A DNA stretch of 59,722 bases from Thermoplasmata archaeon (GTDB lineage: Archaea; Thermoplasmatota; Thermoplasmata; Thermoplasmatales; Thermoplasmataceae): positions 1 through 59,722 of the forward strand of contig JAKAUW010000062.1 of NCBI GenBank assembly GCA_021817455.1, given 5' to 3'. Positions within the stretch are counted from its first letter, which is position 1; each line of letters opens with the position of its first letter. This document shows, piece after piece, positions 1 to 59,722 of this stretch. Position numbers and translations under genes: made by a program. The notes beneath the pieces were generated by a model. It was not told the DNA's origin, ran no database searches, and saw only the letters and a program-made list of their open reading frames with translations.

Positions 1-222
1 TTGTTGTTGTCATAGATCCACTGCTTGTTTATGTTCAATAAAGGTAAAATGCATCTCACTATAAATTAGATGGTATATGCGTAATTTTAGAGCTGTTGTT
101 ATAATTCTCCAGGGAAATAGAAAAAACCCATTCGATGTTAGAAAAGTGCATGTTATTTTATTATCTATAGTAATAGCTGGCACCACTACTTTTTATATAT
201 TAGTAATAAATGGCGTGAGAAG
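1..222. other. 5' intergenic region with no recognisable gene
   Basis: AT-rich, and no reading frame of useful length on either strand. The only recognisable element is the TATA-like box at 191-200 that serves the next gene. No tRNA, repeat array or convincing hairpin was seen. Confidence 0.5.
191..201 (+). promoter_or_regulatory. TATA-like box of the HTH-CBS gene
   Basis: The run TTTTATATAT lies 23-32 nt before the ATG at 223. That is where an archaeal box A would sit if transcription began at or very near the start codon. A leaderless message is therefore inferred. Confidence 0.55.
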
Positions 223-801
223 ATGTTGCCTTCCATTGAGGAACTCAGGAAGATGAGGAAGAACCTTGGCATCAGCCAGAAAGAGCTGGCAAAGATCAGC
301 GGGGTAAGCCAGTCCTATATAGCCCGCTTAGAAAAAGGAAGCATCAATCCCACCTATGACAAGGTCAGAAAGATTTTTGAATACCTTAACAAGACTGGCC
401 AGAAAGCCAACGCAATTGACATTACTGCTGAGAAAATCATGAGCACCTCTGTCTTAACCTGCTACCCCACGGATTCCATAATTTCCGCCCTGAACACCAT
501 GAGGGAAAAAGGCTTCTCACAGCTTCCGGTTGTTACAATGGATGGGAAGGTAATAGGCAGCGTGTCGGAAACCGACATCAATGATATGCTGCTTAAGGGA
601 GCCACACCAGATTCTCTAAGGTCACTCATTGTCAGGAAGGTAATGGGCGTAACACTCCCCCAGCTGGACAAAGGTTCCCCCATTTCCATGATCTACCCTC
701 TCCTGAAATATTCAAATGCAGTTCTTATAGTGGACGGGGGAGAACTAAAGGGAATTATAACCAAAGCGGATATTCTCAAAGCTGTAGAAGAGTATGCTTA
801 A
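223..801 (+). CDS. XRE-type HTH regulator with paired CBS domains
   Basis: 192 aa. Residues 5-60 form a Cro/CI-type helix-turn-helix ([20 protein letters not shown]), so the protein should bind DNA. Residues about 67-190 carry two CBS repeats; the first has the usual TVxPxDSI-like opening ([11 protein letters not shown]). CBS pairs generally bind adenosyl ligands such as AMP, ATP or SAM, so this is likely an energy- or SAM-sensing repressor or activator; the ligand cannot be told from the sequence. This HTH-plus-CBS architecture is frequent in archaea. The gene overlaps carS by 8 nt and heads a carS-pth2 unit. The ATG at 223 is supported by the TATA box at 191-200. Confidence 0.88.
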
Positions 802-1357
802 CATCCCGCTCTCCATAATTGAGGCTTTCGTCCTGTTTATTCCCGGCTTCATAGCCAATCCAGCAGCGGTCATAACAGGAGGGCATTTCACCATGGATGG
901 GGGAAGGAACTTCTTTGATGGAAAGCGGATCTTCGGAGACGGCAAAACTTGGACAGGCTATTTCGGCGGCTCACTTATTGGGGTTATCTCTGGCTTTTTG
1001 CTTACTGGCATTTTCCTGCTTTTTGGAATTTCCGGTTCTTTCTCTTATGGAAACACCTTTCCCGCAATTCTTATCACCCTTCTTGCGATGTCTTTCGGCT
1101 CGCTAACTGGAGATGTTACTGGCTCCTTCATAAAAAGGAGAATTGGCATTCAGAGAGGAGGAAAGGGTTCGCTCCTTGACCAGTGGCCATTTGTGCTTGT
1201 CTCATTCCTGTTCCTGATTATTTTCTCAAGAAGCTTCTTCATGGCTTACTATGGAAATATTATAGGTGCAATCGCAATTCTTGTAATTACACCACCGCTT
1301 CACAGGGCAGTCAACATTATCGGGTATAAGATGAAGAAAAAGGATGTCCCATGGTAG
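794..1357 (+). CDS. carS: CDP-archaeol synthase
   Basis: 187 aa integral membrane protein with about five hydrophobic segments. CarS activates 2,3-di-O-geranylgeranylglycerol phosphate with CTP to CDP-archaeol, the third membrane step of archaeal phospholipid synthesis. The family signature is clear near residues 19-53: [12 protein letters not shown], then GGHFTMDGG, then [12 protein letters not shown]. Length matches the family. It overlaps the upstream regulator by 8 nt and pth2 downstream by 7 nt, so the three are probably co-translated. The linkage to a CBS regulator may mean lipid synthesis is tied to nucleotide status; that is inference only. Confidence 0.93.
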
Positions 1358-1710
1358 ACAACGTAAAGATGGTCATTGCAGTACGGAAGGACCTCGACCT
1401 CGGCAAGGGGAAAATTGCTGCGCAGGCGGCACATGCAGCAGTAAGTTGCGCCCTGAAGGCTGAGAAATATGAGAAGAAGCTCTTCAAGGAATGGCTAAAA
1501 GGTGGCCAGAAAAAGATAGTCATAAGAGTGGAGAACGAAGCTGCCCTCATGGATCTTAAACGCAAAATTGAACCTCTTAGGATTGTGAATGAACTGGTTA
1601 ACGACGCAGGCCGGACACAGATCGCCCCTGGAACAGCAACCTGCCTGGGCATAGGCCCCGTGGAAGAGGAAGTCATCGAGCCCATAACCGGTGGGTACCC
1701 GCTGCTCTGA
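1351..1710 (+). CDS. pth2: Peptidyl-tRNA hydrolase, archaeal type (Pth2)
   Basis: 119 aa, the normal size for the Pth2 family. It releases the peptide from peptidyl-tRNA that has dropped off the ribosome. Recognisable elements are [20 protein letters not shown] at residues 6-25 with the conserved lysines, AAHAAV, and the C-terminal part with [19 protein letters not shown]. The start overlaps the end of carS by 7 nt, so translational coupling is likely. The next gene downstream has its own promoter. Confidence 0.95.
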
Positions 1711-1747
1711 CTGCCTATATTTGCGCCTAGCGGGGAAAGCTGTTAAC

Positions 1748-1756
1748 TTTAATATA
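1748..1756 (+). promoter_or_regulatory. TATA-like box of acs
   Basis: TTTAATATA lies 22-30 nt ahead of the ATG at 1778, which fits a leaderless acs transcript separate from the carS-pth2 unit. Confidence 0.55.
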
Positions 1757-1777
1757 TGGTGAAACTCTTGATCGCCA

Positions 1778-3724
1778 ATGGCTGAAAGAACAGACGGCAC
1801 TGGATCTTTACCTTTACAGGAAACCTATCATCCCGGCATAGAATCATACAAGCAAGTCTACTCTGAATCCATCAATTTCCCTGAAAAATTTTGGGAAAGC
1901 CAGGCTCAGATATTGGACTGGCACAGGAAGTGGGATAAAGTTCTTGACGAGAGTGATCCTCCGTTTTACAAATGGTTTGCAGGAGGAAAACTGAACGCAT
2001 CCTACAACGCCCTAGATCGGCATCTTCTCAGGAACAGGCGCAACAAGGCAGCATATATTTGGATTGCAGAAAACGGTGAAGAGAAGATCGTTACATACGA
2101 CGGCCTTCACCTCAGGGTCAATAATTTTGCCAAGGCCCTTCTGGATCTCGGAATAAAGAAGGGTGACAGGATCGTCATCTACCTGCCAATGATCCTTGAG
2201 GCTCCTGTTGCCATGCTTGCAGCTGCAAGGATAGGGGCAGTTTTCACTTTCGTCTTTGCCGGATTTGGCGCCGGCGCCCTTGCGGAAAGAATAAATGACT
2301 CTAAGGCCAGACTTGTTATCACTGCTGATGGAGCATTCAGGGGCGGAAAAGTCGTCAGGCTCAAGGAAATTGTGGATGAAGCTTTAGTGCAGTCCTCCAC
2401 AGTTGAAACAGTTGTAGTTGTGCAGCGAACGAAGCATGATATCCAGATGCAGGAAGGCAGGGATATATGGTGGCACGATATTGTTGGCTCAACCATCACA
2501 TACGTTGAACCCGAATGGATGGATGCAAATGATCCGCTATACATTCTCTACACGTCGGGAACAACAGGGAAGCCAAAAGGTGCTGTGCATGGAAACGGCG
2601 GATATGCAGTATGGGTCGCAAACACCCTGAAATGGGCATTCAACCCCGGAGAAGATGACAGGTGGTGGTGCGCGGCAGACATAGGATGGGTTACCGGGCA
2701 CAGCTATATCGTATTTGCACCCCTCTTCCTTGGCCTCACTTCAATAATGTTTGAAGGCGCCATCACATACCCTGCACCAGACAGAATGTGGGAAATCATT
2801 GAACGATACAGGGTAAACCTCCTTTACACTTCACCCACTGCAATCAGGACTCTGATGAGGTACGGCGAAAAATATCCGGAAAAGCACAACCTCGATTCCC
2901 TTAGGGTTCTTGGAACTGTGGGGGAGCCCATAAATCCTGCCGCCTGGAAATGGTACTATGAACATATTGGCAAATCCAACAGCCCCATTATCGACACTTA
3001 CTGGCAGACTGAGACAGGCGGGTTCATGATCGCTCCGCCACTGGCACTGGGGCTTCCGCCACTGAAACCTGGCTCAGGAACCTTCCCCATGCCTGGCGTA
3101 GTCCCGATTATACTTGATGATCATGGAAATGAGGTCCCGACAGGCGAGAAGGGATACATTGCATACAAGAGGCCATGGCCAGGCATGTTCATAACGCTCA
3201 ACAATGATCCCGAGAGATTCAAGAGCACCTATTTCAGCAAATATCCCGGAATGTATTACTGCGGAGACTACGCCATAAAGGACAAGGACGGATACTACTG
3301 GCTGCTTGGGAGAGCGGATGAGGTCCTCAATGTTTCCGGACACAGGCTGGGTACCATTGAGATCGAGGATGCGTTGATAGCTTCCCCTGAAGTTGCAGAA
3401 TCCGCTGTGTTTGGAAGGCCGGATCCAGTGAAAGGCGAGGTAATCGTAGCCTTCGTCGTTGTGAAGGAAGACCATGAAGGGAACGGGGAAGTTGTCAATT
3501 CCATCAGGAAAAGGATAAGGACTGAACTGGGCCCAATTTACGTCCCTGAGGAAATACATGTTGTTAAATCCCTGCCAAAGACAAGGAGCGGTAAAATCAT
3601 GAGGCGAGTTGTTAAAGCTGTGGCACTGAACCAGCTTCCTGGGGACATAAGCACCCTTGAAAACTCTGCCTCAGTTGACGAAGTAAAGGCGGCAATAGAT
3701 TTGTTCAGGAAGGAAACTTCCTGA
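1778..3724 (+). CDS. acs: Acetyl-CoA synthetase (AMP-forming)
   Basis: 648 aa, full length for the Acs family. It activates acetate (or another short acid) with ATP and CoA to the acyl-CoA. The ATP loop YTSGTTGKPKGAVH is intact at about residue 257. TDTYWQTETGG-type sequence lies in the middle, GRADEVLNVSGHRLGT marks the hinge, and the A10 motif TRSGKIMRR near residue 604 carries the catalytic lysine that is acetylated in bacterial Acs. The N-terminal YKQVYSESINFPEKFW is typical of Acs rather than long-chain ligases. The gene has its own leaderless promoter and is convergent with an MFS carrier gene 12 nt away. Substrate preference between acetate and propionate cannot be decided. Confidence 0.93.
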   Translation: MAERTDGTGSLPLQETYHPGIESYKQVYSESINFPEKFWESQAQILDWHRKWDKVLDESDPPFYKWFAGGKLNASYNALDRHLLRNRRNKAAYIWIAENGEEKIVTYDGLHLRVNNFAKALLDLGIKKGDRIVIYLPMILEAPVAMLAAARIGAVFTFVFAGFGAGALAERINDSKARLVITADGAFRGGKVVRLKEIVDEALVQSSTVETVVVVQRTKHDIQMQEGRDIWWHDIVGSTITYVEPEWMDANDPLYILYTSGTTGKPKGAVHGNGGYAVWVANTLKWAFNPGEDDRWWCAADIGWVTGHSYIVFAPLFLGLTSIMFEGAITYPAPDRMWEIIERYRVNLLYTSPTAIRTLMRYGEKYPEKHNLDSLRVLGTVGEPINPAAWKWYYEHIGKSNSPIIDTYWQTETGGFMIAPPLALGLPPLKPGSGTFPMPGVVPIILDDHGNEVPTGEKGYIAYKRPWPGMFITLNNDPERFKSTYFSKYPGMYYCGDYAIKDKDGYYWLLGRADEVLNVSGHRLGTIEIEDALIASPEVAESAVFGRPDPVKGEVIVAFVVVKEDHEGNGEVVNSIRKRIRTELGPIYVPEEIHVVKSLPKTRSGKIMRRVVKAVALNQLPGDISTLENSASVDEVKAAIDLFRKETS

Positions 3725-3736
3725 CCCTGATCTTTC

Positions 3737-4963
3737 TCAAATTTGTAGCTGGGTTGGCTCCCTTCTGTCCTGTACCAGCGTTTTGCCTCCAAATTTCAAC
3801 ACTGTAAGTGAAACGGCAACTCCCAGTAGCATGAGTGGCCCCCACATATACAGGGGGTCTGATGAGAACTTAGTGAGAAGGACTGTCCCGATCACGGGAG
3901 CTATGGGCATTATGAGCCCCATGATCAGCTGGAAAGCCCCGTAGTACTGGCCTCTGCGGTCTGCAGGTGCCATCTTTCCGACCACACTGTATGCAACGGG
4001 CGACAGGATGTTCTCACCTATTGTTATGAACACTACATCCACCGCAAGAAAGATGAGGTTGCTGCTGAACACCAGGGCGAAGAATGAGAAGGCATATACA
4101 AACCCACCAAGTGCAATCCTCCTGTAATCCTTCATCCTCGCAAGCGCCCAGTTTATTGGTATCTGCAGGAATACAACCACAACACCGTTGATTGCGTACA
4201 GGATTCCGATGAAACTGTTTGGAACCAAATCCACATTGCTCCAGAAAAGGGTCAGGGTGGTTCCCCACTGCCCAGCAATGAACCACACTGACGCAATGAG
4301 GATGCAGAGCATTAAGAACGGCCTGTCGGATATGGGGATCTGCATCTTCTCCCTTCCATGAGGCTGAACCACGCGGGTCTCCTTGACGTATTTTATGTAA
4401 AGGTACCACTCCCCTATGGATGCGATCGCAGGGAACAGGAAGACCAGTGCATAATTTACCACAGACAGGAAACCGCCGATTGCGGGGCCCAGGGAGAAGC
4501 CTATATTTCCACCAATCCTGACTATGCTGAATGCATCGGTCCTCTCCACTTCACTGGTAGTGTCTGTGAGGACAACATTGTCAAGAATGCCCTGTATGCT
4601 GCTGAACGGCTCAACGAGGATGAATGCAATATACAGTATGAGATCCGGCAAATGCAGGTAAACTGACACGGTGATTGCAAGTAGAAGGGAGATAATTATT
4701 GGAGGAAGCCAGATTGCAGCGATCCTCCTTCCGATCCTGTCGATGAGATTTCCCCCGTAAATGGAGAAAGGGAGGGTGACCATGGCAGTAACAAAGAACA
4801 GCACTCCCACGTAGACATAAGGAATGTGCCTAATGTTGGAAAGATAAAGGGGGATGAATATCCAGGCCTGTGACCTTCCAAGTATCCTGATCAGTTGTGC
4901 CATAGATATGGCACCGACGTAGCGGTTCGAAAGGATGCTGAAGTTTAGACCGGGTATTTTCAT
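3737..4963 (-). CDS. MFS transporter
   Basis: 408 aa with about twelve hydrophobic segments, the layout of the major facilitator superfamily. The loop after the second helix contains GGNLIDRIGRRIAAI, a good match to the MFS motif (G-x3-D-x2-G-R-R). A later loop, MAPADRRGQYYGAF, is the equivalent signature in the second half (P-x2-R-G). These features place it near drug-efflux or sugar-phosphate type carriers, but the substrate is not evident. It faces acs and diverges from tmk across about 100 nt. Confidence 0.88.
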   Translation of the reverse strand: MKIPGLNFSILSNRYVGAISMAQLIRILGRSQAWIFIPLYLSNIRHIPYVYVGVLFFVTAMVTLPFSIYGGNLIDRIGRRIAAIWLPPIIISLLLAITVSVYLHLPDLILYIAFILVEPFSSIQGILDNVVLTDTTSEVERTDAFSIVRIGGNIGFSLGPAIGGFLSVVNYALVFLFPAIASIGEWYLYIKYVKETRVVQPHGREKMQIPISDRPFLMLCILIASVWFIAGQWGTTLTLFWSNVDLVPNSFIGILYAINGVVVVFLQIPINWALARMKDYRRIALGGFVYAFSFFALVFSSNLIFLAVDVVFITIGENILSPVAYSVVGKMAPADRRGQYYGAFQLIMGLIMPIAPVIGTVLLTKFSSDPLYMWGPLMLLGVAVSLTVLKFGGKTLVQDRREPTQLQI

Positions 4964-5060
4964 GCCTGCTCAAGAGTTCACACTTATAGCAGCCGAGCAT
5001 ATAATCATGAGCCAGGGATTGTTTTAATAGGGCTTTGGAGATTTGATTCACAGGATTCCA

Positions 5061-5660
5061 ATGTTCGTAGCCTTTGAAGGGATAGACGGAACCGGAAAGA
5101 CTACCCTTGTCTCCATGCTGAAAAAGGAATTGATGGATAGAGGGTACCGTGTATTTGCAACCAAGGAGCCTACTGATGCGCTTGCACTACCTGATGCACT
5201 CAAGGAATCCCGTGATCCCCATTCAGGGTTATCTCTTTTTTTCAGATTCACCGAAGACCGATTTGTTCACCAGAATGAAATCTCAAAGCATCTTGAACTT
5301 GGTGAGATAGTCCTATGCGACCGGTACATTCTCTCCTCCATGGCATACCAGGGGGTGCTTCTTCAGAAGCTCTTCGGAACAAGGGAAAAGGCCATAAGCT
5401 GGATGTCGGCAGTCTCAGACGTGATTAGGGTAAGGCCGGACATAACGTTTTACTTGGATGTTGATCCCGTGATTTCTATGAGGAGGATTTCCCGCCGTGG
5501 TGCCCTCACTGGATTTGAGGAAAACGATTACCTGTCAGGTGTCAGGGAATTTTACAAAGCCATTGATTTCAGCGGCAAGATAGCCATTGATGCCTCTGGG
5601 ACCATTCAGCAGAGCTTTAATGATATCATGAACAGATTGCTTCCACTGCTCAGGCAGTAG
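5061..5660 (+). CDS. tmk: Thymidylate kinase
   Basis: 199 aa. Phosphorylates dTMP to dTDP with ATP. The Walker A loop FEGIDGTGKTT is at residues 4-14, DRYILSSMAYQG is the DR(Y/F) substrate motif, and the C-terminal half keeps the LID-like region. An in-frame TTG at 5043 would add six residues, but I chose ATG 5061. The protein then begins just before the P-loop as in other Tmk proteins, and a TTTTAATA box at 5022-5029 lies a plausible distance upstream. The last 11 nt overlap the end of the convergent methionine aminopeptidase gene. Confidence 0.93.
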   Translation: MFVAFEGIDGTGKTTLVSMLKKELMDRGYRVFATKEPTDALALPDALKESRDPHSGLSLFFRFTEDRFVHQNEISKHLELGEIVLCDRYILSSMAYQGVLLQKLFGTREKAISWMSAVSDVIRVRPDITFYLDVDPVISMRRISRRGALTGFEENDYLSGVREFYKAIDFSGKIAIDASGTIQQSFNDIMNRLLPLLRQ

Positions 5661-6522
5661 TGACAATAACCTCGTCAGACAGTATCATTATTGTGTGCTC
5701 TGCCTGTGATATCATTGTGCCCTTGTGTTCCTTGAGGACTGCAAACTCGCTCACTTCCCTCGACTTCATCATCTTCCGGATATAATCATCGGCATCCGGC
5801 ATCAGTTCCGCTACCCACCTCTGGGCAAAGGGAACCGTGTTGAAATTCTTGTAGAGAATCTCGTCCTGCCTGATCTTTGTTCCGCTCAGTATGTATATGT
5901 TGCCGCCAGGGCCGTTATGTATCATGCCAATGCCGGTGCTCGCAAATGGCTCTATGGCTATGACCATGTCGTTGTGAAGTGTCTTGCTGTTGCCGTCATC
6001 ATAATTTGGAATGAAAATCTCAGAATGCAGATCGTACCTGTTGATTCCGTGTCCGCCGAGGTTCCGTATAGGCTTGAACCCAAACTTCCTGATGGTACTC
6101 TCTATTTCCTCTCCTATCTGCCTGACCTGGATCATTGGCCTCAGCCTTCTGATAGCTGAGTTCAGGGCCTCCCTTGTGGCATCTATGAGAGTGGAATATT
6201 CACCCTTGCCTCCTACTTCAATTGTAGCTGCATTATCTGAAAGGTATCCGTCTACCTGCGCTCCCACGTCGAGTTTCACGACATCTCCCGTCCTGAGCCT
6301 TTTTTTGTCTCCGTGGAAAGGAGAATAGTGGGCTGCTTCATTGTTTATTGAGATATTTACAGGGAAGGATGGCTTTCCTCCAAGGTCCACAATGTGTTTT
6401 TCTATTCCGTTGGCTATATCCAGAAGAAGTGCATCCGGTTCAACCAAGCTCTTGCCGAACTCTAATCCCTTCCTGCCAATTGAGCCTGCAAGCCTGTATT
6501 TCTCCTTGACTTCCTGATCCAC
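5650..6522 (-). CDS. map: Methionine aminopeptidase, type II
   Basis: 290 aa, typical for archaeal Map. Removes the initiator methionine from new proteins. The two-metal pitta-bread active site is recognisable: AAHYSPFHGD carries the first histidine, VVKLDVGAQVDGYLSDNAA the two aspartates, GGHGINRYDLH a further histidine, IAIEPFA a glutamate, and QAEHTIMI the last glutamate. The type II insertion between the metal ligands is present. A TATA-like TTTATAG lies about 35 nt upstream on this strand. It is convergent with tmk and overlaps it by 11 nt. Confidence 0.94.
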   Translation of the reverse strand: MDQEVKEKYRLAGSIGRKGLEFGKSLVEPDALLLDIANGIEKHIVDLGGKPSFPVNISINNEAAHYSPFHGDKKRLRTGDVVKLDVGAQVDGYLSDNAATIEVGGKGEYSTLIDATREALNSAIRRLRPMIQVRQIGEEIESTIRKFGFKPIRNLGGHGINRYDLHSEIFIPNYDDGNSKTLHNDMVIAIEPFASTGIGMIHNGPGGNIYILSGTKIRQDEILYKNFNTVPFAQRWVAELMPDADDYIRKMMKSREVSEFAVLKEHKGTMISQAEHTIMILSDEVIVTTA

Positions 6523-6565
6523 CTTAACTCAACGCCTAGGCAAAAATGGCTTATCTCTATAAAAC

Positions 6566-6581
6566 CTGATCGCGGAATCAG
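6566..6581. promoter_or_regulatory. Small inverted repeat in the map / Rieske divergent promoter region
   Basis: CTGAT-cgcgga-ATCAG, a 5-bp inverted repeat with a 6-nt spacer, between the divergent map and Rieske genes. It sits beside the likely map box A. It could be a regulator site, but it is short enough to occur by chance. Confidence 0.25.
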
Positions 6582-6626
6582 CCAAATCCAGAAAATTATA
6601 ATTGCACATATGCATAATTGATAACC

Positions 6627-6944
6627 ATGACTTGGTACAAAGTATTGAAAGAAGGAGCCATGAAGGATGGGGATCTTTTCAAGGTGCAGGTTGAAGGCAG
6701 GGAAGTTCTTATCATTAGGGACGGAAACAGCTATTACGCGACATCACACCTGTGCACCCACGAGGATTACGATCTCTCAGAAGGATTCATGGATGACCAT
6801 CAGCTCATATGCCCCAACCATTTTGCAACGTTCAACCCTAAGGATGGGTCAGTCATTAGCCCGCCTGAGGGTGCAGGAGATATTAGCCCTCTCAAATCCT
6901 ACAAGACCAAGGTTGAGAACGGCGAAATCATGGTTGAACTATAA
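6627..6944 (+). CDS. Rieske [2Fe-2S] ferredoxin
   Basis: 105 aa soluble single-domain Rieske protein, an electron carrier. The cluster ligands are plain: C43 and H45 in CTHEDY, and C62 and H65 in CPNHF, separated by 16 residues, which is the CxH...CxxH pattern. No transmembrane helix is present, so it resembles dioxygenase or nitrite-reductase small-subunit ferredoxins more than the bc1-type Rieske. A TTG at 6618 is in frame, but ATG 6627 gives the usual MTWYKV start. It stands alone, and no oxygenase gene is near; the partner is unknown. Confidence 0.92.
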   Translation: MTWYKVLKEGAMKDGDLFKVQVEGREVLIIRDGNSYYATSHLCTHEDYDLSEGFMDDHQLICPNHFATFNPKDGSVISPPEGAGDISPLKSYKTKVENGEIMVEL

Positions 6945-7046
6945 CCAACACAACTTTATTTTTATTCGCAAAGATAGCATAAAAGTTTGCGGAAACCCCA
7001 TTTTCAGCATGTGCAGATTATTAGCAAAATACAAAGAAAGCAAATT

Positions 7047-7063
7047 ATAGCAACTGATGCTAT
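7047..7063. promoter_or_regulatory. Inverted repeat at the RHH gene start (possible autoregulatory operator)
   Basis: ATAGCA-ACTGA-TGCTAT, a perfect 6-bp inverted repeat with a 5-nt spacer, lies 8-24 nt before the ATG at 7071. A further ATAGCAT half-site lies near 6974-6980. The downstream gene encodes a ribbon-helix-helix-like protein, and RHH proteins commonly repress their own promoter at such repeats. Binding is inferred. Confidence 0.45.
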
Positions 7064-7070
7064 CTAAATC

Positions 7071-7631
7071 ATGGCTAGACTGAATGTTTCTTTATCCAAT
7101 GAACTGGCCGGCAGGATTACCGATGAAGCTGCCAGGATGGGTAAGACCATAAGCTCCCTTATCACGGAGGCAGCCATACAGTACATTGAACTGAAAGAAC
7201 AGGGCCTGGATATCGGATCCATCAATGACTTCCTGACCTATTTCCATATAATTACTTCAACACGATCAGTTCCCGTTCCATTCAGGCTATTCGACGATAT
7301 GCTTGCCATTTCCATGGATGAATCCGAGGAGAAACCGCCCAAGCTTTTCTACGAGACCGGACTTGTCATTGGAAACCTCCTGAGGAACTATGCCTCTGAT
7401 ATGGATAGTTTGTCCCGGCTTTCTGAAAAACTTAAGATAAAATTGCCCCTTGATGACATAAGATTCAAGAGGAACAAAGATCTGTGGGAGGCCACTATTT
7501 CCGGGGCAGGTTATGGCCAGAGTTCATCTGAGTGCCTTGCCTCAGGCCTTAAAGGTTTCCTGGAAGCATACCAGATGAAAATAAAATCCATGGAAGTCAT
7601 GGCTGGATTCGTCAGAGCCACTTTCCAGTAA
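7071..7631 (+). CDS. Ribbon-helix-helix (CopG-like) domain protein
   Basis: 186 aa. The first 45 residues (ARLNVSLSNELAGRI, then ARMGKTISSLITEA) have the beta-strand, helix, helix pattern of ribbon-helix-helix DNA-binding proteins. The remaining 140 residues match no domain I recognise. They contain a mixed helical part and a segment, DIRFKRNKDLWEATISGAGY, that reads like a C-terminal sensor domain. No antitoxin-toxin pairing is seen with its neighbours. A palindrome directly ahead of the start suggests self-regulation. Function beyond probable DNA binding is unknown. Confidence 0.7.
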   Translation: MARLNVSLSNELAGRITDEAARMGKTISSLITEAAIQYIELKEQGLDIGSINDFLTYFHIITSTRSVPVPFRLFDDMLAISMDESEEKPPKLFYETGLVIGNLLRNYASDMDSLSRLSEKLKIKLPLDDIRFKRNKDLWEATISGAGYGQSSSECLASGLKGFLEAYQMKIKSMEVMAGFVRATFQ

Positions 7632-7657
7632 CTTTTACCTTTTTTGGAGTGCGCGAT

Positions 7658-7673
7658 TGCGCAAGCTTGCGCA
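7658..7673. repeat. Perfect 16-bp palindrome
   Basis: TGCGCAAGCTTGCGCA reads the same on both strands. It is GC-rich in an otherwise AT-rich spacer and is preceded by a further GTGCGCGAT run. It lies between the RHH gene stop and the membrane protein gene, followed 15 nt later by a 9-bp hairpin. It could be a dimeric protein site or a transcript fold. Confidence 0.8.
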
Positions 7674-7688
7674 TGGGCGTGCACGCTG

Positions 7689-7713
7689 TGTTATTGCCTG
7701 TTTCGCAATAACA
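7689..7713 (+). promoter_or_regulatory. 9-bp hairpin in the leader of the membrane protein gene
   Basis: TGTTATTGC and GCAATAACA flank a 7-nt loop (CTGTTTC), giving a perfect 9-bp stem. It ends 13 nt before the ATG at 7727, and a TGGGG Shine-Dalgarno-like run follows immediately. The position is right for control of translation or for transcription attenuation. Which one applies is unknown. Confidence 0.6.
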
Positions 7714-7726
7714 TCTGGGGATTAAA

Positions 7727-8317
7727 ATGGTATTTGTAGATCCATTGGCAGTAATGTTGATTGGTCTTGCCATGAGCACAACAGTAGGCGGTTTTTATTT
7801 CTTCTTTGTTGCCCGTGGCAAATATGAACATGTGAGGTCACTCGCCGTTCCGGCAATTGCAATAGGAATATTTGACGCAGTAGCAGGGTTTTACATGGCA
7901 TTTGGCTGGCCCATGACAGGATTCGGAACAGCATATAACATGCTCTTTGGCGATCCGCTCCTTCTTGCCGGGCTCATCCTGGTCATGGGAGGTATAATGG
8001 GCTATCGTGATCCAGAACACATCCACTGGAACATAGTTCCACTGCTGATTCTGTTTGTGGGTATTTATACGCTGGTTGGGGCGTTCAGTATTGTCCAGTT
8101 GAATCTTGAAAAGGGGCAGAACCTCATCACAGCAATGGGGCTTTACGTCTTCGATGGGCTTGGAGCAGTACTGGCACCAGTCATGTATCTCAAGCCTGTT
8201 AATTCCACCACAAAAGGCCTCTACTATATGGTATGGATAGTACTAGGAATCGGAACAGTGTTTGCCCTTGTGATTGGTTTCATGGCCCTTAACGGCCACC
8301 TTGCCAGCCCACCATAA
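7727..8317 (+). CDS. Multi-spanning membrane protein, DUF981-like
   Basis: 196 aa with about six hydrophobic helices and short loops. From memory it resembles the archaeal DUF981 family found in Thermoplasmatales, which has no known function. Charged residues are few; FVARGKYEHVRSLAVP and GYRDPEHIHWN are the main polar stretches, and histidines and aspartates in the loops might bind a metal. It is preceded by a TGGGG ribosome-binding site and an unusually structured spacer, suggesting regulated expression. Transport or sensing is possible but nothing is assigned. Confidence 0.7.
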   Translation: MVFVDPLAVMLIGLAMSTTVGGFYFFFVARGKYEHVRSLAVPAIAIGIFDAVAGFYMAFGWPMTGFGTAYNMLFGDPLLLAGLILVMGGIMGYRDPEHIHWNIVPLLILFVGIYTLVGAFSIVQLNLEKGQNLITAMGLYVFDGLGAVLAPVMYLKPVNSTTKGLYYMVWIVLGIGTVFALVIGFMALNGHLASPP

Positions 8318-8378
8318 ATGGGGGGACAGAGGGATCACAGTAAGTGTTCCCTCATCTCTATTTTAAGAGTGGTATGGA

Positions 8379-8573
8379 ATGCCGGAAAGCAGTAAATCCA
8401 TTTCACTTCAATGCGGTTCCTGCGACTCAGCGGACATAAAATGCACGAACCTGAAAGAGGTACTCTACAGCCATCTGATGGAACTCACATATTCATGCGG
8501 GAATTGCGGGCATTCAGGAACAATAATACTTGACTGCATTGTGGCCCATGGGCTTAGGGTAAGTATCCAATAG
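8379..8573 (+). CDS. Small zinc-ribbon protein
   Basis: 64 aa with two cysteine pairs, CGSC near residue 12 and CGNC near residue 40, spaced as in a zinc ribbon. The middle part is neutral and slightly hydrophobic. A TTTTAAGAG run about 20 nt upstream may be a box A. The cysteine pairs argue that it is a real gene. Small archaeal zinc ribbons are often transcription or RNA-binding accessories, but no partner is visible. Confidence 0.6.
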   Translation: MPESSKSISLQCGSCDSADIKCTNLKEVLYSHLMELTYSCGNCGHSGTIILDCIVAHGLRVSIQ

Positions 8574-8630
8574 ACCAGGCAGGAAGTAACATAGCTTCTA
8601 TCCATTATTCGGTCCAAGACAACTGAACAG

Positions 8631-8638
8631 CTAAATAA
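8631..8638 (+). promoter_or_regulatory. TATA-like box of etfBA
   Basis: CTAAATAA lies 21-28 nt ahead of the ATG at 8659, consistent with a leaderless etfBA transcript. Confidence 0.5.
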
Positions 8639-8658
8639 CCAAAACATATTTTTGTTCC

Positions 8659-10392
8659 ATGAAGGTCCTTGTTTTTGCAAAGCAGATCCCTGATGTTAAC
8701 CAGGTAAGATTTGACCCGCAGACCAACAGAATTGTTAGGGAAAATGTCCCGCTCTCCATGAACTCATTCGACAGGAAGGCTGTTGAGGAAGCGGTGAGGA
8801 TGAAGGAAAAATTCGGCTGGGTAACTGCGGTTGCATCCATGGGGCCGCCACAGGCAAAGGAAATACTCAATGACTCCCTGCGCATGGGCATTGACGATGC
8901 ATATCTCATTACAGACAGGAAGTTTGCTGGCTCTGACACACTGGCAACTGCAAAGATCCTTTCAGCGCTGGTCCGTAAGCTGAAGCCTGATCTAGTTCTC
9001 ACGGGCAAGTATTCATTGGATGGCGAGACTGCACAGGTCCCACCTGAGATTGCAGTTTTTTCCGGGTACGCTTTCAAGTCATCAATTTCCAAAATAGAGA
9101 TAGGGGAAAAGGAAGGAACACTCAAGGTTGAGCATGAGAACGAGAGGGGAACCGAGGTTTACACCATTCCACTGCCTGCTGTCCTATCTGTGAGCGAGAA
9201 GATCAACAGGGCAAGGGCCGTGAAGCCGGACGAACCTGACAGGACAGAACAAGTGAAGGAACTGAACTCCTCCGATCTTGGCCTGGCCATAGTAGGAAGT
9301 GAGTACAGCCCCACTGTAGTTACAGGGACTTCAAGCCTGGAGAGTACCAGGAAGGTGGAAATGATTCCCTTTGACGAAAGGGCATACCTAAAGGTTTATG
9401 AAATCATAATGCAGCACAGGAAGCTTGGCAGCCAGAGTGAGAAGATAGCCCTCAGGGCACCGGATGAAAGCGCCCCGATAATTCTTGGAGTTGCACTTGA
9501 TGAGCCTTCCCTAGGTGAAGAGGTTTCAACCAAGATTTCTCAGCTTGCGGATAATCACAGCCTCCTGGCAGTGGTTTTCGGGAACATTGAACCGTCCATA
9601 GCTCAATTGGTTGGGCATGAGTATTACTTCTATGATACACGCAGCGTCGAGGCATTCACTGATGCACTCACCGATTTTATTAAGGAGAAAAAGCCGCGAT
9701 ATGTGGTCTTCCCGTCCACCGTGAAAGGCAGGGAAGCAGCAGGTACCATTGCTGCAAGACTTGAGGCCGGACTGACTGCCGACTGCGTCGATCTGGAGAT
9801 AAAGGACTCAAGGCTCATCCAGTATAAACCGGCATTTGGTGGCGGCATAATTGCGGAAATCTATTCAAAGACGGAACCACAGATGACAACTGTACGGCCT
9901 GGAATGTTCACTGCCATTCCCCCCTCGAAGCCTCCAAGGGTTTTCGACATCGAGCACTCTCCGAGAACCTTGTACCAGAAGCATGAGGAGAATCCGGTTC
10001 CACCCCAGTACGTACCCCTTGGATCCAGGGATGTTGTGGTGGGATTCGGCAGAGGCGTGAAAAAGAGGGAAGAAGTTAACGAACTGTTAAAACTTGCAAA
10101 TCTGCTTGATGCTTCCCTGGGTGCCACCCGGCCACTAGTGGATATGAATTTTATCCCAAGGCAGCAGCAGATAGGCCTCACTGGTGTATCAATTTCGCCA
10201 GGAGTCTATCTTGACCTTGGCATATCAGGCCAGGCAAACCATGTGGTGGGCATAAGGTATGCTGGAAAGATAATATCGGTGAACTCTGATGCTAATGCGC
10301 CAATATTCCAGTTTTCAGACTATGGGATAGTAGCTGACCTCCATGAATTTGTGGAAGGGTTCACAAAGTTCCTGGAAACTCAGAAGCCGTAA
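8659..10392 (+). CDS. etfBA: Electron transfer flavoprotein, beta-alpha fusion
   Basis: 577 aa. Residues 1-245 are an EtfB domain: KVLVFAKQIPDVNQ at the start, GPPQAKEILNDSLRMGIDDA, and the DGETAQVPPEIA motif near residue 118. Residues about 275-577 are an EtfA domain. Its C-terminal FAD-binding part is intact, with LVDMNFIPRQQQIGLTGVS and YLDLGISGQANHVVGI, then the VNSDANAPIFQFSDYGIV signature near residue 545. ETFs move electrons from acyl-CoA or other dehydrogenases to a quinone reductase. Here both subunits are on one chain, in the order beta then alpha. No FixC/FixX or acyl-CoA dehydrogenase gene is adjacent. The gene has its own promoter. Confidence 0.93.
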   Translation: MKVLVFAKQIPDVNQVRFDPQTNRIVRENVPLSMNSFDRKAVEEAVRMKEKFGWVTAVASMGPPQAKEILNDSLRMGIDDAYLITDRKFAGSDTLATAKILSALVRKLKPDLVLTGKYSLDGETAQVPPEIAVFSGYAFKSSISKIEIGEKEGTLKVEHENERGTEVYTIPLPAVLSVSEKINRARAVKPDEPDRTEQVKELNSSDLGLAIVGSEYSPTVVTGTSSLESTRKVEMIPFDERAYLKVYEIIMQHRKLGSQSEKIALRAPDESAPIILGVALDEPSLGEEVSTKISQLADNHSLLAVVFGNIEPSIAQLVGHEYYFYDTRSVEAFTDALTDFIKEKKPRYVVFPSTVKGREAAGTIAARLEAGLTADCVDLEIKDSRLIQYKPAFGGGIIAEIYSKTEPQMTTVRPGMFTAIPPSKPPRVFDIEHSPRTLYQKHEENPVPPQYVPLGSRDVVVGFGRGVKKREEVNELLKLANLLDASLGATRPLVDMNFIPRQQQIGLTGVSISPGVYLDLGISGQANHVVGIRYAGKIISVNSDANAPIFQFSDYGIVADLHEFVEGFTKFLETQKP

Positions 10393-10393
10393 G

Positions 10394-11431
10394 TCAATTG
10401 CGGAAGACAAAAATGTACTCGTGCTTGAATACGTAGAAGCCGGATTTCAATGCACGGTACCTCCACAGGTTTTCCGAATTCCTTTTGGCCCTGGTGTTCT
10501 GGATATCCTTAACTACAATACCCCTTAGTTTGAGGCCCAGGCTGGAGAGGGCGTCCATGCTCTTGAATCCAAGGGGAATTACCTCGCCTTTCCGGTAGAC
10601 ATCACCAATAACAAGTGCAATATGGCTTTCCTCAGCCATGGCTGGAAGCAGCCCCTTTGCCAGCCTTGCCAGCTTCTCTGTGAAATCTCCCACGTCTCGG
10701 GCCATGGAAAGGTCCCTAGGGTTCTCAGAAAATTTTATTATATCCCAGTAAGGGGGATGCAGGATGGCAAGCCTGAACCCGGGAATTCCTTCATCTTTCA
10801 CAAATCCAGGAAAATTGAAGTCCATTGAATCGTAGTTTTCCAGAACAACCCGTGAATTTTCCCTTTCAGATGCAACATTCAAGATGGCTGATGTCTTGTT
10901 GTAAACCTCCCGGTTCAGTTCCACCCCCAATGCATTTCTTCCAAGTTTCATGGACTCAAGGAGTGTTGTCCCCGAACCTGAAAATGGGTCCAGAACCCAG
11001 TCTCCAGGGCTTGTATATCTGGAAATGAGCTGGAATGGGATCTGAGGAATGAAGTTTCCCCAGTACCATGCCTTGTGCTGCCCTTCCTTGGCTCTTGCGC
11101 CAAAATTCCAGAGGCTGTCTGTGATGATATGATCGTATCCTTTCCAGAGATTGAGGTTAATGGCCTCACCATCAGCTTCAGAAAAGCTCATCAGGCCATT
11201 CCTAAGGTTCTTGGCATAATACCTGGCTCTCTCAATTGTCCTTGAGGACAGGATCTGCCCGATTTCCCTGTCTATAGCTACTCGGGTAATCCTGTCAAGC
11301 TGCTCCAGGTCAGCCGGCCCGACCTTCCTGAATTTGTCCTTGACAAGTTGTAGTGAATCCTCCTGGAGGGCTTCCCTGCACAACTGATCGAGAAGTTCCA
11401 ATATGCTGGATCCCTGTTCTGATTCAACCAA
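10394..11431 (-). CDS. Solitary DNA methyltransferase (N4/N6 type)
   Basis: 345 aa. The SAM-binding motif DPFSGSGTTLLES is at residues about 145-157, and the catalytic motif is HPPYWD near residue 225. The order, SAM motif before catalytic motif, is that of the gamma/alpha-like amino-methyltransferases. The sequence LHPPYW instead of (D/N/S)PPY is unusual, since histidine occupies the first position. The N-terminal 90 residues are helical and might recognise the target. No restriction endonuclease lies nearby, so it is an orphan, perhaps a host epigenetic or protective enzyme. An RNA methyltransferase is possible but the DPFSGSGTT form favours DNA. It converges on etfBA with one base between. 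Confidence 0.8.
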   Translation of the reverse strand: MVESEQGSSILELLDQLCREALQEDSLQLVKDKFRKVGPADLEQLDRITRVAIDREIGQILSSRTIERARYYAKNLRNGLMSFSEADGEAINLNLWKGYDHIITDSLWNFGARAKEGQHKAWYWGNFIPQIPFQLISRYTSPGDWVLDPFSGSGTTLLESMKLGRNALGVELNREVYNKTSAILNVASERENSRVVLENYDSMDFNFPGFVKDEGIPGFRLAILHPPYWDIIKFSENPRDLSMARDVGDFTEKLARLAKGLLPAMAEESHIALVIGDVYRKGEVIPLGFKSMDALSSLGLKLRGIVVKDIQNTRAKRNSENLWRYRALKSGFYVFKHEYIFVFRN

Positions 11432-11494
11432 GATTGAGACCTTTGGAAGGAATACCCTTGAAATGCCTTAAATTTTCCCCACTTGAAAAGGTCT

Positions 11495-12088
11495 TTACCT
11501 GAGTACGGCCCTGCATGGGCCGCCATCCAGATCAAGTTTCATGGGAAGGCAAACCAGTTCGTACTTGCCGGGATTTACTTCCAGGAGGGATAGGCCCTCA
11601 AGTATAACCACCGAGTTTTCAAGGAGTTTTTTGTGGACTGGCATCCCCTTTGTGCCGAACTGTTCTATGGAAAGGTAGTCCAGCCCCACCAGGTCAAGTT
11701 TCATGCTGGCCATCTTCTCTGCAGCATCCATTGCAATGTAACAGAAGTCTGTCCTGAATTCACCGCCATACATTCCGGAATTCTTCGACCTGATTAGAAG
11801 GCGTTTCTCGGTGTTATCTGGTATATCTGCTGCGTGAACAGCATCGCCTTTTACATTTATGACAGTGGCATGTCCATTCAACTTAGAAAGAGGGATGCTT
11901 GCAAGTTTTACACCATCACTCATTGCGTGAAATGGGGCATCAATATGTGTACCTGTGTGGGTCTCGAGCAACAACCGTGTAATGTGCACCCCATCCTTTT
12001 CATGGGTCTTGTAATCATAAATCTCTAACCTGGCGTCGCCAGGGTAGGTTATGAGCCCACTGTCCAGAGGCAGGGAAATATCAATCAT
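11495..12088 (-). CDS. Cyclase-family metal-dependent hydrolase (kynurenine formamidase-like)
   Basis: 197 aa, normal for the cyclase family (PF04199-type). The metal-binding motif THTGTHIDAPFH is at about residues 43-54 and the family start, IDISLPLDSGLITYPGD, is clear. Members hydrolyse N-formylkynurenine or similar amides, or isatin; the substrate cannot be chosen here as no tryptophan catabolic genes are adjacent. It is transcribed with nob1, whose stop overlaps this start by 4 nt. Confidence 0.85.
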   Translation of the reverse strand: MIDISLPLDSGLITYPGDARLEIYDYKTHEKDGVHITRLLLETHTGTHIDAPFHAMSDGVKLASIPLSKLNGHATVINVKGDAVHAADIPDNTEKRLLIRSKNSGMYGGEFRTDFCYIAMDAAEKMASMKLDLVGLDYLSIEQFGTKGMPVHKKLLENSVVILEGLSLLEVNPGKYELVCLPMKLDLDGGPCRAVLR

Positions 12089-12588
12089 GAGGAACCAGTA
12101 TCCCTCCGGTTATAACTCTTTGCGATCCTCCTCACTTCGTGTCCGCATACTGGGCATTCTCTCGTGTGCGCGCTGAACCTCTTCCCGCATCCAGTACACC
12201 TGAACTGCCATCTCACCTCCCTGGAGATAGGCTTAAGATCCGCTCCAAGGAATTTCAGGCCAAGCCTCGAGGCGACATTCTCAATTGCAAAGTCGTCTGT
12301 AACAATGGTTCCCCCCAGTTCAAGTGCAACGGCTACCACATCAATATCTGTGCTGCTGAGTTTCTCGAGATCCCCCGTCTCCCCTGCAGTATCCTTGACA
12401 CGCGAAATGCTGGACCCCAGGGGCTGGACAACTTTAAGGTTCCCCTGCTGCCATTCCATGTTTCTGGCTATCTTGCCCAGCCGGATCTCGTCCAAAACTG
12501 ATTCAGGCACAACAAGATTTTCCTGATTGAGGTTGAATTTTCTCGAAAGAATCGCCGAAGTATCCATTACAAATATTTCAGTGGTCAA
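12085..12588 (-). CDS. nob1: rRNA maturation endonuclease Nob1
   Basis: 167 aa: a PIN nuclease domain at residues 1-110 and a C-terminal zinc ribbon. The PIN acids are visible: D9 in MDTSAIL, D in STDIDVVAVA and D in VTDDFAIENVA. The ribbon CTGCGKRF...CPVCGHEV near 131-150 is the Nob1 signature. In archaea and eukaryotes Nob1 trims the 3' end of the small-subunit rRNA precursor. The stop overlaps the start of the downstream cyclase-family gene by 4 nt. Confidence 0.93.
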   Translation of the reverse strand: MTTEIFVMDTSAILSRKFNLNQENLVVPESVLDEIRLGKIARNMEWQQGNLKVVQPLGSSISRVKDTAGETGDLEKLSSTDIDVVAVALELGGTIVTDDFAIENVASRLGLKFLGADLKPISREVRWQFRCTGCGKRFSAHTRECPVCGHEVRRIAKSYNRRDTGSS

Positions 12589-12615
12589 TTCAAAATAAGA
12601 AATGGATTTGGGATT

Positions 12616-13767
12616 TTATTCCCTTTCATTCATGGGTGTATATTTCCTCGGCCCCTTTTCACCCACATAAAGTGCTTTTGGCCTGAAGAGCCTGTTGTCC
12701 CTGACGTATTCAAGGGATCTTGCCACCCAGCCTGATGCCCTGCTCACTGCAAAGATTGGCGTGAATATCTCAGGATTGAAGCCAATGGTATAGTACATCA
12801 AGCCTGAGTAGAAGTCTACATTGGGGAAGATCCCTTTGGACCCGAGCTTTGAGATCATGACCTCCTCAATTTTATTTGCGGCATAGAAGAGCTCTTCCTT
12901 GCCATGTGCCTTTGTAACCTGTTCAGCGAACTGCTTCAGGATCCTTGCCCTCGGGTCGTATACCTTATACACCCTGTGGCCAAACCCCATGATCTTCTCT
13001 TTCCTATCAACCATGCCGCCAATTACCTTCTCTGCGTTCTCAGGGGTACCTACTTTCTGAATCAGCGCCAGTGCCCTCTCATTTGCCCCGCCATGGAGGG
13101 GGCCCTTGAGAGTTGAAATGGCAGAAGTTATTGTTGAATACATGTCAGAGAGAGTGGAAATGGTCAACATGCCTGAAAATGTGGAAGCATTCATTCCATG
13201 GTCAGCATGGAGAATCAGGGCAGCGTCAAGCATCTTTGCTTCAATGATGCTTGGCTTCCTGCCAAGCGACCCATAGAAGAAATTAGATGAATATGAAAGA
13301 TCATTATCCGGGGCAAGTATCTTCTGGCCTTCATGTGCCCGGTTAATTGCAGAAACAATTGTTGGGATCTTTGCAATGATCTCTATCCCAAGTTCTTCCT
13401 GCACTTCAGTGTCAGGCTCAACAGTCCTGCTGTCCTTTGCGCCGATATACGATACGACTGTCCTGAGGGCGGACATTGGGTGAGCTTTCTTGGAAATTTC
13501 CTGGATAAGATCGAGTTCATCCTTCAGCAGGACCTGGTGTTTCTTCAACCTGGAAATGAAATCCCCATACTCCTTCTTGGTCGGGAGATTGCCATATAGA
13601 AGCAGGTAGGAAACTTCCTCGAAATTTGACTGCTCCACAAGGGTACCTATGTCGTATCCCCTGTAAACAAGTCTTCCTTCAACGCCATCGACAAAGCCAA
13701 TCTTTGTTTCGGCCGCAATTACGCCTTCAAGTCCTCTTGAAAATTGAACTTCATGTGTCTCAGCCAT
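12616..13767 (-). CDS. gltA: Citrate synthase
   Basis: 383 aa, typical of the short archaeal/Gram-positive citrate synthase. Condenses acetyl-CoA with oxaloacetate. The catalytic triad is readable: His near residue 224 in PLHGGANE, His near 263 in FGHRVYKVYDPR, and Asp near 317 in NVDFYSGL. The oxaloacetate-binding LHADHGMNAST lies near residue 190. All are intact, so it should be active. A 2-methylcitrate synthase cannot be excluded by sequence alone, but aconitase elsewhere in the window supports a TCA role. It lies just upstream of the nob1 pair on the same strand, with a 27-nt gap. Confidence 0.95.
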   Translation of the reverse strand: MAETHEVQFSRGLEGVIAAETKIGFVDGVEGRLVYRGYDIGTLVEQSNFEEVSYLLLYGNLPTKKEYGDFISRLKKHQVLLKDELDLIQEISKKAHPMSALRTVVSYIGAKDSRTVEPDTEVQEELGIEIIAKIPTIVSAINRAHEGQKILAPDNDLSYSSNFFYGSLGRKPSIIEAKMLDAALILHADHGMNASTFSGMLTISTLSDMYSTITSAISTLKGPLHGGANERALALIQKVGTPENAEKVIGGMVDRKEKIMGFGHRVYKVYDPRARILKQFAEQVTKAHGKEELFYAANKIEEVMISKLGSKGIFPNVDFYSGLMYYTIGFNPEIFTPIFAVSRASGWVARSLEYVRDNRLFRPKALYVGEKGPRKYTPMNERE

Positions 13768-13913
13768 AATATACGCCTGTTTCTCTAGAAGCCCTTCTCA
13801 GCTAATTAATGTTTAGACTTTTTTCCCTTAAGATATATTCAGGGGAAAGCACAACTTTAACTGATTTAAAGGAAATATTTGATAAAAATGTCGGCGGGAG
13901 TACATTCCGGGCG

Positions 13914-16883
13914 TTATTTCTTCCTCAGCAATGCGAGCCCGATACCGAGCACAGCCAGCCCCACAATGAAAAGCGCACCGTAGAAGGCATAATATTCATA
14001 ATTGAATGGCTGCGATCCGGCAGTAAGGTTTATGATAATGTTGCTACCGGAAATCGTGACGTTTCCATCGTAGTTTATATTCTGCAGTCCGTTGAAATAG
14101 TAAGCGTGGAAGATGTATGAGCCATTCTGAAGCTCAACCGTAATAGTACTGTTCGTGCTCGAAACGTTGTACGTGGAGATCAGCAGGTTCCAGCTGTAAC
14201 CTGCTGGAAGGCCAGACAGGTTGAATGTTACAAAATATCCAAATCCGAAGGTTATGTAAAATGTCCTGTTGGCACCATTGGTATTCATTGTGAATGTTGT
14301 GTAATTCCCTATGTAAGCTCCCGAAGCTGGCACAGTGAATGTGTGTTCTCCCCCAGGCAGTGAGAAATTCAGGTACGTGCCTGTTGATTCCTGGGTTATG
14401 TTATTGGTCTTAACCATCCAGTTCTGCCCAGCAGGAAGCCCGGTTTCAACAAATGAAACATTGAAGGTGCCAAGGGTGAAGTTTACGTTCACTGTTTTGG
14501 ATGCGGTCCCTACATTGAAGAAGCCACTAGAGCCGTAATAGTTCGGGTCTCCTGAATGCACGGTATAATTGAATGCACCACTGGGGAAAAGCATGGAAAT
14601 CTGGTTGGAGAAAGTTGCTTTTGTATAATTCCAAGACTGTATGTACCATGAAGTCCCGGCAGGAAGCATGCTTTCAGAGAAAGTAACCGTATATCCAGTA
14701 ACAAAGGCAAGATCCCTGTTCACAGATGAACCGCTCACATTAAGGTAACCGCCGGTGGGTTCAGCTACCTTGTTTCCGACATTCTGGACCTGGAAATTGT
14801 AGGTGCCGTTTATGAGGCTTACGTTAAGGTAGGTACTGGTTGAGTTAAACTCTATGCCATTTACCTGTACATACCAGGTGGTGTGGGAAACCAGGCCCGT
14901 TTCCCTGAAAGACACATTGTATGTTTTCTGGGAGAGATCCATGGCCATATTGTATGCATCCATAGAGCCCATGCCAGTGACCAGGTCGTATCCCTTGAGG
15001 GCACTGTAAACCATGTTGTGGCCTGTTGTTACATCAAAAAATGGAGTGAGGTAGGGCTTAATTGAGGAGTTACTGTATTGCTGGGTGCCGAGTAAGTAAA
15101 AATATGGGTCCAGGAATCCCAGGTTGCCAAGGTGTTCGGTTGACCGGTATGCATTCATTTCAGCGATAATGCCTGCGGCCACGGGGGAAGAGATGCTTGT
15201 GCCTGAGACAGTGTAATAATTGGCTCCGGTAGTATTTGAGAAATAGATGATTGTATTGTTGGCAATGGCTGAAATGTCAGGAACAGCCCTTCCGCCTCCC
15301 CTGATGACAGTGTTTGCCTGAGAATCCAGCTGCCAAATCGGCTCTGTGTAAAGACTGCTTATGCCTCCCACGGTGCCCAGCGTTCCAGAAGAGAACTGGG
15401 GGGCTGGCTCGTACCAGGCCTGCTGGTTTACCAGCGACAGGTATGAGCTGCTGAACTGGTTTGTGTTTACAGATATATTGGTGCCTCCAACTGCGACGAC
15501 ACCGTATGAGTTGTATGCAGCTGTGGATGGGAACTGCACATACTCGCTATTGCTTACGCTCTTTGCGCTATTGTAGTCGTTTCCACTGTCTCCAGTGCTG
15601 GCAAGAACCGTTATTCCGCGTGCCTGGCACTCCTCGAGCAACTGATTCCACTGGGTCACGACAGTGTCATTGGAGCCCCATGAATTTGAGATCACGGACA
15701 CATTGTTCAAACCTGAGTACGGAGATTGGGGACTTAGCACCTCTTCAAAGGCCAGCGTAACATCTGCAAGGGTGCTGTTCTGGCCATAGACATTGTAAAT
15801 TGAAGCCCCCGGCGCAAGGCTTCCAACCATTTCAAGATCAAGTGTGTTTTCCACCACCGCGCCGGAAGTATCATTCTGGGCCGAAGTACCCGGGGGCACT
15901 GCATTGCCCACGGGAACACCGTATACTTTTGGCAGTGGCTCACCTGTAGAAGCAAGGGTATTGTTGAAATAAGAAGAGAGATCTGAAGGGTTGTAAGCAC
16001 CTGTATAAAAGGTGTTCCCGCCAGATTTGTAAGAGCCCCCCCAAAGCAGTGTTGCTATAACTTCGTTCGTGGGAAGCACTTTGTTCAGCAGGGGTGTCTC
16101 ATTGTAAGCTGGCTGCAGCTGCGATCCATAGAAGAACTGCACTCCGTTCTGGACGTGAACCTTGGGGTAACTGTATGAACTCGCCAGCGCAGGTTTTCCG
16201 GCGGCATTTGTCAGATTGGGCACGAATTGCCTGAGCCCGGCTATGTTCAGGTTAAGAGCAGTGTCGCTGTACTGGCTGTTTAGCCCAATCACGGTGTTTA
16301 CCGAAGTGGAGAGCCATGCAGGAAGCATAGGAGATGCATTAGGTGCGAAAATTGGAACAGCACCGCTGTTGTAACCTGTTATATTAGTGTGGAAGGCGCT
16401 TGAGAAGTTTTTGGCAGAGCCTGTTAGCGCCAGGACAAGCCTGTTTGGAAATTCCTCGCTGATATGCAAGCCGTGCTGGCTGAAATATGAAATGGATGAC
16501 GAGTATGTCGACTCCGCTGGATCATAAAGGCTGTTGAACTGAGAAGCTGTCAGGTAATGCTGGAACTGGCTGCTGGCAGGGTTGGAAAGATTGTTCAGAA
16601 GCGAGTTCAGGGAAGCCTGTTTGCTGAAGTTGAATATGATATCCACGCCCATGTTCCCGGTGTAGGCGCTAGAATTGAAAACAGCGGTGCCTCCCAGGAA
16701 AGGTACGGTTTTCAGGGAATAATCCGGGCCAAGGCCCTTCTGCAGGATATTGGATGAGCCTCCATTTCCCGGACTGCCTGGAAAATCTGCAGATAATATT
16801 GACAGGACTACTATCAGGGCCACTAAGACTGCAATCTTTCGAAATCTATGCCCCATGGTCATTAGTTTCTTCAGGCGGTACAA
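13914..16883 (-). CDS. Secreted, membrane-anchored S53 (sedolisin/kumamolisin) protease
   Basis: 989 aa. Residues 15-35 form a hydrophobic export signal after a basic N-terminus. A pro-kumamolisin activation region follows (to about 220). The catalytic domain has the Glu-Asp pair in VENTLDLEM (about 343-347) and the serine in SGTSISSPVAAG (about 562), plus GYDLVTGMGSMD, the calcium-site signature. After residue 640 come about four related segments opening with VTF/VSF...GLPAG..W, beta-rich and Asn/Thr-rich as in glycosylated surface proteins. The end has a single transmembrane helix followed by RKK. S53 enzymes work at low pH, fitting an acidophile that digests peptides. It is a monocistronic gene. 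Confidence 0.92.
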   Translation of the reverse strand: MYRLKKLMTMGHRFRKIAVLVALIVVLSILSADFPGSPGNGGSSNILQKGLGPDYSLKTVPFLGGTAVFNSSAYTGNMGVDIIFNFSKQASLNSLLNNLSNPASSQFQHYLTASQFNSLYDPAESTYSSSISYFSQHGLHISEEFPNRLVLALTGSAKNFSSAFHTNITGYNSGAVPIFAPNASPMLPAWLSTSVNTVIGLNSQYSDTALNLNIAGLRQFVPNLTNAAGKPALASSYSYPKVHVQNGVQFFYGSQLQPAYNETPLLNKVLPTNEVIATLLWGGSYKSGGNTFYTGAYNPSDLSSYFNNTLASTGEPLPKVYGVPVGNAVPPGTSAQNDTSGAVVENTLDLEMVGSLAPGASIYNVYGQNSTLADVTLAFEEVLSPQSPYSGLNNVSVISNSWGSNDTVVTQWNQLLEECQARGITVLASTGDSGNDYNSAKSVSNSEYVQFPSTAAYNSYGVVAVGGTNISVNTNQFSSSYLSLVNQQAWYEPAPQFSSGTLGTVGGISSLYTEPIWQLDSQANTVIRGGGRAVPDISAIANNTIIYFSNTTGANYYTVSGTSISSPVAAGIIAEMNAYRSTEHLGNLGFLDPYFYLLGTQQYSNSSIKPYLTPFFDVTTGHNMVYSALKGYDLVTGMGSMDAYNMAMDLSQKTYNVSFRETGLVSHTTWYVQVNGIEFNSTSTYLNVSLINGTYNFQVQNVGNKVAEPTGGYLNVSGSSVNRDLAFVTGYTVTFSESMLPAGTSWYIQSWNYTKATFSNQISMLFPSGAFNYTVHSGDPNYYGSSGFFNVGTASKTVNVNFTLGTFNVSFVETGLPAGQNWMVKTNNITQESTGTYLNFSLPGGEHTFTVPASGAYIGNYTTFTMNTNGANRTFYITFGFGYFVTFNLSGLPAGYSWNLLISTYNVSSTNSTITVELQNGSYIFHAYYFNGLQNINYDGNVTISGSNIIINLTAGSQPFNYEYYAFYGALFIVGLAVLGIGLALLRKK

Positions 16884-16927
16884 TTGAAAAACCTTTTCAT
16901 TGACCTATATGGCATTGGAAGGAAATT

Positions 16928-18586
16928 TTATTTTGTGGCCCCATTGTGTTCCTGTCTGCGATGTTCGTCTATTATCTGCCTCTTAAGCACCTTCCCTGAC
17001 ATGCTCTTTGGCAACTCTCTCCGGAATTCTATCTTATGTGGTACCTTGTATTTTGAAAGAGATTTCCTGCATGCCTGCATAATTTTGTTGGAAAGACCGT
17101 CCCCCTCGCTTTCTGATGACACCACCGCGAGTATGTATTCATTTCCTGTATTCTCGGCTACGCCTACCACGGCAACTTCCTTGACTCCCTCAACCCCGCC
17201 TATGAGTTTCTCAATCTCATGGGAACTCACCATTATGCCATGTGATGTGATTGCTTCCCTCATTCTCCCCTCAATACGGTAGAGGCCATCCTCATCCATG
17301 CTAGCAATGTCACCGGAGTCAAAGAATCCGTCCAGGAAGTACTGGCTGTCCCCTGGCAACTCTGGGACAAGCAAAGTGAAAAGTCCGGGGCCCTTGAGGT
17401 ATAGCTCACCAATTGCAGCGGGAGATACCTCCTGGTGTGACTTTTCCTCCAGTATCCTTGCCTCCACCTTTGGAATGGGGATGCCGGGGCTTCCTGGTTT
17501 CTGTTTCGCCCTGTCGTTTGGCTGCATGTGAGTGACCCCAAGCATCTCTGGTATTCCGTAATACTCCAGGACCCTTGTTCCATATATCTTCTCTATTCCC
17601 TGCCGTATCTCCCCGTTAAGAAGATATGTTCCTGTTATGATCCCCTTGAGGCTCTTGATTGCCATGTTTGGGATTTTCTCACTAATAATCTCACTGAGAT
17701 CCCATGGGGAAGTGATCATGTATTCACAGTCGTAAAGGCTGCTGGTGAAGAAATTCATGTAATAATCTTCCCTTCTGACGGACGTTATGACTGTACCTCC
17801 CATTAGAATCGGGAGAGTAACTGAAAACTGGAAGGAAGCAGGCACCCAAGGAGGAAGAAAAGAAGCGATCTTGAACCGGCCTTTGGACTGTGGCAGGGAT
17901 TTGGAAATGGAAGATGCAGACTCCAGAAGATTGGAGGCTGTGAATAACATTGCCTGAACATCTCCGGACCTGGAGGCAGAGATCAGCCCAACGGAGATGT
18001 CCTTTTCGGTATCAACGAGGGTGCCCTCCCCCTTTGCCTCATATATCAAGTCTGTAAACCTGAATATCTTCAACTCCTTGGAAATTCCAGAGGCATGCTT
18101 TCCCAGGGTTTTCGCAGTGACTGCGACGGATTTTTCGAATGGGAGGAAGTCCTGCAACCTCACGAGGATAACGGATTCAATGTAATGGCCCTGGTCAATC
18201 ACCAGGTCCGTAGTGCTGAGGCATACCACCGATTTCAGCTTGAGCAGGCCCAATATGTTATGCAGTTCGTAGGTCTTGATATCGGGGTCAAGCGGGACTG
18301 CTACTGCACCTATTTTCTGCAGCGCAAGCAATGTAACAAAAAACTGCGGTGAAAGTGGCAGGCAGATGGCAACTGAATCTCCCTTGGAGATGTTAACCTT
18401 GGATTTCAGTGACTCTGCCATGGAATCAACCATTGAAAGCACTGAGTAATATGACACGTGCTTTCCATGAAAGATGATGAGCGGGTTGCTCCTGTTTTGT
18501 TCAACGTTCGCCCTGAATATCTCGTAAAGATTATTCCATAAATGACGCTCTTCACCCTCAGCGCCGAGCAGTTTAGAGGATTCCAT
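16928..18586 (-). CDS. AMP-dependent synthetase/ligase-like protein with a degraded ATP loop
   Basis: 552 aa with the acyl-CoA synthetase fold. Later motifs are good: EYYGIPEM (A5-like), YFLDGFFDSGDIA (A7), YRIEGRMREAITSHG (A8) and the final lysine in KSMSGKVLKRQI (A10). The hallmark A3 loop TSGTTGxPKG, expected near residue 205, is replaced by LISASRSGDVQAML, which has no TSGTTG and no lysine. Binding of the ATP phosphates should therefore be altered. It may be a non-catalytic relative, a ligase with unusual chemistry, or an enzyme relying on another loop. No fatty acid or polyketide genes surround it. Confidence 0.8.
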   Translation of the reverse strand: MESSKLLGAEGEERHLWNNLYEIFRANVEQNRSNPLIIFHGKHVSYYSVLSMVDSMAESLKSKVNISKGDSVAICLPLSPQFFVTLLALQKIGAVAVPLDPDIKTYELHNILGLLKLKSVVCLSTTDLVIDQGHYIESVILVRLQDFLPFEKSVAVTAKTLGKHASGISKELKIFRFTDLIYEAKGEGTLVDTEKDISVGLISASRSGDVQAMLFTASNLLESASSISKSLPQSKGRFKIASFLPPWVPASFQFSVTLPILMGGTVITSVRREDYYMNFFTSSLYDCEYMITSPWDLSEIISEKIPNMAIKSLKGIITGTYLLNGEIRQGIEKIYGTRVLEYYGIPEMLGVTHMQPNDRAKQKPGSPGIPIPKVEARILEEKSHQEVSPAAIGELYLKGPGLFTLLVPELPGDSQYFLDGFFDSGDIASMDEDGLYRIEGRMREAITSHGIMVSSHEIEKLIGGVEGVKEVAVVGVAENTGNEYILAVVSSESEGDGLSNKIMQACRKSLSKYKVPHKIEFRRELPKSMSGKVLKRQIIDEHRRQEHNGATK

Positions 18587-18658
18587 GAAGCCTCTCCTAA
18601 AAACTCCTCAACTGATTTAAATCTATTTGACTGTAATTTTTTCGTTGTGCCCGAAAAT

Positions 18659-20068
18659 TCATAAAACCATGGCAGTGCCTTCAGACATTTTCATAACATC
18701 AGGTATTGCACCAATCATGTCCTCTATTGTATACCAGTAGGATTTCTGCCTGAAGCACATATCGCCCACCCTCTTGTTTATGAATGAGGCGAGGCAAGCG
18801 GCGTTGAATGGATCTTCGACCCTTGTGCTAATTGCACTGGCAATTCCAGCAAGCAGATCTCCTGTTCCACCCATGGTCATCCTGGGGTTACCCCCTTCGG
18901 TGTACCGTGTCCTTTTTCCGTCAGTTACAACGTCTATGGCTCCCTTGAGTATCATGGTACACTTCAATTTCTTTGCAAATTCCACTGCATTCGCCTCATT
19001 GGGCTCTTTCCCTGTAATTCTCCGGAATTCTCCCCGGTGCGGAGTGAGAATCAATCCTGTTTCCGGGCAAGTTTTCCTTATCCTGGAAGCGAGTTCGAGA
19101 CCTTCCGCGTCAAGCACGGTTGTGCCTTTGAAATCCTTAATTGCCCTTACTGTTTCGTCCATGGGTTGGTTTTTCCCTAAGCCTGAACCAATGAGGATGG
19201 TGTCGCTCTTTCTGATTTCTTCAAGTATTTCCCTGTTTTCAGCATCCCTTACGATTATGTCAGGGCTATATGAGCTCAAAATGACCCGGTTCTCGTGCCT
19301 CGCATATATTCTCACAAGGTCAGACCCAGCCCTGATTGCACCCATGGAAGCTATTATGGCGGAGCCATGGAAGGCCCATCCGGAAACCATTGCGACGCTG
19401 CCGTTCATACCTTTGTGTGAGTCCTTTCCAGGAAGCCTGTAGTAGGCGAATTCTCCAGGCCCGTTATGCGTAAAGACCTTTTCAGGTATCCCTATACCTG
19501 CCTCCACAATCTTCCCGGAGTTTTGTTTAGTCATTCCCTGCTTGGCCTCGGTGAATGTCACTGTTATATTGGGCTTAACCCGTGTCCGTGAGCCAAGCCC
19601 TGAAGGTATGTCAACTGAAACCACTTTCTTTCCGGAAGAATTGATTGCCCTTATGAGGCCTGCATATGGTTCCCTGGGTTCGCCGACAATTCCTGATCCG
19701 AGAAGGGCGTCAACTATGATTTCAGCTGATGAGGCTGCCCCGCTTGCATCCGCGGGTGCTATTAATTTCCCTTTGTATTCCCTGGCGGCTTTCCTGGATT
19801 CTTCGGTTTTCATCCCTTCCCCTCCTGAGACTGCACATACAGTTACATCATTTGAGGTCGATAGAATGCGCGCGGCAACAAAGCCATCACCACCGTTGTT
19901 ACCTGAGCCGCAGACCACGAGGATCCTTTTGCCCTTCCCGTACAGGCTTTCCACAGTCTCCGCAACTCTGGAGCCTGCATTTGCCATGAGGCTGTAAAGG
20001 TCCCCGTAGAAGAACTCGTAATTCTTGTCAGCCCTCTTCACATCAAGGAAAGATAGAGACATGCCCAA
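18659..20068 (-). CDS. nnr: Bifunctional NAD(P)H-hydrate repair enzyme (epimerase + ADP/ATP-dependent dehydratase)
   Basis: 469 aa. Residues 1-210 are the YjeF N-terminal epimerase domain, with VVCGSGNNGGDGFVAARIL near residue 50. Residues 215-469 are a ribokinase-like NAD(P)HX dehydratase: SHKGMNGSVAMVSG opens it, VLDAEGL is in the middle, LTPHRGEFRRI follows, and the GGTGDLLAGI nucleotide loop is near residue 400. It repairs hydrated NADH and NADPH. Both domains appear complete. Confidence 0.93.
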   Translation of the reverse strand: MGMSLSFLDVKRADKNYEFFYGDLYSLMANAGSRVAETVESLYGKGKRILVVCGSGNNGGDGFVAARILSTSNDVTVCAVSGGEGMKTEESRKAAREYKGKLIAPADASGAASSAEIIVDALLGSGIVGEPREPYAGLIRAINSSGKKVVSVDIPSGLGSRTRVKPNITVTFTEAKQGMTKQNSGKIVEAGIGIPEKVFTHNGPGEFAYYRLPGKDSHKGMNGSVAMVSGWAFHGSAIIASMGAIRAGSDLVRIYARHENRVILSSYSPDIIVRDAENREILEEIRKSDTILIGSGLGKNQPMDETVRAIKDFKGTTVLDAEGLELASRIRKTCPETGLILTPHRGEFRRITGKEPNEANAVEFAKKLKCTMILKGAIDVVTDGKRTRYTEGGNPRMTMGGTGDLLAGIASAISTRVEDPFNAACLASFINKRVGDMCFRQKSYWYTIEDMIGAIPDVMKMSEGTAMVL

Positions 20069-20087
20069 TCTAGGATAACATGGCGGG

Positions 20088-20753
20088 CTATTTTATTAGC
20101 TTTCCAGTAGCGATTTTCCACATAAAGAGGTCAAGTATCCCTGGTTGAAGCCCCATATCGTCTGCCATCTGTAGAATAACCTGCTCTGTAGCCAGATAAT
20201 TCTTCCTTGAAGCAACCTTGATATTAAGATCCGGCTTCTGGGAAAGAAGCATCCTCAAAATATGTTTATCAAGGATGGCGAAGCTGAACACACCCACATT
20301 CCTCAGGAAATGGGAAGCTTCCTTGTAACCGATACCCTTGATGTTTTCTATGAGGTATTCCCTGCTGCTGAATGGATCATCCGAATTTATGAGTGCAGGA
20401 AGTTCGTCAATTATCCACCTCGATTGCACTATAAACTCGCTTCTCAGGTTGTAGAACCTGTACTTTGCGTTCCTGAGGGCATTTCTCAGTTCAGCCTGGT
20501 CCAGATTTATGAAACCATCAGTTCCAATGGCCTGTTGGGTCCTCACACCCATCTCCGCAGAAGTGTTTGCTGTGAGGAGGCAGAAGCACAGTTCTCCGAA
20601 AATACTCTCCTTGGTTGCAGACTTGAAGGCCATGAATTCATCTGCCCTCCTGTTAACGTCCTGTGCAAAAGGAGAGGAAACCAGCTGTCTGACCCTTTCA
20701 AGAATTGACTCCTGCTGCTTATTGGTTTCATTTACCGGTGAGAGGGACTCCAT
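20088..20753 (-). CDS. ogg: N-glycosylase/DNA lyase (Ogg2-type 8-oxoguanine glycosylase)
   Basis: 221 aa, the size of archaeal Ogg2. Helix-hairpin-helix NIKGIGYKEASHFLRNVG near residues 138-155 carries the catalytic lysine, and FAILDKHILRML supplies the catalytic aspartate of the HhH-GPD fold. It excises 8-oxoguanine and nicks the abasic site. Its start faces the nickel permease gene across 61 nt. An oxidised-base repair gene next to a superoxide dismutase module may be chance. Confidence 0.9.
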   Translation of the reverse strand: MESLSPVNETNKQQESILERVRQLVSSPFAQDVNRRADEFMAFKSATKESIFGELCFCLLTANTSAEMGVRTQQAIGTDGFINLDQAELRNALRNAKYRFYNLRSEFIVQSRWIIDELPALINSDDPFSSREYLIENIKGIGYKEASHFLRNVGVFSFAILDKHILRMLLSQKPDLNIKVASRKNYLATEQVILQMADDMGLQPGILDLFMWKIATGKLIK

Positions 20754-20814
20754 TCATCAGATTATATTGATTGCGATTAAAACGTTTCTTTGCAAAAGTT
20801 CACATCCTATTAAT

Positions 20815-21939
20815 ATGGAAGGAAAATACTCATGGAGCAGGAAATTCACAATGTCTGGTATTCCGGAAACCAAGGCTCGCGAACATCACCACGATGAAAC
20901 TGGGCCAGGTTCTGGCAGGGCTCTCTTGCTTTATGTTCCCATAGCTCTTGCAACAGCATCTGGTATTGCTGCATCCATATTAATAGGCAGAACTTCGGTG
21001 ATTCTTGCAGGGCTCGCCATAGTTGCATATGTCCTTGGCCTGAGGCACGGGGTCGACGCAGACCATATTGCAGCAATAGACAATACTGTCAGGAAGCTTA
21101 TGCAGGAGGGAAAAAATACTGTGTCTGTTGGAACATGGTTTTCCCTCGGGCATTCGACTGTGGTTGTTACCCTCATAGTGGCACTGATTTTCTTCACAAG
21201 GACAGTAGCCGGTGGAATACCAGCCCTGCAGGCAAATGGGGCCATAATTGGTACGGCAGTATCAGGAGCCTTTCTCTGGATTATCGGGCTGATGAATGTG
21301 GTCATAGCTCTTGGAATCTATAGAATTTACAGAAACCTCCGCGAAGGAAACGGGGAAACACTGGACATTGAAGATTTGCTTTCAAGAAGGGGCTTATTAA
21401 ACAGGTACTTCCATCCCCTGTTCCGGGTTGTGAACAAGCCATGGCAGATTTACCCCATCGGGGTGCTTTTTGGTCTGGGTTTTGACACAGCCAGCGAGGT
21501 CGCCCTCATTGCCATCAGTGTTGGTGCGGATGTGTCAGGAGCTGTTCCCCTCTGGATGATACTTGTGCTGCCATTCATGTTCACCTGCGGCATGGTTCTT
21601 GTGGACACCACTGATGGAATTGCCATGAGAAAGGCATATGGTTGGGCATTTCAACGGCCAATCAGGAAAATATACTACAACCTTACATTGACAGTGATAT
21701 CGGTCATGGTCGCCCTTGCAATTGGTTCAGTGGAGGTACTTCAGGTGTTCTCAATGGAACTCAGGCCTTCTGGTGCATTCTGGACCTGGGTTCTTGGTCT
21801 GAACTTTTCTGAGATAGGTTATTTTATAGTGGCCATTTTTACCCTGACATGGCTGTTCTCCATGGCATATTACAAATACATGAAAATTGAAGAAATTTTT
21901 CCAGAACCAGGAGAAAATGAGGATTCCCCTCTCGATTAG
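20815..21939 (+). CDS. Nickel/cobalt permease, NiCoT (HoxN/NixA) family
   Basis: 374 aa with about eight transmembrane segments. The NiCoT signature RHGVDADHIAAIDNTVRKL is at residues 77-95, the metal-selective motif in helix II. FSLGHSTVV and LGFDTASEVALIAIS are the second and third conserved blocks. A longer open frame starts at 20509 but runs back over the ogg gene. ATG 20815 (INM-EGKYSW) and ATG 20851 (MSGIPETK) are both possible; I give the first. The His-rich N-terminus (EHHHDE) may gather metal. It converges on the NiSOD maturation protease with 33 nt between stops, so nickel for the dismutase is the likely cargo. Confidence 0.9.
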   Translation: MEGKYSWSRKFTMSGIPETKAREHHHDETGPGSGRALLLYVPIALATASGIAASILIGRTSVILAGLAIVAYVLGLRHGVDADHIAAIDNTVRKLMQEGKNTVSVGTWFSLGHSTVVVTLIVALIFFTRTVAGGIPALQANGAIIGTAVSGAFLWIIGLMNVVIALGIYRIYRNLREGNGETLDIEDLLSRRGLLNRYFHPLFRVVNKPWQIYPIGVLFGLGFDTASEVALIAISVGADVSGAVPLWMILVLPFMFTCGMVLVDTTDGIAMRKAYGWAFQRPIRKIYYNLTLTVISVMVALAIGSVEVLQVFSMELRPSGAFWTWVLGLNFSEIGYFIVAIFTLTWLFSMAYYKYMKIEEIFPEPGENEDSPLD

Positions 21940-21972
21940 AGGAATCATTCCTGCGATGAAAGACCATTTTGC

Positions 21973-22290
21973 TCATTCTGGGTGTTTCCCTCGTGCAATG
22001 AAAATAACCTTACCTATTATTGATTTTCTGGATATGGCCCCGAATGTGTTGCTATCAGTGCTCCTCATCCTGTTGTCCCCTTCCATAAAAAATTTGGTGC
22101 CGTCATCTGATTTTTCAAGGCTGCGAACGCGTTTTATGAGAACCATGCCATCAACGGGGCTGCGGAAAACGAGGACATCCCCTGCGCCGATACTGAAAAA
22201 AAATTTGGTTGAAACAGCATAGTCCCCATCCTTAGCATAGGGTACCATGCTGTTTCCGCTGATCTTTACGACTTTAATGGGGGTCCACAA
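21973..22290 (-). CDS. sodX: Nickel superoxide dismutase maturation protease (SodX-like, S26 family)
   Basis: 105 aa soluble S26 peptidase. The serine nucleophile is in ISGNSMVPYA, the general-base lysine in LIKRVRSLE, and the signal-peptidase box GDNRMRSTDSNTFG is present. It has no membrane helix, unlike a true signal peptidase, and no HTH, unlike LexA. That is the picture of SodX, which removes the leader of NiSOD. It starts at a TTG one nucleotide after the sodN stop, so coupled translation with its substrate is likely. This pairing is the strongest evidence for the name. Confidence 0.85.
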   Translation of the reverse strand: MWTPIKVVKISGNSMVPYAKDGDYAVSTKFFFSIGAGDVLVFRSPVDGMVLIKRVRSLEKSDDGTKFFMEGDNRMRSTDSNTFGAISRKSIIGKVIFIARGKHPE

Positions 22291-22291
22291 T

Positions 22292-22810
22292 TCAAAGCTG
22301 CGGGTAAACTACTTCTTCGTGTGGATCGTAAGGTGCTTTCGCCCTCTTTGTCTTGACGCCCTTTATTTCCCAGAATATCTCTGAGAATTTGTTTACTTCA
22401 TTAAGGAGCTTCATAGCAGCATCCCTGTCTGGTTCCTGCTTTGATTTTCCGCCGAACTTCATGATGTTGAACACTATCTCATGCAGGTCAGGGTGAGCTT
22501 TTACATGCTCAGGCTTGATGAAATCTCCCCAGATGATCCTTATCTCGTGCTTGCAAAGCTCAGCGTGTTTTTCCTTGACTTCCACTGCCCTGGCCATGTC
22601 ATGCACGTAATCCAGAAGTTCGTTGGGGTTCTCCGGCTTCGGCTTGGGGATAGCGTTCATGAGGTCTACCATTCTTACCACAGTCAATGCAGAAAGCTGG
22701 GCCAGATGTGGATCATATATTCCGCACGGGTAATCGCAGTGCGCGTATGCTGTATCATACTTGTCTTCCATTGCTCCAAGGAGTTTTGCTAAAGTGTTGT
22801 TTTCTTTCAC
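22292..22810 (-). CDS. sodN: Nickel-containing superoxide dismutase
   Basis: 172 aa precursor. A 23-residue leader ending in Ala is followed by HCDYPCGIYDP (from residue 24). This is the nickel hook: after cleavage His1, Cys2 and Cys6 plus the backbone bind nickel. Bacterial SodN has the same HCDxPCGxY. The rest, about 149 residues, is helical like the NiSOD four-helix bundle, with SALTVVRMVDLM and DFIKPEHVK. The start is a GTG with AGGTGA directly upstream. The sodX protease follows at once and a nickel permease faces the pair. Such an enzyme converts superoxide to oxygen and peroxide. Confidence 0.93.
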   Translation of the reverse strand: MKENNTLAKLLGAMEDKYDTAYAHCDYPCGIYDPHLAQLSALTVVRMVDLMNAIPKPKPENPNELLDYVHDMARAVEVKEKHAELCKHEIRIIWGDFIKPEHVKAHPDLHEIVFNIMKFGGKSKQEPDRDAAMKLLNEVNKFSEIFWEIKGVKTKRAKAPYDPHEEVVYPQL

Positions 22811-22930
22811 GATTTCACCTAAATTATAATGATTTCACACATTAAAAAATTTGCTAGGAAAAAGGGATTCAAGTAAATGCAATGAAATTGGTTGGCCTGA
22901 TGGAACATTCTGAAACTGAAGCCACTAACT

Positions 22931-23146
22931 CTAATGTATCTGAGCAGAATCAAATGAATCCAGGGCAATGTTTCTTTTCAAGCCTTCCTTGATTCTACCG
23001 GTGCTGAACCTTATCCTTGAGATCCAGTCCTCTAGCGTTTCGTCGTCCAGAGTGCGGGTTCGGACGATCTCCCTTGAACAGCTGGAGCAATACATCCCGC
23101 CATATATCAGGGTTCCACAGATTATGCAGTGATGTTTGGCAGCCAT
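22931..23146 (-). CDS. Small zinc-finger protein
   Basis: 71 aa. Two cysteine pairs, CIIC near residue 7 and CSSC near residue 20, make a compact zinc knuckle. It is followed by a basic helical part with many arginines (REIVRTRTLDDETLEDWISR). This could bind nucleic acid or a protein partner. I do not recognise a family. It is separated from sodN by 120 nt and is probably expressed alone. The cysteine spacing supports a real gene. Confidence 0.6.
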   Translation of the reverse strand: MAAKHHCIICGTLIYGGMYCSSCSREIVRTRTLDDETLEDWISRIRFSTGRIKEGLKRNIALDSFDSAQIH

Positions 23147-23248
23147 GCAACTTGAGAGGTCTGGTTCCTTAAAACATTTTTCTGAACTGTACTAATTGTA
23201 CAATAAGCTTTAAAAACAGTATTATTCGTGTTTTTATAGGGGGTTATT

Positions 23249-23275
23249 AAAAGGCTCACCATGCCCTTTTTTAAT
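23249..23275. terminator. Weak stem with T-run after the GPN gene
   Basis: AAAAGG and CCTTTT flank a 10-nt loop and run into T-rich sequence. It lies just after the 3' end of the GPN gene (minus strand) and could stop transcription. The AT-rich stem makes this weak. Confidence 0.3.
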
Positions 23276-23293
23276 CCACACTAAATAAATTAT

Positions 23294-24073
23294 TCAGTCG
23301 TCGCGGTACATGGTATCGGCATCAGAACCACCCATGAAGAAGAGCGACATTTCCGAGTAAATATCCTCAAATCCTGCAAAATCTTTGGAGGAAACTGATA
23401 AAATCTTGCTGATCATCCTGCTCTCCTGAAAGGCGTTTAGCACCGATGAGAAGTAATCCTTGACCATCTCTTGCTTCTCGTCCATGAAGGCATCATACAG
23501 CTGGCCCGGAGATTCCTCCCAGCTCTTTATGTTCTTCAGGTCTTCGTCCGTGATGAGATCCGTTTTGTTAAGAACGAAGAGCATGGGTTTGAAGAACCTG
23601 GACATAACTGAACCGTAGAGCATCTTCTGCGATATGAACCCTGAGGGGGATGATGAAAGGACTGCGTCAGTTACAAAAGCCACCATGGCCTTGCCTTGTG
23701 AAAGTTTGTCCACAAGTAGGGGGCTTCCCGGCCTGAAGCTGAAGAGCTCAATTTGCCCTGGAGTGTCGAATATGACATAGTAGTCATCAAATTCCTTCAG
23801 GGCATTTTCTATGAATTCTGTGTTCTCCAGTATTAGATCAGCCCCCACTATCTGGGCACCATTGGGCCCGAGGTTGAATTCAGACATGATCTGGCTCAGT
23901 GAGATTACCTCCCTGATGTCTATATCTGGTTCATATGGCGTAAATTCAGAGCCGGGGTCAAGGTTGACGATTGCGGCATTGTAGTCATTGGAAACAAGCC
24001 AATCCTTTAGCGCTCCGCAGAATGTAGATTTGCCTGTGCCCGCAGGGCCGGTTACAAAAAGGCTTCCTATCAA
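23294..24073 (-). CDS. GPN-loop GTPase
   Basis: 259 aa. Walker A GPAGTGKST at residues 9-17, the GPN insertion LGPNGAQIV near residue 72, DTPGQIELF (G3) in the middle and NKTD (G4) near residue 166. Eukaryotic GPN1-3 act in RNA polymerase assembly; the archaeal enzyme's exact task is not fixed. It overlaps the end of polC by 4 nt and ends the four-gene pyrG operon. Confidence 0.92.
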   Translation of the reverse strand: MIGSLFVTGPAGTGKSTFCGALKDWLVSNDYNAAIVNLDPGSEFTPYEPDIDIREVISLSQIMSEFNLGPNGAQIVGADLILENTEFIENALKEFDDYYVIFDTPGQIELFSFRPGSPLLVDKLSQGKAMVAFVTDAVLSSSPSGFISQKMLYGSVMSRFFKPMLFVLNKTDLITDEDLKNIKSWEESPGQLYDAFMDEKQEMVKDYFSSVLNAFQESRMISKILSVSSKDFAGFEDIYSEMSLFFMGGSDADTMYRDD

Positions 24074-27000
24074 ATTTCTTCCTCCATGAATCTTGCCAGT
24101 GAGTTGTCAGGCTTATCCTCTTCAAGGTTAAAAGTACCCCGTATAGTTCTCACAAGGTTGTCAATCCTTATGTCAAGTGACCATGGGAGGTCGAAATCTT
24201 CTGAAATCTTGATGGTCTCAGCCATGTACTTTATGATGCTGCCCTTGTGGATCGTCAGGGATATGCTGTGGTTCCCGCACCTGTGGCATTTCCCGGAAAG
24301 CGGTACCCTTCTGTATTTTGTGTTGCACTTTGTGCACCTGAATTCCTGGGAGAAGAAACTCCTGAAGTTGCCGTACATATCCGGAAGGAAATGAGAATTC
24401 AGGACCCTTGTGGCAACATCATCCTCATCCACTGCGCGGATCCTCCTTGCAAGCGATAGCTGTCTTTCGATCTTCTCCTCCATGGAATCTATTGATTTGT
24501 AGGAGCATACCCTGACGCCACTGCTTATGTCCTTTGTCTCTGTGCTGTATCCCGAATTCAGGATAGTGCCTGTCTTCTTCAGCCTGACGCCCATGGTCAT
24601 CATCATTTCCTCAACCTCAGACGGAGATTTGCCCTGGTTGGCTGCTTCATAGAATTCCAGAGGATATTCAGAAAGTGTGTCCACGTTCATTGCCTCCTTG
24701 TCTACCTCATCAGGGTTAAGCTGAACCGTAAGAACCAGGGGGGCATCCATAAGGCCTCCTCTTGTGGATGGAAGGTATTCCTTAGAGAAATTTATAAGCC
24801 CGTCAAGCAGTAGCATGATGGAATCTTCATCGCCGTCGCAGTTTCTCCTCTTTGCGGCATGGAAAAACGGGTGCGCATAACAGCCGCTTACATCTGCAAA
24901 CCCGATTATCCTTCCAAGTATTCCGCCGGAGGTGTGCGGGGCAAGCCCAATAACAAGCTGCCCGATGATATCCTCCCTTTCCCTGCACATGTAGAAGGGG
25001 GGGTGATTGTAATACCTCACAAGCAGATCATCAATGAACTGAGAGACCCTGATGATGTAATCGGCGGATTCATAGGGAATTATGATATCCTGCGGGAAAA
25101 TTTCGTTATAGTCCTGGTCAGGGTAACCGAGCTGAACAAGCTTTTCCCTGCTTATGCCGATCTCCTGTGCCCTGAAGTGCGTGATGGGTATATCAGACAT
25201 ATCATACCTGCATGTCCCATCCTTGTTTGTGGATACATCGTGCAGTGCCCTGAGGTAGCCTTTTTCCAGCGGTTCACTTACCTTGTCCTTTGACATGAGC
25301 TTCTTTACCCCTTTTACCTCAAGCTTGTCAGGAATGTCTATTGCAAGCCTATTGAGGGCATTGCTGATGAGCTGGTTTATGTCCACCGTTATCTTCTTGG
25401 TCTTTCCTATGGGATTAGTCCTTGATCCGCACTCAGGGCAGATGGGATGCGGAGTCTCAAATGAGCAGGCAGTGCAGGACCTTACGCTAGTTTCTATCTC
25501 CACACCGCCGCCCTGCGAGTTCTTGCCGGCATTCTTCAGGGAACGCCTTGCATCTCCGTAATTTTCAACTGGGAAAAGGACATGAACCTTGGGCTTCATC
25601 TTCCTGTCACCAGCTTTCTCCGGCCTTCCGAGCCTTCCGCCGACCCTAGTTGGGGATCTGGGCTTGATCTGGAATCCTGCCAGTTTGTTCACAAGCTCAA
25701 TTGAATCCTGGACCTGAGGAATTTCCTTAGTTGAGGAAATAACACCGTCTGAAAGGTCCAGTCCAAGTGATGAGATGAGCGGATAGAATTCCTTGAGTTC
25801 CAGCCCTCTGGATGTCTTTTCAAATGGAACTCCAAGCTCTATGAGTGTGCGACTGGCATCAAAGCCGGATATGAAAAGTGTTTCGCCCGAAACAGTTGAA
25901 TCTGACAATTTCTTACGAAGGGCCAGGGTTTGTTCAACCTTGAGGTCATGCCAGAAATAATCGTACCTTGGGTACAAGGGTATATTTAGGTCCCTTGAGA
26001 CCTGGACTGCCTCAAACTGGTTAAGAGTCCTTGAAAGGAGTTCCTTTCTCTTCGCCTCATCCTTTATGTAAAGCTTCCACCAGTCATTGTTGAAGGAGCC
26101 TGGCACAAGTTTGTAGTTGTTTTCAAGGAAGTCACCGTATGCAATGAGTATTTCCCCCAGGTCTGTTATCTGTTCAATCTGGTCAAGCAGTTCGCCTGCT
26201 TCCTTTGCAGATTCCACCCTCACATGGTTCCCATTCTTCAGAAGGACCATGGGGCCGTCTATTGCCTCGCTTGGGGTTATTGCAGCAGCCTTTCCAGGCA
26301 GCTCAACTTTCACCTGTGACCCAGTGGCGATGAACCTGTCAAGGGCGACCATTGTCGATGGATTGATGGAGGCTGCGGCAAGCCCTGATACCCTAGATCT
26401 GCCATATCTGAGCCTGAAACCGCCTGGTCTGTTGGGATGGCCGAAAACAGGCCTCCCTGCAACGATATCCTTAAGGAACTTGTCTGAGTTCTTTGGTTTG
26501 GCCTCTTCCTGGCCTGCAGGGACAGACGATTCCTTCTTTCCAAGGAAGTTCCATTCCGAAAGCCCAAGTTTTTCAGTGTGCTTAAGCACTTTCTTCGATT
26601 TCTGTATGAGCCCCTCACAGAGCACCAGGCACATTCCTCCCCTGATCCTGTTTGTCCTGACACGCTCCATGTCCCGGTGTCCCGAGACCTCTTCCTCTTC
26701 ACTCCCTTCACCATCTATGCAAACCGGTGAATTGAGGATGACCTGCCTTACCTCTTCAGGAGAGGGCAGATACTGGAGGTGCTTTACCCTGTTGTATGCC
26801 TGCACCTCTTCTATATAACGTTCCACCTCGTCGTCAGTGGGCTTGAATGACCCGATGCCCAGATCCCTTCTTACAACATCTGCAATGAGGACACTTAAGG
26901 CCTGTGCTGTTCCTCCGGCCCCCCTTATGGGCCCGGAATAAACCACTGAAACATAATCTGACCCATCGCTGTTGTGGTCAATGGATACATCGGCTATACC

Positions 27001-27354
27001 TTCAAGCGGGGCAACAAGGATCCCTTCTGTAAGGATTGCGAGGCCCACCCTTACAGCTTTGTCAACTGCAACTGTCTTCCCCTGGGAGGCATACATACCA
27101 GCAACTTTCCTGGATATCTCAATGGAAATTTCCTCCCTGGTCCTTGTTTTGGCCAGTGCCCTGATATCCTCAGCTATTCCCCTGATATCTATGAGTTCCT
27201 CGATCCTGTCAGCCATATCCGAAGCAAGGGGCATTTCTACTGTGTCCACCACGTCAAGGCCCTTTGACCTGACATTCTTTGCCACTTCATATCCCACCTT
27301 GACCTGATCCCAGAGAAATTTGGTATATTCAGAATGGTCCTTGAACGGGTTCAT
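24070..27354 (-). CDS. polC: DNA polymerase D large subunit (DP2)
   Basis: 1094 aa, the catalytic subunit of archaeal family D polymerase. It starts with the usual helical region and ends with the zinc-binding FRCTKCNTKYRRVPL near residue 1010. Central motifs are in order: the GPIRGAGGTAQALSVLI region near 140, CTACSFETPHPICPECGS (zinc) near 630, and the catalytic stretch RKRNCDGDEDSIMLLLDGL-like at about 840, seen as AAKRRNCDGDEDSIMLL. No intein is present although this gene often carries one. Together with a small subunit (DP1, not in this window) it replicates DNA. It is linked to a small SCP2-like gene and a GPN GTPase by 4-nt overlaps. Confidence 0.96.
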   Translation of the reverse strand: MNPFKDHSEYTKFLWDQVKVGYEVAKNVRSKGLDVVDTVEMPLASDMADRIEELIDIRGIAEDIRALAKTRTREEISIEISRKVAGMYASQGKTVAVDKAVRVGLAILTEGILVAPLEGIADVSIDHNSDGSDYVSVVYSGPIRGAGGTAQALSVLIADVVRRDLGIGSFKPTDDEVERYIEEVQAYNRVKHLQYLPSPEEVRQVILNSPVCIDGEGSEEEEVSGHRDMERVRTNRIRGGMCLVLCEGLIQKSKKVLKHTEKLGLSEWNFLGKKESSVPAGQEEAKPKNSDKFLKDIVAGRPVFGHPNRPGGFRLRYGRSRVSGLAAASINPSTMVALDRFIATGSQVKVELPGKAAAITPSEAIDGPMVLLKNGNHVRVESAKEAGELLDQIEQITDLGEILIAYGDFLENNYKLVPGSFNNDWWKLYIKDEAKRKELLSRTLNQFEAVQVSRDLNIPLYPRYDYFWHDLKVEQTLALRKKLSDSTVSGETLFISGFDASRTLIELGVPFEKTSRGLELKEFYPLISSLGLDLSDGVISSTKEIPQVQDSIELVNKLAGFQIKPRSPTRVGGRLGRPEKAGDRKMKPKVHVLFPVENYGDARRSLKNAGKNSQGGGVEIETSVRSCTACSFETPHPICPECGSRTNPIGKTKKITVDINQLISNALNRLAIDIPDKLEVKGVKKLMSKDKVSEPLEKGYLRALHDVSTNKDGTCRYDMSDIPITHFRAQEIGISREKLVQLGYPDQDYNEIFPQDIIIPYESADYIIRVSQFIDDLLVRYYNHPPFYMCREREDIIGQLVIGLAPHTSGGILGRIIGFADVSGCYAHPFFHAAKRRNCDGDEDSIMLLLDGLINFSKEYLPSTRGGLMDAPLVLTVQLNPDEVDKEAMNVDTLSEYPLEFYEAANQGKSPSEVEEMMMTMGVRLKKTGTILNSGYSTETKDISSGVRVCSYKSIDSMEEKIERQLSLARRIRAVDEDDVATRVLNSHFLPDMYGNFRSFFSQEFRCTKCNTKYRRVPLSGKCHRCGNHSISLTIHKGSIIKYMAETIKISEDFDLPWSLDIRIDNLVRTIRGTFNLEEDKPDNSLARFMEEEI

Positions 27355-27677
27355 GTGAGCAACTCTGAAAAGAGGAGTTTGTCCATCAGGGACGACTTGA
27401 TCTTTATTCTTCCCTTTGAATACGATTCCATGGGGCTGATCCTTTTCTCCATGATGCCAGACAGTTCTTTCTCTGTTGTTGTGATTGTGATGTCTGGCGG
27501 GTGTGAATTAATGTCAGCTTCAACGACTACTCCTTCCGAGAGGTGGAAGAGTGTCCTGTTTGTGCCAGTATCCAGGAGAAAATACCTGTCAAGGGACATG
27601 ATCCTTGCCCTGAAACCCTGGGCTTCAGAAAGCTTTTCGTTGATCTTGAGCAGCAGCTTAAAGGCCACGCTGTTCAA
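27351..27677 (-). CDS. Small SCP2-like domain protein
   Basis: 108 aa. The C-terminal half, [20 protein letters not shown], resembles the SCP2 (sterol carrier) fold, in which a hydrophobic pocket is closed by the last helix. The N-terminal half is amphipathic. It overlaps pyrG before it and polC after it by 4 nt each, so its product should be made with both. Whether it binds lipid or serves the polymerase is unknown. The family call is tentative. Confidence 0.55.
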
Positions 27678-29284
27678 GCTGTGGCCTCCACTGCATGCTG
27701 CTTGTACTCTATAGCCTGTTTTATCAGGTGCAGGTGAACCTTCGAAGGATTCAGGGGTCTGGACTTGAACTCGCTGTGATACTGTGTTGCTATGAAGTTA
27801 TCTCTTCCATCCAGTTCTGCAATTTCCATCCTTATGCCTTCCTCGTCCACGCCTGAGAAAAGCATGCCCGCTTCCTTGAACTTTTCTATGTAGTAGGGGT
27901 TTACCTCAAATCTGTGCCTGTGCCTCTCGTAAACAATATCAGTGCCGTATATCCTCCTGGCAAGTGTCCCTTCCTTGACCAGTACTTTCTTGGCACCAAG
28001 CCTCATTGTTCCGCCCTTGTCCTTTACTCCCAGCTGCTCAGGCAGCAGGTCAATGACAGGGTATGGTGTCTTTGGATCAAACTCAGTGCTGTTTGCATCT
28101 TTCAGCCCAAGAGCGTTTCTTGCAAATTCCATAACTGCAACCTGGAAACCGAGGCAAATGCCTAGGTACGGAATTCCGTTCTCCCTAGCATACCTTGCTG
28201 CCTGAATCTTCCCCTCGATGCCCCTGTAGCCGAAGCCGCCCGGAACAAGGACTGCATGAACATCGGAGAGTTTCTCCTGGTTCTGGATCAGGTCATCTGA
28301 ATTTATCCACTTGATCTCAACGTCTATCCCGGTGACCCCGGTTACATGGGAGAACGACTCCTTGTGGCTCATATAGGAATCCTGCAGTTCCACGTATTTC
28401 CCCACAAGGGCGACCCTTACTTTTTCCTTTGGGCTCCTGATGTTTTCCTTGTACTCAGCCCAGTCATCATGGTAGCTCTTCTGCGGCAGGGAAAGTTTTT
28501 CCCTTACAAACTGGATTATGCCCTGTTTCTCCATAGCATCAGGCACAAGGTAGACATTGGGAACATCGTTGATGCTCACTATTCCTTCCATTGCCACATC
28601 TGTGAAAAGTGAAATCCTCTTCTTAGTTTCAATGGTAAGCGGTTTCTTGGACCTGCAGAATAGCAGATCCGGTGTTATTCCTATCTCCCTTAGGTCACGT
28701 ACACTGTGCTGGGTTGGTTTTGTCTTCTGCTCTCCGCCTGCCCCGAGCTCAGGAACCAGGGTTACATGGCCAAATAGGAAGGTACCCCTTCCCTCCTCAT
28801 GGTTCAGCTGCCTTACGGCTTCCAGGAAAGGCATGGATTCAATATCTCCCACGGTGCCTCCCACTTCTATCAGGACCACGTCGAATTCACCCTTGTTTGC
28901 AACGAGCCTGATCCTTCTCTTTATCTCATTTGTTATGTGTGGTATAATCTGTACGGTGCTTCCAAGGTATTCGCCTCTCCTTTCCTTTTCTATTACTTCC
29001 TTGTAGACCTTTCCAGTGGTGATGTTGTTGTCACCGGTCAAATCAACATCAAGGAACCTCTCGTAATTGCCAAGGTCAAGGTCAACTTCACTGCCGTCAT
29101 CAAGAACAAAAACCTCGCCGTGCTGGTATGGATTCATTGTTCCTGCGTCAAAATTTAGGTATGGATCAATTTTCAGAGATGTGACTCGATATCCATGAGA
29201 TTTCAGAAGATATCCAAGGCTGGAGGTGATTGTACCCTTCCCAAGCCCGGAAATTACCCCTCCGGTAATAACAATGTAATGCAT
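27674..29284 (-). CDS. pyrG: CTP synthase
   Basis: 536 aa. An amidoligase domain (residues 1-270) starts with [21 protein letters not shown], the family signature. The glutaminase domain follows, with [20 protein letters not shown]; its nucleophile cysteine is near residue 376, and the Glu/His partners fall in the [11 protein letters not shown] segment. It makes CTP from UTP, ATP and glutamine. It is first in the four-gene operon. A TATA-like AATTAATTAAT at 29305-29315 lies 21-31 nt upstream. Confidence 0.96.
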
Positions 29285-29384
29285 CTTAAGATAGGTTTTG
29301 AAAATTAATTAATTTTTCCAATTGGCTTTAACCATTTATAAACCAATTGTTTTCAACCACTTTTTGGTTAAGTGTTTGAAAAGA

Positions 29385-29567
29385 TCAGATCCTGAACTCC
29401 CTTCCGTTCTTGTCCTTTGCTTCAAGTATCCTGTTGAAGGAGGTGTTGCCGCAGTTCGGGCAGGGAGTCTTGATGGCACTGTGGTTCCCCCGTTTGAAAA
29501 TGCTTGAAATGCCCACATCGACATTGAATGTTGCGTCGCATTTGCTGCACTTCATAACCCACTGCAT
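29385..29567 (-). CDS. Small zinc-ribbon protein
   Basis: 60 aa. CSKC at residues 7-10 and CPNC near 41-44 form one zinc ribbon. The protein is otherwise short and basic, ending near KDKNGREFRI. ATG codons at 29567 and 29555 (MKCSKC) are both usable; the second would start directly on the ribbon. It lies between pyrG and tsr3, divergent from tsr3. No family is recognised, but a clean ribbon argues for a gene. Confidence 0.6.
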   Translation of the reverse strand: MQWVMKCSKCDATFNVDVGISSIFKRGNHSAIKTPCPNCGNTSFNRILEAKDKNGREFRI

Positions 29568-29631
29568 GAGTTTGGAGCCTGCAGGAATAGATTAGGTTTG
29601 CCCCTGACAAAACGAAAGAATCCATGCTTTC

Positions 29632-29640
29632 CTTAAATAC
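29632..29640 (+). promoter_or_regulatory. TATA-like box of tsr3
   Basis: CTTAAATAC lies about 27-35 nt before the ATG at 29667, supporting that start over the upstream GTG at 29652. Confidence 0.5.
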
Positions 29641-29666
29641 GCATTACAAATGTGCCGGATATCAGG

Positions 29667-30164
29667 ATGTACCCAAAATTACTATATGCATACCTGGAGC
29701 AGGACGATCCCAGAAAATCGACCATGAAGAAACTGGAGAGATTCGGCATGGTTACCAGGGTTCCGGTTACAAAGGCATCAAGGACACTATCACTAACGCC
29801 ATATTCAGATCTTTATCTCCTCCCATCTGACAGGGAATTGGCAATAAAGACGGGCCTTCTCCTCATAGACGGTTCGTGGAACAGGATTACGTCCATTGAA
29901 AACCTCAGGCTCAGATATCCCAGGAAACTGCCTTTACTTTTGCCTGTGAATCCCGTAAATTTTGGAAAGCCCGGCAAGCTTTCATCTGTTGAGGCAATGG
30001 CTGCAGCCCTTCACATCATGGGGTTCCGGGAAGAAGCTGAGGCGGTACTATCAAAGTTCAACTGGGGAGAGAATTTCATAAAGATGAACATTCAGCCGCT
30101 TGAAGAATACTTGAAGTGCAGGGCCCAGGAAGATGTACCGGTTGCAGAAGGGCTTTTCTTTTAG
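29667..30164 (+). CDS. tsr3: Tsr3 16S/18S rRNA aminocarboxypropyltransferase (DUF367)
   Basis: 165 aa. The family start YAYLEQDDPRKST, the conserved LLIDGSWNRI near residue 70, LPVNPVNFGKP (residues 92-102) and LSSVEAMAAALHIMG are all present. Tsr3 transfers the 3-amino-3-carboxypropyl group from SAM to a pseudouridine in small-subunit rRNA. A GTG at 29652 could start five codons earlier, but the TATA box favours ATG 29667. It converges on the PP-loop gene with a 4-nt overlap. Confidence 0.9.
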   Translation: MYPKLLYAYLEQDDPRKSTMKKLERFGMVTRVPVTKASRTLSLTPYSDLYLLPSDRELAIKTGLLLIDGSWNRITSIENLRLRYPRKLPLLLPVNPVNFGKPGKLSSVEAMAAALHIMGFREEAEAVLSKFNWGENFIKMNIQPLEEYLKCRAQEDVPVAEGLFF

Positions 30165-31591
30165 TCTTCTGTCCTTTTCCACTGGCCAGCCTTCAGATGG
30201 TAGATGCCTTTTGAGTACTGGGAAATTATCTTCTGGAGGCTATCTCTGAAAATTTCAGGGACCTTCTCAAATGGAGCTTTTTCATCAGGAAGGATATGGA
30301 TGCCCTCAACATGCTCCAGTTCTGAAATATCCATGCTTGAAAGGTTAAGCTTGGCTTTCATGAGGTTCAGCTCATCGCTGTCCAGCCTCATCCTTTCCTT
30401 GGCAACCAGTTCTCCCAGGTTGTTCACGGTTTCCTTCCTGTAAAGGATGTCTGTTGGATCGCCACCTGCCGCAAGCACAAACATAACAATCCCCATGCAC
30501 TTTGAGCACCTTCCGCACGGTACCATTTTTCCATTAATGGAACGGCAGGAGTGGCAAGAACGCTGCAACCTGAACAGTTCCGGGTATCGCCTGACAAGCG
30601 CTTTCTCCACAACTGAACCGGAAACCGGGTAGACTGCGGTCCAGACTTTCAGGTCAATGCCCTTGCTGTTGAAATAACGGCTCATAAAGGAATTGAAGTC
30701 ATGGGACTGGTCATAAACACCATAATAATGCGTTATCCCGTGATATGGAGGCATCTCCCTCGGATCGTCAAATTCATCCCCAAGAACCATGGAACTGATT
30801 CCTTGCTTCAGTGCCACAGGAACCAGGGCCATTGCATAGACCGGGAATATGAAGAGCTGCACCGGGTATGTATCAGTTTTCCTGCTTATTGCCTCCTGGT
30901 CAATTGGCTCCAGGTTTCTCAGGAAGAACCTGTAAAGCCTGTCCACATTGGCCCAGACCTTGTGCACATTGCTGAATTTCTCGGAGTAATAGGAATAGGC
31001 TGTTGAAGCAGTGAACCAGTGGGAACCGCTTTCATTGAAATAGAAAGCATGAGTCTCAGCGCCTGCCTCCCTCAGCATGCCATACGAAAGAAGGCTTTCC
31101 TTTCCCCCTGATGAGAGTACTGCGACCTTTTTGTTGCCGAAACCTGGAGTTTCCGGTATACTTTCCTTTATCAGGGAAGTAGTTTCCACCTTTGTAATGC
31201 CGTTAGAATTCTCCTCTGTCAGGTCTGATTCAGCGGGGAGGTATTCTTTCCTGAAAAATTCATAGCGCCTCCTCGCCAGCTTGTTCACAAAGACCTCACG
31301 GTTGTTAATCCTCACAAATTCTCTGATGTGCATTAGATCCACAGTGGTAACTGGAAAGTCCAAAACCAGCTTCCTGGAAAATAGCGTGAAGTTGATGGCT
31401 GGCATAGCCATGAGTAGGCCCGCAATATTCTCGTTTATTGTAATATCAGAATTATAGGAATATAGAACCTCGAATGACTTCTCATTGCCATTGGATGAAA
31501 AGGATACCGTTCCCCGCACGCTCCTGCCGCTGAATGATGTTGGCCGGACCCTTATTTCATCGAGTACAGCAATCTTCTGTGCATATGACAT
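30161..31591 (-). CDS. PP-loop ATPase with a cysteine cluster, MurL-like
   Basis: 476 aa. The PP-loop SSGGKESLLSYG is at about residues 159-170, so ATP is split to AMP and pyrophosphate. The C-terminal part has a CHSC pair and then CGRCSKCMG (about 344-366), a likely metal site. From memory, MurL, the bacterial UDP-MurNAc-L-Ala-L-Glu epimerase, combines an SGGKDS loop with a similar CxxCxKC segment, so this may be a related amino acid or peptide epimerase. Adenylation-type thiolation or tRNA modification is the alternative. It is the last gene of a three-gene operon with a DUF1611 protein and a PLP enzyme. Confidence 0.7.
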   Translation of the reverse strand: MSYAQKIAVLDEIRVRPTSFSGRSVRGTVSFSSNGNEKSFEVLYSYNSDITINENIAGLLMAMPAINFTLFSRKLVLDFPVTTVDLMHIREFVRINNREVFVNKLARRRYEFFRKEYLPAESDLTEENSNGITKVETTSLIKESIPETPGFGNKKVAVLSSGGKESLLSYGMLREAGAETHAFYFNESGSHWFTASTAYSYYSEKFSNVHKVWANVDRLYRFFLRNLEPIDQEAISRKTDTYPVQLFIFPVYAMALVPVALKQGISSMVLGDEFDDPREMPPYHGITHYYGVYDQSHDFNSFMSRYFNSKGIDLKVWTAVYPVSGSVVEKALVRRYPELFRLQRSCHSCRSINGKMVPCGRCSKCMGIVMFVLAAGGDPTDILYRKETVNNLGELVAKERMRLDSDELNLMKAKLNLSSMDISELEHVEGIHILPDEKAPFEKVPEIFRDSLQKIISQYSKGIYHLKAGQWKRTED

Positions 31592-31596
31592 TGAAA

Positions 31597-32625
31597 TCAG
31601 TGACCGATAATGCTCATTATTGCATCAATGTTGAGGTTAAGAGGATCGAAAACTGGTATGCCAAAACGTGACTCGAGCTGCCTGATCTCATCCCTGACTT
31701 CGTCTTCTGTCATGCCTTCCCTGTTAAGCGAGATGGCAATTACCTTGTGCCCAGAAAGCAATTCCAGAATGTCGATGTATTTCTGGAGATCCGGAATGGG
31801 AATGTCCGGGAAGCCGTCGAAGAACTTCCTTTTTGGGGCGTGTTGAAGAATTATGGCTTCAGGCCTGCATGCACCGATTATCTCGAAACTCCCTGGATAA
31901 GCTGGGTGCAGAACTGAACCCTGCCCCTCGATAAATATTATTTCGGGATTCTCCTCCTTCCATGCTTCCACTGTCATGCTTTCCAGTCCTCCTGGGATGA
32001 AGTCATTGATCATTGAGTCCACAACAACTGTGTGCTTGAAACCCTGCATCCACGCAGTCTGGCCCGTTCCCACCATGGCAGTTGGAACACCCTTTTCCTT
32101 GAGGGCATTGTTAAGGTTCACTGCGGTGGTTCTCTTTCCAATTGCGCTGTCTGTCCCTAGAACTGCGATTTTAAGGGCCCTGACCTCCTTTATCTGTCCT
32201 GTGTATGGTGGCTTAATGTCCCTGAAAAGTTTCCTCACATCAGTTATATATGAGCCATGCTTGGATGCCAATGATGAAAATTCCGGATCATCTGATATGA
32301 ATTCGTGAAGGCCGCTCACGATGTTGAGGCCATTAATGATGGCATCAGAAATGAACTTCCTGTATTCATCGGGGATGTATCCACCATCAGTGGCAACACC
32401 TACCACAAGGGTCCTGGCACCAAGTTTGATGCCTTCCTCCACAGTGGACACAATGGGTATACCTTTCTCCCTTCCGGATAGAACAGTTCCTGCGTCATTG
32501 CCTGCCTTGGTGGAATCGATGACCGCTACTACCTTGAATCTCTTTGTGTACCGGACCAGGCCATTGGCTGTCTTGCCGTAGGTTGTTCCGAATACCCCTT
32601 CTGCAAGGACTACTGCGTTGTCCAT
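31597..32625 (-). CDS. DUF1611 protein, DgcN-like (D-glutamate N-acyltransferase family)
   Basis: 342 aa. The N-terminal Rossmann-like part (residues 1-150) resembles an NAD-binding fold. A P-loop-like GTDSAIGKRTT lies near residue 158, and the C-terminal part contains EGQGSVLHPAYPGS. This is the layout of the DUF1611 family, one member of which (DgcN) was reported to N-acetylate D-glutamate. It overlaps the PLP enzyme gene by 16 nt and lies 5 nt from the PP-loop gene. The D-amino-acid link is inference. Confidence 0.75.
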   Translation of the reverse strand: MDNAVVLAEGVFGTTYGKTANGLVRYTKRFKVVAVIDSTKAGNDAGTVLSGREKGIPIVSTVEEGIKLGARTLVVGVATDGGYIPDEYRKFISDAIINGLNIVSGLHEFISDDPEFSSLASKHGSYITDVRKLFRDIKPPYTGQIKEVRALKIAVLGTDSAIGKRTTAVNLNNALKEKGVPTAMVGTGQTAWMQGFKHTVVVDSMINDFIPGGLESMTVEAWKEENPEIIFIEGQGSVLHPAYPGSFEIIGACRPEAIILQHAPKRKFFDGFPDIPIPDLQKYIDILELLSGHKVIAISLNREGMTEDEVRDEIRQLESRFGIPVFDPLNLNIDAIMSIIGH

Positions 32626-33575
32626 ATGTTCGATCTTCCAGTAAGTACTACAACTATTTCCCTGTTGTCGATCTTCCTGTTGATTGTCTTGTCCACAGCG
32701 GCAAGCGAAGCGGCTGAAGCAGGCAGGACAGACAGCATTTCAGCCTTTTCAATGAGGTTTGAGTACCTGTACATCTCCTCATCGGAAACGTATGTTGCAA
32801 GGCCATTGCTCCTGTACAAAGCGTTGAGGGCCTTCTGCCCGTCATAAGATCTGTAAGCGACAAGCGGTTCTGATGCTTTGGTTTCCCTGATTGTGGAAGG
32901 ATCAAGTTCCATCAGAGTCTTTCTCCTCCTTTTCCAGGATGCAATGATTGGGTTGCCGTTAGGCGTACTTGACCCTATGAATGAAGGAACCTTCCTTATT
33001 ACGCCCCTGCGCTGCATCTTCTCAAAACCCGAATAAATGCCTGCAAGGGTAGTGCCGTTACCTAGGGGTACAGAAACATACTGTGGGGCATGGCCAAGTT
33101 GTGAAACTATTTCGTGGGCAATGCCCTCATAGCCTTCTATGTCAAGATGTGAATTGGATGAACCAGGGCTGGAGTCGTACCAACTCTGATCGTTTGAAAG
33201 ATCTCTCATGTATTCCACAAGATCCTCATATTTCCTGTCAACTTCAAGCACCTCAGCTCCGTTCTGCCTAATCTCATCATTCCTCTCACCGGCATAATAG
33301 CCGGGAACTGCAATGACGGATTTCATTCCATAAATGCTTGCAAAATAGGAAATTGATGCCCCGTAATTACCGCAGGTGGCCAGAGAAACTGTTTCGTACC
33401 CTTTTTCCTTGGCCCTGAGAACGTGCAGCTTTGATATCCTGTCTTTTTGTGTTCCTGTAAGACCAGCGCCTTCGAATTTAATATAAAGTTTCTTCAGGTT
33501 GAGGGCGCGTTCAAGATTGGATGCTCTAAAAAATGGTGTCTTTCCAGGAGGTTCTTCTTCGTCCATTCCTTCCAT
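32610..33575 (-). CDS. Fold-type II PLP enzyme (threonine synthase/racemase-like)
   Basis: 321 aa. The Schiff-base lysine is K44 in TGTQKDR (threonine synthase has SxKDR). LATCGNYGASISYFA is the loop that packs against the cofactor ring, and PLGNGTTLAGIYSGF is the phosphate-binding glycine loop. The family contains threonine synthase, serine/threonine dehydratase, D-cysteine desulfhydrase and serine racemase; which it is cannot be told. It is the first gene of an operon with the DUF1611 and PP-loop proteins. An AT-rich promoter region of 186 nt precedes it, with an ATATAAATATATTTAA run that could hold box A. Confidence 0.85.
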   Translation of the reverse strand: MEGMDEEEPPGKTPFFRASNLERALNLKKLYIKFEGAGLTGTQKDRISKLHVLRAKEKGYETVSLATCGNYGASISYFASIYGMKSVIAVPGYYAGERNDEIRQNGAEVLEVDRKYEDLVEYMRDLSNDQSWYDSSPGSSNSHLDIEGYEGIAHEIVSQLGHAPQYVSVPLGNGTTLAGIYSGFEKMQRRGVIRKVPSFIGSSTPNGNPIIASWKRRRKTLMELDPSTIRETKASEPLVAYRSYDGQKALNALYRSNGLATYVSDEEMYRYSNLIEKAEMLSVLPASAASLAAVDKTINRKIDNREIVVVLTGRSNIWTTQ

Positions 33576-33761
33576 TTCTTTTCACTCAGGCAAAAATGTC
33601 TGACTGATGAAAGATAGCGCTCATCTCTATATAAATATATTTAATGATTATTCATACATTTATTTCGCTTCCACATTGTGATTTACAAGGTTCTCTGATA
33701 TTCAAATTTACCTATAAATAAAGATATATATTTGAAATAAAATTGTCTCAAATTACCTGGG

Positions 33762-34556
33762 TCAGACCGATATAGTCTCCAGGCCAAACTGGTCAGAGAT
33801 GCTAGAGACTAGTTGTTTTGCCTGAGACTTGACACCTTTCCTGTCCACAATGAAACCTTTGCAGTTTGGGGTTTTTTCAATGCTCTGCAATAACATGGAC
33901 TCGCTAATTTCCTCAAGAGCATGCTTGGATATCATGTGTCCCACGTCAACATCGTTCTCAAGGGCATATCTGGTAACCTTTGGCATATAGTGTCCTCCCC
34001 CTACTCCCACGTATGATGGAAGTGCCTGTTTCACTGGAGACATTATTGACTGCACCACCGTGTCCAGAGCCTCAACGTCTTTCCACTGGGCCTCTGTTGT
34101 TCCAATCTCTATGAAGAAATTTGGCATATCCAGCAGAGGGCCGTGATGTGTTGCCTCAAATGTAACGCTGAAAGTGCCCCCTCTGTATATCTGGTTCATT
34201 GCCCTCAGGGTGGCAGTCATCTTTCCTGGATCACTCATGGAAAGCTTCTTCTCCCTTCCACCCAGGAGAGCCCCGTTGAAGTTTCCGGTTGGATGTACGG
34301 TAAGTGATTTGATGTCAGCCTTGGACGAATGCCTTGAAAGGAATATAACGTCACTTATCCTTTCTCTGAGCGAGCCGAACAACTGGTCAAAATTCTCAAG
34401 GAAAAGGTGCTTCACCTCAATATACGAAAACAGGAAATTCTCATGGGCAAGCAAGCCATCATAATCAGGATAGCCCCTGAAATCAACTGTCTCCAGCAAT
34501 CTGCCTGCCATTGACATGCTCGCCTCGTCTTCCCTGGAGGCCAATATTAAATGCAT
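33762..34556 (-). CDS. dtdA: D-aminoacyl-tRNA deacylase (archaeal DtdA)
   Basis: 264 aa. Recognised by FEATHHGPLLDMPNFFIEIGTT near residues 125-150 and VGVGGGHYMPKVT. The conserved histidines in ATHHGP and GGHY should bind the metal. It hydrolyses D-amino acids from tRNA, preventing their use in translation. It lies 15 nt downstream of a small helical protein gene on the same strand, and just upstream of the PLP/DUF1611/PP-loop operon. Confidence 0.93.
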   Translation of the reverse strand: MHLILASREDEASMSMAGRLLETVDFRGYPDYDGLLAHENFLFSYIEVKHLFLENFDQLFGSLRERISDVIFLSRHSSKADIKSLTVHPTGNFNGALLGGREKKLSMSDPGKMTATLRAMNQIYRGGTFSVTFEATHHGPLLDMPNFFIEIGTTEAQWKDVEALDTVVQSIMSPVKQALPSYVGVGGGHYMPKVTRYALENDVDVGHMISKHALEEISESMLLQSIEKTPNCKGFIVDRKGVKSQAKQLVSSISDQFGLETISV

Positions 34557-34571
34557 CCCGGGTTAATCAAT

Positions 34572-35024
34572 TCAGGATATTTTAGATTCTATCATGTCAT
34601 GGTACAGCCGGTCAGCCTGAGTAGTCATTGAAACCTTCTCATTCATTACCTTTTCAAGGAATTCATGTGCATTCGTGTCCTTTATTTCGGCCATCAGGGC
34701 AGAGAATTCCTCTACAGACTGCTCTTCTGTCTTTGCAATGTGCAGAAGCACGCTCTGCAGGCTGTTTACATCAATGGGCTCATCCATCACCAGGTGCTGT
34801 GTAGCCTCAATGGCTAGTGGCATTTCATGCTGCATGAAATGGGCCCCGCCCTCGTCACCATATGATTTCAGTATCCTGATAATCTGCTGGTGCCCTTTGA
34901 TGAAGAGGTTCAGGAAATACTGTATATTGGATTGGGCGGCATGTTCTGAAATTTCCCTGTATGTCCCGATCAGGTTGTTCTCTAGCTTTACCAGGGGAGC
35001 AAAAATTTGGCTTTGCTCTTTCAT
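34572..35024 (-). CDS. Small all-helical protein, function unknown
   Basis: 150 aa. Four amphipathic helices are predicted by eye, with histidines and acids in register (HFMQHEMPLAIE, HIAKTEEQSVEEFSAL, LYHDMIE). This recalls a ferritin-like/rubrerythrin fold, though the canonical ExxH pairs are not complete. It is transcribed with dtdA, 15 nt apart. Metal binding is possible but not shown. Confidence 0.55.
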   Translation of the reverse strand: MKEQSQIFAPLVKLENNLIGTYREISEHAAQSNIQYFLNLFIKGHQQIIRILKSYGDEGGAHFMQHEMPLAIEATQHLVMDEPIDVNSLQSVLLHIAKTEEQSVEEFSALMAEIKDTNAHEFLEKVMNEKVSMTTQADRLYHDMIESKIS

Positions 35025-35111
35025 TATACCACTAATATCTACTCAAGTGTAATAACCTTGCTATTCAGATTGACGCAAAACTGTTGCAGGAAAAGTGCGT
35101 CAGAGCTGCAC

Positions 35112-36056
35112 TCAGCCCTTGCTCCGCCTTTTGATGGAAAGGTTTCCTGTAGCAATTGCAACCGCAAGAAGTATTGCTGCTCCGCCTGCAACAGTATAGA
35201 CACTAATGGATTCCCCAAGCAGCACCACTCCACCTATTACACCAACAAGCGGTATGAGGTATAGCTGAACTGCAAGCCTGGAAACAGCACCCCTGTTCAC
35301 AAGCGTATAAAATATCATGTAACCCAGAACCGTGCTGGCCATTGAAAGGTAGAGCATTGAAATCCATCCCTCAATAGGAAGAGATGAAACCTGGGAGAAA
35401 AAACTGCCAGAAACTAGCGGAATCAACATGAGTGTGCCTGAGAGGCCTGTCCATATTGTAACTGGAACAGCCCCATATTTCATGACAAGAGGTTTTGAAA
35501 ATACTGCGAAAACTGAATAAGACAATGCTGTGCCCATTGCCTCCAGAATTCCGTAAAATGACGACCCGCCGGCACTCATGTCACTTCCCACAGAAAGGAT
35601 AATAATGCCTGCAAATGCAACAGATACTGCAATAAGGACATTTTTTCCATGCCTCTCTGCAAGGAACAGCCATGAAAGCAGCAATATGAATACCGGTCCC
35701 ATGGAAGTTATAAGAACAGCAAGCCCGGCAGATATGGAACTCTCGGAAAAATTCAATGTAAGGTGGTAGCTGACCACATTTGCAAAAGATACCAGGGCCA
35801 GCCTGGGCAAATCTTCCAACTGAAATCTACCCTTCAATCTTCCCAGGAACGGCGCAAGAGCGAGAAAAGCGCCGCTGGCAAGAAACCATCTTAGAAGCGT
35901 GAGGTTTACTGGGCTCAGGAAAGTCACCGAGTATTTGATGGCAACGAAAGCCATCCCCCAGATGATGCTCAGAATTGCGAGAATGGCTACTGGCCATGCC
36001 CTGGCCATTGGGCTGCCTAACTTTGCAGCACTCATGCCGCCTGCTGGATTCACCAT
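35112..36056 (-). CDS. EamA/DMT-family transporter
   Basis: 314 aa with ten hydrophobic segments in two related halves, the drug/metabolite transporter layout. Typical parts are SIIWGMAFVAIKYSVTF at the N-terminus and the EamA repeat start near residue 160. Such carriers often export amino acids or metabolites, but the substrate is not known. It ends 88 nt from the helical protein gene. The Ada-like gene lies upstream on the same strand, 12 nt away. Confidence 0.88.
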   Translation of the reverse strand: MVNPAGGMSAAKLGSPMARAWPVAILAILSIIWGMAFVAIKYSVTFLSPVNLTLLRWFLASGAFLALAPFLGRLKGRFQLEDLPRLALVSFANVVSYHLTLNFSESSISAGLAVLITSMGPVFILLLSWLFLAERHGKNVLIAVSVAFAGIIILSVGSDMSAGGSSFYGILEAMGTALSYSVFAVFSKPLVMKYGAVPVTIWTGLSGTLMLIPLVSGSFFSQVSSLPIEGWISMLYLSMASTVLGYMIFYTLVNRGAVSRLAVQLYLIPLVGVIGGVVLLGESISVYTVAGGAAILLAVAIATGNLSIKRRSKG

Positions 36057-36068
36057 GCGACCAGTCCT

Positions 36069-36893
36069 TTACATTTTGGCAGAGTTCCTCTTCTCCATTT
36101 CGAGCAGGTATTTCTTGCGGTCCAACCCGAGTGCATAACCCCCAAGTGAGCCGTCCTTCCTTACTACCCTGTGGCAAGGAATTATAAGTGGCACATGGTT
36201 TGCCCCACAGGCATTAGCCACGGCCCTGAAGGCCTTTGGCTTCCCTATCATGCCTGCAATATCATTATAAGATCTTGTTTCCCCGTAAGGGATGGAGGCG
36301 ATTGCAGCCCATACCCTCTGCTGGAAATCAGTTCCCTGGATGGCAACAGGAAGATTCAGCCTCTGGCCGTTGAAATAATCCAGCAGGGAATTCAGCCTGT
36401 CTCTTGCCTTCTCGGAATGTTGAAGGTCTGCCCTGTTGAATTCTTTCCTCAGGGATTGCACTAGCGCCTCTTCGCTGTCGCCCATGCTAACTGCGCAAAT
36501 TCCCTGTTCGGTCTCAGCCACAATAATTGCACCAAGGGCGCATTTCCCGGTGAGGAAGTAAATGGTCTCTCCGGCCCCTCCTTTCCTGTAAGCGCTCGGA
36601 ACCATGCCAAGTTTTGACAGGGAATCTTCATAAAGCCAGCTTTGTGATTTGTATCCAGTATTGTATATTGCCATGGGCATTGGTTCTCCATTTTTCAGGT
36701 TAGTCTTTAGCTTGTGTATCCTAAGTTCCTCCATGTACTTCCTCGGGGTGATGCCCATTATTTCCTTGAACCACCTCTGAATAGAGTAACCACGTACACC
36801 GAATTTCTTCTCCAGGTCTTCCAGGGTCAGGCTGGAACTGATGTTTTCCCTGATGTAATCACATACCTGCTCAACCAGTCTGGCCTTCTGCAT
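36069..36893 (-). CDS. AraC-type HTH fused to O6-alkylguanine-DNA alkyltransferase
   Basis: 274 aa. Residues 1-95 are an AraC/XylS HTH (SSLTLEDLEKKFGVRGYSIQRW). The rest is an O6-methylguanine methyltransferase with the active-site IIPCHRVVRKDG near residue 243 and TDFQQRVWAAIASIPYGETRSY. It matches the C-terminal two-thirds of E. coli Ada, but the N-terminal Cys-rich phosphotriester domain is absent. ATG 36893 has GGTGA seven bases upstream. GTG 36953 is an alternative, and an AAAATATCTTTTAT box A lies near 36976-36990. A longer open frame reaching 37211 runs into valS and was not used. Confidence 0.85.
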   Translation of the reverse strand: MQKARLVEQVCDYIRENISSSLTLEDLEKKFGVRGYSIQRWFKEIMGITPRKYMEELRIHKLKTNLKNGEPMPMAIYNTGYKSQSWLYEDSLSKLGMVPSAYRKGGAGETIYFLTGKCALGAIIVAETEQGICAVSMGDSEEALVQSLRKEFNRADLQHSEKARDRLNSLLDYFNGQRLNLPVAIQGTDFQQRVWAAIASIPYGETRSYNDIAGMIGKPKAFRAVANACGANHVPLIIPCHRVVRKDGSLGGYALGLDRKKYLLEMEKRNSAKM

Positions 36894-37042
36894 GCCGCTT
36901 TCACCTGTTGATTTGTACTGTACGCCTGATCCTGAGTTGGTGGACCTGTTCACAACAGCATTAGAAATAGGGGGATAAAAGATATTTTGTCGGTTTTTTG
37001 CAACTCCACTTGCAGAAGCACAATCTAGCCTAAAGCAAACGG

Positions 37043-37050
37043 TTTTAATG
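37043..37050 (+). promoter_or_regulatory. TATA-like box of valS
   Basis: TTTTAATG lies 22-29 nt before the ATG at 37072. This favours that start over the ATG at 37048, which overlaps the box. Confidence 0.45.
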
Positions 37051-37071
37051 CAGCGAAAATTAACCTTTCCT

Positions 37072-39459
37072 ATGGAACTGGACCTTCCCTCAATTGAAGA
37101 GAAATGGACGAAATACTGGCTGGAGAATGACATATACAGGTACGATGCCAGCGTCAGGGATCGCTCCAGATGGTTTGCCATAGACACGCCACCCCCAACA
37201 ATCTCAGGCAAGATGCATATGGGGCATGCATTCTCTTACCCTCACCAGGATTTCATTGCAAGATACAAGAGGATGAGTGGTTTCCAGGTTTACTATCCAT
37301 GGGGATTTGATGACAACGGTCTCCCCACTGAGAGATACACCGAGAAAAAACTGGGCATAAAAGGAGAACAGACAGACCTTGTTGAATTCATAAAGCTGTG
37401 CACAGAGGAGAGCAACAAGGCTGAGGCTGAATTGCTTAAAAACTGGATGTCTCTCGGCATTAGCGCCAACTTCGGCAACTCAATCCGAACTTCCTCGAAT
37501 GAATCCAAGAGGATTTCCCAGAAAATGTTCCTCGACCTGGTGAAGAAAAACAGGGTGTACAGGGAAGAAGCCCCTACTATCCGATGCCCGACCTGCAGGA
37601 CAGCCATCTCACAGATAGAGCTCAAGGATCAGGTGCTGTCAGCGGATTTTGTCTACCTTAGATTCGGAACACCTGATCATCATATTTTAATAGCCACAAC
37701 AAGGCCTGAACTAATCGGGGCGTGCATTGCCATAATCGTTAACCCGGCAGACGAAAGATACAGAGCACTAATAGGAAGCAAAGTCAGGGTTCCCATTTAT
37801 GGCCACGAGGTTCCAGTGATTTCGGATGAGTATGCACAGATGGACAAAGGAACAGGCGCTGAAATGCTATGTACATTCGGTGACCAGAACGACCTTGCGC
37901 TCTGGAGAAAATACAGCAACCTTGGACTCAGGGTAATTATTGACGACAGGGGGAGGATGAATGAGCTTTCAGGTGACCTCAAAGGCTTGAGCATCCAGGA
38001 AGCCAAAAAAGTCATGGGCCAGAAGCTCAGGGACGCAGGATTCGTGGAAAAGACTGAAAGGATAAAGCACTCTGTTAATACACACGAGCGCTGCGACACC
38101 CCCATTGAGATAAGCATCAGCAAGCAGTGGTCGGTAAAGTACCTGGACCTCAGGGAAGGTTTAAAATCAACTGCTGCAGAGGTCAATTGGATCCCTGAAC
38201 ATATGAGGATCAGGCTCGACAACTGGATAGAGGGCCTGAAATGGGACTGGCTCATTTCAAGGCAGAGATTCTTTGGTGTCCCATTCCCTGTTTGGCACTG
38301 TAGAAAATGCGGCAAACCGGTATTCGCCAGTGAAGATCAGCTCCCCGTGGACCCTAGACTGGACAAAGTTGATTTGAAGTGCACAGGATGCGGTTCATCG
38401 GATCTTGAACCGGACACTGACATAATGGATACATGGGCAACATCATCCCTCACCCCCAGGCTATACCTGATTCCTGACAGGCTATTCGATTTCCTTTATC
38501 CCATGGATATCAGGTTCCAGGGTCATGACATAATCAACTTCTGGGCATTCACGACCATTGTGAGATCACATATTCACGATGGTCTGGCTCCGTGGGATAC
38601 CATTGCAATCAGTGGCAATGTTTATGATCCGCTTGGGCAGAAAATGAGCAAGAGCAAGGGTAACATAGTGGAGCCGCAGGACCTCATAAAGCAGTACGGT
38701 GCAGATTCAGTAAGATACTGGGCTTCCACTACTATCCCCGGCGATGACATAAAGGTGAAGGAGCAGGATTTTGTCAGAGGACGCAGGACCCTCATAAAGA
38801 TGTCCAATGCAGCCAATCTTGTGAAGATTATCACAGGCACTGAAAAGGCCCCCTCCAATCCCGGGAAATTAAAATATCCTGTAAACAGGTGGATACTGGG
38901 AAAGCTTAACACGGTCATTGAAGCCTGCACAGCCAATATGGAACAGTACCAGGTTTCACGAGCACGGGCTGAGCTGGATAATTTCTTCTGGAACGTGTTC
39001 TGCGACAACTATCTCGAAATTGCAAAGAGCATCAACAACAGGAAGGAGACAGTAGCCAGCGAACTGCTTGAGGAAGTTGCGCTGACCCTCAATTATGTAC
39101 TTGCGCAGACAATGAAAATGTATGCGCCTGTACTTCCATTCATTACAGAGGAGATTTACCACATGCACAACCTCGGCACTGGGAAGAGCATCCACCTTGA
39201 ACATTGGCCAGTACCCCTGGAACTGGGAATATCTGAGAAAGACGTTTCTGACTTTGATTATGTGGTCTCAGTGATTTCGGCAATTAGGGCCTTCAAAACT
39301 GAAAGGAAACTTTCAATGAATACCGAAATTGGCGGGATAACCATTGGAGGTAATGAGGAAATAATTAGGTCCAATGCAGAAATTATCAGGATTTCCATGA
39401 ATTCTGGAAGCATAACCGCTGTCGGTTCCCAGGCTATTGAAGTGAGGGAAACAAAATAA
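37072..39459 (+). CDS. valS: Valyl-tRNA synthetase
   Basis: 795 aa class I synthetase. The HIGH motif appears as ISGKMHMGHAF near residue 45, and KMSKSKGNIVEP near residue 523. Zinc-type motifs include CPTCRTAIS and HCRKCGKPVF...CTGCGSSD. DTWATSSLTP is the valine-specific signature, distinguishing it from leucyl and isoleucyl enzymes, and the CP1 editing domain is present. The end is shorter than in bacterial ValS, as in other archaea. A start at 37048 would add eight residues. Confidence 0.95.
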   Translation: MELDLPSIEEKWTKYWLENDIYRYDASVRDRSRWFAIDTPPPTISGKMHMGHAFSYPHQDFIARYKRMSGFQVYYPWGFDDNGLPTERYTEKKLGIKGEQTDLVEFIKLCTEESNKAEAELLKNWMSLGISANFGNSIRTSSNESKRISQKMFLDLVKKNRVYREEAPTIRCPTCRTAISQIELKDQVLSADFVYLRFGTPDHHILIATTRPELIGACIAIIVNPADERYRALIGSKVRVPIYGHEVPVISDEYAQMDKGTGAEMLCTFGDQNDLALWRKYSNLGLRVIIDDRGRMNELSGDLKGLSIQEAKKVMGQKLRDAGFVEKTERIKHSVNTHERCDTPIEISISKQWSVKYLDLREGLKSTAAEVNWIPEHMRIRLDNWIEGLKWDWLISRQRFFGVPFPVWHCRKCGKPVFASEDQLPVDPRLDKVDLKCTGCGSSDLEPDTDIMDTWATSSLTPRLYLIPDRLFDFLYPMDIRFQGHDIINFWAFTTIVRSHIHDGLAPWDTIAISGNVYDPLGQKMSKSKGNIVEPQDLIKQYGADSVRYWASTTIPGDDIKVKEQDFVRGRRTLIKMSNAANLVKIITGTEKAPSNPGKLKYPVNRWILGKLNTVIEACTANMEQYQVSRARAELDNFFWNVFCDNYLEIAKSINNRKETVASELLEEVALTLNYVLAQTMKMYAPVLPFITEEIYHMHNLGTGKSIHLEHWPVPLELGISEKDVSDFDYVVSVISAIRAFKTERKLSMNTEIGGITIGGNEEIIRSNAEIIRISMNSGSITAVGSQAIEVRETK

Positions 39460-39497
39460 TTATCTCTTACAAAAACGATTGTAGGTTGAGTGTGAAG

Positions 39498-40022
39498 ATG
39501 TTAGAAAGGCCGAGAAGAAACCGAATTGCCAAAATAGGGGCAGTTTTTATAATTGCCTCAATGGTCTTGTTTTCACTCTCAGTTTACTTAGTAACAAGCA
39601 ATACATCTTTGGCCAACAACGTGACAATTGCTCCGGGCAGTTCATACACCCTTTCTGATGGTTATGTCAGTGCCGGGGACGATATTGACTACACCGTTTC
39701 AACTAACCTCGCTTCATTCAACATCACCACATATCTTTTTGTCTCATCCGGAAATTCATTTGGCAACGGTAGTGCCACCCAGAAATCTAGCCTTACTGGA
39801 GTGGTTGTTTCTCCCAGTTCCGGCAATGTGTCCCTTGTGATCAAGAACACTGGAAGTCAGTCAATAAATGTTGATGCCTCTGTTGGGAAGATAGTTTATA
39901 CCACGCTCCTGACAGTTGTGACCGGGCTTGTGCTATTGCCGAGCGGAATCGTCCTCGTTGGCCTCTATTACTATTCAAGGCACGTGGAAAAAAGAAAGGA
40001 AAGAAGATTAAGAGAATATTAA
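39498..40022 (+). CDS. Membrane-anchored beta-rich surface protein
   Basis: 174 aa. A basic N-terminus followed by one hydrophobic helix (AKIGAVFIIASMVLFSLSVYL) leads into about 90 Ser/Thr/Asn-rich residues. A second helix near residue 135 then precedes a basic tail (KRKERRLRE). The middle segment, probably outside the cell, has several N-x-S/T sites, so it may be glycosylated. Start is ATG 39498; the TTG at 39486 adds four residues. No family was recognised. It is convergent with glnA by 3 nt. Confidence 0.7.
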   Translation: MLERPRRNRIAKIGAVFIIASMVLFSLSVYLVTSNTSLANNVTIAPGSSYTLSDGYVSAGDDIDYTVSTNLASFNITTYLFVSSGNSFGNGSATQKSSLTGVVVSPSSGNVSLVIKNTGSQSINVDASVGKIVYTTLLTVVTGLVLLPSGIVLVGLYYYSRHVEKRKERRLREY

Positions 40023-40024
40023 AA

Positions 40025-41359
40025 TTAGAGAATGGGAAGGTACCTGTCAAGTTCCCATGTTGTCACATGTGACCTGAAGGCGTCCCATTCCCTCTGCTTC
40101 ACTGTTATGAAATTCTCAAAGATGTGCTCTCCAAGAATATCCTTCATGAGCTTGCTGTTCCTGAAGTGATGCAGCGCTTCACCGAGGCTTTCTGGCATGC
40201 TCTGGATTCCACCTTTGGCTCTCTCTTCTGCCGTCATGTGGAATATATCCTTCTCAGTGGGACCGGGTGGCGTAAGCTTGTGCTCAATTCCTTCAAGACC
40301 CATTCCAAGAATAACTGCAAACTGAAGGTATGGATTGCCTGCCGAGTCTGGGCATCTGAGTTCCATCCTCTTCCTCATGCCGGTTCCTGCGGGTACCCTC
40401 ACAAGTGCGGACCTGTTCTTGTTGGCCCAGGATATGTAAACTGGCGCTTCGTAACCAGGGATAAGGCGCTTGTATGAGTTTACCCAGGAGGCAAGTATGG
40501 CTGAAGCGGAGTTTATGTTCTTAAGTATCCCCGCAAGATAGTTCATTCCAAGTTCGCTGATGCCGTATTTCGCATTTGCGTCGTAGAAGAGGTTCTCCTT
40601 CTCGCCGGTGGACATGATACTTGAGTGGACATGCATTCCTGATCCATTTACCCCGTTTATTGGCTTTGGCATAAAAGTCGCGTACATGCCGTGCTTCTGC
40701 GCAACATTTTTGATTATGTTCTTGAGCATTGTTACCCTATCAGCCATTACAAGGGCCTGTCCATACCTGAGGTCAATTTCCTGCTGCCCGTATGCAACCT
40801 CATGGTGTGCTGCTTCAGGCTGGTACCCAAGGTCGTACATATGCTTGAGTATCTGCTGCCTTATTTCATTGGCAGAATCAATTGGGGTGTTGTCAAAATA
40901 TCCCCCATAATCGCTTGGGATAGCTGTAGGGTTGCCCTCGTGGTCCCTCTTGAAAACGAAGAACTCAAATTCCGGTCCAACGAAGAAATCCATTCCCTTG
41001 TCGTTGAGCTTCTTCACTGTTCTCTGTAGAACATATCTAGGATCTCCGGGAAACCTTTCACCGTCAGGGGTGTAAATGTCACAGATGAACCTCACGGTCT
41101 TGAATCCGTCCCTTCCCTCAGGCAGTATAGTGTATGTGGAAAGATCAGGATGTGCCCTCATGTCCGATTCCTCTATCTGGGCATAGCCAGCAACTGAACT
41201 CCCGTCAAAAACCACTCCCTCGGTCAGGGCGCTTTCAAACCTGTTCCTGGGGATAGTGAGCGTTTTGACCGCACCAACAATATCTGTGAACTGAACCTGC
41301 AGAAATTCAGCTTTATCCTGCTTTAACTTATCCATAGAAGCCTGAATCTGGTCTTCCAT
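40025..41359 (-). CDS. glnA: Glutamine synthetase, type I
   Basis: 444 aa. The catalytic region is clear: VVFDGSSVAGYAQIEESD near residue 50, the metal-binding EFEFFVFK near 125, NGSGMHVHSS near residue 240, and the ATP/glutamate signature KRLIPGYEAPVYISWANKNR near 310-330. It makes glutamine from glutamate, ammonia and ATP. The tyrosine of bacterial adenylylation control cannot be judged. About 280 nt separate it from the small peptide gene on the other strand. Confidence 0.96.
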   Translation of the reverse strand: MEDQIQASMDKLKQDKAEFLQVQFTDIVGAVKTLTIPRNRFESALTEGVVFDGSSVAGYAQIEESDMRAHPDLSTYTILPEGRDGFKTVRFICDIYTPDGERFPGDPRYVLQRTVKKLNDKGMDFFVGPEFEFFVFKRDHEGNPTAIPSDYGGYFDNTPIDSANEIRQQILKHMYDLGYQPEAAHHEVAYGQQEIDLRYGQALVMADRVTMLKNIIKNVAQKHGMYATFMPKPINGVNGSGMHVHSSIMSTGEKENLFYDANAKYGISELGMNYLAGILKNINSASAILASWVNSYKRLIPGYEAPVYISWANKNRSALVRVPAGTGMRKRMELRCPDSAGNPYLQFAVILGMGLEGIEHKLTPPGPTEKDIFHMTAEERAKGGIQSMPESLGEALHHFRNSKLMKDILGEHIFENFITVKQREWDAFRSHVTTWELDRYLPIL

Positions 41360-41554
41360 GCTCTGCTAGATTTTAGGTGCCCATATATAACTTCGTTTCC
41401 GCTTTGAATGGTTCTTATGGGGCATTAATTATAAATTTGGACGTCCTAGTAAAAGATTATATAACTACCTACAGACAAGAGTGATATACCCATTTATTCA
41501 TCATATAATATCTCATTTAGGGAGCCTGTGGACATATAGATACAGATTTATGGC

Positions 41555-41632
41555 ATGACGGAACTGAGAACGGAAGTGAATCAGTGTCTAGCAATCATTA
41601 ACCTGTTAAAACGGCTTGACTTTTTGAGGTAA
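41555..41632 (+). other. Short open frame of 25 codons just ahead of the peptide gene
   Basis: ATG at 41555, TAA at 41630-41632. It encodes MTELRTEVNQCL and then a short hydrophobic and basic tail. It stops 4 nt before the 31-codon gene, and its last bases are part of that gene's GAGGT ribosome-binding site. It may act as an upstream frame that controls initiation. No strong ribosome-binding site was found for it, so it could be chance. Confidence 0.3.
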
Positions 41633-41636
41633 AAAA

Positions 41637-41732
41637 ATGTCCGAGAAACTGAAAATGAAAGTAGACGAGATTGATGTAACGAAAGTCAAAATCAAGACCA
41701 CACTGGCCCTGGGCGGCTACTGCGTGGATTAA
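41637..41732 (+). CDS. 31-residue peptide with a C-terminal GGYCVD, possible modified peptide precursor
   Basis: ATG 41637 to TAA 41732, below the usual gene-caller cutoff. A GAGGT Shine-Dalgarno sits six bases ahead, one of the best in the window. The first 22 residues are charged and Lys-rich (MSEKLKMKVDEIDVTKVKIK), then TTLALGG, then YCVD with a single cysteine near the end. A leader with a double-glycine and a short core is typical of ribosomally made modified peptides, and of some signalling peptides. No maturation enzyme or exporter is adjacent. It faces a TPR protein gene with stop codons 7 nt apart. The function is not known. Confidence 0.55.
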   Translation: MSEKLKMKVDEIDVTKVKIKTTLALGGYCVD

Positions 41733-41739
41733 ACCCAAT

Positions 41740-43038
41740 TTATTCTATTAATTGTAAATATAATTCTTTTAACCCCAACTTGTTTGACAATTCCAGGAAT
41801 TCCTTTGTCTTCTTCTCAATGATGTTAGGCTGGTATCGGTATATCTTCAATAGTTTCACATAGTGCGCGTAGCAGTCTATGATGTAGTTTGTCTGTTTCT
41901 TCACCATGAAGTTCTGCCTTGACTTTTCCAGGTTCACATCAGCTGCTGCAAGGTTCTTTGTGGCGATGTCATAAAGCATGTACATTTCGTAGCATGTGGC
42001 AAGGCCGTTGGTGTCGAAATTCTTCCTGAAGAAATTCATGGCAGTGTCTATGTATTCGTAGGCATCGCCGGGCCTCATGGTGTAGAGGTAGATCAGGGCG
42101 ATGCTGAGTCCAGACCTGTTCTCAATCATGTCGTTGCCGGTCTCCCTGGCAAGATTGTGCGCCTCAACCACTGCATCAATGGCTGCGTCATAATTTCCCA
42201 AGGAGAGCAGGACCGCGGATTCGTTCTGGTAGCACCATTGCAGGTGATAACTGTCTGTGACTGTGTTGAAATAGTCAATGGCCTGGTGATTCAGCGAAAA
42301 AAATTCCTTGATATTGCCCATTTTTGCCAGCGTGAATGCTTCATTCATCTTCACCTGGTTCATGCCGGATTCATCGACAACCTCCTGGAATAGCAGGAGC
42401 GCGTGTTCAAACATCTCCATGGACTTGTTCATGTCACCCTTGTATCCGAAGTAGGATCCTAGCCCCAGCTCAGTTTTAGCCACTGTTGTGATGTCATCAA
42501 CATTCTCCGCGAAGAACTTTGCCTTCTCGAAGTGGTTCTTGGCGAACTCCAGATCCATCTTATAGAGGTTTATGGCCCCGTAAACATAATGCCCTCTTCC
42601 TAGCAATCGCTTGTCTGATGTCTTGTTTCCCAGATCTATTAGATTTGACCCGAGGTCAAGGGCCCGACTGTAATTTCCTGACTTGAGGTAGAATTCTGAT
42701 AGCTTCAGGGTCTCCTCAATTATTTCCTTGCCTGGTGTGAGGTAGCCTTCCAGGTATCTCTTTACCAGCGACACCAGGTCACCGCTCTTTTCCATGTACT
42801 CAGGCGTAAGCCCCCTCTCGAAGATCTCTATTCCTGTCTCTGTTGGCTTGAGGCTTATCTTATCCCCTTCATCATATGATATGTAAATCCATTTCAGGTC
42901 CCTCATGAACTGCAGTATTGTGAGGGATTTCTCTTCACCGTATACATTGAAGTCCACCTCTTCCAGCAAATTGTATTCCTCAGTGGGAAGCAGGTATTTA
43001 GCAAGTAACTTGGTACCAGGTGGTGCGGCTATGTACAT
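41740..43038 (-). CDS. TPR-repeat protein with an N-terminal winged-helix-like region
   Basis: 432 aa. Residues 1-80 could be a winged helix (VYGEEKSLTILQFMRDLKW, then ISLKPTETGIEIFE). From residue 95 on are about eight helical pairs with TPR spacing (SGNYSRALDLGSNLIDLG, AKTELGLGSYFGYKGDMNKS, and the like). Proteins of this layout, such as the bacterial RRNPP family, often bind a small peptide and control transcription. That is of interest because the gene facing it encodes a tiny peptide. A 10-bp inverted repeat sits 57-78 nt ahead of its start. Confidence 0.75.
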   Translation of the reverse strand: MYIAAPPGTKLLAKYLLPTEEYNLLEEVDFNVYGEEKSLTILQFMRDLKWIYISYDEGDKISLKPTETGIEIFERGLTPEYMEKSGDLVSLVKRYLEGYLTPGKEIIEETLKLSEFYLKSGNYSRALDLGSNLIDLGNKTSDKRLLGRGHYVYGAINLYKMDLEFAKNHFEKAKFFAENVDDITTVAKTELGLGSYFGYKGDMNKSMEMFEHALLLFQEVVDESGMNQVKMNEAFTLAKMGNIKEFFSLNHQAIDYFNTVTDSYHLQWCYQNESAVLLSLGNYDAAIDAVVEAHNLARETGNDMIENRSGLSIALIYLYTMRPGDAYEYIDTAMNFFRKNFDTNGLATCYEMYMLYDIATKNLAAADVNLEKSRQNFMVKKQTNYIIDCYAHYVKLLKIYRYQPNIIEKKTKEFLELSNKLGLKELYLQLIE

Positions 43039-43094
43039 AGTTGTGCATACCGTGATCTCTTGTGTTTAAAAAAATTAAGGTTGTGTTGGAGAAG

Positions 43095-43116
43095 TTGTGC
43101 GAAAAATTTCGCACAA
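43095..43116. promoter_or_regulatory. 10-bp inverted repeat between acnA and the TPR gene
   Basis: TTGTGCGAAA and TTTCGCACAA, with AA between, form a nearly perfect palindrome 57-78 nt upstream of the TPR gene start. The T-run and TTTAAACAC at 43060-43072 look like its box A, so the repeat lies just upstream of the promoter. It also sits downstream of the aconitase stop. It could be an operator or an aconitase terminator. Confidence 0.5.
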
Positions 43117-43121
43117 AACCT

Positions 43122-45863
43122 TCATGATACGAGCCTTCTGAGTACAAACTGCAGGATTCCGCCTATTTTTAGATATTCCTCTTCAACGGGGGTATCCACC
43201 CTTATGATCAGGTCAGTGGATTTCTGCTGTCCTGATCCTGCCTCAGTGAACTTCATTGTTGCTCTCCCTGAAGCTTTAATGCCGTTGCCAAAGATAATGT
43301 CCATTGGCTTGCCGTAATCAATTTTCAGGCTTTCTGCGCTCTCTCCATTCTTGAACTGGAGTGGTATGACACCCATGCCCACAAGATTGCTTCTGTGAAT
43401 TCTCTCATAGCCCACAGCAACTACTGCCTTGACTCCAAGCAGGTATGGTCCCTTGGCTGCCCAGTCCCTGGAGCTGCCCGTCCCGTACTGGTCTCCTGCC
43501 AGTACAATTGTTGGAACCTTTTCTCTGATATACTGCATGGCACCGTCGTAGACACTGGTTTCCTTGCCGTCTGGAAGATGCAGAGTAAAACCCCCTTCCT
43601 TGGAGACTAGCTTGTTCCTTATCCTGTTGTTTGCGAAGGTACCTCTCATCATTACCTCATGGTTCCCCCTTCTTGAGCCGTATGAATTGAAGTCCACTGG
43701 CTGGACTTTGTGCTCCATAAGGTATTTTCCTGCCGGTGTGTCCTTGCTGAATGAGCCGGCAGGGGAAATATGGTCAGTGGTGATTGAATCCCCCAGTACA
43801 AGAAGAGGCCTTGTCCCCTTGAGTTCCTTAGTCTCCATTATCTCACTGGGGTCGAAGTTTTCGAAGAATGGTGCTTTCCTGATGTAGGTGCTATCCTTAT
43901 CCCATGCATACTGCATGCCGCTTGGTGCCTCAAGTTTGGCCCACTGTTCATTGTAGCTGTCTATGTTCCTGTACCTCTCCGTGAAAATCTCCCTGCTGAT
44001 TGATCCTTTCATTGCCTCGGCAATCTCATTGCTTTCAGGCCAGATGTCCTTCAGGAAGACGTCTTTGCCGTCCTTTCCCCTGCCAAGTGGCTCTTTGTTG
44101 AGGTCTATGGTAACTTTTCCAGCGAGGGCAAATGCAACCACAAGGGGCGGAGACATGAGATAGTTGGCCCTGACATTCCTGTGGATCCTTGCCTCAAAAT
44201 TCCTGTTTCCGGAAAGTACAGCTGCCGTTGAAAGATTGTCCTTCAATATGGCCGACTCAATACTTTCATTGAGCGGGCCGCTGTTTCCTATGCAAGTTGT
44301 GCAGCCATATCCGACCAGGTTGAAGCCGAGCTTGTCCAGATAGGGTTGAAGCCCTGATTTGTTGAGATATTCGGTGACAACTCTTGATCCGGGCGCCAGG
44401 CTGGTCTTGACCTTCCTGTTCACCGTGAGCCCTTTCTCAACGGCCTTCTTTGCAAGCAGGCCCGCAGCAAGCATAACGTATGGATTGCTGGTATTGGTGC
44501 AGCTAGTGATTGCTGCAATGACGACATCTCCCTCAGAAAGTTTTTCCTCCCTGCCTTCCAGCTTAATACTTGATGTTTTCAGGTAAACCTGCGCAGGCTT
44601 ATTCTTGGCTGGCCCGTTCGCCAGGCCACCCTCGTTTTCATACCGGCCCTGCCCGTTATTGGCTGTGGACTGGCTTTCCTCCATGAAACTGAGGAAACTG
44701 TTCCCTATGTTTCCAAGGTCTACCCTCTGCTGAGGAAGCTTTGGCCCGGAAACGCTTGGTTTCACTGTGGAAAGGTCAAGCTCAAGTTGCTGCGAGTATT
44801 CAATGTTCTCCTGTGAGCCGAAGATTCCCTGTGCCTTGCAGTATTCTTCCACAAGCTTGAGGTGATCCTCCGATCTGCCGGTGAGCCTCATGTATTCAAG
44901 TGTCTGCTCATCAACAGGGAACAGTGCAACTGTGGCGCCATACTCAGGGCACATGTTTGATATGGTTGCCCTGTCGGGGAGTGTAAGGCTGCTAATGCCT
45001 TCACCGTGGAACTCTACGAATTTTCCCACTACCTTGTTCTTCCTCAGGAGTTCTGTGACTGTAAGTACGAGATCGGTGGCAGTTACACCTGGCTTCAGCT
45101 TCCCTTTCAGGTTTACTCCAACTACTTCCGGGGCCCTGAAAGTAACAGGCTGATCAAGCATTGCGGCTTCAGCCTCAATTCCTCCAACGCCCCAGCCTAC
45201 TACGCCAAGCCCGTCAATCATGGTGGTATGCGAGTCCGTTCCCACAACTGTGTCAGGAAATGCCCAGGTCTTCCCTCCTGACTCTTTTTCCATGACAACA
45301 TGTGCAAGATATTCCAGGTTAACCTGGTGGCAGATGCCCACAGAAGGCGGCACAATCCTCAGGTTCTTGAATGCGCCCTGGGCCCATTTCAGGAATCTGT
45401 ATCTTTCACTGTTCCTCTCAAATTCCTTCTGCCTGTTCTGTTCCATTGCCTCTGGCGTACCGTAATAGTCAACCTGAACTGAGTGGTCAATAACTAGGTC
45501 GACCGGTACCTGCGGCTGGATAATGTCTGCCTTCTTCCCAAGGTCAGCTGCGGCATCCCTCATTACTGCAAGGTCAACAACTGCAGGAACGCCCGTAAAA
45601 TCCTGCATAAGAACCCGTGCAACCTTGAACGGTATCTCAAAATCCGCAAGGTTTGTTACGCTCCACTTGAGCAGGTTTTCAATGTCCTTTTCATGAACTT
45701 CCTTTCCATCAAGGTTCCTTATGAGCGACTCAAGCAGGATCCTTATTGAGACTGGGAATCTTGAAACGGGAAAACCCTGTTTCTCAAGTTCCTTCAATGA
45801 ATAATAGTGGTATTCCTTTCCATTTATCTTAAAAGTCTTGATATTTTGAAACCTTGAACTCAT
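43122..45863 (-). CDS. acnA: Aconitate hydratase (AcnA type)
   Basis: 913 aa, full length. The [4Fe-4S] ligands are in ITSCTNTSNPYV near residue 455 and in GYGCTTCIGNSGPL near 521 (C-x2-C). The swivel-domain loop DQYGTGSSRDWAAKGP is near 797. It isomerises citrate to isocitrate. The ATG at 45863 gives MSSRFQN, like AcnA; an ATG at 45890 would add nine residues. Aconitase A in bacteria and eukaryotes can double as an RNA-binding protein, which cannot be judged here. It lies 42 kb from citrate synthase's neighbours but both belong to the TCA cycle. Confidence 0.94.
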   Translation of the reverse strand: MSSRFQNIKTFKINGKEYHYYSLKELEKQGFPVSRFPVSIRILLESLIRNLDGKEVHEKDIENLLKWSVTNLADFEIPFKVARVLMQDFTGVPAVVDLAVMRDAAADLGKKADIIQPQVPVDLVIDHSVQVDYYGTPEAMEQNRQKEFERNSERYRFLKWAQGAFKNLRIVPPSVGICHQVNLEYLAHVVMEKESGGKTWAFPDTVVGTDSHTTMIDGLGVVGWGVGGIEAEAAMLDQPVTFRAPEVVGVNLKGKLKPGVTATDLVLTVTELLRKNKVVGKFVEFHGEGISSLTLPDRATISNMCPEYGATVALFPVDEQTLEYMRLTGRSEDHLKLVEEYCKAQGIFGSQENIEYSQQLELDLSTVKPSVSGPKLPQQRVDLGNIGNSFLSFMEESQSTANNGQGRYENEGGLANGPAKNKPAQVYLKTSSIKLEGREEKLSEGDVVIAAITSCTNTSNPYVMLAAGLLAKKAVEKGLTVNRKVKTSLAPGSRVVTEYLNKSGLQPYLDKLGFNLVGYGCTTCIGNSGPLNESIESAILKDNLSTAAVLSGNRNFEARIHRNVRANYLMSPPLVVAFALAGKVTIDLNKEPLGRGKDGKDVFLKDIWPESNEIAEAMKGSISREIFTERYRNIDSYNEQWAKLEAPSGMQYAWDKDSTYIRKAPFFENFDPSEIMETKELKGTRPLLVLGDSITTDHISPAGSFSKDTPAGKYLMEHKVQPVDFNSYGSRRGNHEVMMRGTFANNRIRNKLVSKEGGFTLHLPDGKETSVYDGAMQYIREKVPTIVLAGDQYGTGSSRDWAAKGPYLLGVKAVVAVGYERIHRSNLVGMGVIPLQFKNGESAESLKIDYGKPMDIIFGNGIKASGRATMKFTEAGSGQQKSTDLIIRVDTPVEEEYLKIGGILQFVLRRLVS

Positions 45864-46004
45864 GAATATCGTGCCATGATCTCTTCTCAATAATTATGTT
45901 TTATTCACAAAATACCAATAGGAAATATTAGTTAAAAATCATTCAAATGGGAATCCTTTATGAACAATGTCCTACTCCCTGAATCTGCCTGGCAATTGAT
46001 TTAG

Positions 46005-46919
46005 ATGAGTACCCTCAAGATCTGCAGGATTAAGCTCCCGAAACAGAATTCGTCCATTGGAACGTCCCTGCCGTGGAGAGGAGCAGTGCATTCAGGTTCC
46101 AACTCCCTTTACCTGCCTGATCCGGCCGAGGGAAAAGTTCTCCTTGTGGATACAGAAAAAGACAGGATTAAGGATGAAGTGGAGGGAACGGGAAGCAATT
46201 CCATGGCACAGATATGCAGAGACAGAGACCTTGTATTTCTCACAGGTTCAGCATTAAATGAAGCGCTTGTCTACAGGATAGGGGCTATGAGGAACATGCT
46301 CACCCTGAAGTTTGATTTTCCCCCGACTGGGCTTTCACTGGACAGTGACAGGGATGTTCTACTTGCATCTGGCGCCGAAGAATTTGCCTTTTACAGATAT
46401 CCGGAATTGAAGAGACTGGATTTTCAGCGGCCTGCAGGCAAGGTAAGGCAAGCATATTTTGACACCCTTGAGGATGCTTTTGTAATATTGCTCCAGTACC
46501 CGCACCGCCTCATGGTCATTAAATCAGGGGAGAGCCTGAGTGTAATGCATGACATTGGTTTCGGTTCTGAAAACATAAATGCTGTAGTTATTTGCAGTGT
46601 TGACAGGAAGGTTGTGCTAGGCACAGAGAGCGGAAAGATCCTTGTAACGGGGTTTGACAGCCAGCCACAGAAATTGGCAGCATCGTTCAAGGAGCCTGTT
46701 GACAAGCTTGTATACAATTCCTACGTGAATCACCTTTATGTCATGTTCAGGGGGAGCAGGCACCTCGCAGTTGTGGACATGGAAACTGACAAGGTGAGGG
46801 AGGTTGAAAGATGCAGCTCAGAGATCTCCGATATAATGTTTGATGAACTGCACAACAAGATATATGCCCTGCTCCCGTCAATTCCTGCACTTGAAGTCTA
46901 CCTGGATATGGGTCGCTGA
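46005..46919 (+). CDS. Beta-propeller-like protein, function unknown
   Basis: 304 aa. About six repeating units have the YVTN/WD-like spacing of short strands: GAVHSGSNSLYLPDPAEGKVL, then LASGAEEFAFYRYPELK, and VDKLVYNSYVNHLYVMFRG. Each ends in a strand followed by a turn. The C-terminus (ALEVYLDMGR) is short. No signal peptide or helix was found, so it is cytoplasmic. It precedes the gluconate-dehydratase gene on the same strand, but 63 nt away with a promoter between. Function unknown. Confidence 0.6.
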   Translation: MSTLKICRIKLPKQNSSIGTSLPWRGAVHSGSNSLYLPDPAEGKVLLVDTEKDRIKDEVEGTGSNSMAQICRDRDLVFLTGSALNEALVYRIGAMRNMLTLKFDFPPTGLSLDSDRDVLLASGAEEFAFYRYPELKRLDFQRPAGKVRQAYFDTLEDAFVILLQYPHRLMVIKSGESLSVMHDIGFGSENINAVVICSVDRKVVLGTESGKILVTGFDSQPQKLAASFKEPVDKLVYNSYVNHLYVMFRGSRHLAVVDMETDKVREVERCSSEISDIMFDELHNKIYALLPSIPALEVYLDMGR

Positions 46920-46952
46920 TTTTTTCGCATTCCGGGAGCATTTTTTGATAGG

Positions 46953-46960
46953 GTTTAAGT
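46953..46960 (+). promoter_or_regulatory. TATA-like box of the dehydratase gene
   Basis: GTTTAAGT lies 23-30 nt ahead of ATG 46983. It supports that start over the TTG at 46965. Confidence 0.5.
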
Positions 46961-46982
46961 ATGATTGTACCAATTTGCATAT

Positions 46983-48182
46983 ATGACGTCAAAAATAAGG
47001 AAAATCGATATTCTGGAACTTGGCGAAAAGGGCAAGGAGATATCAAGCCCGTGGAGTTCCACCATCCTTCTTGTGAAGTTGACATCCGAGGATGGCCTCG
47101 TTGGATATGGGGAAGCACCAACTACACTCATGACCCTCCCGGTCAGGGAAAGCATGGAAGAGGTTAAGAGAGTCTTCCAGGATGCTGATTTCTTCAATGT
47201 GGAGAGAAATGTCAAGGAATTCTACAGACATTCGTTCTACCTTTCCAGGTCCATGGAAGCAACATCTGCACTGAGCGCATTCGAGATAGCCAGCTGGGAC
47301 CTTATAGGAAAATCTGTCGGGGAACCTGTTTTCAAGCTTCTCGGCGGAGAATACAACAAAGAGTTGCGTGCATATGCAAATGGCTGGTACTCAGACTGCA
47401 TTACACCCGAGGACTTCGTGAAAAAAGCCAAGGCTGTTGTCTCCAAAGGTTTCACGGCAATGAAGTTCGATCCATTCGGAAACAATTATGATCAGCTCTC
47501 AAGGGAGGGCTTGGAAAATGCAGTGGATATTGTCGGTGCCCTCAGGGAGGAGTTTGGCGACAGGGTTGATCTGCTCATCGAATGCCATGGCAGGTTTTCC
47601 ACTAAGGCTGCCATAGATGCAGGTACAGCCCTGGACCAGTTTGAGCCGCTCTTCATGGAGGAACCTCTGCATCCTGAGCTAGAGATGGCCCTTCCAGAGG
47701 TCAAACGGTATGTGAGGACACCCATTGCACTTGGAGAGAGGCTGCTTAACAAGGCAGATTTTGCAAGATACATTTCCCAGGGCATGGTGGACATCATTCA
47801 ACCGGACCTAACCAACTCACTGGGCATCCTTGAGGCAAAGAAGATTGGCGCCATAGCGGAGTCCATGGGAACCCCCGTGGCTTTCCACAATGCTTTTGGG
47901 CCAATACAGACCGCGGCCACGCTGAACGTTGACAAGACCCTTCCCAATTTCCTCATACAGGAAAGTTTTGAAGCATTCTGGCCAGACTGGAAGCGAAATC
48001 TTGTAAAGTCCGGCTACAAGCTGGAGAACGGCAGGTTTACACTCTCTGGAAAGCCAGGAATAGGTGTTGAAGTAGACGAAAAGATTGTAAGCACCAATGC
48101 TGTTGAGGGCATGGAACCCTTTGATCCCAAGGAACCCCCATGGGTTGTCTCAGGGACCTTCAGGGCCCCAAATGGAAGATGA
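46983..48182 (+). CDS. Gluconate/galactonate dehydratase, enolase superfamily
   Basis: 399 aa. It looks like the archaeal gluconate dehydratase of the non-phosphorylated Entner-Doudoroff route: VYANGWY-type AYANGWYSDCITPEDF near residue 135, the metal ligands at LIECHG and FMEEPLHPE with ALGERL, and the VAFHNAFGPIQTAA segment near 305. The Sulfolobus enzyme is close by eye. It would dehydrate D-gluconate or galactonate to the 2-keto-3-deoxy acid. Start ATG 46983 is supported by a TATA box. The next gene begins 1 nt beyond its stop. Confidence 0.88.
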   Translation: MTSKIRKIDILELGEKGKEISSPWSSTILLVKLTSEDGLVGYGEAPTTLMTLPVRESMEEVKRVFQDADFFNVERNVKEFYRHSFYLSRSMEATSALSAFEIASWDLIGKSVGEPVFKLLGGEYNKELRAYANGWYSDCITPEDFVKKAKAVVSKGFTAMKFDPFGNNYDQLSREGLENAVDIVGALREEFGDRVDLLIECHGRFSTKAAIDAGTALDQFEPLFMEEPLHPELEMALPEVKRYVRTPIALGERLLNKADFARYISQGMVDIIQPDLTNSLGILEAKKIGAIAESMGTPVAFHNAFGPIQTAATLNVDKTLPNFLIQESFEAFWPDWKRNLVKSGYKLENGRFTLSGKPGIGVEVDEKIVSTNAVEGMEPFDPKEPPWVVSGTFRAPNGR

Positions 48183-48183
48183 T

Positions 48184-49083
48184 ATGACAGAATTCCCGCA
48201 GGAATCTTCAGAACCTAAGTTACAGGAACTGATGGAACAGAAGAGGAGGCTTCAGGAGGAACTGGCTGAGACCCGATCCCTGTTGGAGAAGGTGGAGACC
48301 TCCATACGTGAACTCACGCAGTCTACCCTCCAGGGCGACCCTGATGGAAATGGCAATTCGCTTGTTTCCTCAGGCTTCACAAGGCTTGATGACCTTCTCC
48401 ACGGAGGTTATCCGAGGGCATCGAACATCCTTCTCAGCGGTCCGCCATACAGCTCCAAATTCAATGTGACACATAGGTTCATTGTATCTTCCCTGCAGGA
48501 ATCACACCCGGTAATTGTTGTGTCACTGGACCAGCCTATTTCTGACATTAAGGCAGATCTTGCAGCAATGGGCATTTCTCCTGATGAATTTGAGGAGAGC
48601 GGACACCTGAAGTTCGTGGATGCATATTCCAAAAGCATTCAGATGGAGAGCAACGACAAGAATGCAGTTGTCCTTGACAATGTTGCAGTGATCAGCAATT
48701 TCCTGAAAGCCATGGACCAGATCTGTTCCACTGTTCTTACAAAGATGGGGAAATACAGAATGGTTTTCTTTTCCCTGACTGCATGGATCACGCAGTCCTC
48801 CGAGGACAAGATGTTTACCAAGGCTCTGCAGCATTTCTCCCAGCGGAGGAAGATGGAGGGCTCGACCACCCTCTACCTCATAGAGGACGGAATATTCCAG
48901 AGGAGCCTTTATGAAAGCATGAACTACTTCATGGACGGGTCAATAGAATTCAGGAGCGAATCATCAGTGGAATATCTCAGGGTCAGGGGGCTGAAGGATG
49001 TCCAGTCCAGGGGCTGGATAGAAGTTGTTAGAAGCAACAACAGCCTGACTCTTGGTTCCTTTGAGCTTAAGAGGATCAGGTAA
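48184..49083 (+). CDS. RecA/KaiC-superfamily ATPase-like protein with a degenerate P-loop
   Basis: 299 aa. Residues 10-55 form a coiled coil rich in Glu and Leu (KLQELMEQKRRLQEELAETR). A RecA-like core follows. It starts with SGFTRLDDLLHGGYPRASN, a KaiC/GvpD-type opening, but its Walker A is SGPPYSSKFNVT, lacking the usual GxGK(S/T). ATP hydrolysis is therefore doubtful. IVVSLDQPISDIKADLAAMG and VVLDNVAVI could be the Walker B region. ATG 48184 follows the dehydratase stop by one base; ATG 48172 (MEDDM) is also in frame and overlaps it. It may regulate, or be coupled to, the sugar acid enzyme. Confidence 0.65.
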   Translation: MTEFPQESSEPKLQELMEQKRRLQEELAETRSLLEKVETSIRELTQSTLQGDPDGNGNSLVSSGFTRLDDLLHGGYPRASNILLSGPPYSSKFNVTHRFIVSSLQESHPVIVVSLDQPISDIKADLAAMGISPDEFEESGHLKFVDAYSKSIQMESNDKNAVVLDNVAVISNFLKAMDQICSTVLTKMGKYRMVFFSLTAWITQSSEDKMFTKALQHFSQRRKMEGSTTLYLIEDGIFQRSLYESMNYFMDGSIEFRSESSVEYLRVRGLKDVQSRGWIEVVRSNNSLTLGSFELKRIR

Positions 49084-49088
49084 TTTTC

Positions 49089-50843
49089 TCAGTATGCCAG
49101 TACCGCAATGAGCATCATCACTAGGAAAGCAGCGATCATGTATATCATGTACCATCCTATTGAGCTGTTCATAACCCTGAGGGTGATGAATTTGCTCACT
49201 GCCCTGTAGCCCTTTCCAATATCGGTCATTATGAGCCAGAACACATCTATGACAGTTACAGCATTTCCGAATGCCCCGGTCTTGGTCCTGAGAACTCTCC
49301 TGAGCATCAGGCGAATGTTGTTTGAATAGGCATATGAAGTATATGGATCTACTTCAACAGTGCCGCCATTCCAGACCGGTACATCCCTGAGCCTTGGTTT
49401 CCTGAACAGCGCATAAGCTGCGATGGAGAAGGCTGTGATGAGTATAACAACATAATCAGGGGAAATGAGCCCGAAAACAGCAGGCCCAAATCTGGAAGTA
49501 ATCATGAACCCATTGAACACAAGGACTCCCGGAATGCCAGAAATGAAGGTGCCTGAAACTATGAAGATAGAAATGGCAAAGAGGAATATGAGCAGCAGGC
49601 CAATGCCGGAAATTACGGCATGATTGGGTGGCTGCTTCTTTTCCAGTTTTCTGTGAAAAAGGTTTCCGAATGCCAGGATCTTCATCATGGAGCCGGTAGC
49701 CATGCCTTCACCCAGTGCAATTACAGAACCAATCACTATTGCGCTCATTCCTGGAACCCCGCCTGCATAAGCCTCCATGAAGAAAGCTTCAAGAAGCATC
49801 CAGGTGGCAAGTCCCCCTAATGTTGGGAAGAGCCCGGACAGTGACATGGTTATGAGCATTGTTCCCACGCGTTGCGTATAAGATGTTGGTTGATCACTTT
49901 CACCGAAGTATTCCCCGGGTGAGTTTCCGATGGAAAAGAATAGCCCGGTCTTCGAAATGGCGTGGGAAAGTGCAAATATGATTATGGTTGCGAAAATGAA
50001 CTGCTTCAGGACCACTTCGGATGCCACGAGGTAGAGCCCCATTGCCGAAAGTATGGCAGCATTATTCTCAATGGTGCTGAAGCCTGCAAGCATTTTCATG
50101 TTTTCAGAAATATATGCATATATTGAGGCAAACAGGATTGAAATTGAGCCAACTGCAAGGAAGAGGAATCCAATCCAGGTTACATCCGGGCTGATGAGAA
50201 TCATCCTCATTATGACAAAAACGCCCATGAGCGTCATTGTTGCACTTAGAGCCGCAGAGGCATTGGCTGGGGCATTTCCATGTGCAATGGGGAGCCATTC
50301 GCTGATCATGAAGGGCGTCATGCCCATTTTTATGAGCGCCCCAAGGGAAATCAGCAGAAGGGGGCCAAAGGACGGCACCTGAGTGAAGAAAAGTGTACCG
50401 GTTGCAAAGAATGCGAAGACTGCACCTGCTATTATTAGGATTGTGCTGAACTCGCTGAACATCATGAAGGTAAAAGCGGGAGCACTCTCTTTCTTGTTCA
50501 TCCCCACAATTACGTATGCGGGCACAGACATTGTTTCCCATCCGGTTATCAGAAGCAGGTAGTTTGTGGACTGCAGAATGATAATCATGCCCATTATCAT
50601 CAGTGCCATTGAGGAGGCAAGCCACTTTCCATAGTGCCGGTCATATGAAAGGGAATAAAGGGACACAAGAATCCATACAAGCGAGGCTATGAGAACAAAA
50701 TATGACATCTGGTCTGATGGGTTGAATCCAGACCAAATATAGTAGGCAGAACCGGCAAGGATGCCAATGTACGCCCCCTTCTTCTGGAAGAGCCCGATCA
50801 TGGCGGAAATCCCAAGAATTGCGATTGCTATGTATGAGAACAT
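49089..50843 (-). CDS. Ehr/Hyf-complex antiporter-like subunit (HyfB/NuoL type)
   Basis: 584 aa with about fourteen to sixteen transmembrane helices. The proton-translocating core is visible: TGWETMSVPAYVIVG near residue 100, MGMTPFMISEWLPIAHGNAP near 205, and later SHAISKTGLFFSIG with the conserved lysine. The extra C-terminal part is long, like HyfB and NuoL. It should pump ions when the peripheral part oxidises a donor. It is the last gene of the six-gene operon and follows the fused Fe-S/NuoB gene with no gap. Confidence 0.85.
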   Translation of the reverse strand: MFSYIAIAILGISAMIGLFQKKGAYIGILAGSAYYIWSGFNPSDQMSYFVLIASLVWILVSLYSLSYDRHYGKWLASSMALMIMGMIIILQSTNYLLLITGWETMSVPAYVIVGMNKKESAPAFTFMMFSEFSTILIIAGAVFAFFATGTLFFTQVPSFGPLLLISLGALIKMGMTPFMISEWLPIAHGNAPANASAALSATMTLMGVFVIMRMILISPDVTWIGFLFLAVGSISILFASIYAYISENMKMLAGFSTIENNAAILSAMGLYLVASEVVLKQFIFATIIIFALSHAISKTGLFFSIGNSPGEYFGESDQPTSYTQRVGTMLITMSLSGLFPTLGGLATWMLLEAFFMEAYAGGVPGMSAIVIGSVIALGEGMATGSMMKILAFGNLFHRKLEKKQPPNHAVISGIGLLLIFLFAISIFIVSGTFISGIPGVLVFNGFMITSRFGPAVFGLISPDYVVILITAFSIAAYALFRKPRLRDVPVWNGGTVEVDPYTSYAYSNNIRLMLRRVLRTKTGAFGNAVTVIDVFWLIMTDIGKGYRAVSKFITLRVMNSSIGWYMIYMIAAFLVMMLIAVLAY

Positions 50844-51467
50844 TCAGTCACCCCTTGCTCTGGCCAGTGCCTCAAGTATGGTATATGGGGATGGCGGGCA
50901 ACCCGCTATCTCCACATGATATTTTTCACGCCCAATGGGGGATTCGCCTATGATTCCACCGGAAATGGAGCAGGCCCCCATGGATATGATCAGCTTTGGC
51001 TCAGGCATTGCCTCATATGCATTCTTCAGGGCTTCTTTCATCCCATCGGTATGTACTCCCATGACCACTATGGCATCCGCATGCCTGGGGGAATTTGTTA
51101 TGAATATGTTCAGCCGGTTTGCATCATACTGCGGATCAAAGATTGTTTCCAGCTCAACATTGCAGGCGCCACAAGCGCCGCTGTCAAGCTTGTATATGTA
51201 AAATGACTTCTTCAGGACCGGCTCTGTCCTGTTCACCTTGAATATATCCTGCTTTCCTGTTGGGGTGTATCCCGGTTCACAGAACCTGCAGAATATGCAT
51301 CTTCCTGCATCCCATTTTCCGTCCTTTATGGCCTGGGTAGGGCAGTATGGCTCCCCGCTTCCTTCCATTCGGGATGGCCTCTCTGGCGGTTCTTCAGGCG
51401 GCGCAAACGGGAATCTTTCCGTCTTCTTTCCTTTCCTGATGCCTTCGCCAAACCAGAAGTTGCTCAT
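50844..51467 (-). CDS. Fused ferredoxin + NuoB/HyfI-type small subunit
   Basis: 207 aa. C42 (YCPTQAI) with C57, C60 and C63 (CIFCRFC) give one [4Fe-4S] ferredoxin cluster. Then the NuoB-like domain has C99 and C102 (SGACGACNVELE), C166 (GACSISGG) and C190 (AGCPPSPY), the ligands of the N2/proximal cluster. In most group 4 hydrogenases and complex I these are separate genes (HyfH/NuoI and HyfI/NuoB). The ferredoxin half here keeps one cluster instead of two. ATG 51467 overlaps the large subunit stop by 4 nt; an upstream extension in the same frame overlaps the other gene and was rejected. Confidence 0.85.
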   Translation of the reverse strand: MSNFWFGEGIRKGKKTERFPFAPPEEPPERPSRMEGSGEPYCPTQAIKDGKWDAGRCIFCRFCEPGYTPTGKQDIFKVNRTEPVLKKSFYIYKLDSGACGACNVELETIFDPQYDANRLNIFITNSPRHADAIVVMGVHTDGMKEALKNAYEAMPEPKLIISMGACSISGGIIGESPIGREKYHVEIAGCPPSPYTILEALARARGD

Positions 51468-52633
51468 TGAATAACCACCCCCAACTCTGATATCCATATT
51501 CCAAAGCTTTCCCAGTTGAAGTGGAAATCTGTGAATATATTGCCCTTCATGGACTCCCGGAATGCCCTTATGTTCAGGGTGCCTGGAGAAACATGCCACA
51601 GATCCTCTATGGATCCGTTTTTCAGCTGGACATAATAAAATATGTCTCCCTGCGGGCTTTCCAGCCTTGCGCATCCTTCGCCGCTCCCTTTAGGTATTTC
51701 TGTCCTCACTGTTTCCTTCAGGCTCCCCAGCGATGCAATTATGTCAATTGAGTTGAGGACCTCCTCTCCCCTGACGCAGAATCTCCCGAAGCAATCTTTC
51801 TCTTCCCTGACTACTGGATAGAAAGGAGTCTCCATGTAGGGAAGCTCCCCCCGCACTGTCCTTGAATCATACCTCAGGCCGGAGGCCCTTGCAGCAGGGC
51901 CTGTCAAAAGGCTGTCTTTGGTAACCCCATTGTTCTGGAGCCTGTTTAGGAATATCTTGGACTCAAGCAGCCCCGCGTAGAGTCTTTGGAACTCCTGGCC
52001 GACTTCGCTGAGCTTTTCATTGATCCCTGAACTGGAAACTCTTGAACATCCAGGCGCATTGGCCCCGAAGAAGAAGCGATGCCCTGCAACTCCTGAAATG
52101 ATCCTTGAAACCTTCTCCCGAAGGTAGCCCAGTTGGTTCGTGGGAACGCCAAAACCAGCGGGTTCGCATAGCCTCTTTATGACTTCAAGGTTGCTCCTGA
52201 TGCGTTCAAGCTCGAGCTGAAGAATCCTGGCTTTCTGCACTTCCACAGTAACCTCCAGGTCTAGCGCGTCCTCAACAGCCATGAGAAAAGACAGTGAGTT
52301 GCTTGCCGCATGGAAACCGTTTATCCTCTCAACCAGTAACAGAGCCTCTCCAATGCTTTTGCCCTTAAGCTTCAGGGATCTTGCCTTGTAGCTTGGATCA
52401 ACTGCAACAGAATTGATCAGTTCTCCAGGGGTTGTGAGGGTAATGCCAACTGATTCCATCAGGCCGCCGGTTGAGGGACCGTACTGGAAATTGAACTCTC
52501 CCGGGGCCATTTTGTGCACTGGCAAGTCGTTATAGCCATCGGGTGCAATTTCTGATATGCTATCTGCGTAAACATGATATTTGCCCCAATGGCCAATGTA
52601 TCTTCCCGAAGGTTCTCCAAATTTATAGCGCAC
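51464..52633 (-). CDS. Ehr large subunit (NuoD/HyfG-like) without [NiFe] ligands
   Basis: 389 aa. The family match is FQYGPSTGGLMESVGITLTT near residue 50 and the motif that in hydrogenases reads RxCGxC. Here it is VERINGFHAASNSL (about 101-113): there is no Cys. At the C-terminus the DPCxxCxxR ending is replaced by FGIWISELGVVIQ, so all four nickel-iron ligands are gone. It must then act by electron transfer, as in complex I, or with an unknown catalytic site. There is no NuoC domain. It overlaps the neighbouring genes by 4 and 11 nt. Confidence 0.82.
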   Translation of the reverse strand: MRYKFGEPSGRYIGHWGKYHVYADSISEIAPDGYNDLPVHKMAPGEFNFQYGPSTGGLMESVGITLTTPGELINSVAVDPSYKARSLKLKGKSIGEALLLVERINGFHAASNSLSFLMAVEDALDLEVTVEVQKARILQLELERIRSNLEVIKRLCEPAGFGVPTNQLGYLREKVSRIISGVAGHRFFFGANAPGCSRVSSSGINEKLSEVGQEFQRLYAGLLESKIFLNRLQNNGVTKDSLLTGPAARASGLRYDSRTVRGELPYMETPFYPVVREEKDCFGRFCVRGEEVLNSIDIIASLGSLKETVRTEIPKGSGEGCARLESPQGDIFYYVQLKNGSIEDLWHVSPGTLNIRAFRESMKGNIFTDFHFNWESFGIWISELGVVIQ

Positions 52634-53969
52634 CAGTAACCACCACCACGTAAATTACCCCTATAAGCAGAGGTATTGCAGAAGAAAGGAGTGCCAGGCC
52701 CGACATGACAGAGTCCTCTTCCCCTTTCTTTTCAGCCACTCCGAGAAACACCATCCTAGTTACGTTGTAGTTAACCGATATGAATGCAGCCATCACAAAG
52801 AAAAGCAGCAGAACCAGCTGAACATAGTAATGGATGGAAAACAGAGAATAGAAAATAAGGAATTCACCGAAGAATGTGCCAAAGGGTGGAGTGCCGGTTA
52901 CTGCGAAGGAAGACATGAGCAAGGCGCTGGATGTGACTGGCATTGATTTCCATAGCCCGTGGATTTCCTCAATCTTCTTGGCACCTGTGTATCGTAGGAT
53001 GCCACCTGATGAGTAGAAAGCGCCAGCCTTCCCGAAACTGTGCGAAAGCAGGAGCAGGAGGGCACCAAAGAGTCCATATTCACCTCCAACAGCCAGCCCT
53101 ATAAGGGCCAGGTTCATGTTTTCCATGGTTGAATAGGCAAACATCCTCTTGTACCTGGTCTGGTATCCAAGGAACAGGGACGCTGCAATTACAGATATTA
53201 CAGCTGCCCAGACAAAAAGTTCTCTCATGGGGTCTATCTCATAGATCCTGTAGAGCACATACAATGCAGTTGGCAGGAGTACTCCCGAAAACATGGCACT
53301 TATGGGTGATGGGGCTTCACTATGAGCGTCTGGAAGCCATGTGTGCACGGGAAATACCCCTACTTTTGTCCCAAAGCCAACGAGGGCTATGGCAACTGCT
53401 ACATTCAGCGTGAGTGAAGGAAATACCTTCATGGAAAGGATTGATGAAATCTCCAGGGTCCCGATTGAATAGTAAATGAGGATTATGGAGATGAAGGCGA
53501 ACGTGACCCCTGCTGAAACTATGACTATATATCTCCATGTAGCCTCAGCTGAAGTTTCATTCTTTTCAGTCATCAGCAGCAGTGCTGAGGATATTGTTGT
53601 GGCCTCAATTCCCACCCACATCAGGCCAAGGTTGTTTATCTCGAGGGAAAAGATCATAGATGTGGTGAAGAGGGCCAGAAGGAGGTTAAACAGGTTCTCC
53701 CCGATCCAGATTTCCTGTTTCCTGAAATAGCTCTTTGAGTAAACCTGGGAAAGAAGGTGGACTGAGGTTACCATCAGGATGAAGACCCATGTTGTGAAGT
53801 CGACATAGAATGTCCCGGAAAAAGGAGTGAACTCGTACAGGAACAGTGCTATGGCAACATTTGCCAGGGAGAGGGCATTGTCTAGCCTTGGTACCCGGGA
53901 CAAGTAACCAAGGTATGACAGCACTGGCAGCAAAAGCGTTAGGATGATGAGAATGAAGGCTGTATTCAT
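52623..53969 (-). CDS. Ehr/Hyf-complex antiporter-like subunit (HyfF/NuoN type)
   Basis: 448 aa with about fourteen transmembrane helices. The typical core is present: MWVGIEATTISSALLLM (the Glu-bearing helix), FGTKVGVFPVHTWLPDAHSEAP near residue 215 (the Lys and HTWLPDAH loop), and LSHSFGKAGAFY. It is a second ion-translocating chain. It overlaps the preceding gene by 4 nt and the following large-subunit gene by 11 nt. Confidence 0.87.
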   Translation of the reverse strand: MNTAFILIILTLLLPVLSYLGYLSRVPRLDNALSLANVAIALFLYEFTPFSGTFYVDFTTWVFILMVTSVHLLSQVYSKSYFRKQEIWIGENLFNLLLALFTTSMIFSLEINNLGLMWVGIEATTISSALLLMTEKNETSAEATWRYIVIVSAGVTFAFISIILIYYSIGTLEISSILSMKVFPSLTLNVAVAIALVGFGTKVGVFPVHTWLPDAHSEAPSPISAMFSGVLLPTALYVLYRIYEIDPMRELFVWAAVISVIAASLFLGYQTRYKRMFAYSTMENMNLALIGLAVGGEYGLFGALLLLLSHSFGKAGAFYSSGGILRYTGAKKIEEIHGLWKSMPVTSSALLMSSFAVTGTPPFGTFFGEFLIFYSLFSIHYYVQLVLLLFFVMAAFISVNYNVTRMVFLGVAEKKGEEDSVMSGLALLSSAIPLLIGVIYVVVVTGAL

Positions 53970-54613
53970 CCCCTCAACTCCTCCACCCTTTCATGGGTGA
54001 ACTTTTCAACGACCACAACAGATGATATTACAACCAGGGCCAGGACATCCAGGAATACACTGGCCTCGATGAGAAGCGGTATTGGCAGAAGGAATACTGC
54101 AAAGAGGACTATTGCATTCTCCTCCTCAATGTACCCCATTATCTGGGCATATGTGGTCCTCCTGGATGCTATGAGAAAGAGACCCTGGAAGAAGAGAGCC
54201 AGCGGAAATACCAGGATTCCCTGGTTCCCGGTGATTGACTCAGTCTTAATGCTGGAAAAGACAACCGAGTATACAATCAGGACTGCGGTTAACACAAACA
54301 CCAGGCTTATGATGAACAGATAAGCAACACTGACTTGCTTCTCGTGGAGGTGAACCTGATCCTTTCTTATCCCTTTCTCCAGGAAGAATGTAATGAGGAA
54401 ACCCCTAAGGACAACAATGAGGACTGCAAGGATTATGAAATCAGAATCATCTGTAATAATCCCCATTATCACGGATATGACTGCCAGCAGGATTGACTGG
54501 ACCAGCTGCCCCCGGATCATTGGCCTTATGAACTCCTGGCCCTGCATGTAAAATGCGGTGATTAGGATTAGGCTTGATAGTGGGAAAAGAAGCACTTCGC
54601 CAATTGCGCTCAT
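53966..54613 (-). CDS. Ehr/Hyf-complex HyfE-like membrane subunit
   Basis: 215 aa with six to seven transmembrane helices. MGYIEEENAIVLFAVF near residue 160 matches the GxEE(x)NA signature that NuoK shares with the HyfE family. It probably forms part of the ion path at the membrane arm. It overlaps both neighbours by 4 nt. Confidence 0.82.
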   Translation of the reverse strand: MSAIGEVLLFPLSSLILITAFYMQGQEFIRPMIRGQLVQSILLAVISVIMGIITDDSDFIILAVLIVVLRGFLITFFLEKGIRKDQVHLHEKQVSVAYLFIISLVFVLTAVLIVYSVVFSSIKTESITGNQGILVFPLALFFQGLFLIASRRTTYAQIMGYIEEENAIVLFAVFLLPIPLLIEASVFLDVLALVVISSVVVVEKFTHERVEELRG

Positions 54614-55563
54614 GCAATCACCTCAGTGAATATCAGGAACAGAATTGAGAATGTGAATGCAGTGGCAAGGTAATCGAGGACCCTGAATAACCTGAGCTTT
54701 GCCAGAGTGGTTTCTACAATAAGCACTATCCCGATGAGCAGCAGCCATTTCGCAAACATAACCGGGATATCCAGCAGGAACCATGGCGAAGAGGAACTTA
54801 GACCCCATGGGACGAGGAATACATTTAGGAGAACTGAACCGAGCAGGTATTGCTTTATGTAACTGTTCCACTTGTTTATTGCCAGCAACTTGCCGCTATA
54901 TTCGTAGTTAACGGCTTCATCTATCATTCCAAGCTCCTGCAGGCCTGCGCTCTCAAGTGGAATCCTGCCTGTTTCATACAGGAACAGCATGAAGAAAGCC
55001 AGCGTGGAGAAAATGTGGACGATTGAAATATTCTGAAGTGAATTGGATGCCAGGAACTGGTTTGTGGTGTATGGGTTGTTGGTTCCAGTAATCAGGGAAA
55101 CAGCAAAGAACACAGTTATTAAAGTACCCTCTGACAGAAAATTGAAGGACAGCATTCTAGACACGCCCAGGGCTGAATAATTGCTATTGCTTCCAAAGGC
55201 AGCAGCCATTTTCACGAAAGCGGCAAGAGAGAACAGAATTGCTCCCCCCAGGAAATCAGCCGAGGCCGTAAAGTAGATTGGGGCAGGTATGAGAACTGGG
55301 ATTATGAGGGAAATGAGGGAGTAAACCCCAAATGCAACATATGGGGCATAAATGAAAATTATGCCAGAATTTGATGGCCTGAGGGTCTCCTTTCTGAGGA
55401 GCTTTGCGAGATCATAATAGGGCTGGAATATGCTGGGACCTTTCTTCGACTCCACAATGCTCTTTGCTCTGTGAAAAATTCCAGCAAACAGCGGTGATAA
55501 TCCCACAACGAAGAAATACTGCAGGAGCGTTTCAGTGAACGTTACATAGTCTATTCTAACCAC
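54610..55563 (-). CDS. Ehr/Hyf-complex HyfC/NuoH-like membrane subunit
   Basis: 317 aa with about eight transmembrane helices. The NuoH/HyfC signature is visible in HRAKSIVESKKGPSIFQPYYDLAKLLRKE near residues 31-59, read in parts (ESKKGPSIFQPYYDL is the quinone-site-type loop). The conserved acidic loop LYETGRIPLESAGLQELGMIDE is near residue 195. It anchors the peripheral arm. It is the first gene of the operon; the start codon is GTG at 55563. Confidence 0.85.
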   Translation of the reverse strand: MVRIDYVTFTETLLQYFFVVGLSPLFAGIFHRAKSIVESKKGPSIFQPYYDLAKLLRKETLRPSNSGIIFIYAPYVAFGVYSLISLIIPVLIPAPIYFTASADFLGGAILFSLAAFVKMAAAFGSNSNYSALGVSRMLSFNFLSEGTLITVFFAVSLITGTNNPYTTNQFLASNSLQNISIVHIFSTLAFFMLFLYETGRIPLESAGLQELGMIDEAVNYEYSGKLLAINKWNSYIKQYLLGSVLLNVFLVPWGLSSSSPWFLLDIPVMFAKWLLLIGIVLIVETTLAKLRLFRVLDYLATAFTFSILFLIFTEVIA

Positions 55564-55611
55564 CAGACGATTTTGCAGGCGTCATTAGCCAGTTTCGACC
55601 TGGCGGTTGTT

Positions 55612-55639
55612 ATGAGCGCGGAAACGCCATTCCGCTCAT
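55612..55639 (-). promoter_or_regulatory. Hairpin in the leader of the Ehr operon
   Basis: ATGAGC and GGAA on one side pair with TTCC and GCTCAT on the other, with a 2-nt bulge and a 6-nt loop. It lies about 50-75 nt ahead of the first gene's GTG and downstream of the TATA box at 55681-55691, so it would be in the mRNA leader. A control role is possible. Confidence 0.4.
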
Positions 55640-55680
55640 GTTGACCTAAAATCATAATGTTGTATTTATTGTTTTCATTC

Positions 55681-55691
55681 CTTTATATATG
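55681..55691 (-). promoter_or_regulatory. TATA-like box of the Ehr operon
   Basis: On the minus strand this reads CATATATAAAG, a strong archaeal box A. Transcription would begin near 55660, leaving a leader of roughly 95 nt. Confidence 0.55.
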
Positions 55692-55731
55692 CCATAAAAG
55701 CGAATCTCCGCCTACTCGCAAAATAATAATA

Positions 55732-55790
55732 CCACTCAGTCTGCCCGTCGTTCTTCACCTTTTCAGACTAGGCTGAATTCATCATAGTGG
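55732..55790 (-). ncRNA. Box C/D guide sRNA
   Basis: 59 nt. Read on the minus strand: terminal stem CCAC, one T, box C ATGATGA (55785-55779), guide ATTCAGCCTAGT (12 nt), box D' CTGA (55766-55763), 4-nt spacer, box C' GTGAAGA (one change from RTGATGA), guide ACGACGGGCAGA (12 nt), box D CTGA (55739-55736), and GTGG closing the terminal stem with CCAC. Both guides are 12 nt, the usual spacing. By the N-plus-five rule it should methylate the G paired to the fifth base above D' (target ACTAGGCTGAAT) and the C paired above D (target TCTGCCCGTCGT). T-rich sequence follows the 3' end. No rRNA match could be run. Confidence 0.85.
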
Positions 55791-55864
55791 CACTCTTGAA
55801 TTCCTGAAACCTATTTCTTATTTGCTAAACGCAGTTTTTTCTTTTGGATTACTCTATCAGTAAC

Positions 55865-56302
55865 ATGCCTGAACTCAAGGAGTTCCCTGTTACAGAAGCA
55901 GACAGGGAGCTCATAAGAACAGCAGAGGAAGCAATAAGGAAGGGCTACAAGGAAAACTGGCACAGCATAGGCGCTTCCCTAAGGACTAGAGATGGGAATG
56001 TCTTCTCATCAATACACTTCGATGCAACCGTGGGCAGGATATCCATATGTGCAGAACCGATTGCCATGGCTAATGCCATAATGGCAGGCCATGAGAAGCT
56101 TGACACCATAGTTGCGGTCAAGCATCCAAACGTGAAGCGTGGCAGGCCTGATTTTGAAGTCGTATCACCGTGCGGAATGTGCAGAGAAATGATCACCGAT
56201 TATGACCCTGAGACCAAGGTAATCATCAAGACCTCCGAGGGCCTCAAGAAAGTATACATGAAAGATCTTCTGCCATACAAATACAAGGAGCCCTTTGATT
56301 GA
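55865..56302 (+). CDS. Cytidine deaminase / blasticidin S deaminase-like
   Basis: 145 aa. The zinc site is CAEPIA near residue 63 and PCGMCREM near 102, the CxE...PCxxC pattern of cytidine deaminases. This form, with cysteine in the first motif, occurs in both tetrameric CDA and blasticidin S deaminase. It deaminates cytidine or a nucleoside analogue. ATG 55865 chosen; a TTG at 55844 is in frame. It stands alone next to tRNA-Pro. Confidence 0.88.
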   Translation: MPELKEFPVTEADRELIRTAEEAIRKGYKENWHSIGASLRTRDGNVFSSIHFDATVGRISICAEPIAMANAIMAGHEKLDTIVAVKHPNVKRGRPDFEVVSPCGMCREMITDYDPETKVIIKTSEGLKKVYMKDLLPYKYKEPFD

Positions 56303-56355
56303 ACGTACCCACTCCGTTAAATTTTTATTGAATCTGCACTCTACTAATTCCCAAT

Positions 56356-56428
56356 GGGGCTGTGGGGTAGCTTGGAGATCGACGGGCTTTGGGAGCCTGA
56401 GACTCCGGTCCAAATCCGGGCAGCCCCA
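56356..56428 (+). tRNA. tRNA-Pro (anticodon TGG)
   Basis: 73 nt, no intron and no encoded CCA. Acceptor GGGGCTG pairs with CAGCCCC (7 bp), discriminator A. The anticodon stem CGGGC/GCCTG has loop TTTGGGA with anticodon TGG. The T-stem TCCGG/CCGGG closes loop TCCAAAT; position 55, usually T, is C. The D-stem has a G-G at 10-25, so it is three good pairs. A TTTTTATTG box lies about 26-34 nt upstream. It is the likely integration target for the element to its right. Confidence 0.9.
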
Positions 56429-56448
56429 TCTGTTCTGTGTTCGGGTTC
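56421..56448 (+). repeat. Candidate attachment site: tRNA-Pro 3' end (left copy)
   Basis: The last bases of tRNA-Pro plus 20 nt of flank. 24 of 28 bases match 57591-57618 in the same orientation; the first ten (CAGCCCCATC) are identical and all four differences are transitions. Confidence 0.6.
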
Positions 56449-56526
56449 CATCCCACCTACCATATATTTATTAGTATCTTTTTGATGAAAATACACCCAT
56501 TGTAATAAGGAGGATTGCAGATTCCT

Positions 56527-56922
56527 ATGGCGGAACCGGAATATATAACTGATGAAACTGTCAAGAGAATAATGGCTTTGCCGGGCAGCGAAAATGTTGA
56601 GTTCATTTTTCTCTACGGGTCAGCTGCTATTGGAAAATCACATTCCGGTTCAGATATTGATCTTTGCATCTATTATAGCGGTACTGATCAGGAAGCATAC
56701 AAATTCCTTCTTAGTGCAATGTCCACAGTTGACAGTAACATTCTTGACATCAAACTTTTCAGACAGTTGCCCCTCTATATCAGAATTGATGTCCTCAAGG
56801 GCAGGCTACTGTATTCAAGGGATAACCCCAAGGTTTACGAAATAGCCTATGATACCCTGAGGGAATATGATGAGTTTGAACCCAGATTTTTTGACTATAT
56901 AGGGAAAGAGGCGATTCATTGA
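56527..56922 (+). CDS. mntA: MNT-type nucleotidyltransferase (antitoxin, MntA-like)
   Basis: 131 aa. GSAAIGKSHSGSDIDL (residues 31-46) is the GS...DxD signature of the minimal nucleotidyltransferase, with D43 and D45; a third acid is in NILDIKLF. The MNT partner of HEPN toxins AMPylates the toxin. ATG 56527 is chosen although GGAGG is 13 nt ahead; a TTG at 56515 lies too near that site. It overlaps the HEPN gene by 4 nt. Confidence 0.87.
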   Translation: MAEPEYITDETVKRIMALPGSENVEFIFLYGSAAIGKSHSGSDIDLCIYYSGTDQEAYKFLLSAMSTVDSNILDIKLFRQLPLYIRIDVLKGRLLYSRDNPKVYEIAYDTLREYDEFEPRFFDYIGKEAIH

Positions 56923-57353
56923 AGAAAGGCGGAATAAGAGACGCCTTAGTGTACTCGAAGATCACTGAAATAGATGAAAGCCTCAAAATTGTCAAAGATA
57001 ACTTGCCCGACGAAGTTGAAGAATTTGTTACTTTGGGAATTGTGAAAGATGGGATTTACAAACGCCTTGAATATGCAATTGAAGACGTTTTTGATATATG
57101 TCATGTGATTAACGCTGATCTGTCCCTTGGTATTCCCTCCAGTGAGGAAGACGTTATTGAGAACTTGAGAAACAGGGGCATCATTGATTCAGATATTTCT
57201 GATAAGCTTATGGCCATGCGCAGATTTAGAAATATTGTTGTCCACAGATATGGCAAGATTGATGATAGAATTGCTTTTTCACTGTTGGAGAATGAACTTG
57301 GTGATTTCGAACTTTTCAATGAACGAATAAGGGCTTTCTTGAAGGAAACATGA
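56919..57353 (+). CDS. hepT: HEPN-domain toxin (HepT-like, DUF86)
   Basis: 144 aa. The RX4HXY motif is R104-H109-Y111 in FRNIVVHRYGKI, the RNase active site of HEPN toxins; the tyrosine is the residue that MntA AMPylates. Otherwise all-helical, as in the family. The start is TTG at 56919, overlapping the antitoxin stop. The gene pair sits within the tRNA-flanked element and probably stabilises it. Confidence 0.85.
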   Translation: MKKGGIRDALVYSKITEIDESLKIVKDNLPDEVEEFVTLGIVKDGIYKRLEYAIEDVFDICHVINADLSLGIPSSEEDVIENLRNRGIIDSDISDKLMAMRRFRNIVVHRYGKIDDRIAFSLLENELGDFELFNERIRAFLKET

Positions 57354-57510
57354 TTATTCAGCCAATAGTTCCGGGACTTTCAATTTACGTGGACTGATTG
57401 CATACATCTGTCCCCATGTTCACAGACTTTTTCTAATTCCTGGCTTTGAAAACATTAATGAATAATCCTTTTCCATGAAAAGATGAACAGCAGAAACTCT
57501 GGGATTCTTC

Positions 57511-57900
57511 TCAGACTATTCCTTCAAAATAGCCAAAATGATTTTCGAAAATTTGCATGAACAATTCAGTTTGAAATACACGGATTCGGACAGCCCCATC
57601 CGTTCTATGTCCGGATTCATGCATCTGCGCCAATTCCGTCATTTTTCCACTTCCTTGAAATATCTCTCTAATACGGGATCTGACCACCTCCGCAACTTCA
57701 AACTGTGAGACATGCGTATAGCGTTGAGTGGTCTTTAGTGACCTGTGGCAGAGATGAATTTGGACCATGCGGATATCAATTGGTTTTGCTCCGCGGTAGC
57801 TCCTTAACAATCAAAGCATCTCCTCGCTTTAAATATCCACATAAGTCAAGTAAAGCCTCCATCGCGATGTCAGGAGTGCCCGAGACGGGAATTTAATTTC
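57511..57900 (-). pseudogene. Decayed tyrosine recombinase (integrase) fragment
   Basis: The recognisable part is at about 57650-57780. It reads IDIRMVQIHLCHRSLKTTQRY, then THVSQFEVAEVVRSRI: the C-terminal end of a tyrosine recombinase, with the HxxLxH...YTHV spacing. The N-terminal domain and catalytic Arg are missing. Immediately upstream another frame (57805-57900) encodes PDIAMEALLDLCGYLKRGDA, ending at a stop, so the gene is frame-shifted or rearranged. The right-hand copy of the tRNA repeat lies inside it. No active recombinase is expected. Confidence 0.7.
57591..57618 (+). repeat. Candidate attachment site: imperfect copy of the tRNA-Pro 3' end (right copy)
   Basis: 24 of 28 bases match 56421-56448. 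It begins with CAGCCCCATC, the end of the tRNA. The 1.17-kb interval between the copies holds the HEPN/MNT pair. The repeat is within the recombinase remnant. Confidence 0.6.
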
Positions 57901-58332
57901 CCAATCTGCAAATCCTCCGGCAGCTTTAAGAGGTAAGTTTTTGAGCTGAACATATCCCGCTTCCTTGATATAAGGGCACGCTTCCTATTTCAACAAGAAT
58001 AAGTCAGATTCCAATTCAGTAAGCACTTTCTCTTTTCTTCCCAGAACTGGCACCTAGTTGGCCATTTTTCCGTTAGCTATTTTCCAAGTGGTAAATTTCC
58101 TCCTAAAATATTTATACGTGGGTTGAGAAATATATATCGTGGTTTGATAACAAATTATAAATTGATAAATTTTTTTCCAACGCCACATTATTTGCAACTC
58201 ACAGTTGTATCTTTATAACCTGACAATTCATAAGATTTGACATGTTTGCGCCTTAATGTGGGGGAAAGGTGTTCATGCTCTTCAACAAAGAGTTGTAGAA
58301 TGAGAAATTCACTTTTTGTGGAAAGTTAAGAA
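57811..58332. other. Long AT-rich spacer, mostly featureless
   Basis: 522 nt. It begins with the leftover frame of the recombinase fragment and ends with the 3' side of the NYN gene. I see a pair of related 13-mers, CGTGGGTTGAGAA (58117) and CGTGGTTTGATAA (58138), and a weak CTCTT-CAACA-AAGAG stem near 58278. No gene of useful size was seen. Confidence 0.4.
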
Positions 58333-59076
58333 TTAACCTAAATCTGGGTCTACCACTTTGTATTTCTTATCACCACCTGATTTTTCTTTTGTATTGTGCA
58401 AAATCGAAGGAAAAAGTTCTATGAATTTTGAAAGATTCTTACAGCCAAAATTCTTCGGTGAGAACGATGGGTCCAGTTTCAAAAGCATAAGGCCAAGGTT
58501 TGATCCCAGCACGACACCGTTTTCATCTGCAGTGTTCAGAACCGCCTTACGAAAGAGTTCTTCCCCTTTGAGGATGTTGATTTCGGTGTTTGGGACAGTT
58601 TCAACTGCCAATTTCTTTCTATCGGGCCCTTTGGGTTGTGGTATGAGATTCTCGATGAAAATAAACTCTTCACACCCTTTAACGAATGAAGCGGGGGCGA
58701 TTTTCCTCCCAATTCCTATTACTTTTATGCCAGCTTCCCTTATTCTGATTGCTAGTCCTGTGAAATCACTATCACTGGTAACTAGGATAAATGCCCCCAC
58801 AGACTTTGAGTGTAATATATCCATTGCATCAATTACCATAGCTATGTCGGTAGAATTCTTCCCTTTAGTATACTGAAATTGCTGCATCGGCTTTACAGCA
58901 TATTCCTTGAAGATTCCGTTCCATTCTTTTAGAGCAGTAGCACTCCAATCCCCATAGGCTCTTTTTATTATTGTATTCCCGAATTTGTGTGAGTAATCTA
59001 GTATTTGTCCGATTGAATGGTACGGAGTATTATCCGCATCTATCAAAATCGCCAATTTTGTTTCAAAATCATCCAT
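58333..59076 (-). CDS. NYN-domain protein with a C-terminal OST-HTH/LOTUS-like part
   Basis: 247 aa. The NYN nuclease acids are clear: ILIDADNTP near residue 11, STDIAMVIDAMDIL near 74, and VTSDSDFTGLA near 98. The C-terminal part (about 165-240: ELFRKAVLNTADENGVVLG, then SFSPKNFGCKNLSKFIELF) matches the OST-HTH/LOTUS pattern. NYN proteins cut RNA in defence or RNA turnover; LOTUS domains bind RNA or helicases. It is close to the second integrase, so it may be cargo of a mobile element. Confidence 0.85.
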   Translation of the reverse strand: MDDFETKLAILIDADNTPYHSIGQILDYSHKFGNTIIKRAYGDWSATALKEWNGIFKEYAVKPMQQFQYTKGKNSTDIAMVIDAMDILHSKSVGAFILVTSDSDFTGLAIRIREAGIKVIGIGRKIAPASFVKGCEEFIFIENLIPQPKGPDRKKLAVETVPNTEINILKGEELFRKAVLNTADENGVVLGSNLGLMLLKLDPSFSPKNFGCKNLSKFIELFPSILHNTKEKSGGDKKYKVVDPDLG

Positions 59077-59102
59077 AACAATAATGTTAGTAGGAGGAAC
59101 TG

Positions 59103-59722
59103 CTAATATTTCTTTCCATAATAACAGTTAAGATAGGCTGCTTTGAACTTATCCACACCCCCCCCAACCCATTTTCTCATTTCTTTGCCATCATATTCCT
59201 CAAATGGGATATTAACGTAATGCTGGTATTGGGTGGCTGTTGAGTGTCCTTGACTCAATGCAATCTCCAGTGCCTTATAGGGGTAATAGAACACTAACCA
59301 TGACTCCCAGGTCTTCCTGAACGTCTTATTGTTGACCGGTGGTCCCTAAAGGATCCTTTTCGATAATCGCCTCAACTTCGTGTCAAATGCAGGAAGTTCC
59401 GGCAATGGGTGCGAAGCCTGGAATATATCGGAAATGAGAGTCTTGCCGATATCACTCAACCTTATAGCCCTTTCCTTCTGTTTAGCCTTGACCTTCATCA
59501 TTGAACCCCGTGGAAGGTAGATGAATATGCCATCCAGCCAGTCTGGATTCTCCCTGAATCTCTGCAATTCAGCAGACCTCATTCCTGTTACAAGGAGAGA
59601 AGTGCAGATCCTTTTCATGTTAATGTCCAGGTTATCTCTCAAGGTCTCCCACTCAGATGGCCTGAGGGTCCTGACTTCAAACTTTTCTGAAGGTCTTACA
59701 ATGGCTCTCAAAATGCCTGTTA
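59103..59722 (-). pseudogene. Second tyrosine integrase, interrupted by an in-frame TAG (runs off the window)
   Basis: The N-terminal portion (59346-59711) has the catalytic-domain start RTLRPSEWETLRDNL and the arginine motif LVTGMRSAELQRF. At 59346-59348 there is a TAG. The reading frame then continues without shift (GPPVNNKTFRKTWESW and ALSQGHSTATQYQHYVNIPF, the HxxYxxH...Y ending). So the gene is complete apart from one nonsense codon. The 5' part lies outside the window, since the frame is open to 59722. Confidence 0.75.

Follow-up and report, generated by a model that had tools for sequence, protein, structure and literature searches.

A nickel superoxide dismutase (NiSOD) cassette of bacterial origin, in working order as far as its sequence allows one to judge, has very probably displaced the resident Fe/Mn-SOD at that gene's own chromosomal position in an archaeon of the Thermoplasmatales, and the same exchange would have recurred in other families. 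The cassette lies in the window, by which we mean the whole 59,722-nucleotide stretch of DNA that was analysed; it belongs to a 1.76 Mb archaeal draft genome of 96 contigs that is 93% complete (G000 in our numbering). A first-pass annotation of the same DNA recognized the cassette and missed both the swap in place and its recurrence. The features on which the argument turns are as follows.

18659..20068, minus strand: NAD(P)H-hydrate epimerase/dehydratase (NNR), a slot flank (PF03853, PF01256; collinear)
20088..20753, minus strand: 8-oxoguanine DNA glycosylase (Ogg), the right slot border (PF22175)
20815..21939, plus strand: NiCoT (NicO) nickel/cobalt permease (PF03824, TIGR00802; HX4DH)
21973..22290, minus strand: sodX, S26 peptidase directly after sodN (PF10502; Ser and Lys boxes; position)
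22292..22810, minus strand: sodN, NiSOD precursor (PF09055 and TIGR02753 over cut-off; fold match; hook)
22742..22810, minus strand: SodN leader of 23 residues, ending AYA before His1 (sequence)
22811..22871, minus strand: upstream element of sodN, TATA-like TTTTTTAAT plus AGGTGA ribosome-binding site (sequence)
22931..23146, minus strand: orf71, small cysteine-rich protein, the left slot border (conserved beside Fe/Mn-SOD in G082; no Pfam match)
23294..24073, minus strand: GPN-type GTPase, a slot flank (NF010341 over cut-off; 80% identical in G082, beside Fe/Mn-SOD)
24070..27354, minus strand: DNA polymerase D large subunit (DP2), a slot flank (TIGR00354; collinear in G079, G080, G082 and G083)

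The gene order in the window is DP2, GTPase, orf71, sodN, sodX, NiCoT, Ogg, NNR and acyl-CoA ligase. A congener, G082, has Fe/Mn-SOD and no SodN, and there the order is DP2, GTPase, orf71, Fe/Mn-SOD (locus L054, 9854-10468), Ogg, NNR and acyl-CoA ligase. The slot of G083 is that of the window minus NiCoT, and in G079 the contig ends after sodX, with a second contig starting at NiCoT and Ogg. The sodN-sodX-NiCoT block of G080 is inverted as a unit between the same flanking genes (L050, 7984-9944, on G080:C30), and the upstream element of sodN has moved together with it; inversion by way of inverted repeats was considered and rejected, as neither the window nor G080 has long repeats on the two sides of the cassette. 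Another congener, G081 (69% complete), has neither SOD, and the flanking GTPase and Ogg genes are also missing from it. A foreign gene thus stands between the neighbours that the resident keeps in relatives, and the resident is gone: a tblastn search of the window's slot found no relic of Fe/Mn-SOD (lowest E 0.56), and neither Fe/Mn-SOD (Sod_Fe_C) nor Cu/Zn-SOD (Sod_Cu) has a match in the window's 93%-complete genome.

The direction of the exchange, which is established in two families, can be read in the window's own family (f1) from the company that Fe/Mn-SOD keeps. Among the 58 family genomes with matches to both genes, 46, representing 16 of 19 genera, have Fe/Mn-SOD immediately upstream of Ogg in the same orientation; among the other 12, the two are on the same strand within 7 kb in six, elsewhere on one contig in two, and on different contigs in four. 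Because of this breadth, we take Fe/Mn-SOD to be ancestral there and NiSOD to be the newcomer. The Fe/Mn-SOD and Ogg genes together form a conserved oxidative-damage pair in this family.

The two enzymes also exclude one another at the level of the genome. SodN is present in 6 of the 117 genomes of the order (4 of the 6 genomes of the genus, the window's own included, and 2 of another Thermoplasmatales family, f5) and in 108 of 389 genomes drawn evenly from the phylum, whereas Fe/Mn-SOD is present in 70 of the 117 and in 97 of the 389 (96 of them over cut-off). Not one of the 117 or of the 389 genomes holds both (108 vs 96 in the phylum sample), with Fisher p values, uncorrected for relatedness, of 0.0034 for the order and 1.4e-16 for the phylum. 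The first-pass annotation had proposed that SodN may replace Fe/Mn-SOD, and the absence of Fe/Mn-SOD and Cu/Zn-SOD from the genome, together with the congener's Fe/Mn-SOD in the same slot, bears this out. Its suggestion of horizontal transfer likewise gains from the patchy distribution (6 of 117) and from the SodN tree with bacterial families described below, and the Thermoplasmatales-wide SodN clade that it named as contrary evidence is not what the order contains. Its statement that NiSOD is known mostly from bacteria is out of date for archaea, given the 108 of 389 genomes above and records already published.

Slot sharing was followed in 113 fetched loci rather than in every genome. In f5, all 7 fetched Fe/Mn-SOD loci (11 genomes have the gene) and both SodN loci are in one slot, its borders presumably being an acyl-CoA dehydrogenase and a PmbA/TldD-like gene. 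In f44, one of two families called Poseidoniales-like here, its name being deduced from the published pattern, all 24 Fe/Mn-SOD loci occupy one slot, where 16 of the 24 SodN loci are found too, the F3 border being kept in 11 of these and only F1 in 5; the remaining 8 are elsewhere. Over 17 kb, the f44 genomes G218 and G297 are collinear save for the SOD. A tree of one flanking gene (36 rows, quick method) requires at least five changes of SOD state around the f44 slot, three of them forced by strongly supported branches. The other Poseidoniales-like family, f36, has three Fe/Mn-SOD loci, with flanks in the data for two; among 21 SodN loci sampled from 61, two share the Fe/Mn-SOD slot (one inverted), one more (G381) is in the f44 slot, and 18 are elsewhere. 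Shared slots therefore occur in all four sampled families that have both enzymes, and since SodN is found outside them at 8 of 24 loci in f44 and at 18 of the 21 sampled in f36, the rule is not universal.

As a control, flanks were compared across families, and none were shared save between f44 and f36 (1 of 21, G381) and between f1 and the Lutacidiplasmatales-like family f7 (5 of 14), the latter putatively owing to one broad ATPase-like cluster, F27. By our estimate, chance insertion would have to meet one given gap among some 1,500-2,000 genes. Horizontally acquired genes usually insert anywhere, and the surprise is that at least some of the newcomers take the incumbent's address in every one of the four sampled families that use both metals. 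Two variants were seen among the f44 SodN loci. At five of them (L268 and L270-L273), the usual right border is replaced by two extra genes (clusters F52 and F53) that follow sodX. Eight f44 genomes (L225, L233-L235, L267, L269, L274 and L275) carry sodN-sodX at a second common locus, next to cluster F37 and mostly after the gene for a 1,700-residue protein, from which it follows that a route outside the slot also exists.

We lean toward a broader reading, in which the SOD position of Thermoplasmatota is a socket where Fe/Mn-SOD interchanges with NiSOD, the latter as a sodN-sodX unit that at times includes its nickel permease, with at least four sockets in four families, several exchanges at one of them, and both enzymes together in none of the sampled genomes. 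If so, selection or recombination would keep exactly one SOD at a fixed address, plausibly by a single-step exchange between relatives through shared flanks or by adjacent insertion followed by immediate loss, and the metal that the SOD uses could be swapped as alleles are.

The best-surviving alternative is differential loss, whereby every slot once held both SODs side by side and each lineage later retained a single one, with no direct displacement. It would explain the common slots without any targeted exchange, a Marine Group II ancestor with both SODs has been proposed in the part of PMC10783094 available to us, and the repeated changes of state at the f44 slot fit it as well. Against it, both enzymes occur together in 0 of 389 phylum-sample and 0 of 117 order genomes, the window's slot retains no Fe/Mn-SOD relic at the tblastn score given above, and the Fe/Mn-SOD state spans 16 genera of f1, so that an ancestral pair would require many losses of SodN. 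We consider differential loss possible, if unlikely, and prefer displacement in place.

The region upstream of the incoming gene offers a further comparison. In f1, the 60 nt before sodN are closer to the upstream regions of Fe/Mn-SOD genes than most other upstream regions are, with at most 1 of 64 controls reaching the Fe mean; in f5 the corresponding counts are 0 of 38 and 3 of 38, and in f44 the likeness is not clear. This similarity to Fe/Mn-SOD promoters is suggestive only. Reuse of the resident's promoter is not claimed here, as the TATA-like box and AGGTGA may be generic and the element travelled with the inverted cassette of G080.

That the newcomer is a NiSOD is supported by several features. 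The sodN gene starts with GTG, has a Shine-Dalgarno-like AGGTGA just 5' of the start and encodes 172 residues; the product is the only PF09055 match in the genome (E 1.2e-40, 139.4 bits against a cut-off of 25) and also exceeds TIGR02753 (153.2 bits, cut-off 90). In known NiSODs, SodX cuts the leader before His1, and His1, Cys2 and Cys6 hold the nickel. Here the leader, MKENNTLAKLLGAMEDKYDTAYA (23 residues), runs directly into HCDYPCGIY, an intact nickel hook of the form H-C-x-x-P-C-G-x-Y, and the mature protein is predicted to begin with the His whose codon starts at 22741. Judged by its residues, the leader is not of the hydrophobic Sec type. Across 136 SodN open frames from the fetched loci, a set that includes several copies of the same genomes, the residue before this His is Ala in every case (136 of 136) and the -3 residue is A, V, S or G. 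An AlphaFold2 model built from 26 sequences (mean pLDDT 87.1, with values under 50 at residues 14-24, so that leader and hook start are modelled with low confidence) matched 16 solved chains at E ≤ 0.001, all of them NiSODs, with TM scores of 0.88-0.92 on target length (0.89 for 1t6u), which argues for the NiSOD fold. In the alignment, Ser and His stand at the positions of Glu17 and Arg47, which we take to be the neighbours of His1 with roles in the Streptomyces enzyme; because Marine Group II-like sequences are also without Glu17, we do not hold these residues to define the NiSOD family.

The gene that follows, sodX, is separated from the sodN stop by 1 nt, and its product has an S26 domain (PF10502, E 7.7e-14) with both the Ser box (SGNSMxP) and the Lys box (LIKRV) of that family. 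With NCBIfam TIGR02754 it scores 48.5 bits, below the cut-off of 63.25, and its best model is that of general signal peptidase I (59.9 over a cut-off of 47), so the name SodX is given here from its position and boxes and not from TIGR02754. It likely removes the SodN leader, to go by gene order and motifs. The permease gene, with start candidates at the ATGs at 20815 and 20851, is convergent with sodX, their stops being 33 nt apart; its product matches PF03824 (E 4e-97), exceeds the TIGR00802 cut-off, falls below that of NF052500 NicT, and contains RHGVDADH, an HX4DH motif. NiCoT permeases over cut-off occur in 4 of the 6 SodN genomes of the order vs 7 of the 111 others (p 6e-4). The two SodN genomes without one, G083 and G027 (81-83% complete), have none beside sodN-sodX and none was found elsewhere in them. 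The NiCoT gene of G081 (L159, L161; G081:C37:17557-18431) comes in two overlapping pieces with a stop; this may be a disrupted copy or an artefact of assembly.

Much of the first-pass description of this module stands: the hook is intact after a 23-residue leader, and the permease, whose family models are over cut-off, does face sodN-sodX. Its cognate S26 protease keeps the S26 domain and the 1-nt spacing and misses the cut-off of the dedicated family. Enzyme, protease and nickel permease do form a set, yet to call it self-contained is too strong, because NiCoT is missing in two of the order's six SodN genomes. These same two shortfalls would suit a reading in which SodN is the only relevant gene, next to a general-purpose signal peptidase and a permease that is just another neighbour. 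We think this improbable, since all 51 SodN loci outside f7 have a peptidase gene immediately after sodN in the same orientation, and such a gene directly follows sodN in most bacterial and DPANN loci. Moreover, the closest relatives of the window's permease among those compared are those of G079, G080 and G026, and the permease of G026, which belongs to another family, is 51-56% identical to those of the window's genus vs 40-44% to other NicO proteins of the order, which suggests that the permease is part of what can be transferred. The module as a whole looks functional by all the signs in its sequence save the missed SodX cut-off.

Three nickel enzymes were sought in the window's genome, and SodN is the only one clearly present: [NiFe]-hydrogenase was not found there, and urease alpha gave only a match that is below cut-off and interrupted by stops. 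The match concerned (L296, G000:C49:2862-3029) is weakly urease-alpha-like, has two stops, and more likely represents another amidohydrolase.

As to where SodN came from, a tree of 100 rows, for which the best 80 of 446 relatives from one species-representative scan were picked by similarity to the query and which is therefore biased toward near relatives, unites the six Thermoplasmatales SodN in one clade (100/100) that adjoins a clade of Anaerolineae, other Chloroflexota, Acidobacteriota and Patescibacteria (99/93). SodN of Micrarchaeota, Nanoarchaeota, Aenigmatarchaeota and f7 falls outside, Marine Group II-like sequences being distant. The donor would accordingly be bacterial and, as far as the biased sample goes, Chloroflexota-like. 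Mature SodN is 79% identical between f1 and f5, against 38% for Fe/Mn-SOD and 38% for the GTPase; because SodN evolves slowly, being 57% identical even to bacteria, this identity is only suggestive as a clock of transfer. One SodN on a contig filed under Marsarchaeota (L104, 5001-5447) falls inside a Micrarchaeota clade, by transfer or mis-binning. Viral carriage of SodN was rejected, since none of 24 pattern matches in viral_contigs encodes a relative.

Vertical descent of SodN as a Thermoplasmatota trait common to f7 is a shade less probable still than the reading with ordinary neighbours. In its favour, 21 f7 genomes in the phylum sample have a SodN of similar subtype, 44-48% identical to that of the window. 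The tree, however, groups the Thermoplasmatales with bacteria and sets f7 apart with two Chloroflexota sequences, and joining f7 to the Thermoplasmatales costs 38.7 log units (AU p 0.027, for a group named post hoc), so that tree and AU test together disfavour it. The sodX arrangement of f7 also differs: at none of its 14 loci (L055-L068) does the sodX-like gene follow sodN immediately in the same orientation; as called, it mostly lies upstream of sodN or overlaps it, on the opposite strand. That the contig is contaminant or chimeric can virtually be dismissed: the SodN-bearing genomes of the order are all fragmented drafts, but independently assembled congeners have the same gene order, five of the order's six SodN contigs measure 55-104 kb and the remaining one 11 kb, and on the contigs from the window's genus the flanking genes are archaeal, DNA polymerase D among them.

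We thus favour the following course for displacement in place. The cassette would have arrived by horizontal transfer from a bacterial, Chloroflexota-like NiSOD branch and displaced the resident, unrelated Fe/Mn-SOD at its own position between orf71 and the Ogg gene, either by inserting next to the old gene or on top of it, or by recombining through shared flanks, with the consequence that each cell would keep exactly one SOD. Within the cell, SodN would be made with a short non-Sec leader, and SodX, translated from the next gene, would cut after AYA and free His1, leaving the HCDYPC hook able to bind nickel that the NiCoT permease would bring in; cleavage, nickel loading and catalysis are predictions here. 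Exchanges of the same kind would have taken place independently in a second Thermoplasmatales family and, more than once, in Poseidoniales-like archaea. If denser data uphold this, the families would provide a replicated natural experiment on metal switching and could serve as a test of the way in which foreign genes oust residents, whether by allelic exchange, reuse of the promoter or a transient tandem.

NiSOD in archaea is not new, and has been reported in the same phylum. In the parts of the sources available, it is listed for Lutacidiplasmatales (PMC9287336) and for several archaeal groups, among them Marine Group II, where NiSOD or Fe/MnSOD occurs by clade and transfer from cyanobacteria is argued (PMC10783094); inter-domain transfer of NiSOD was put forward by Sutherland et al. 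2021, as cited in PMC10783094, and non-homologous replacement of SODs appears as a concept in the available part of PMC9839398. The chromosomal slot is what we did not find in print: the main text of PMC10783094 has no words on locus or synteny, the available part of PMC9287336 does not treat the slot, and searches of a limited literature for displacement or synteny of SOD genes brought up no description of common slots.

The NiSODs of Marine Group II/Poseidoniales and Lutacidiplasmatales, as described in those parts, resemble the window's in belonging to the same phylum, in using nickel or Fe/Mn and not both, and in having an argued bacterial origin; the window's SodN sits on a different branch of the tree. 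With the Streptomyces NiSOD (SodN, PDB 1t6u/1q0d) and its SodX, the window has in common the HCDxPCGxY hook, a leader, the four-helix fold and a separate S26 protease. The two SodN are about 33% identical, and the window's differs in its longer leader, its C-terminal extension, Ser and His instead of Glu and Arg at positions 17 and 47, and its archaeal host, in whose genome no Fe-SOD gene was found. Cyanobacterial sodN-sodX reportedly occurs with a transporter gene, sodT, which likewise brings SodN, SodX and a putative nickel transporter together; unlike sodT, the window's transporter is a PF03824 NiCoT, is convergent, and is missing in some relatives. Gene displacement in situ, which is said to have been described before, leaves a foreign gene in the resident's place with the neighbours undisturbed, as in the window. 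In its classical form the incoming gene is homologous to the resident (xenologous), whereas Sod_Ni and Sod_Fe are different families, so that the present case differs in involving non-homologous enzymes and in recurring at four different loci.
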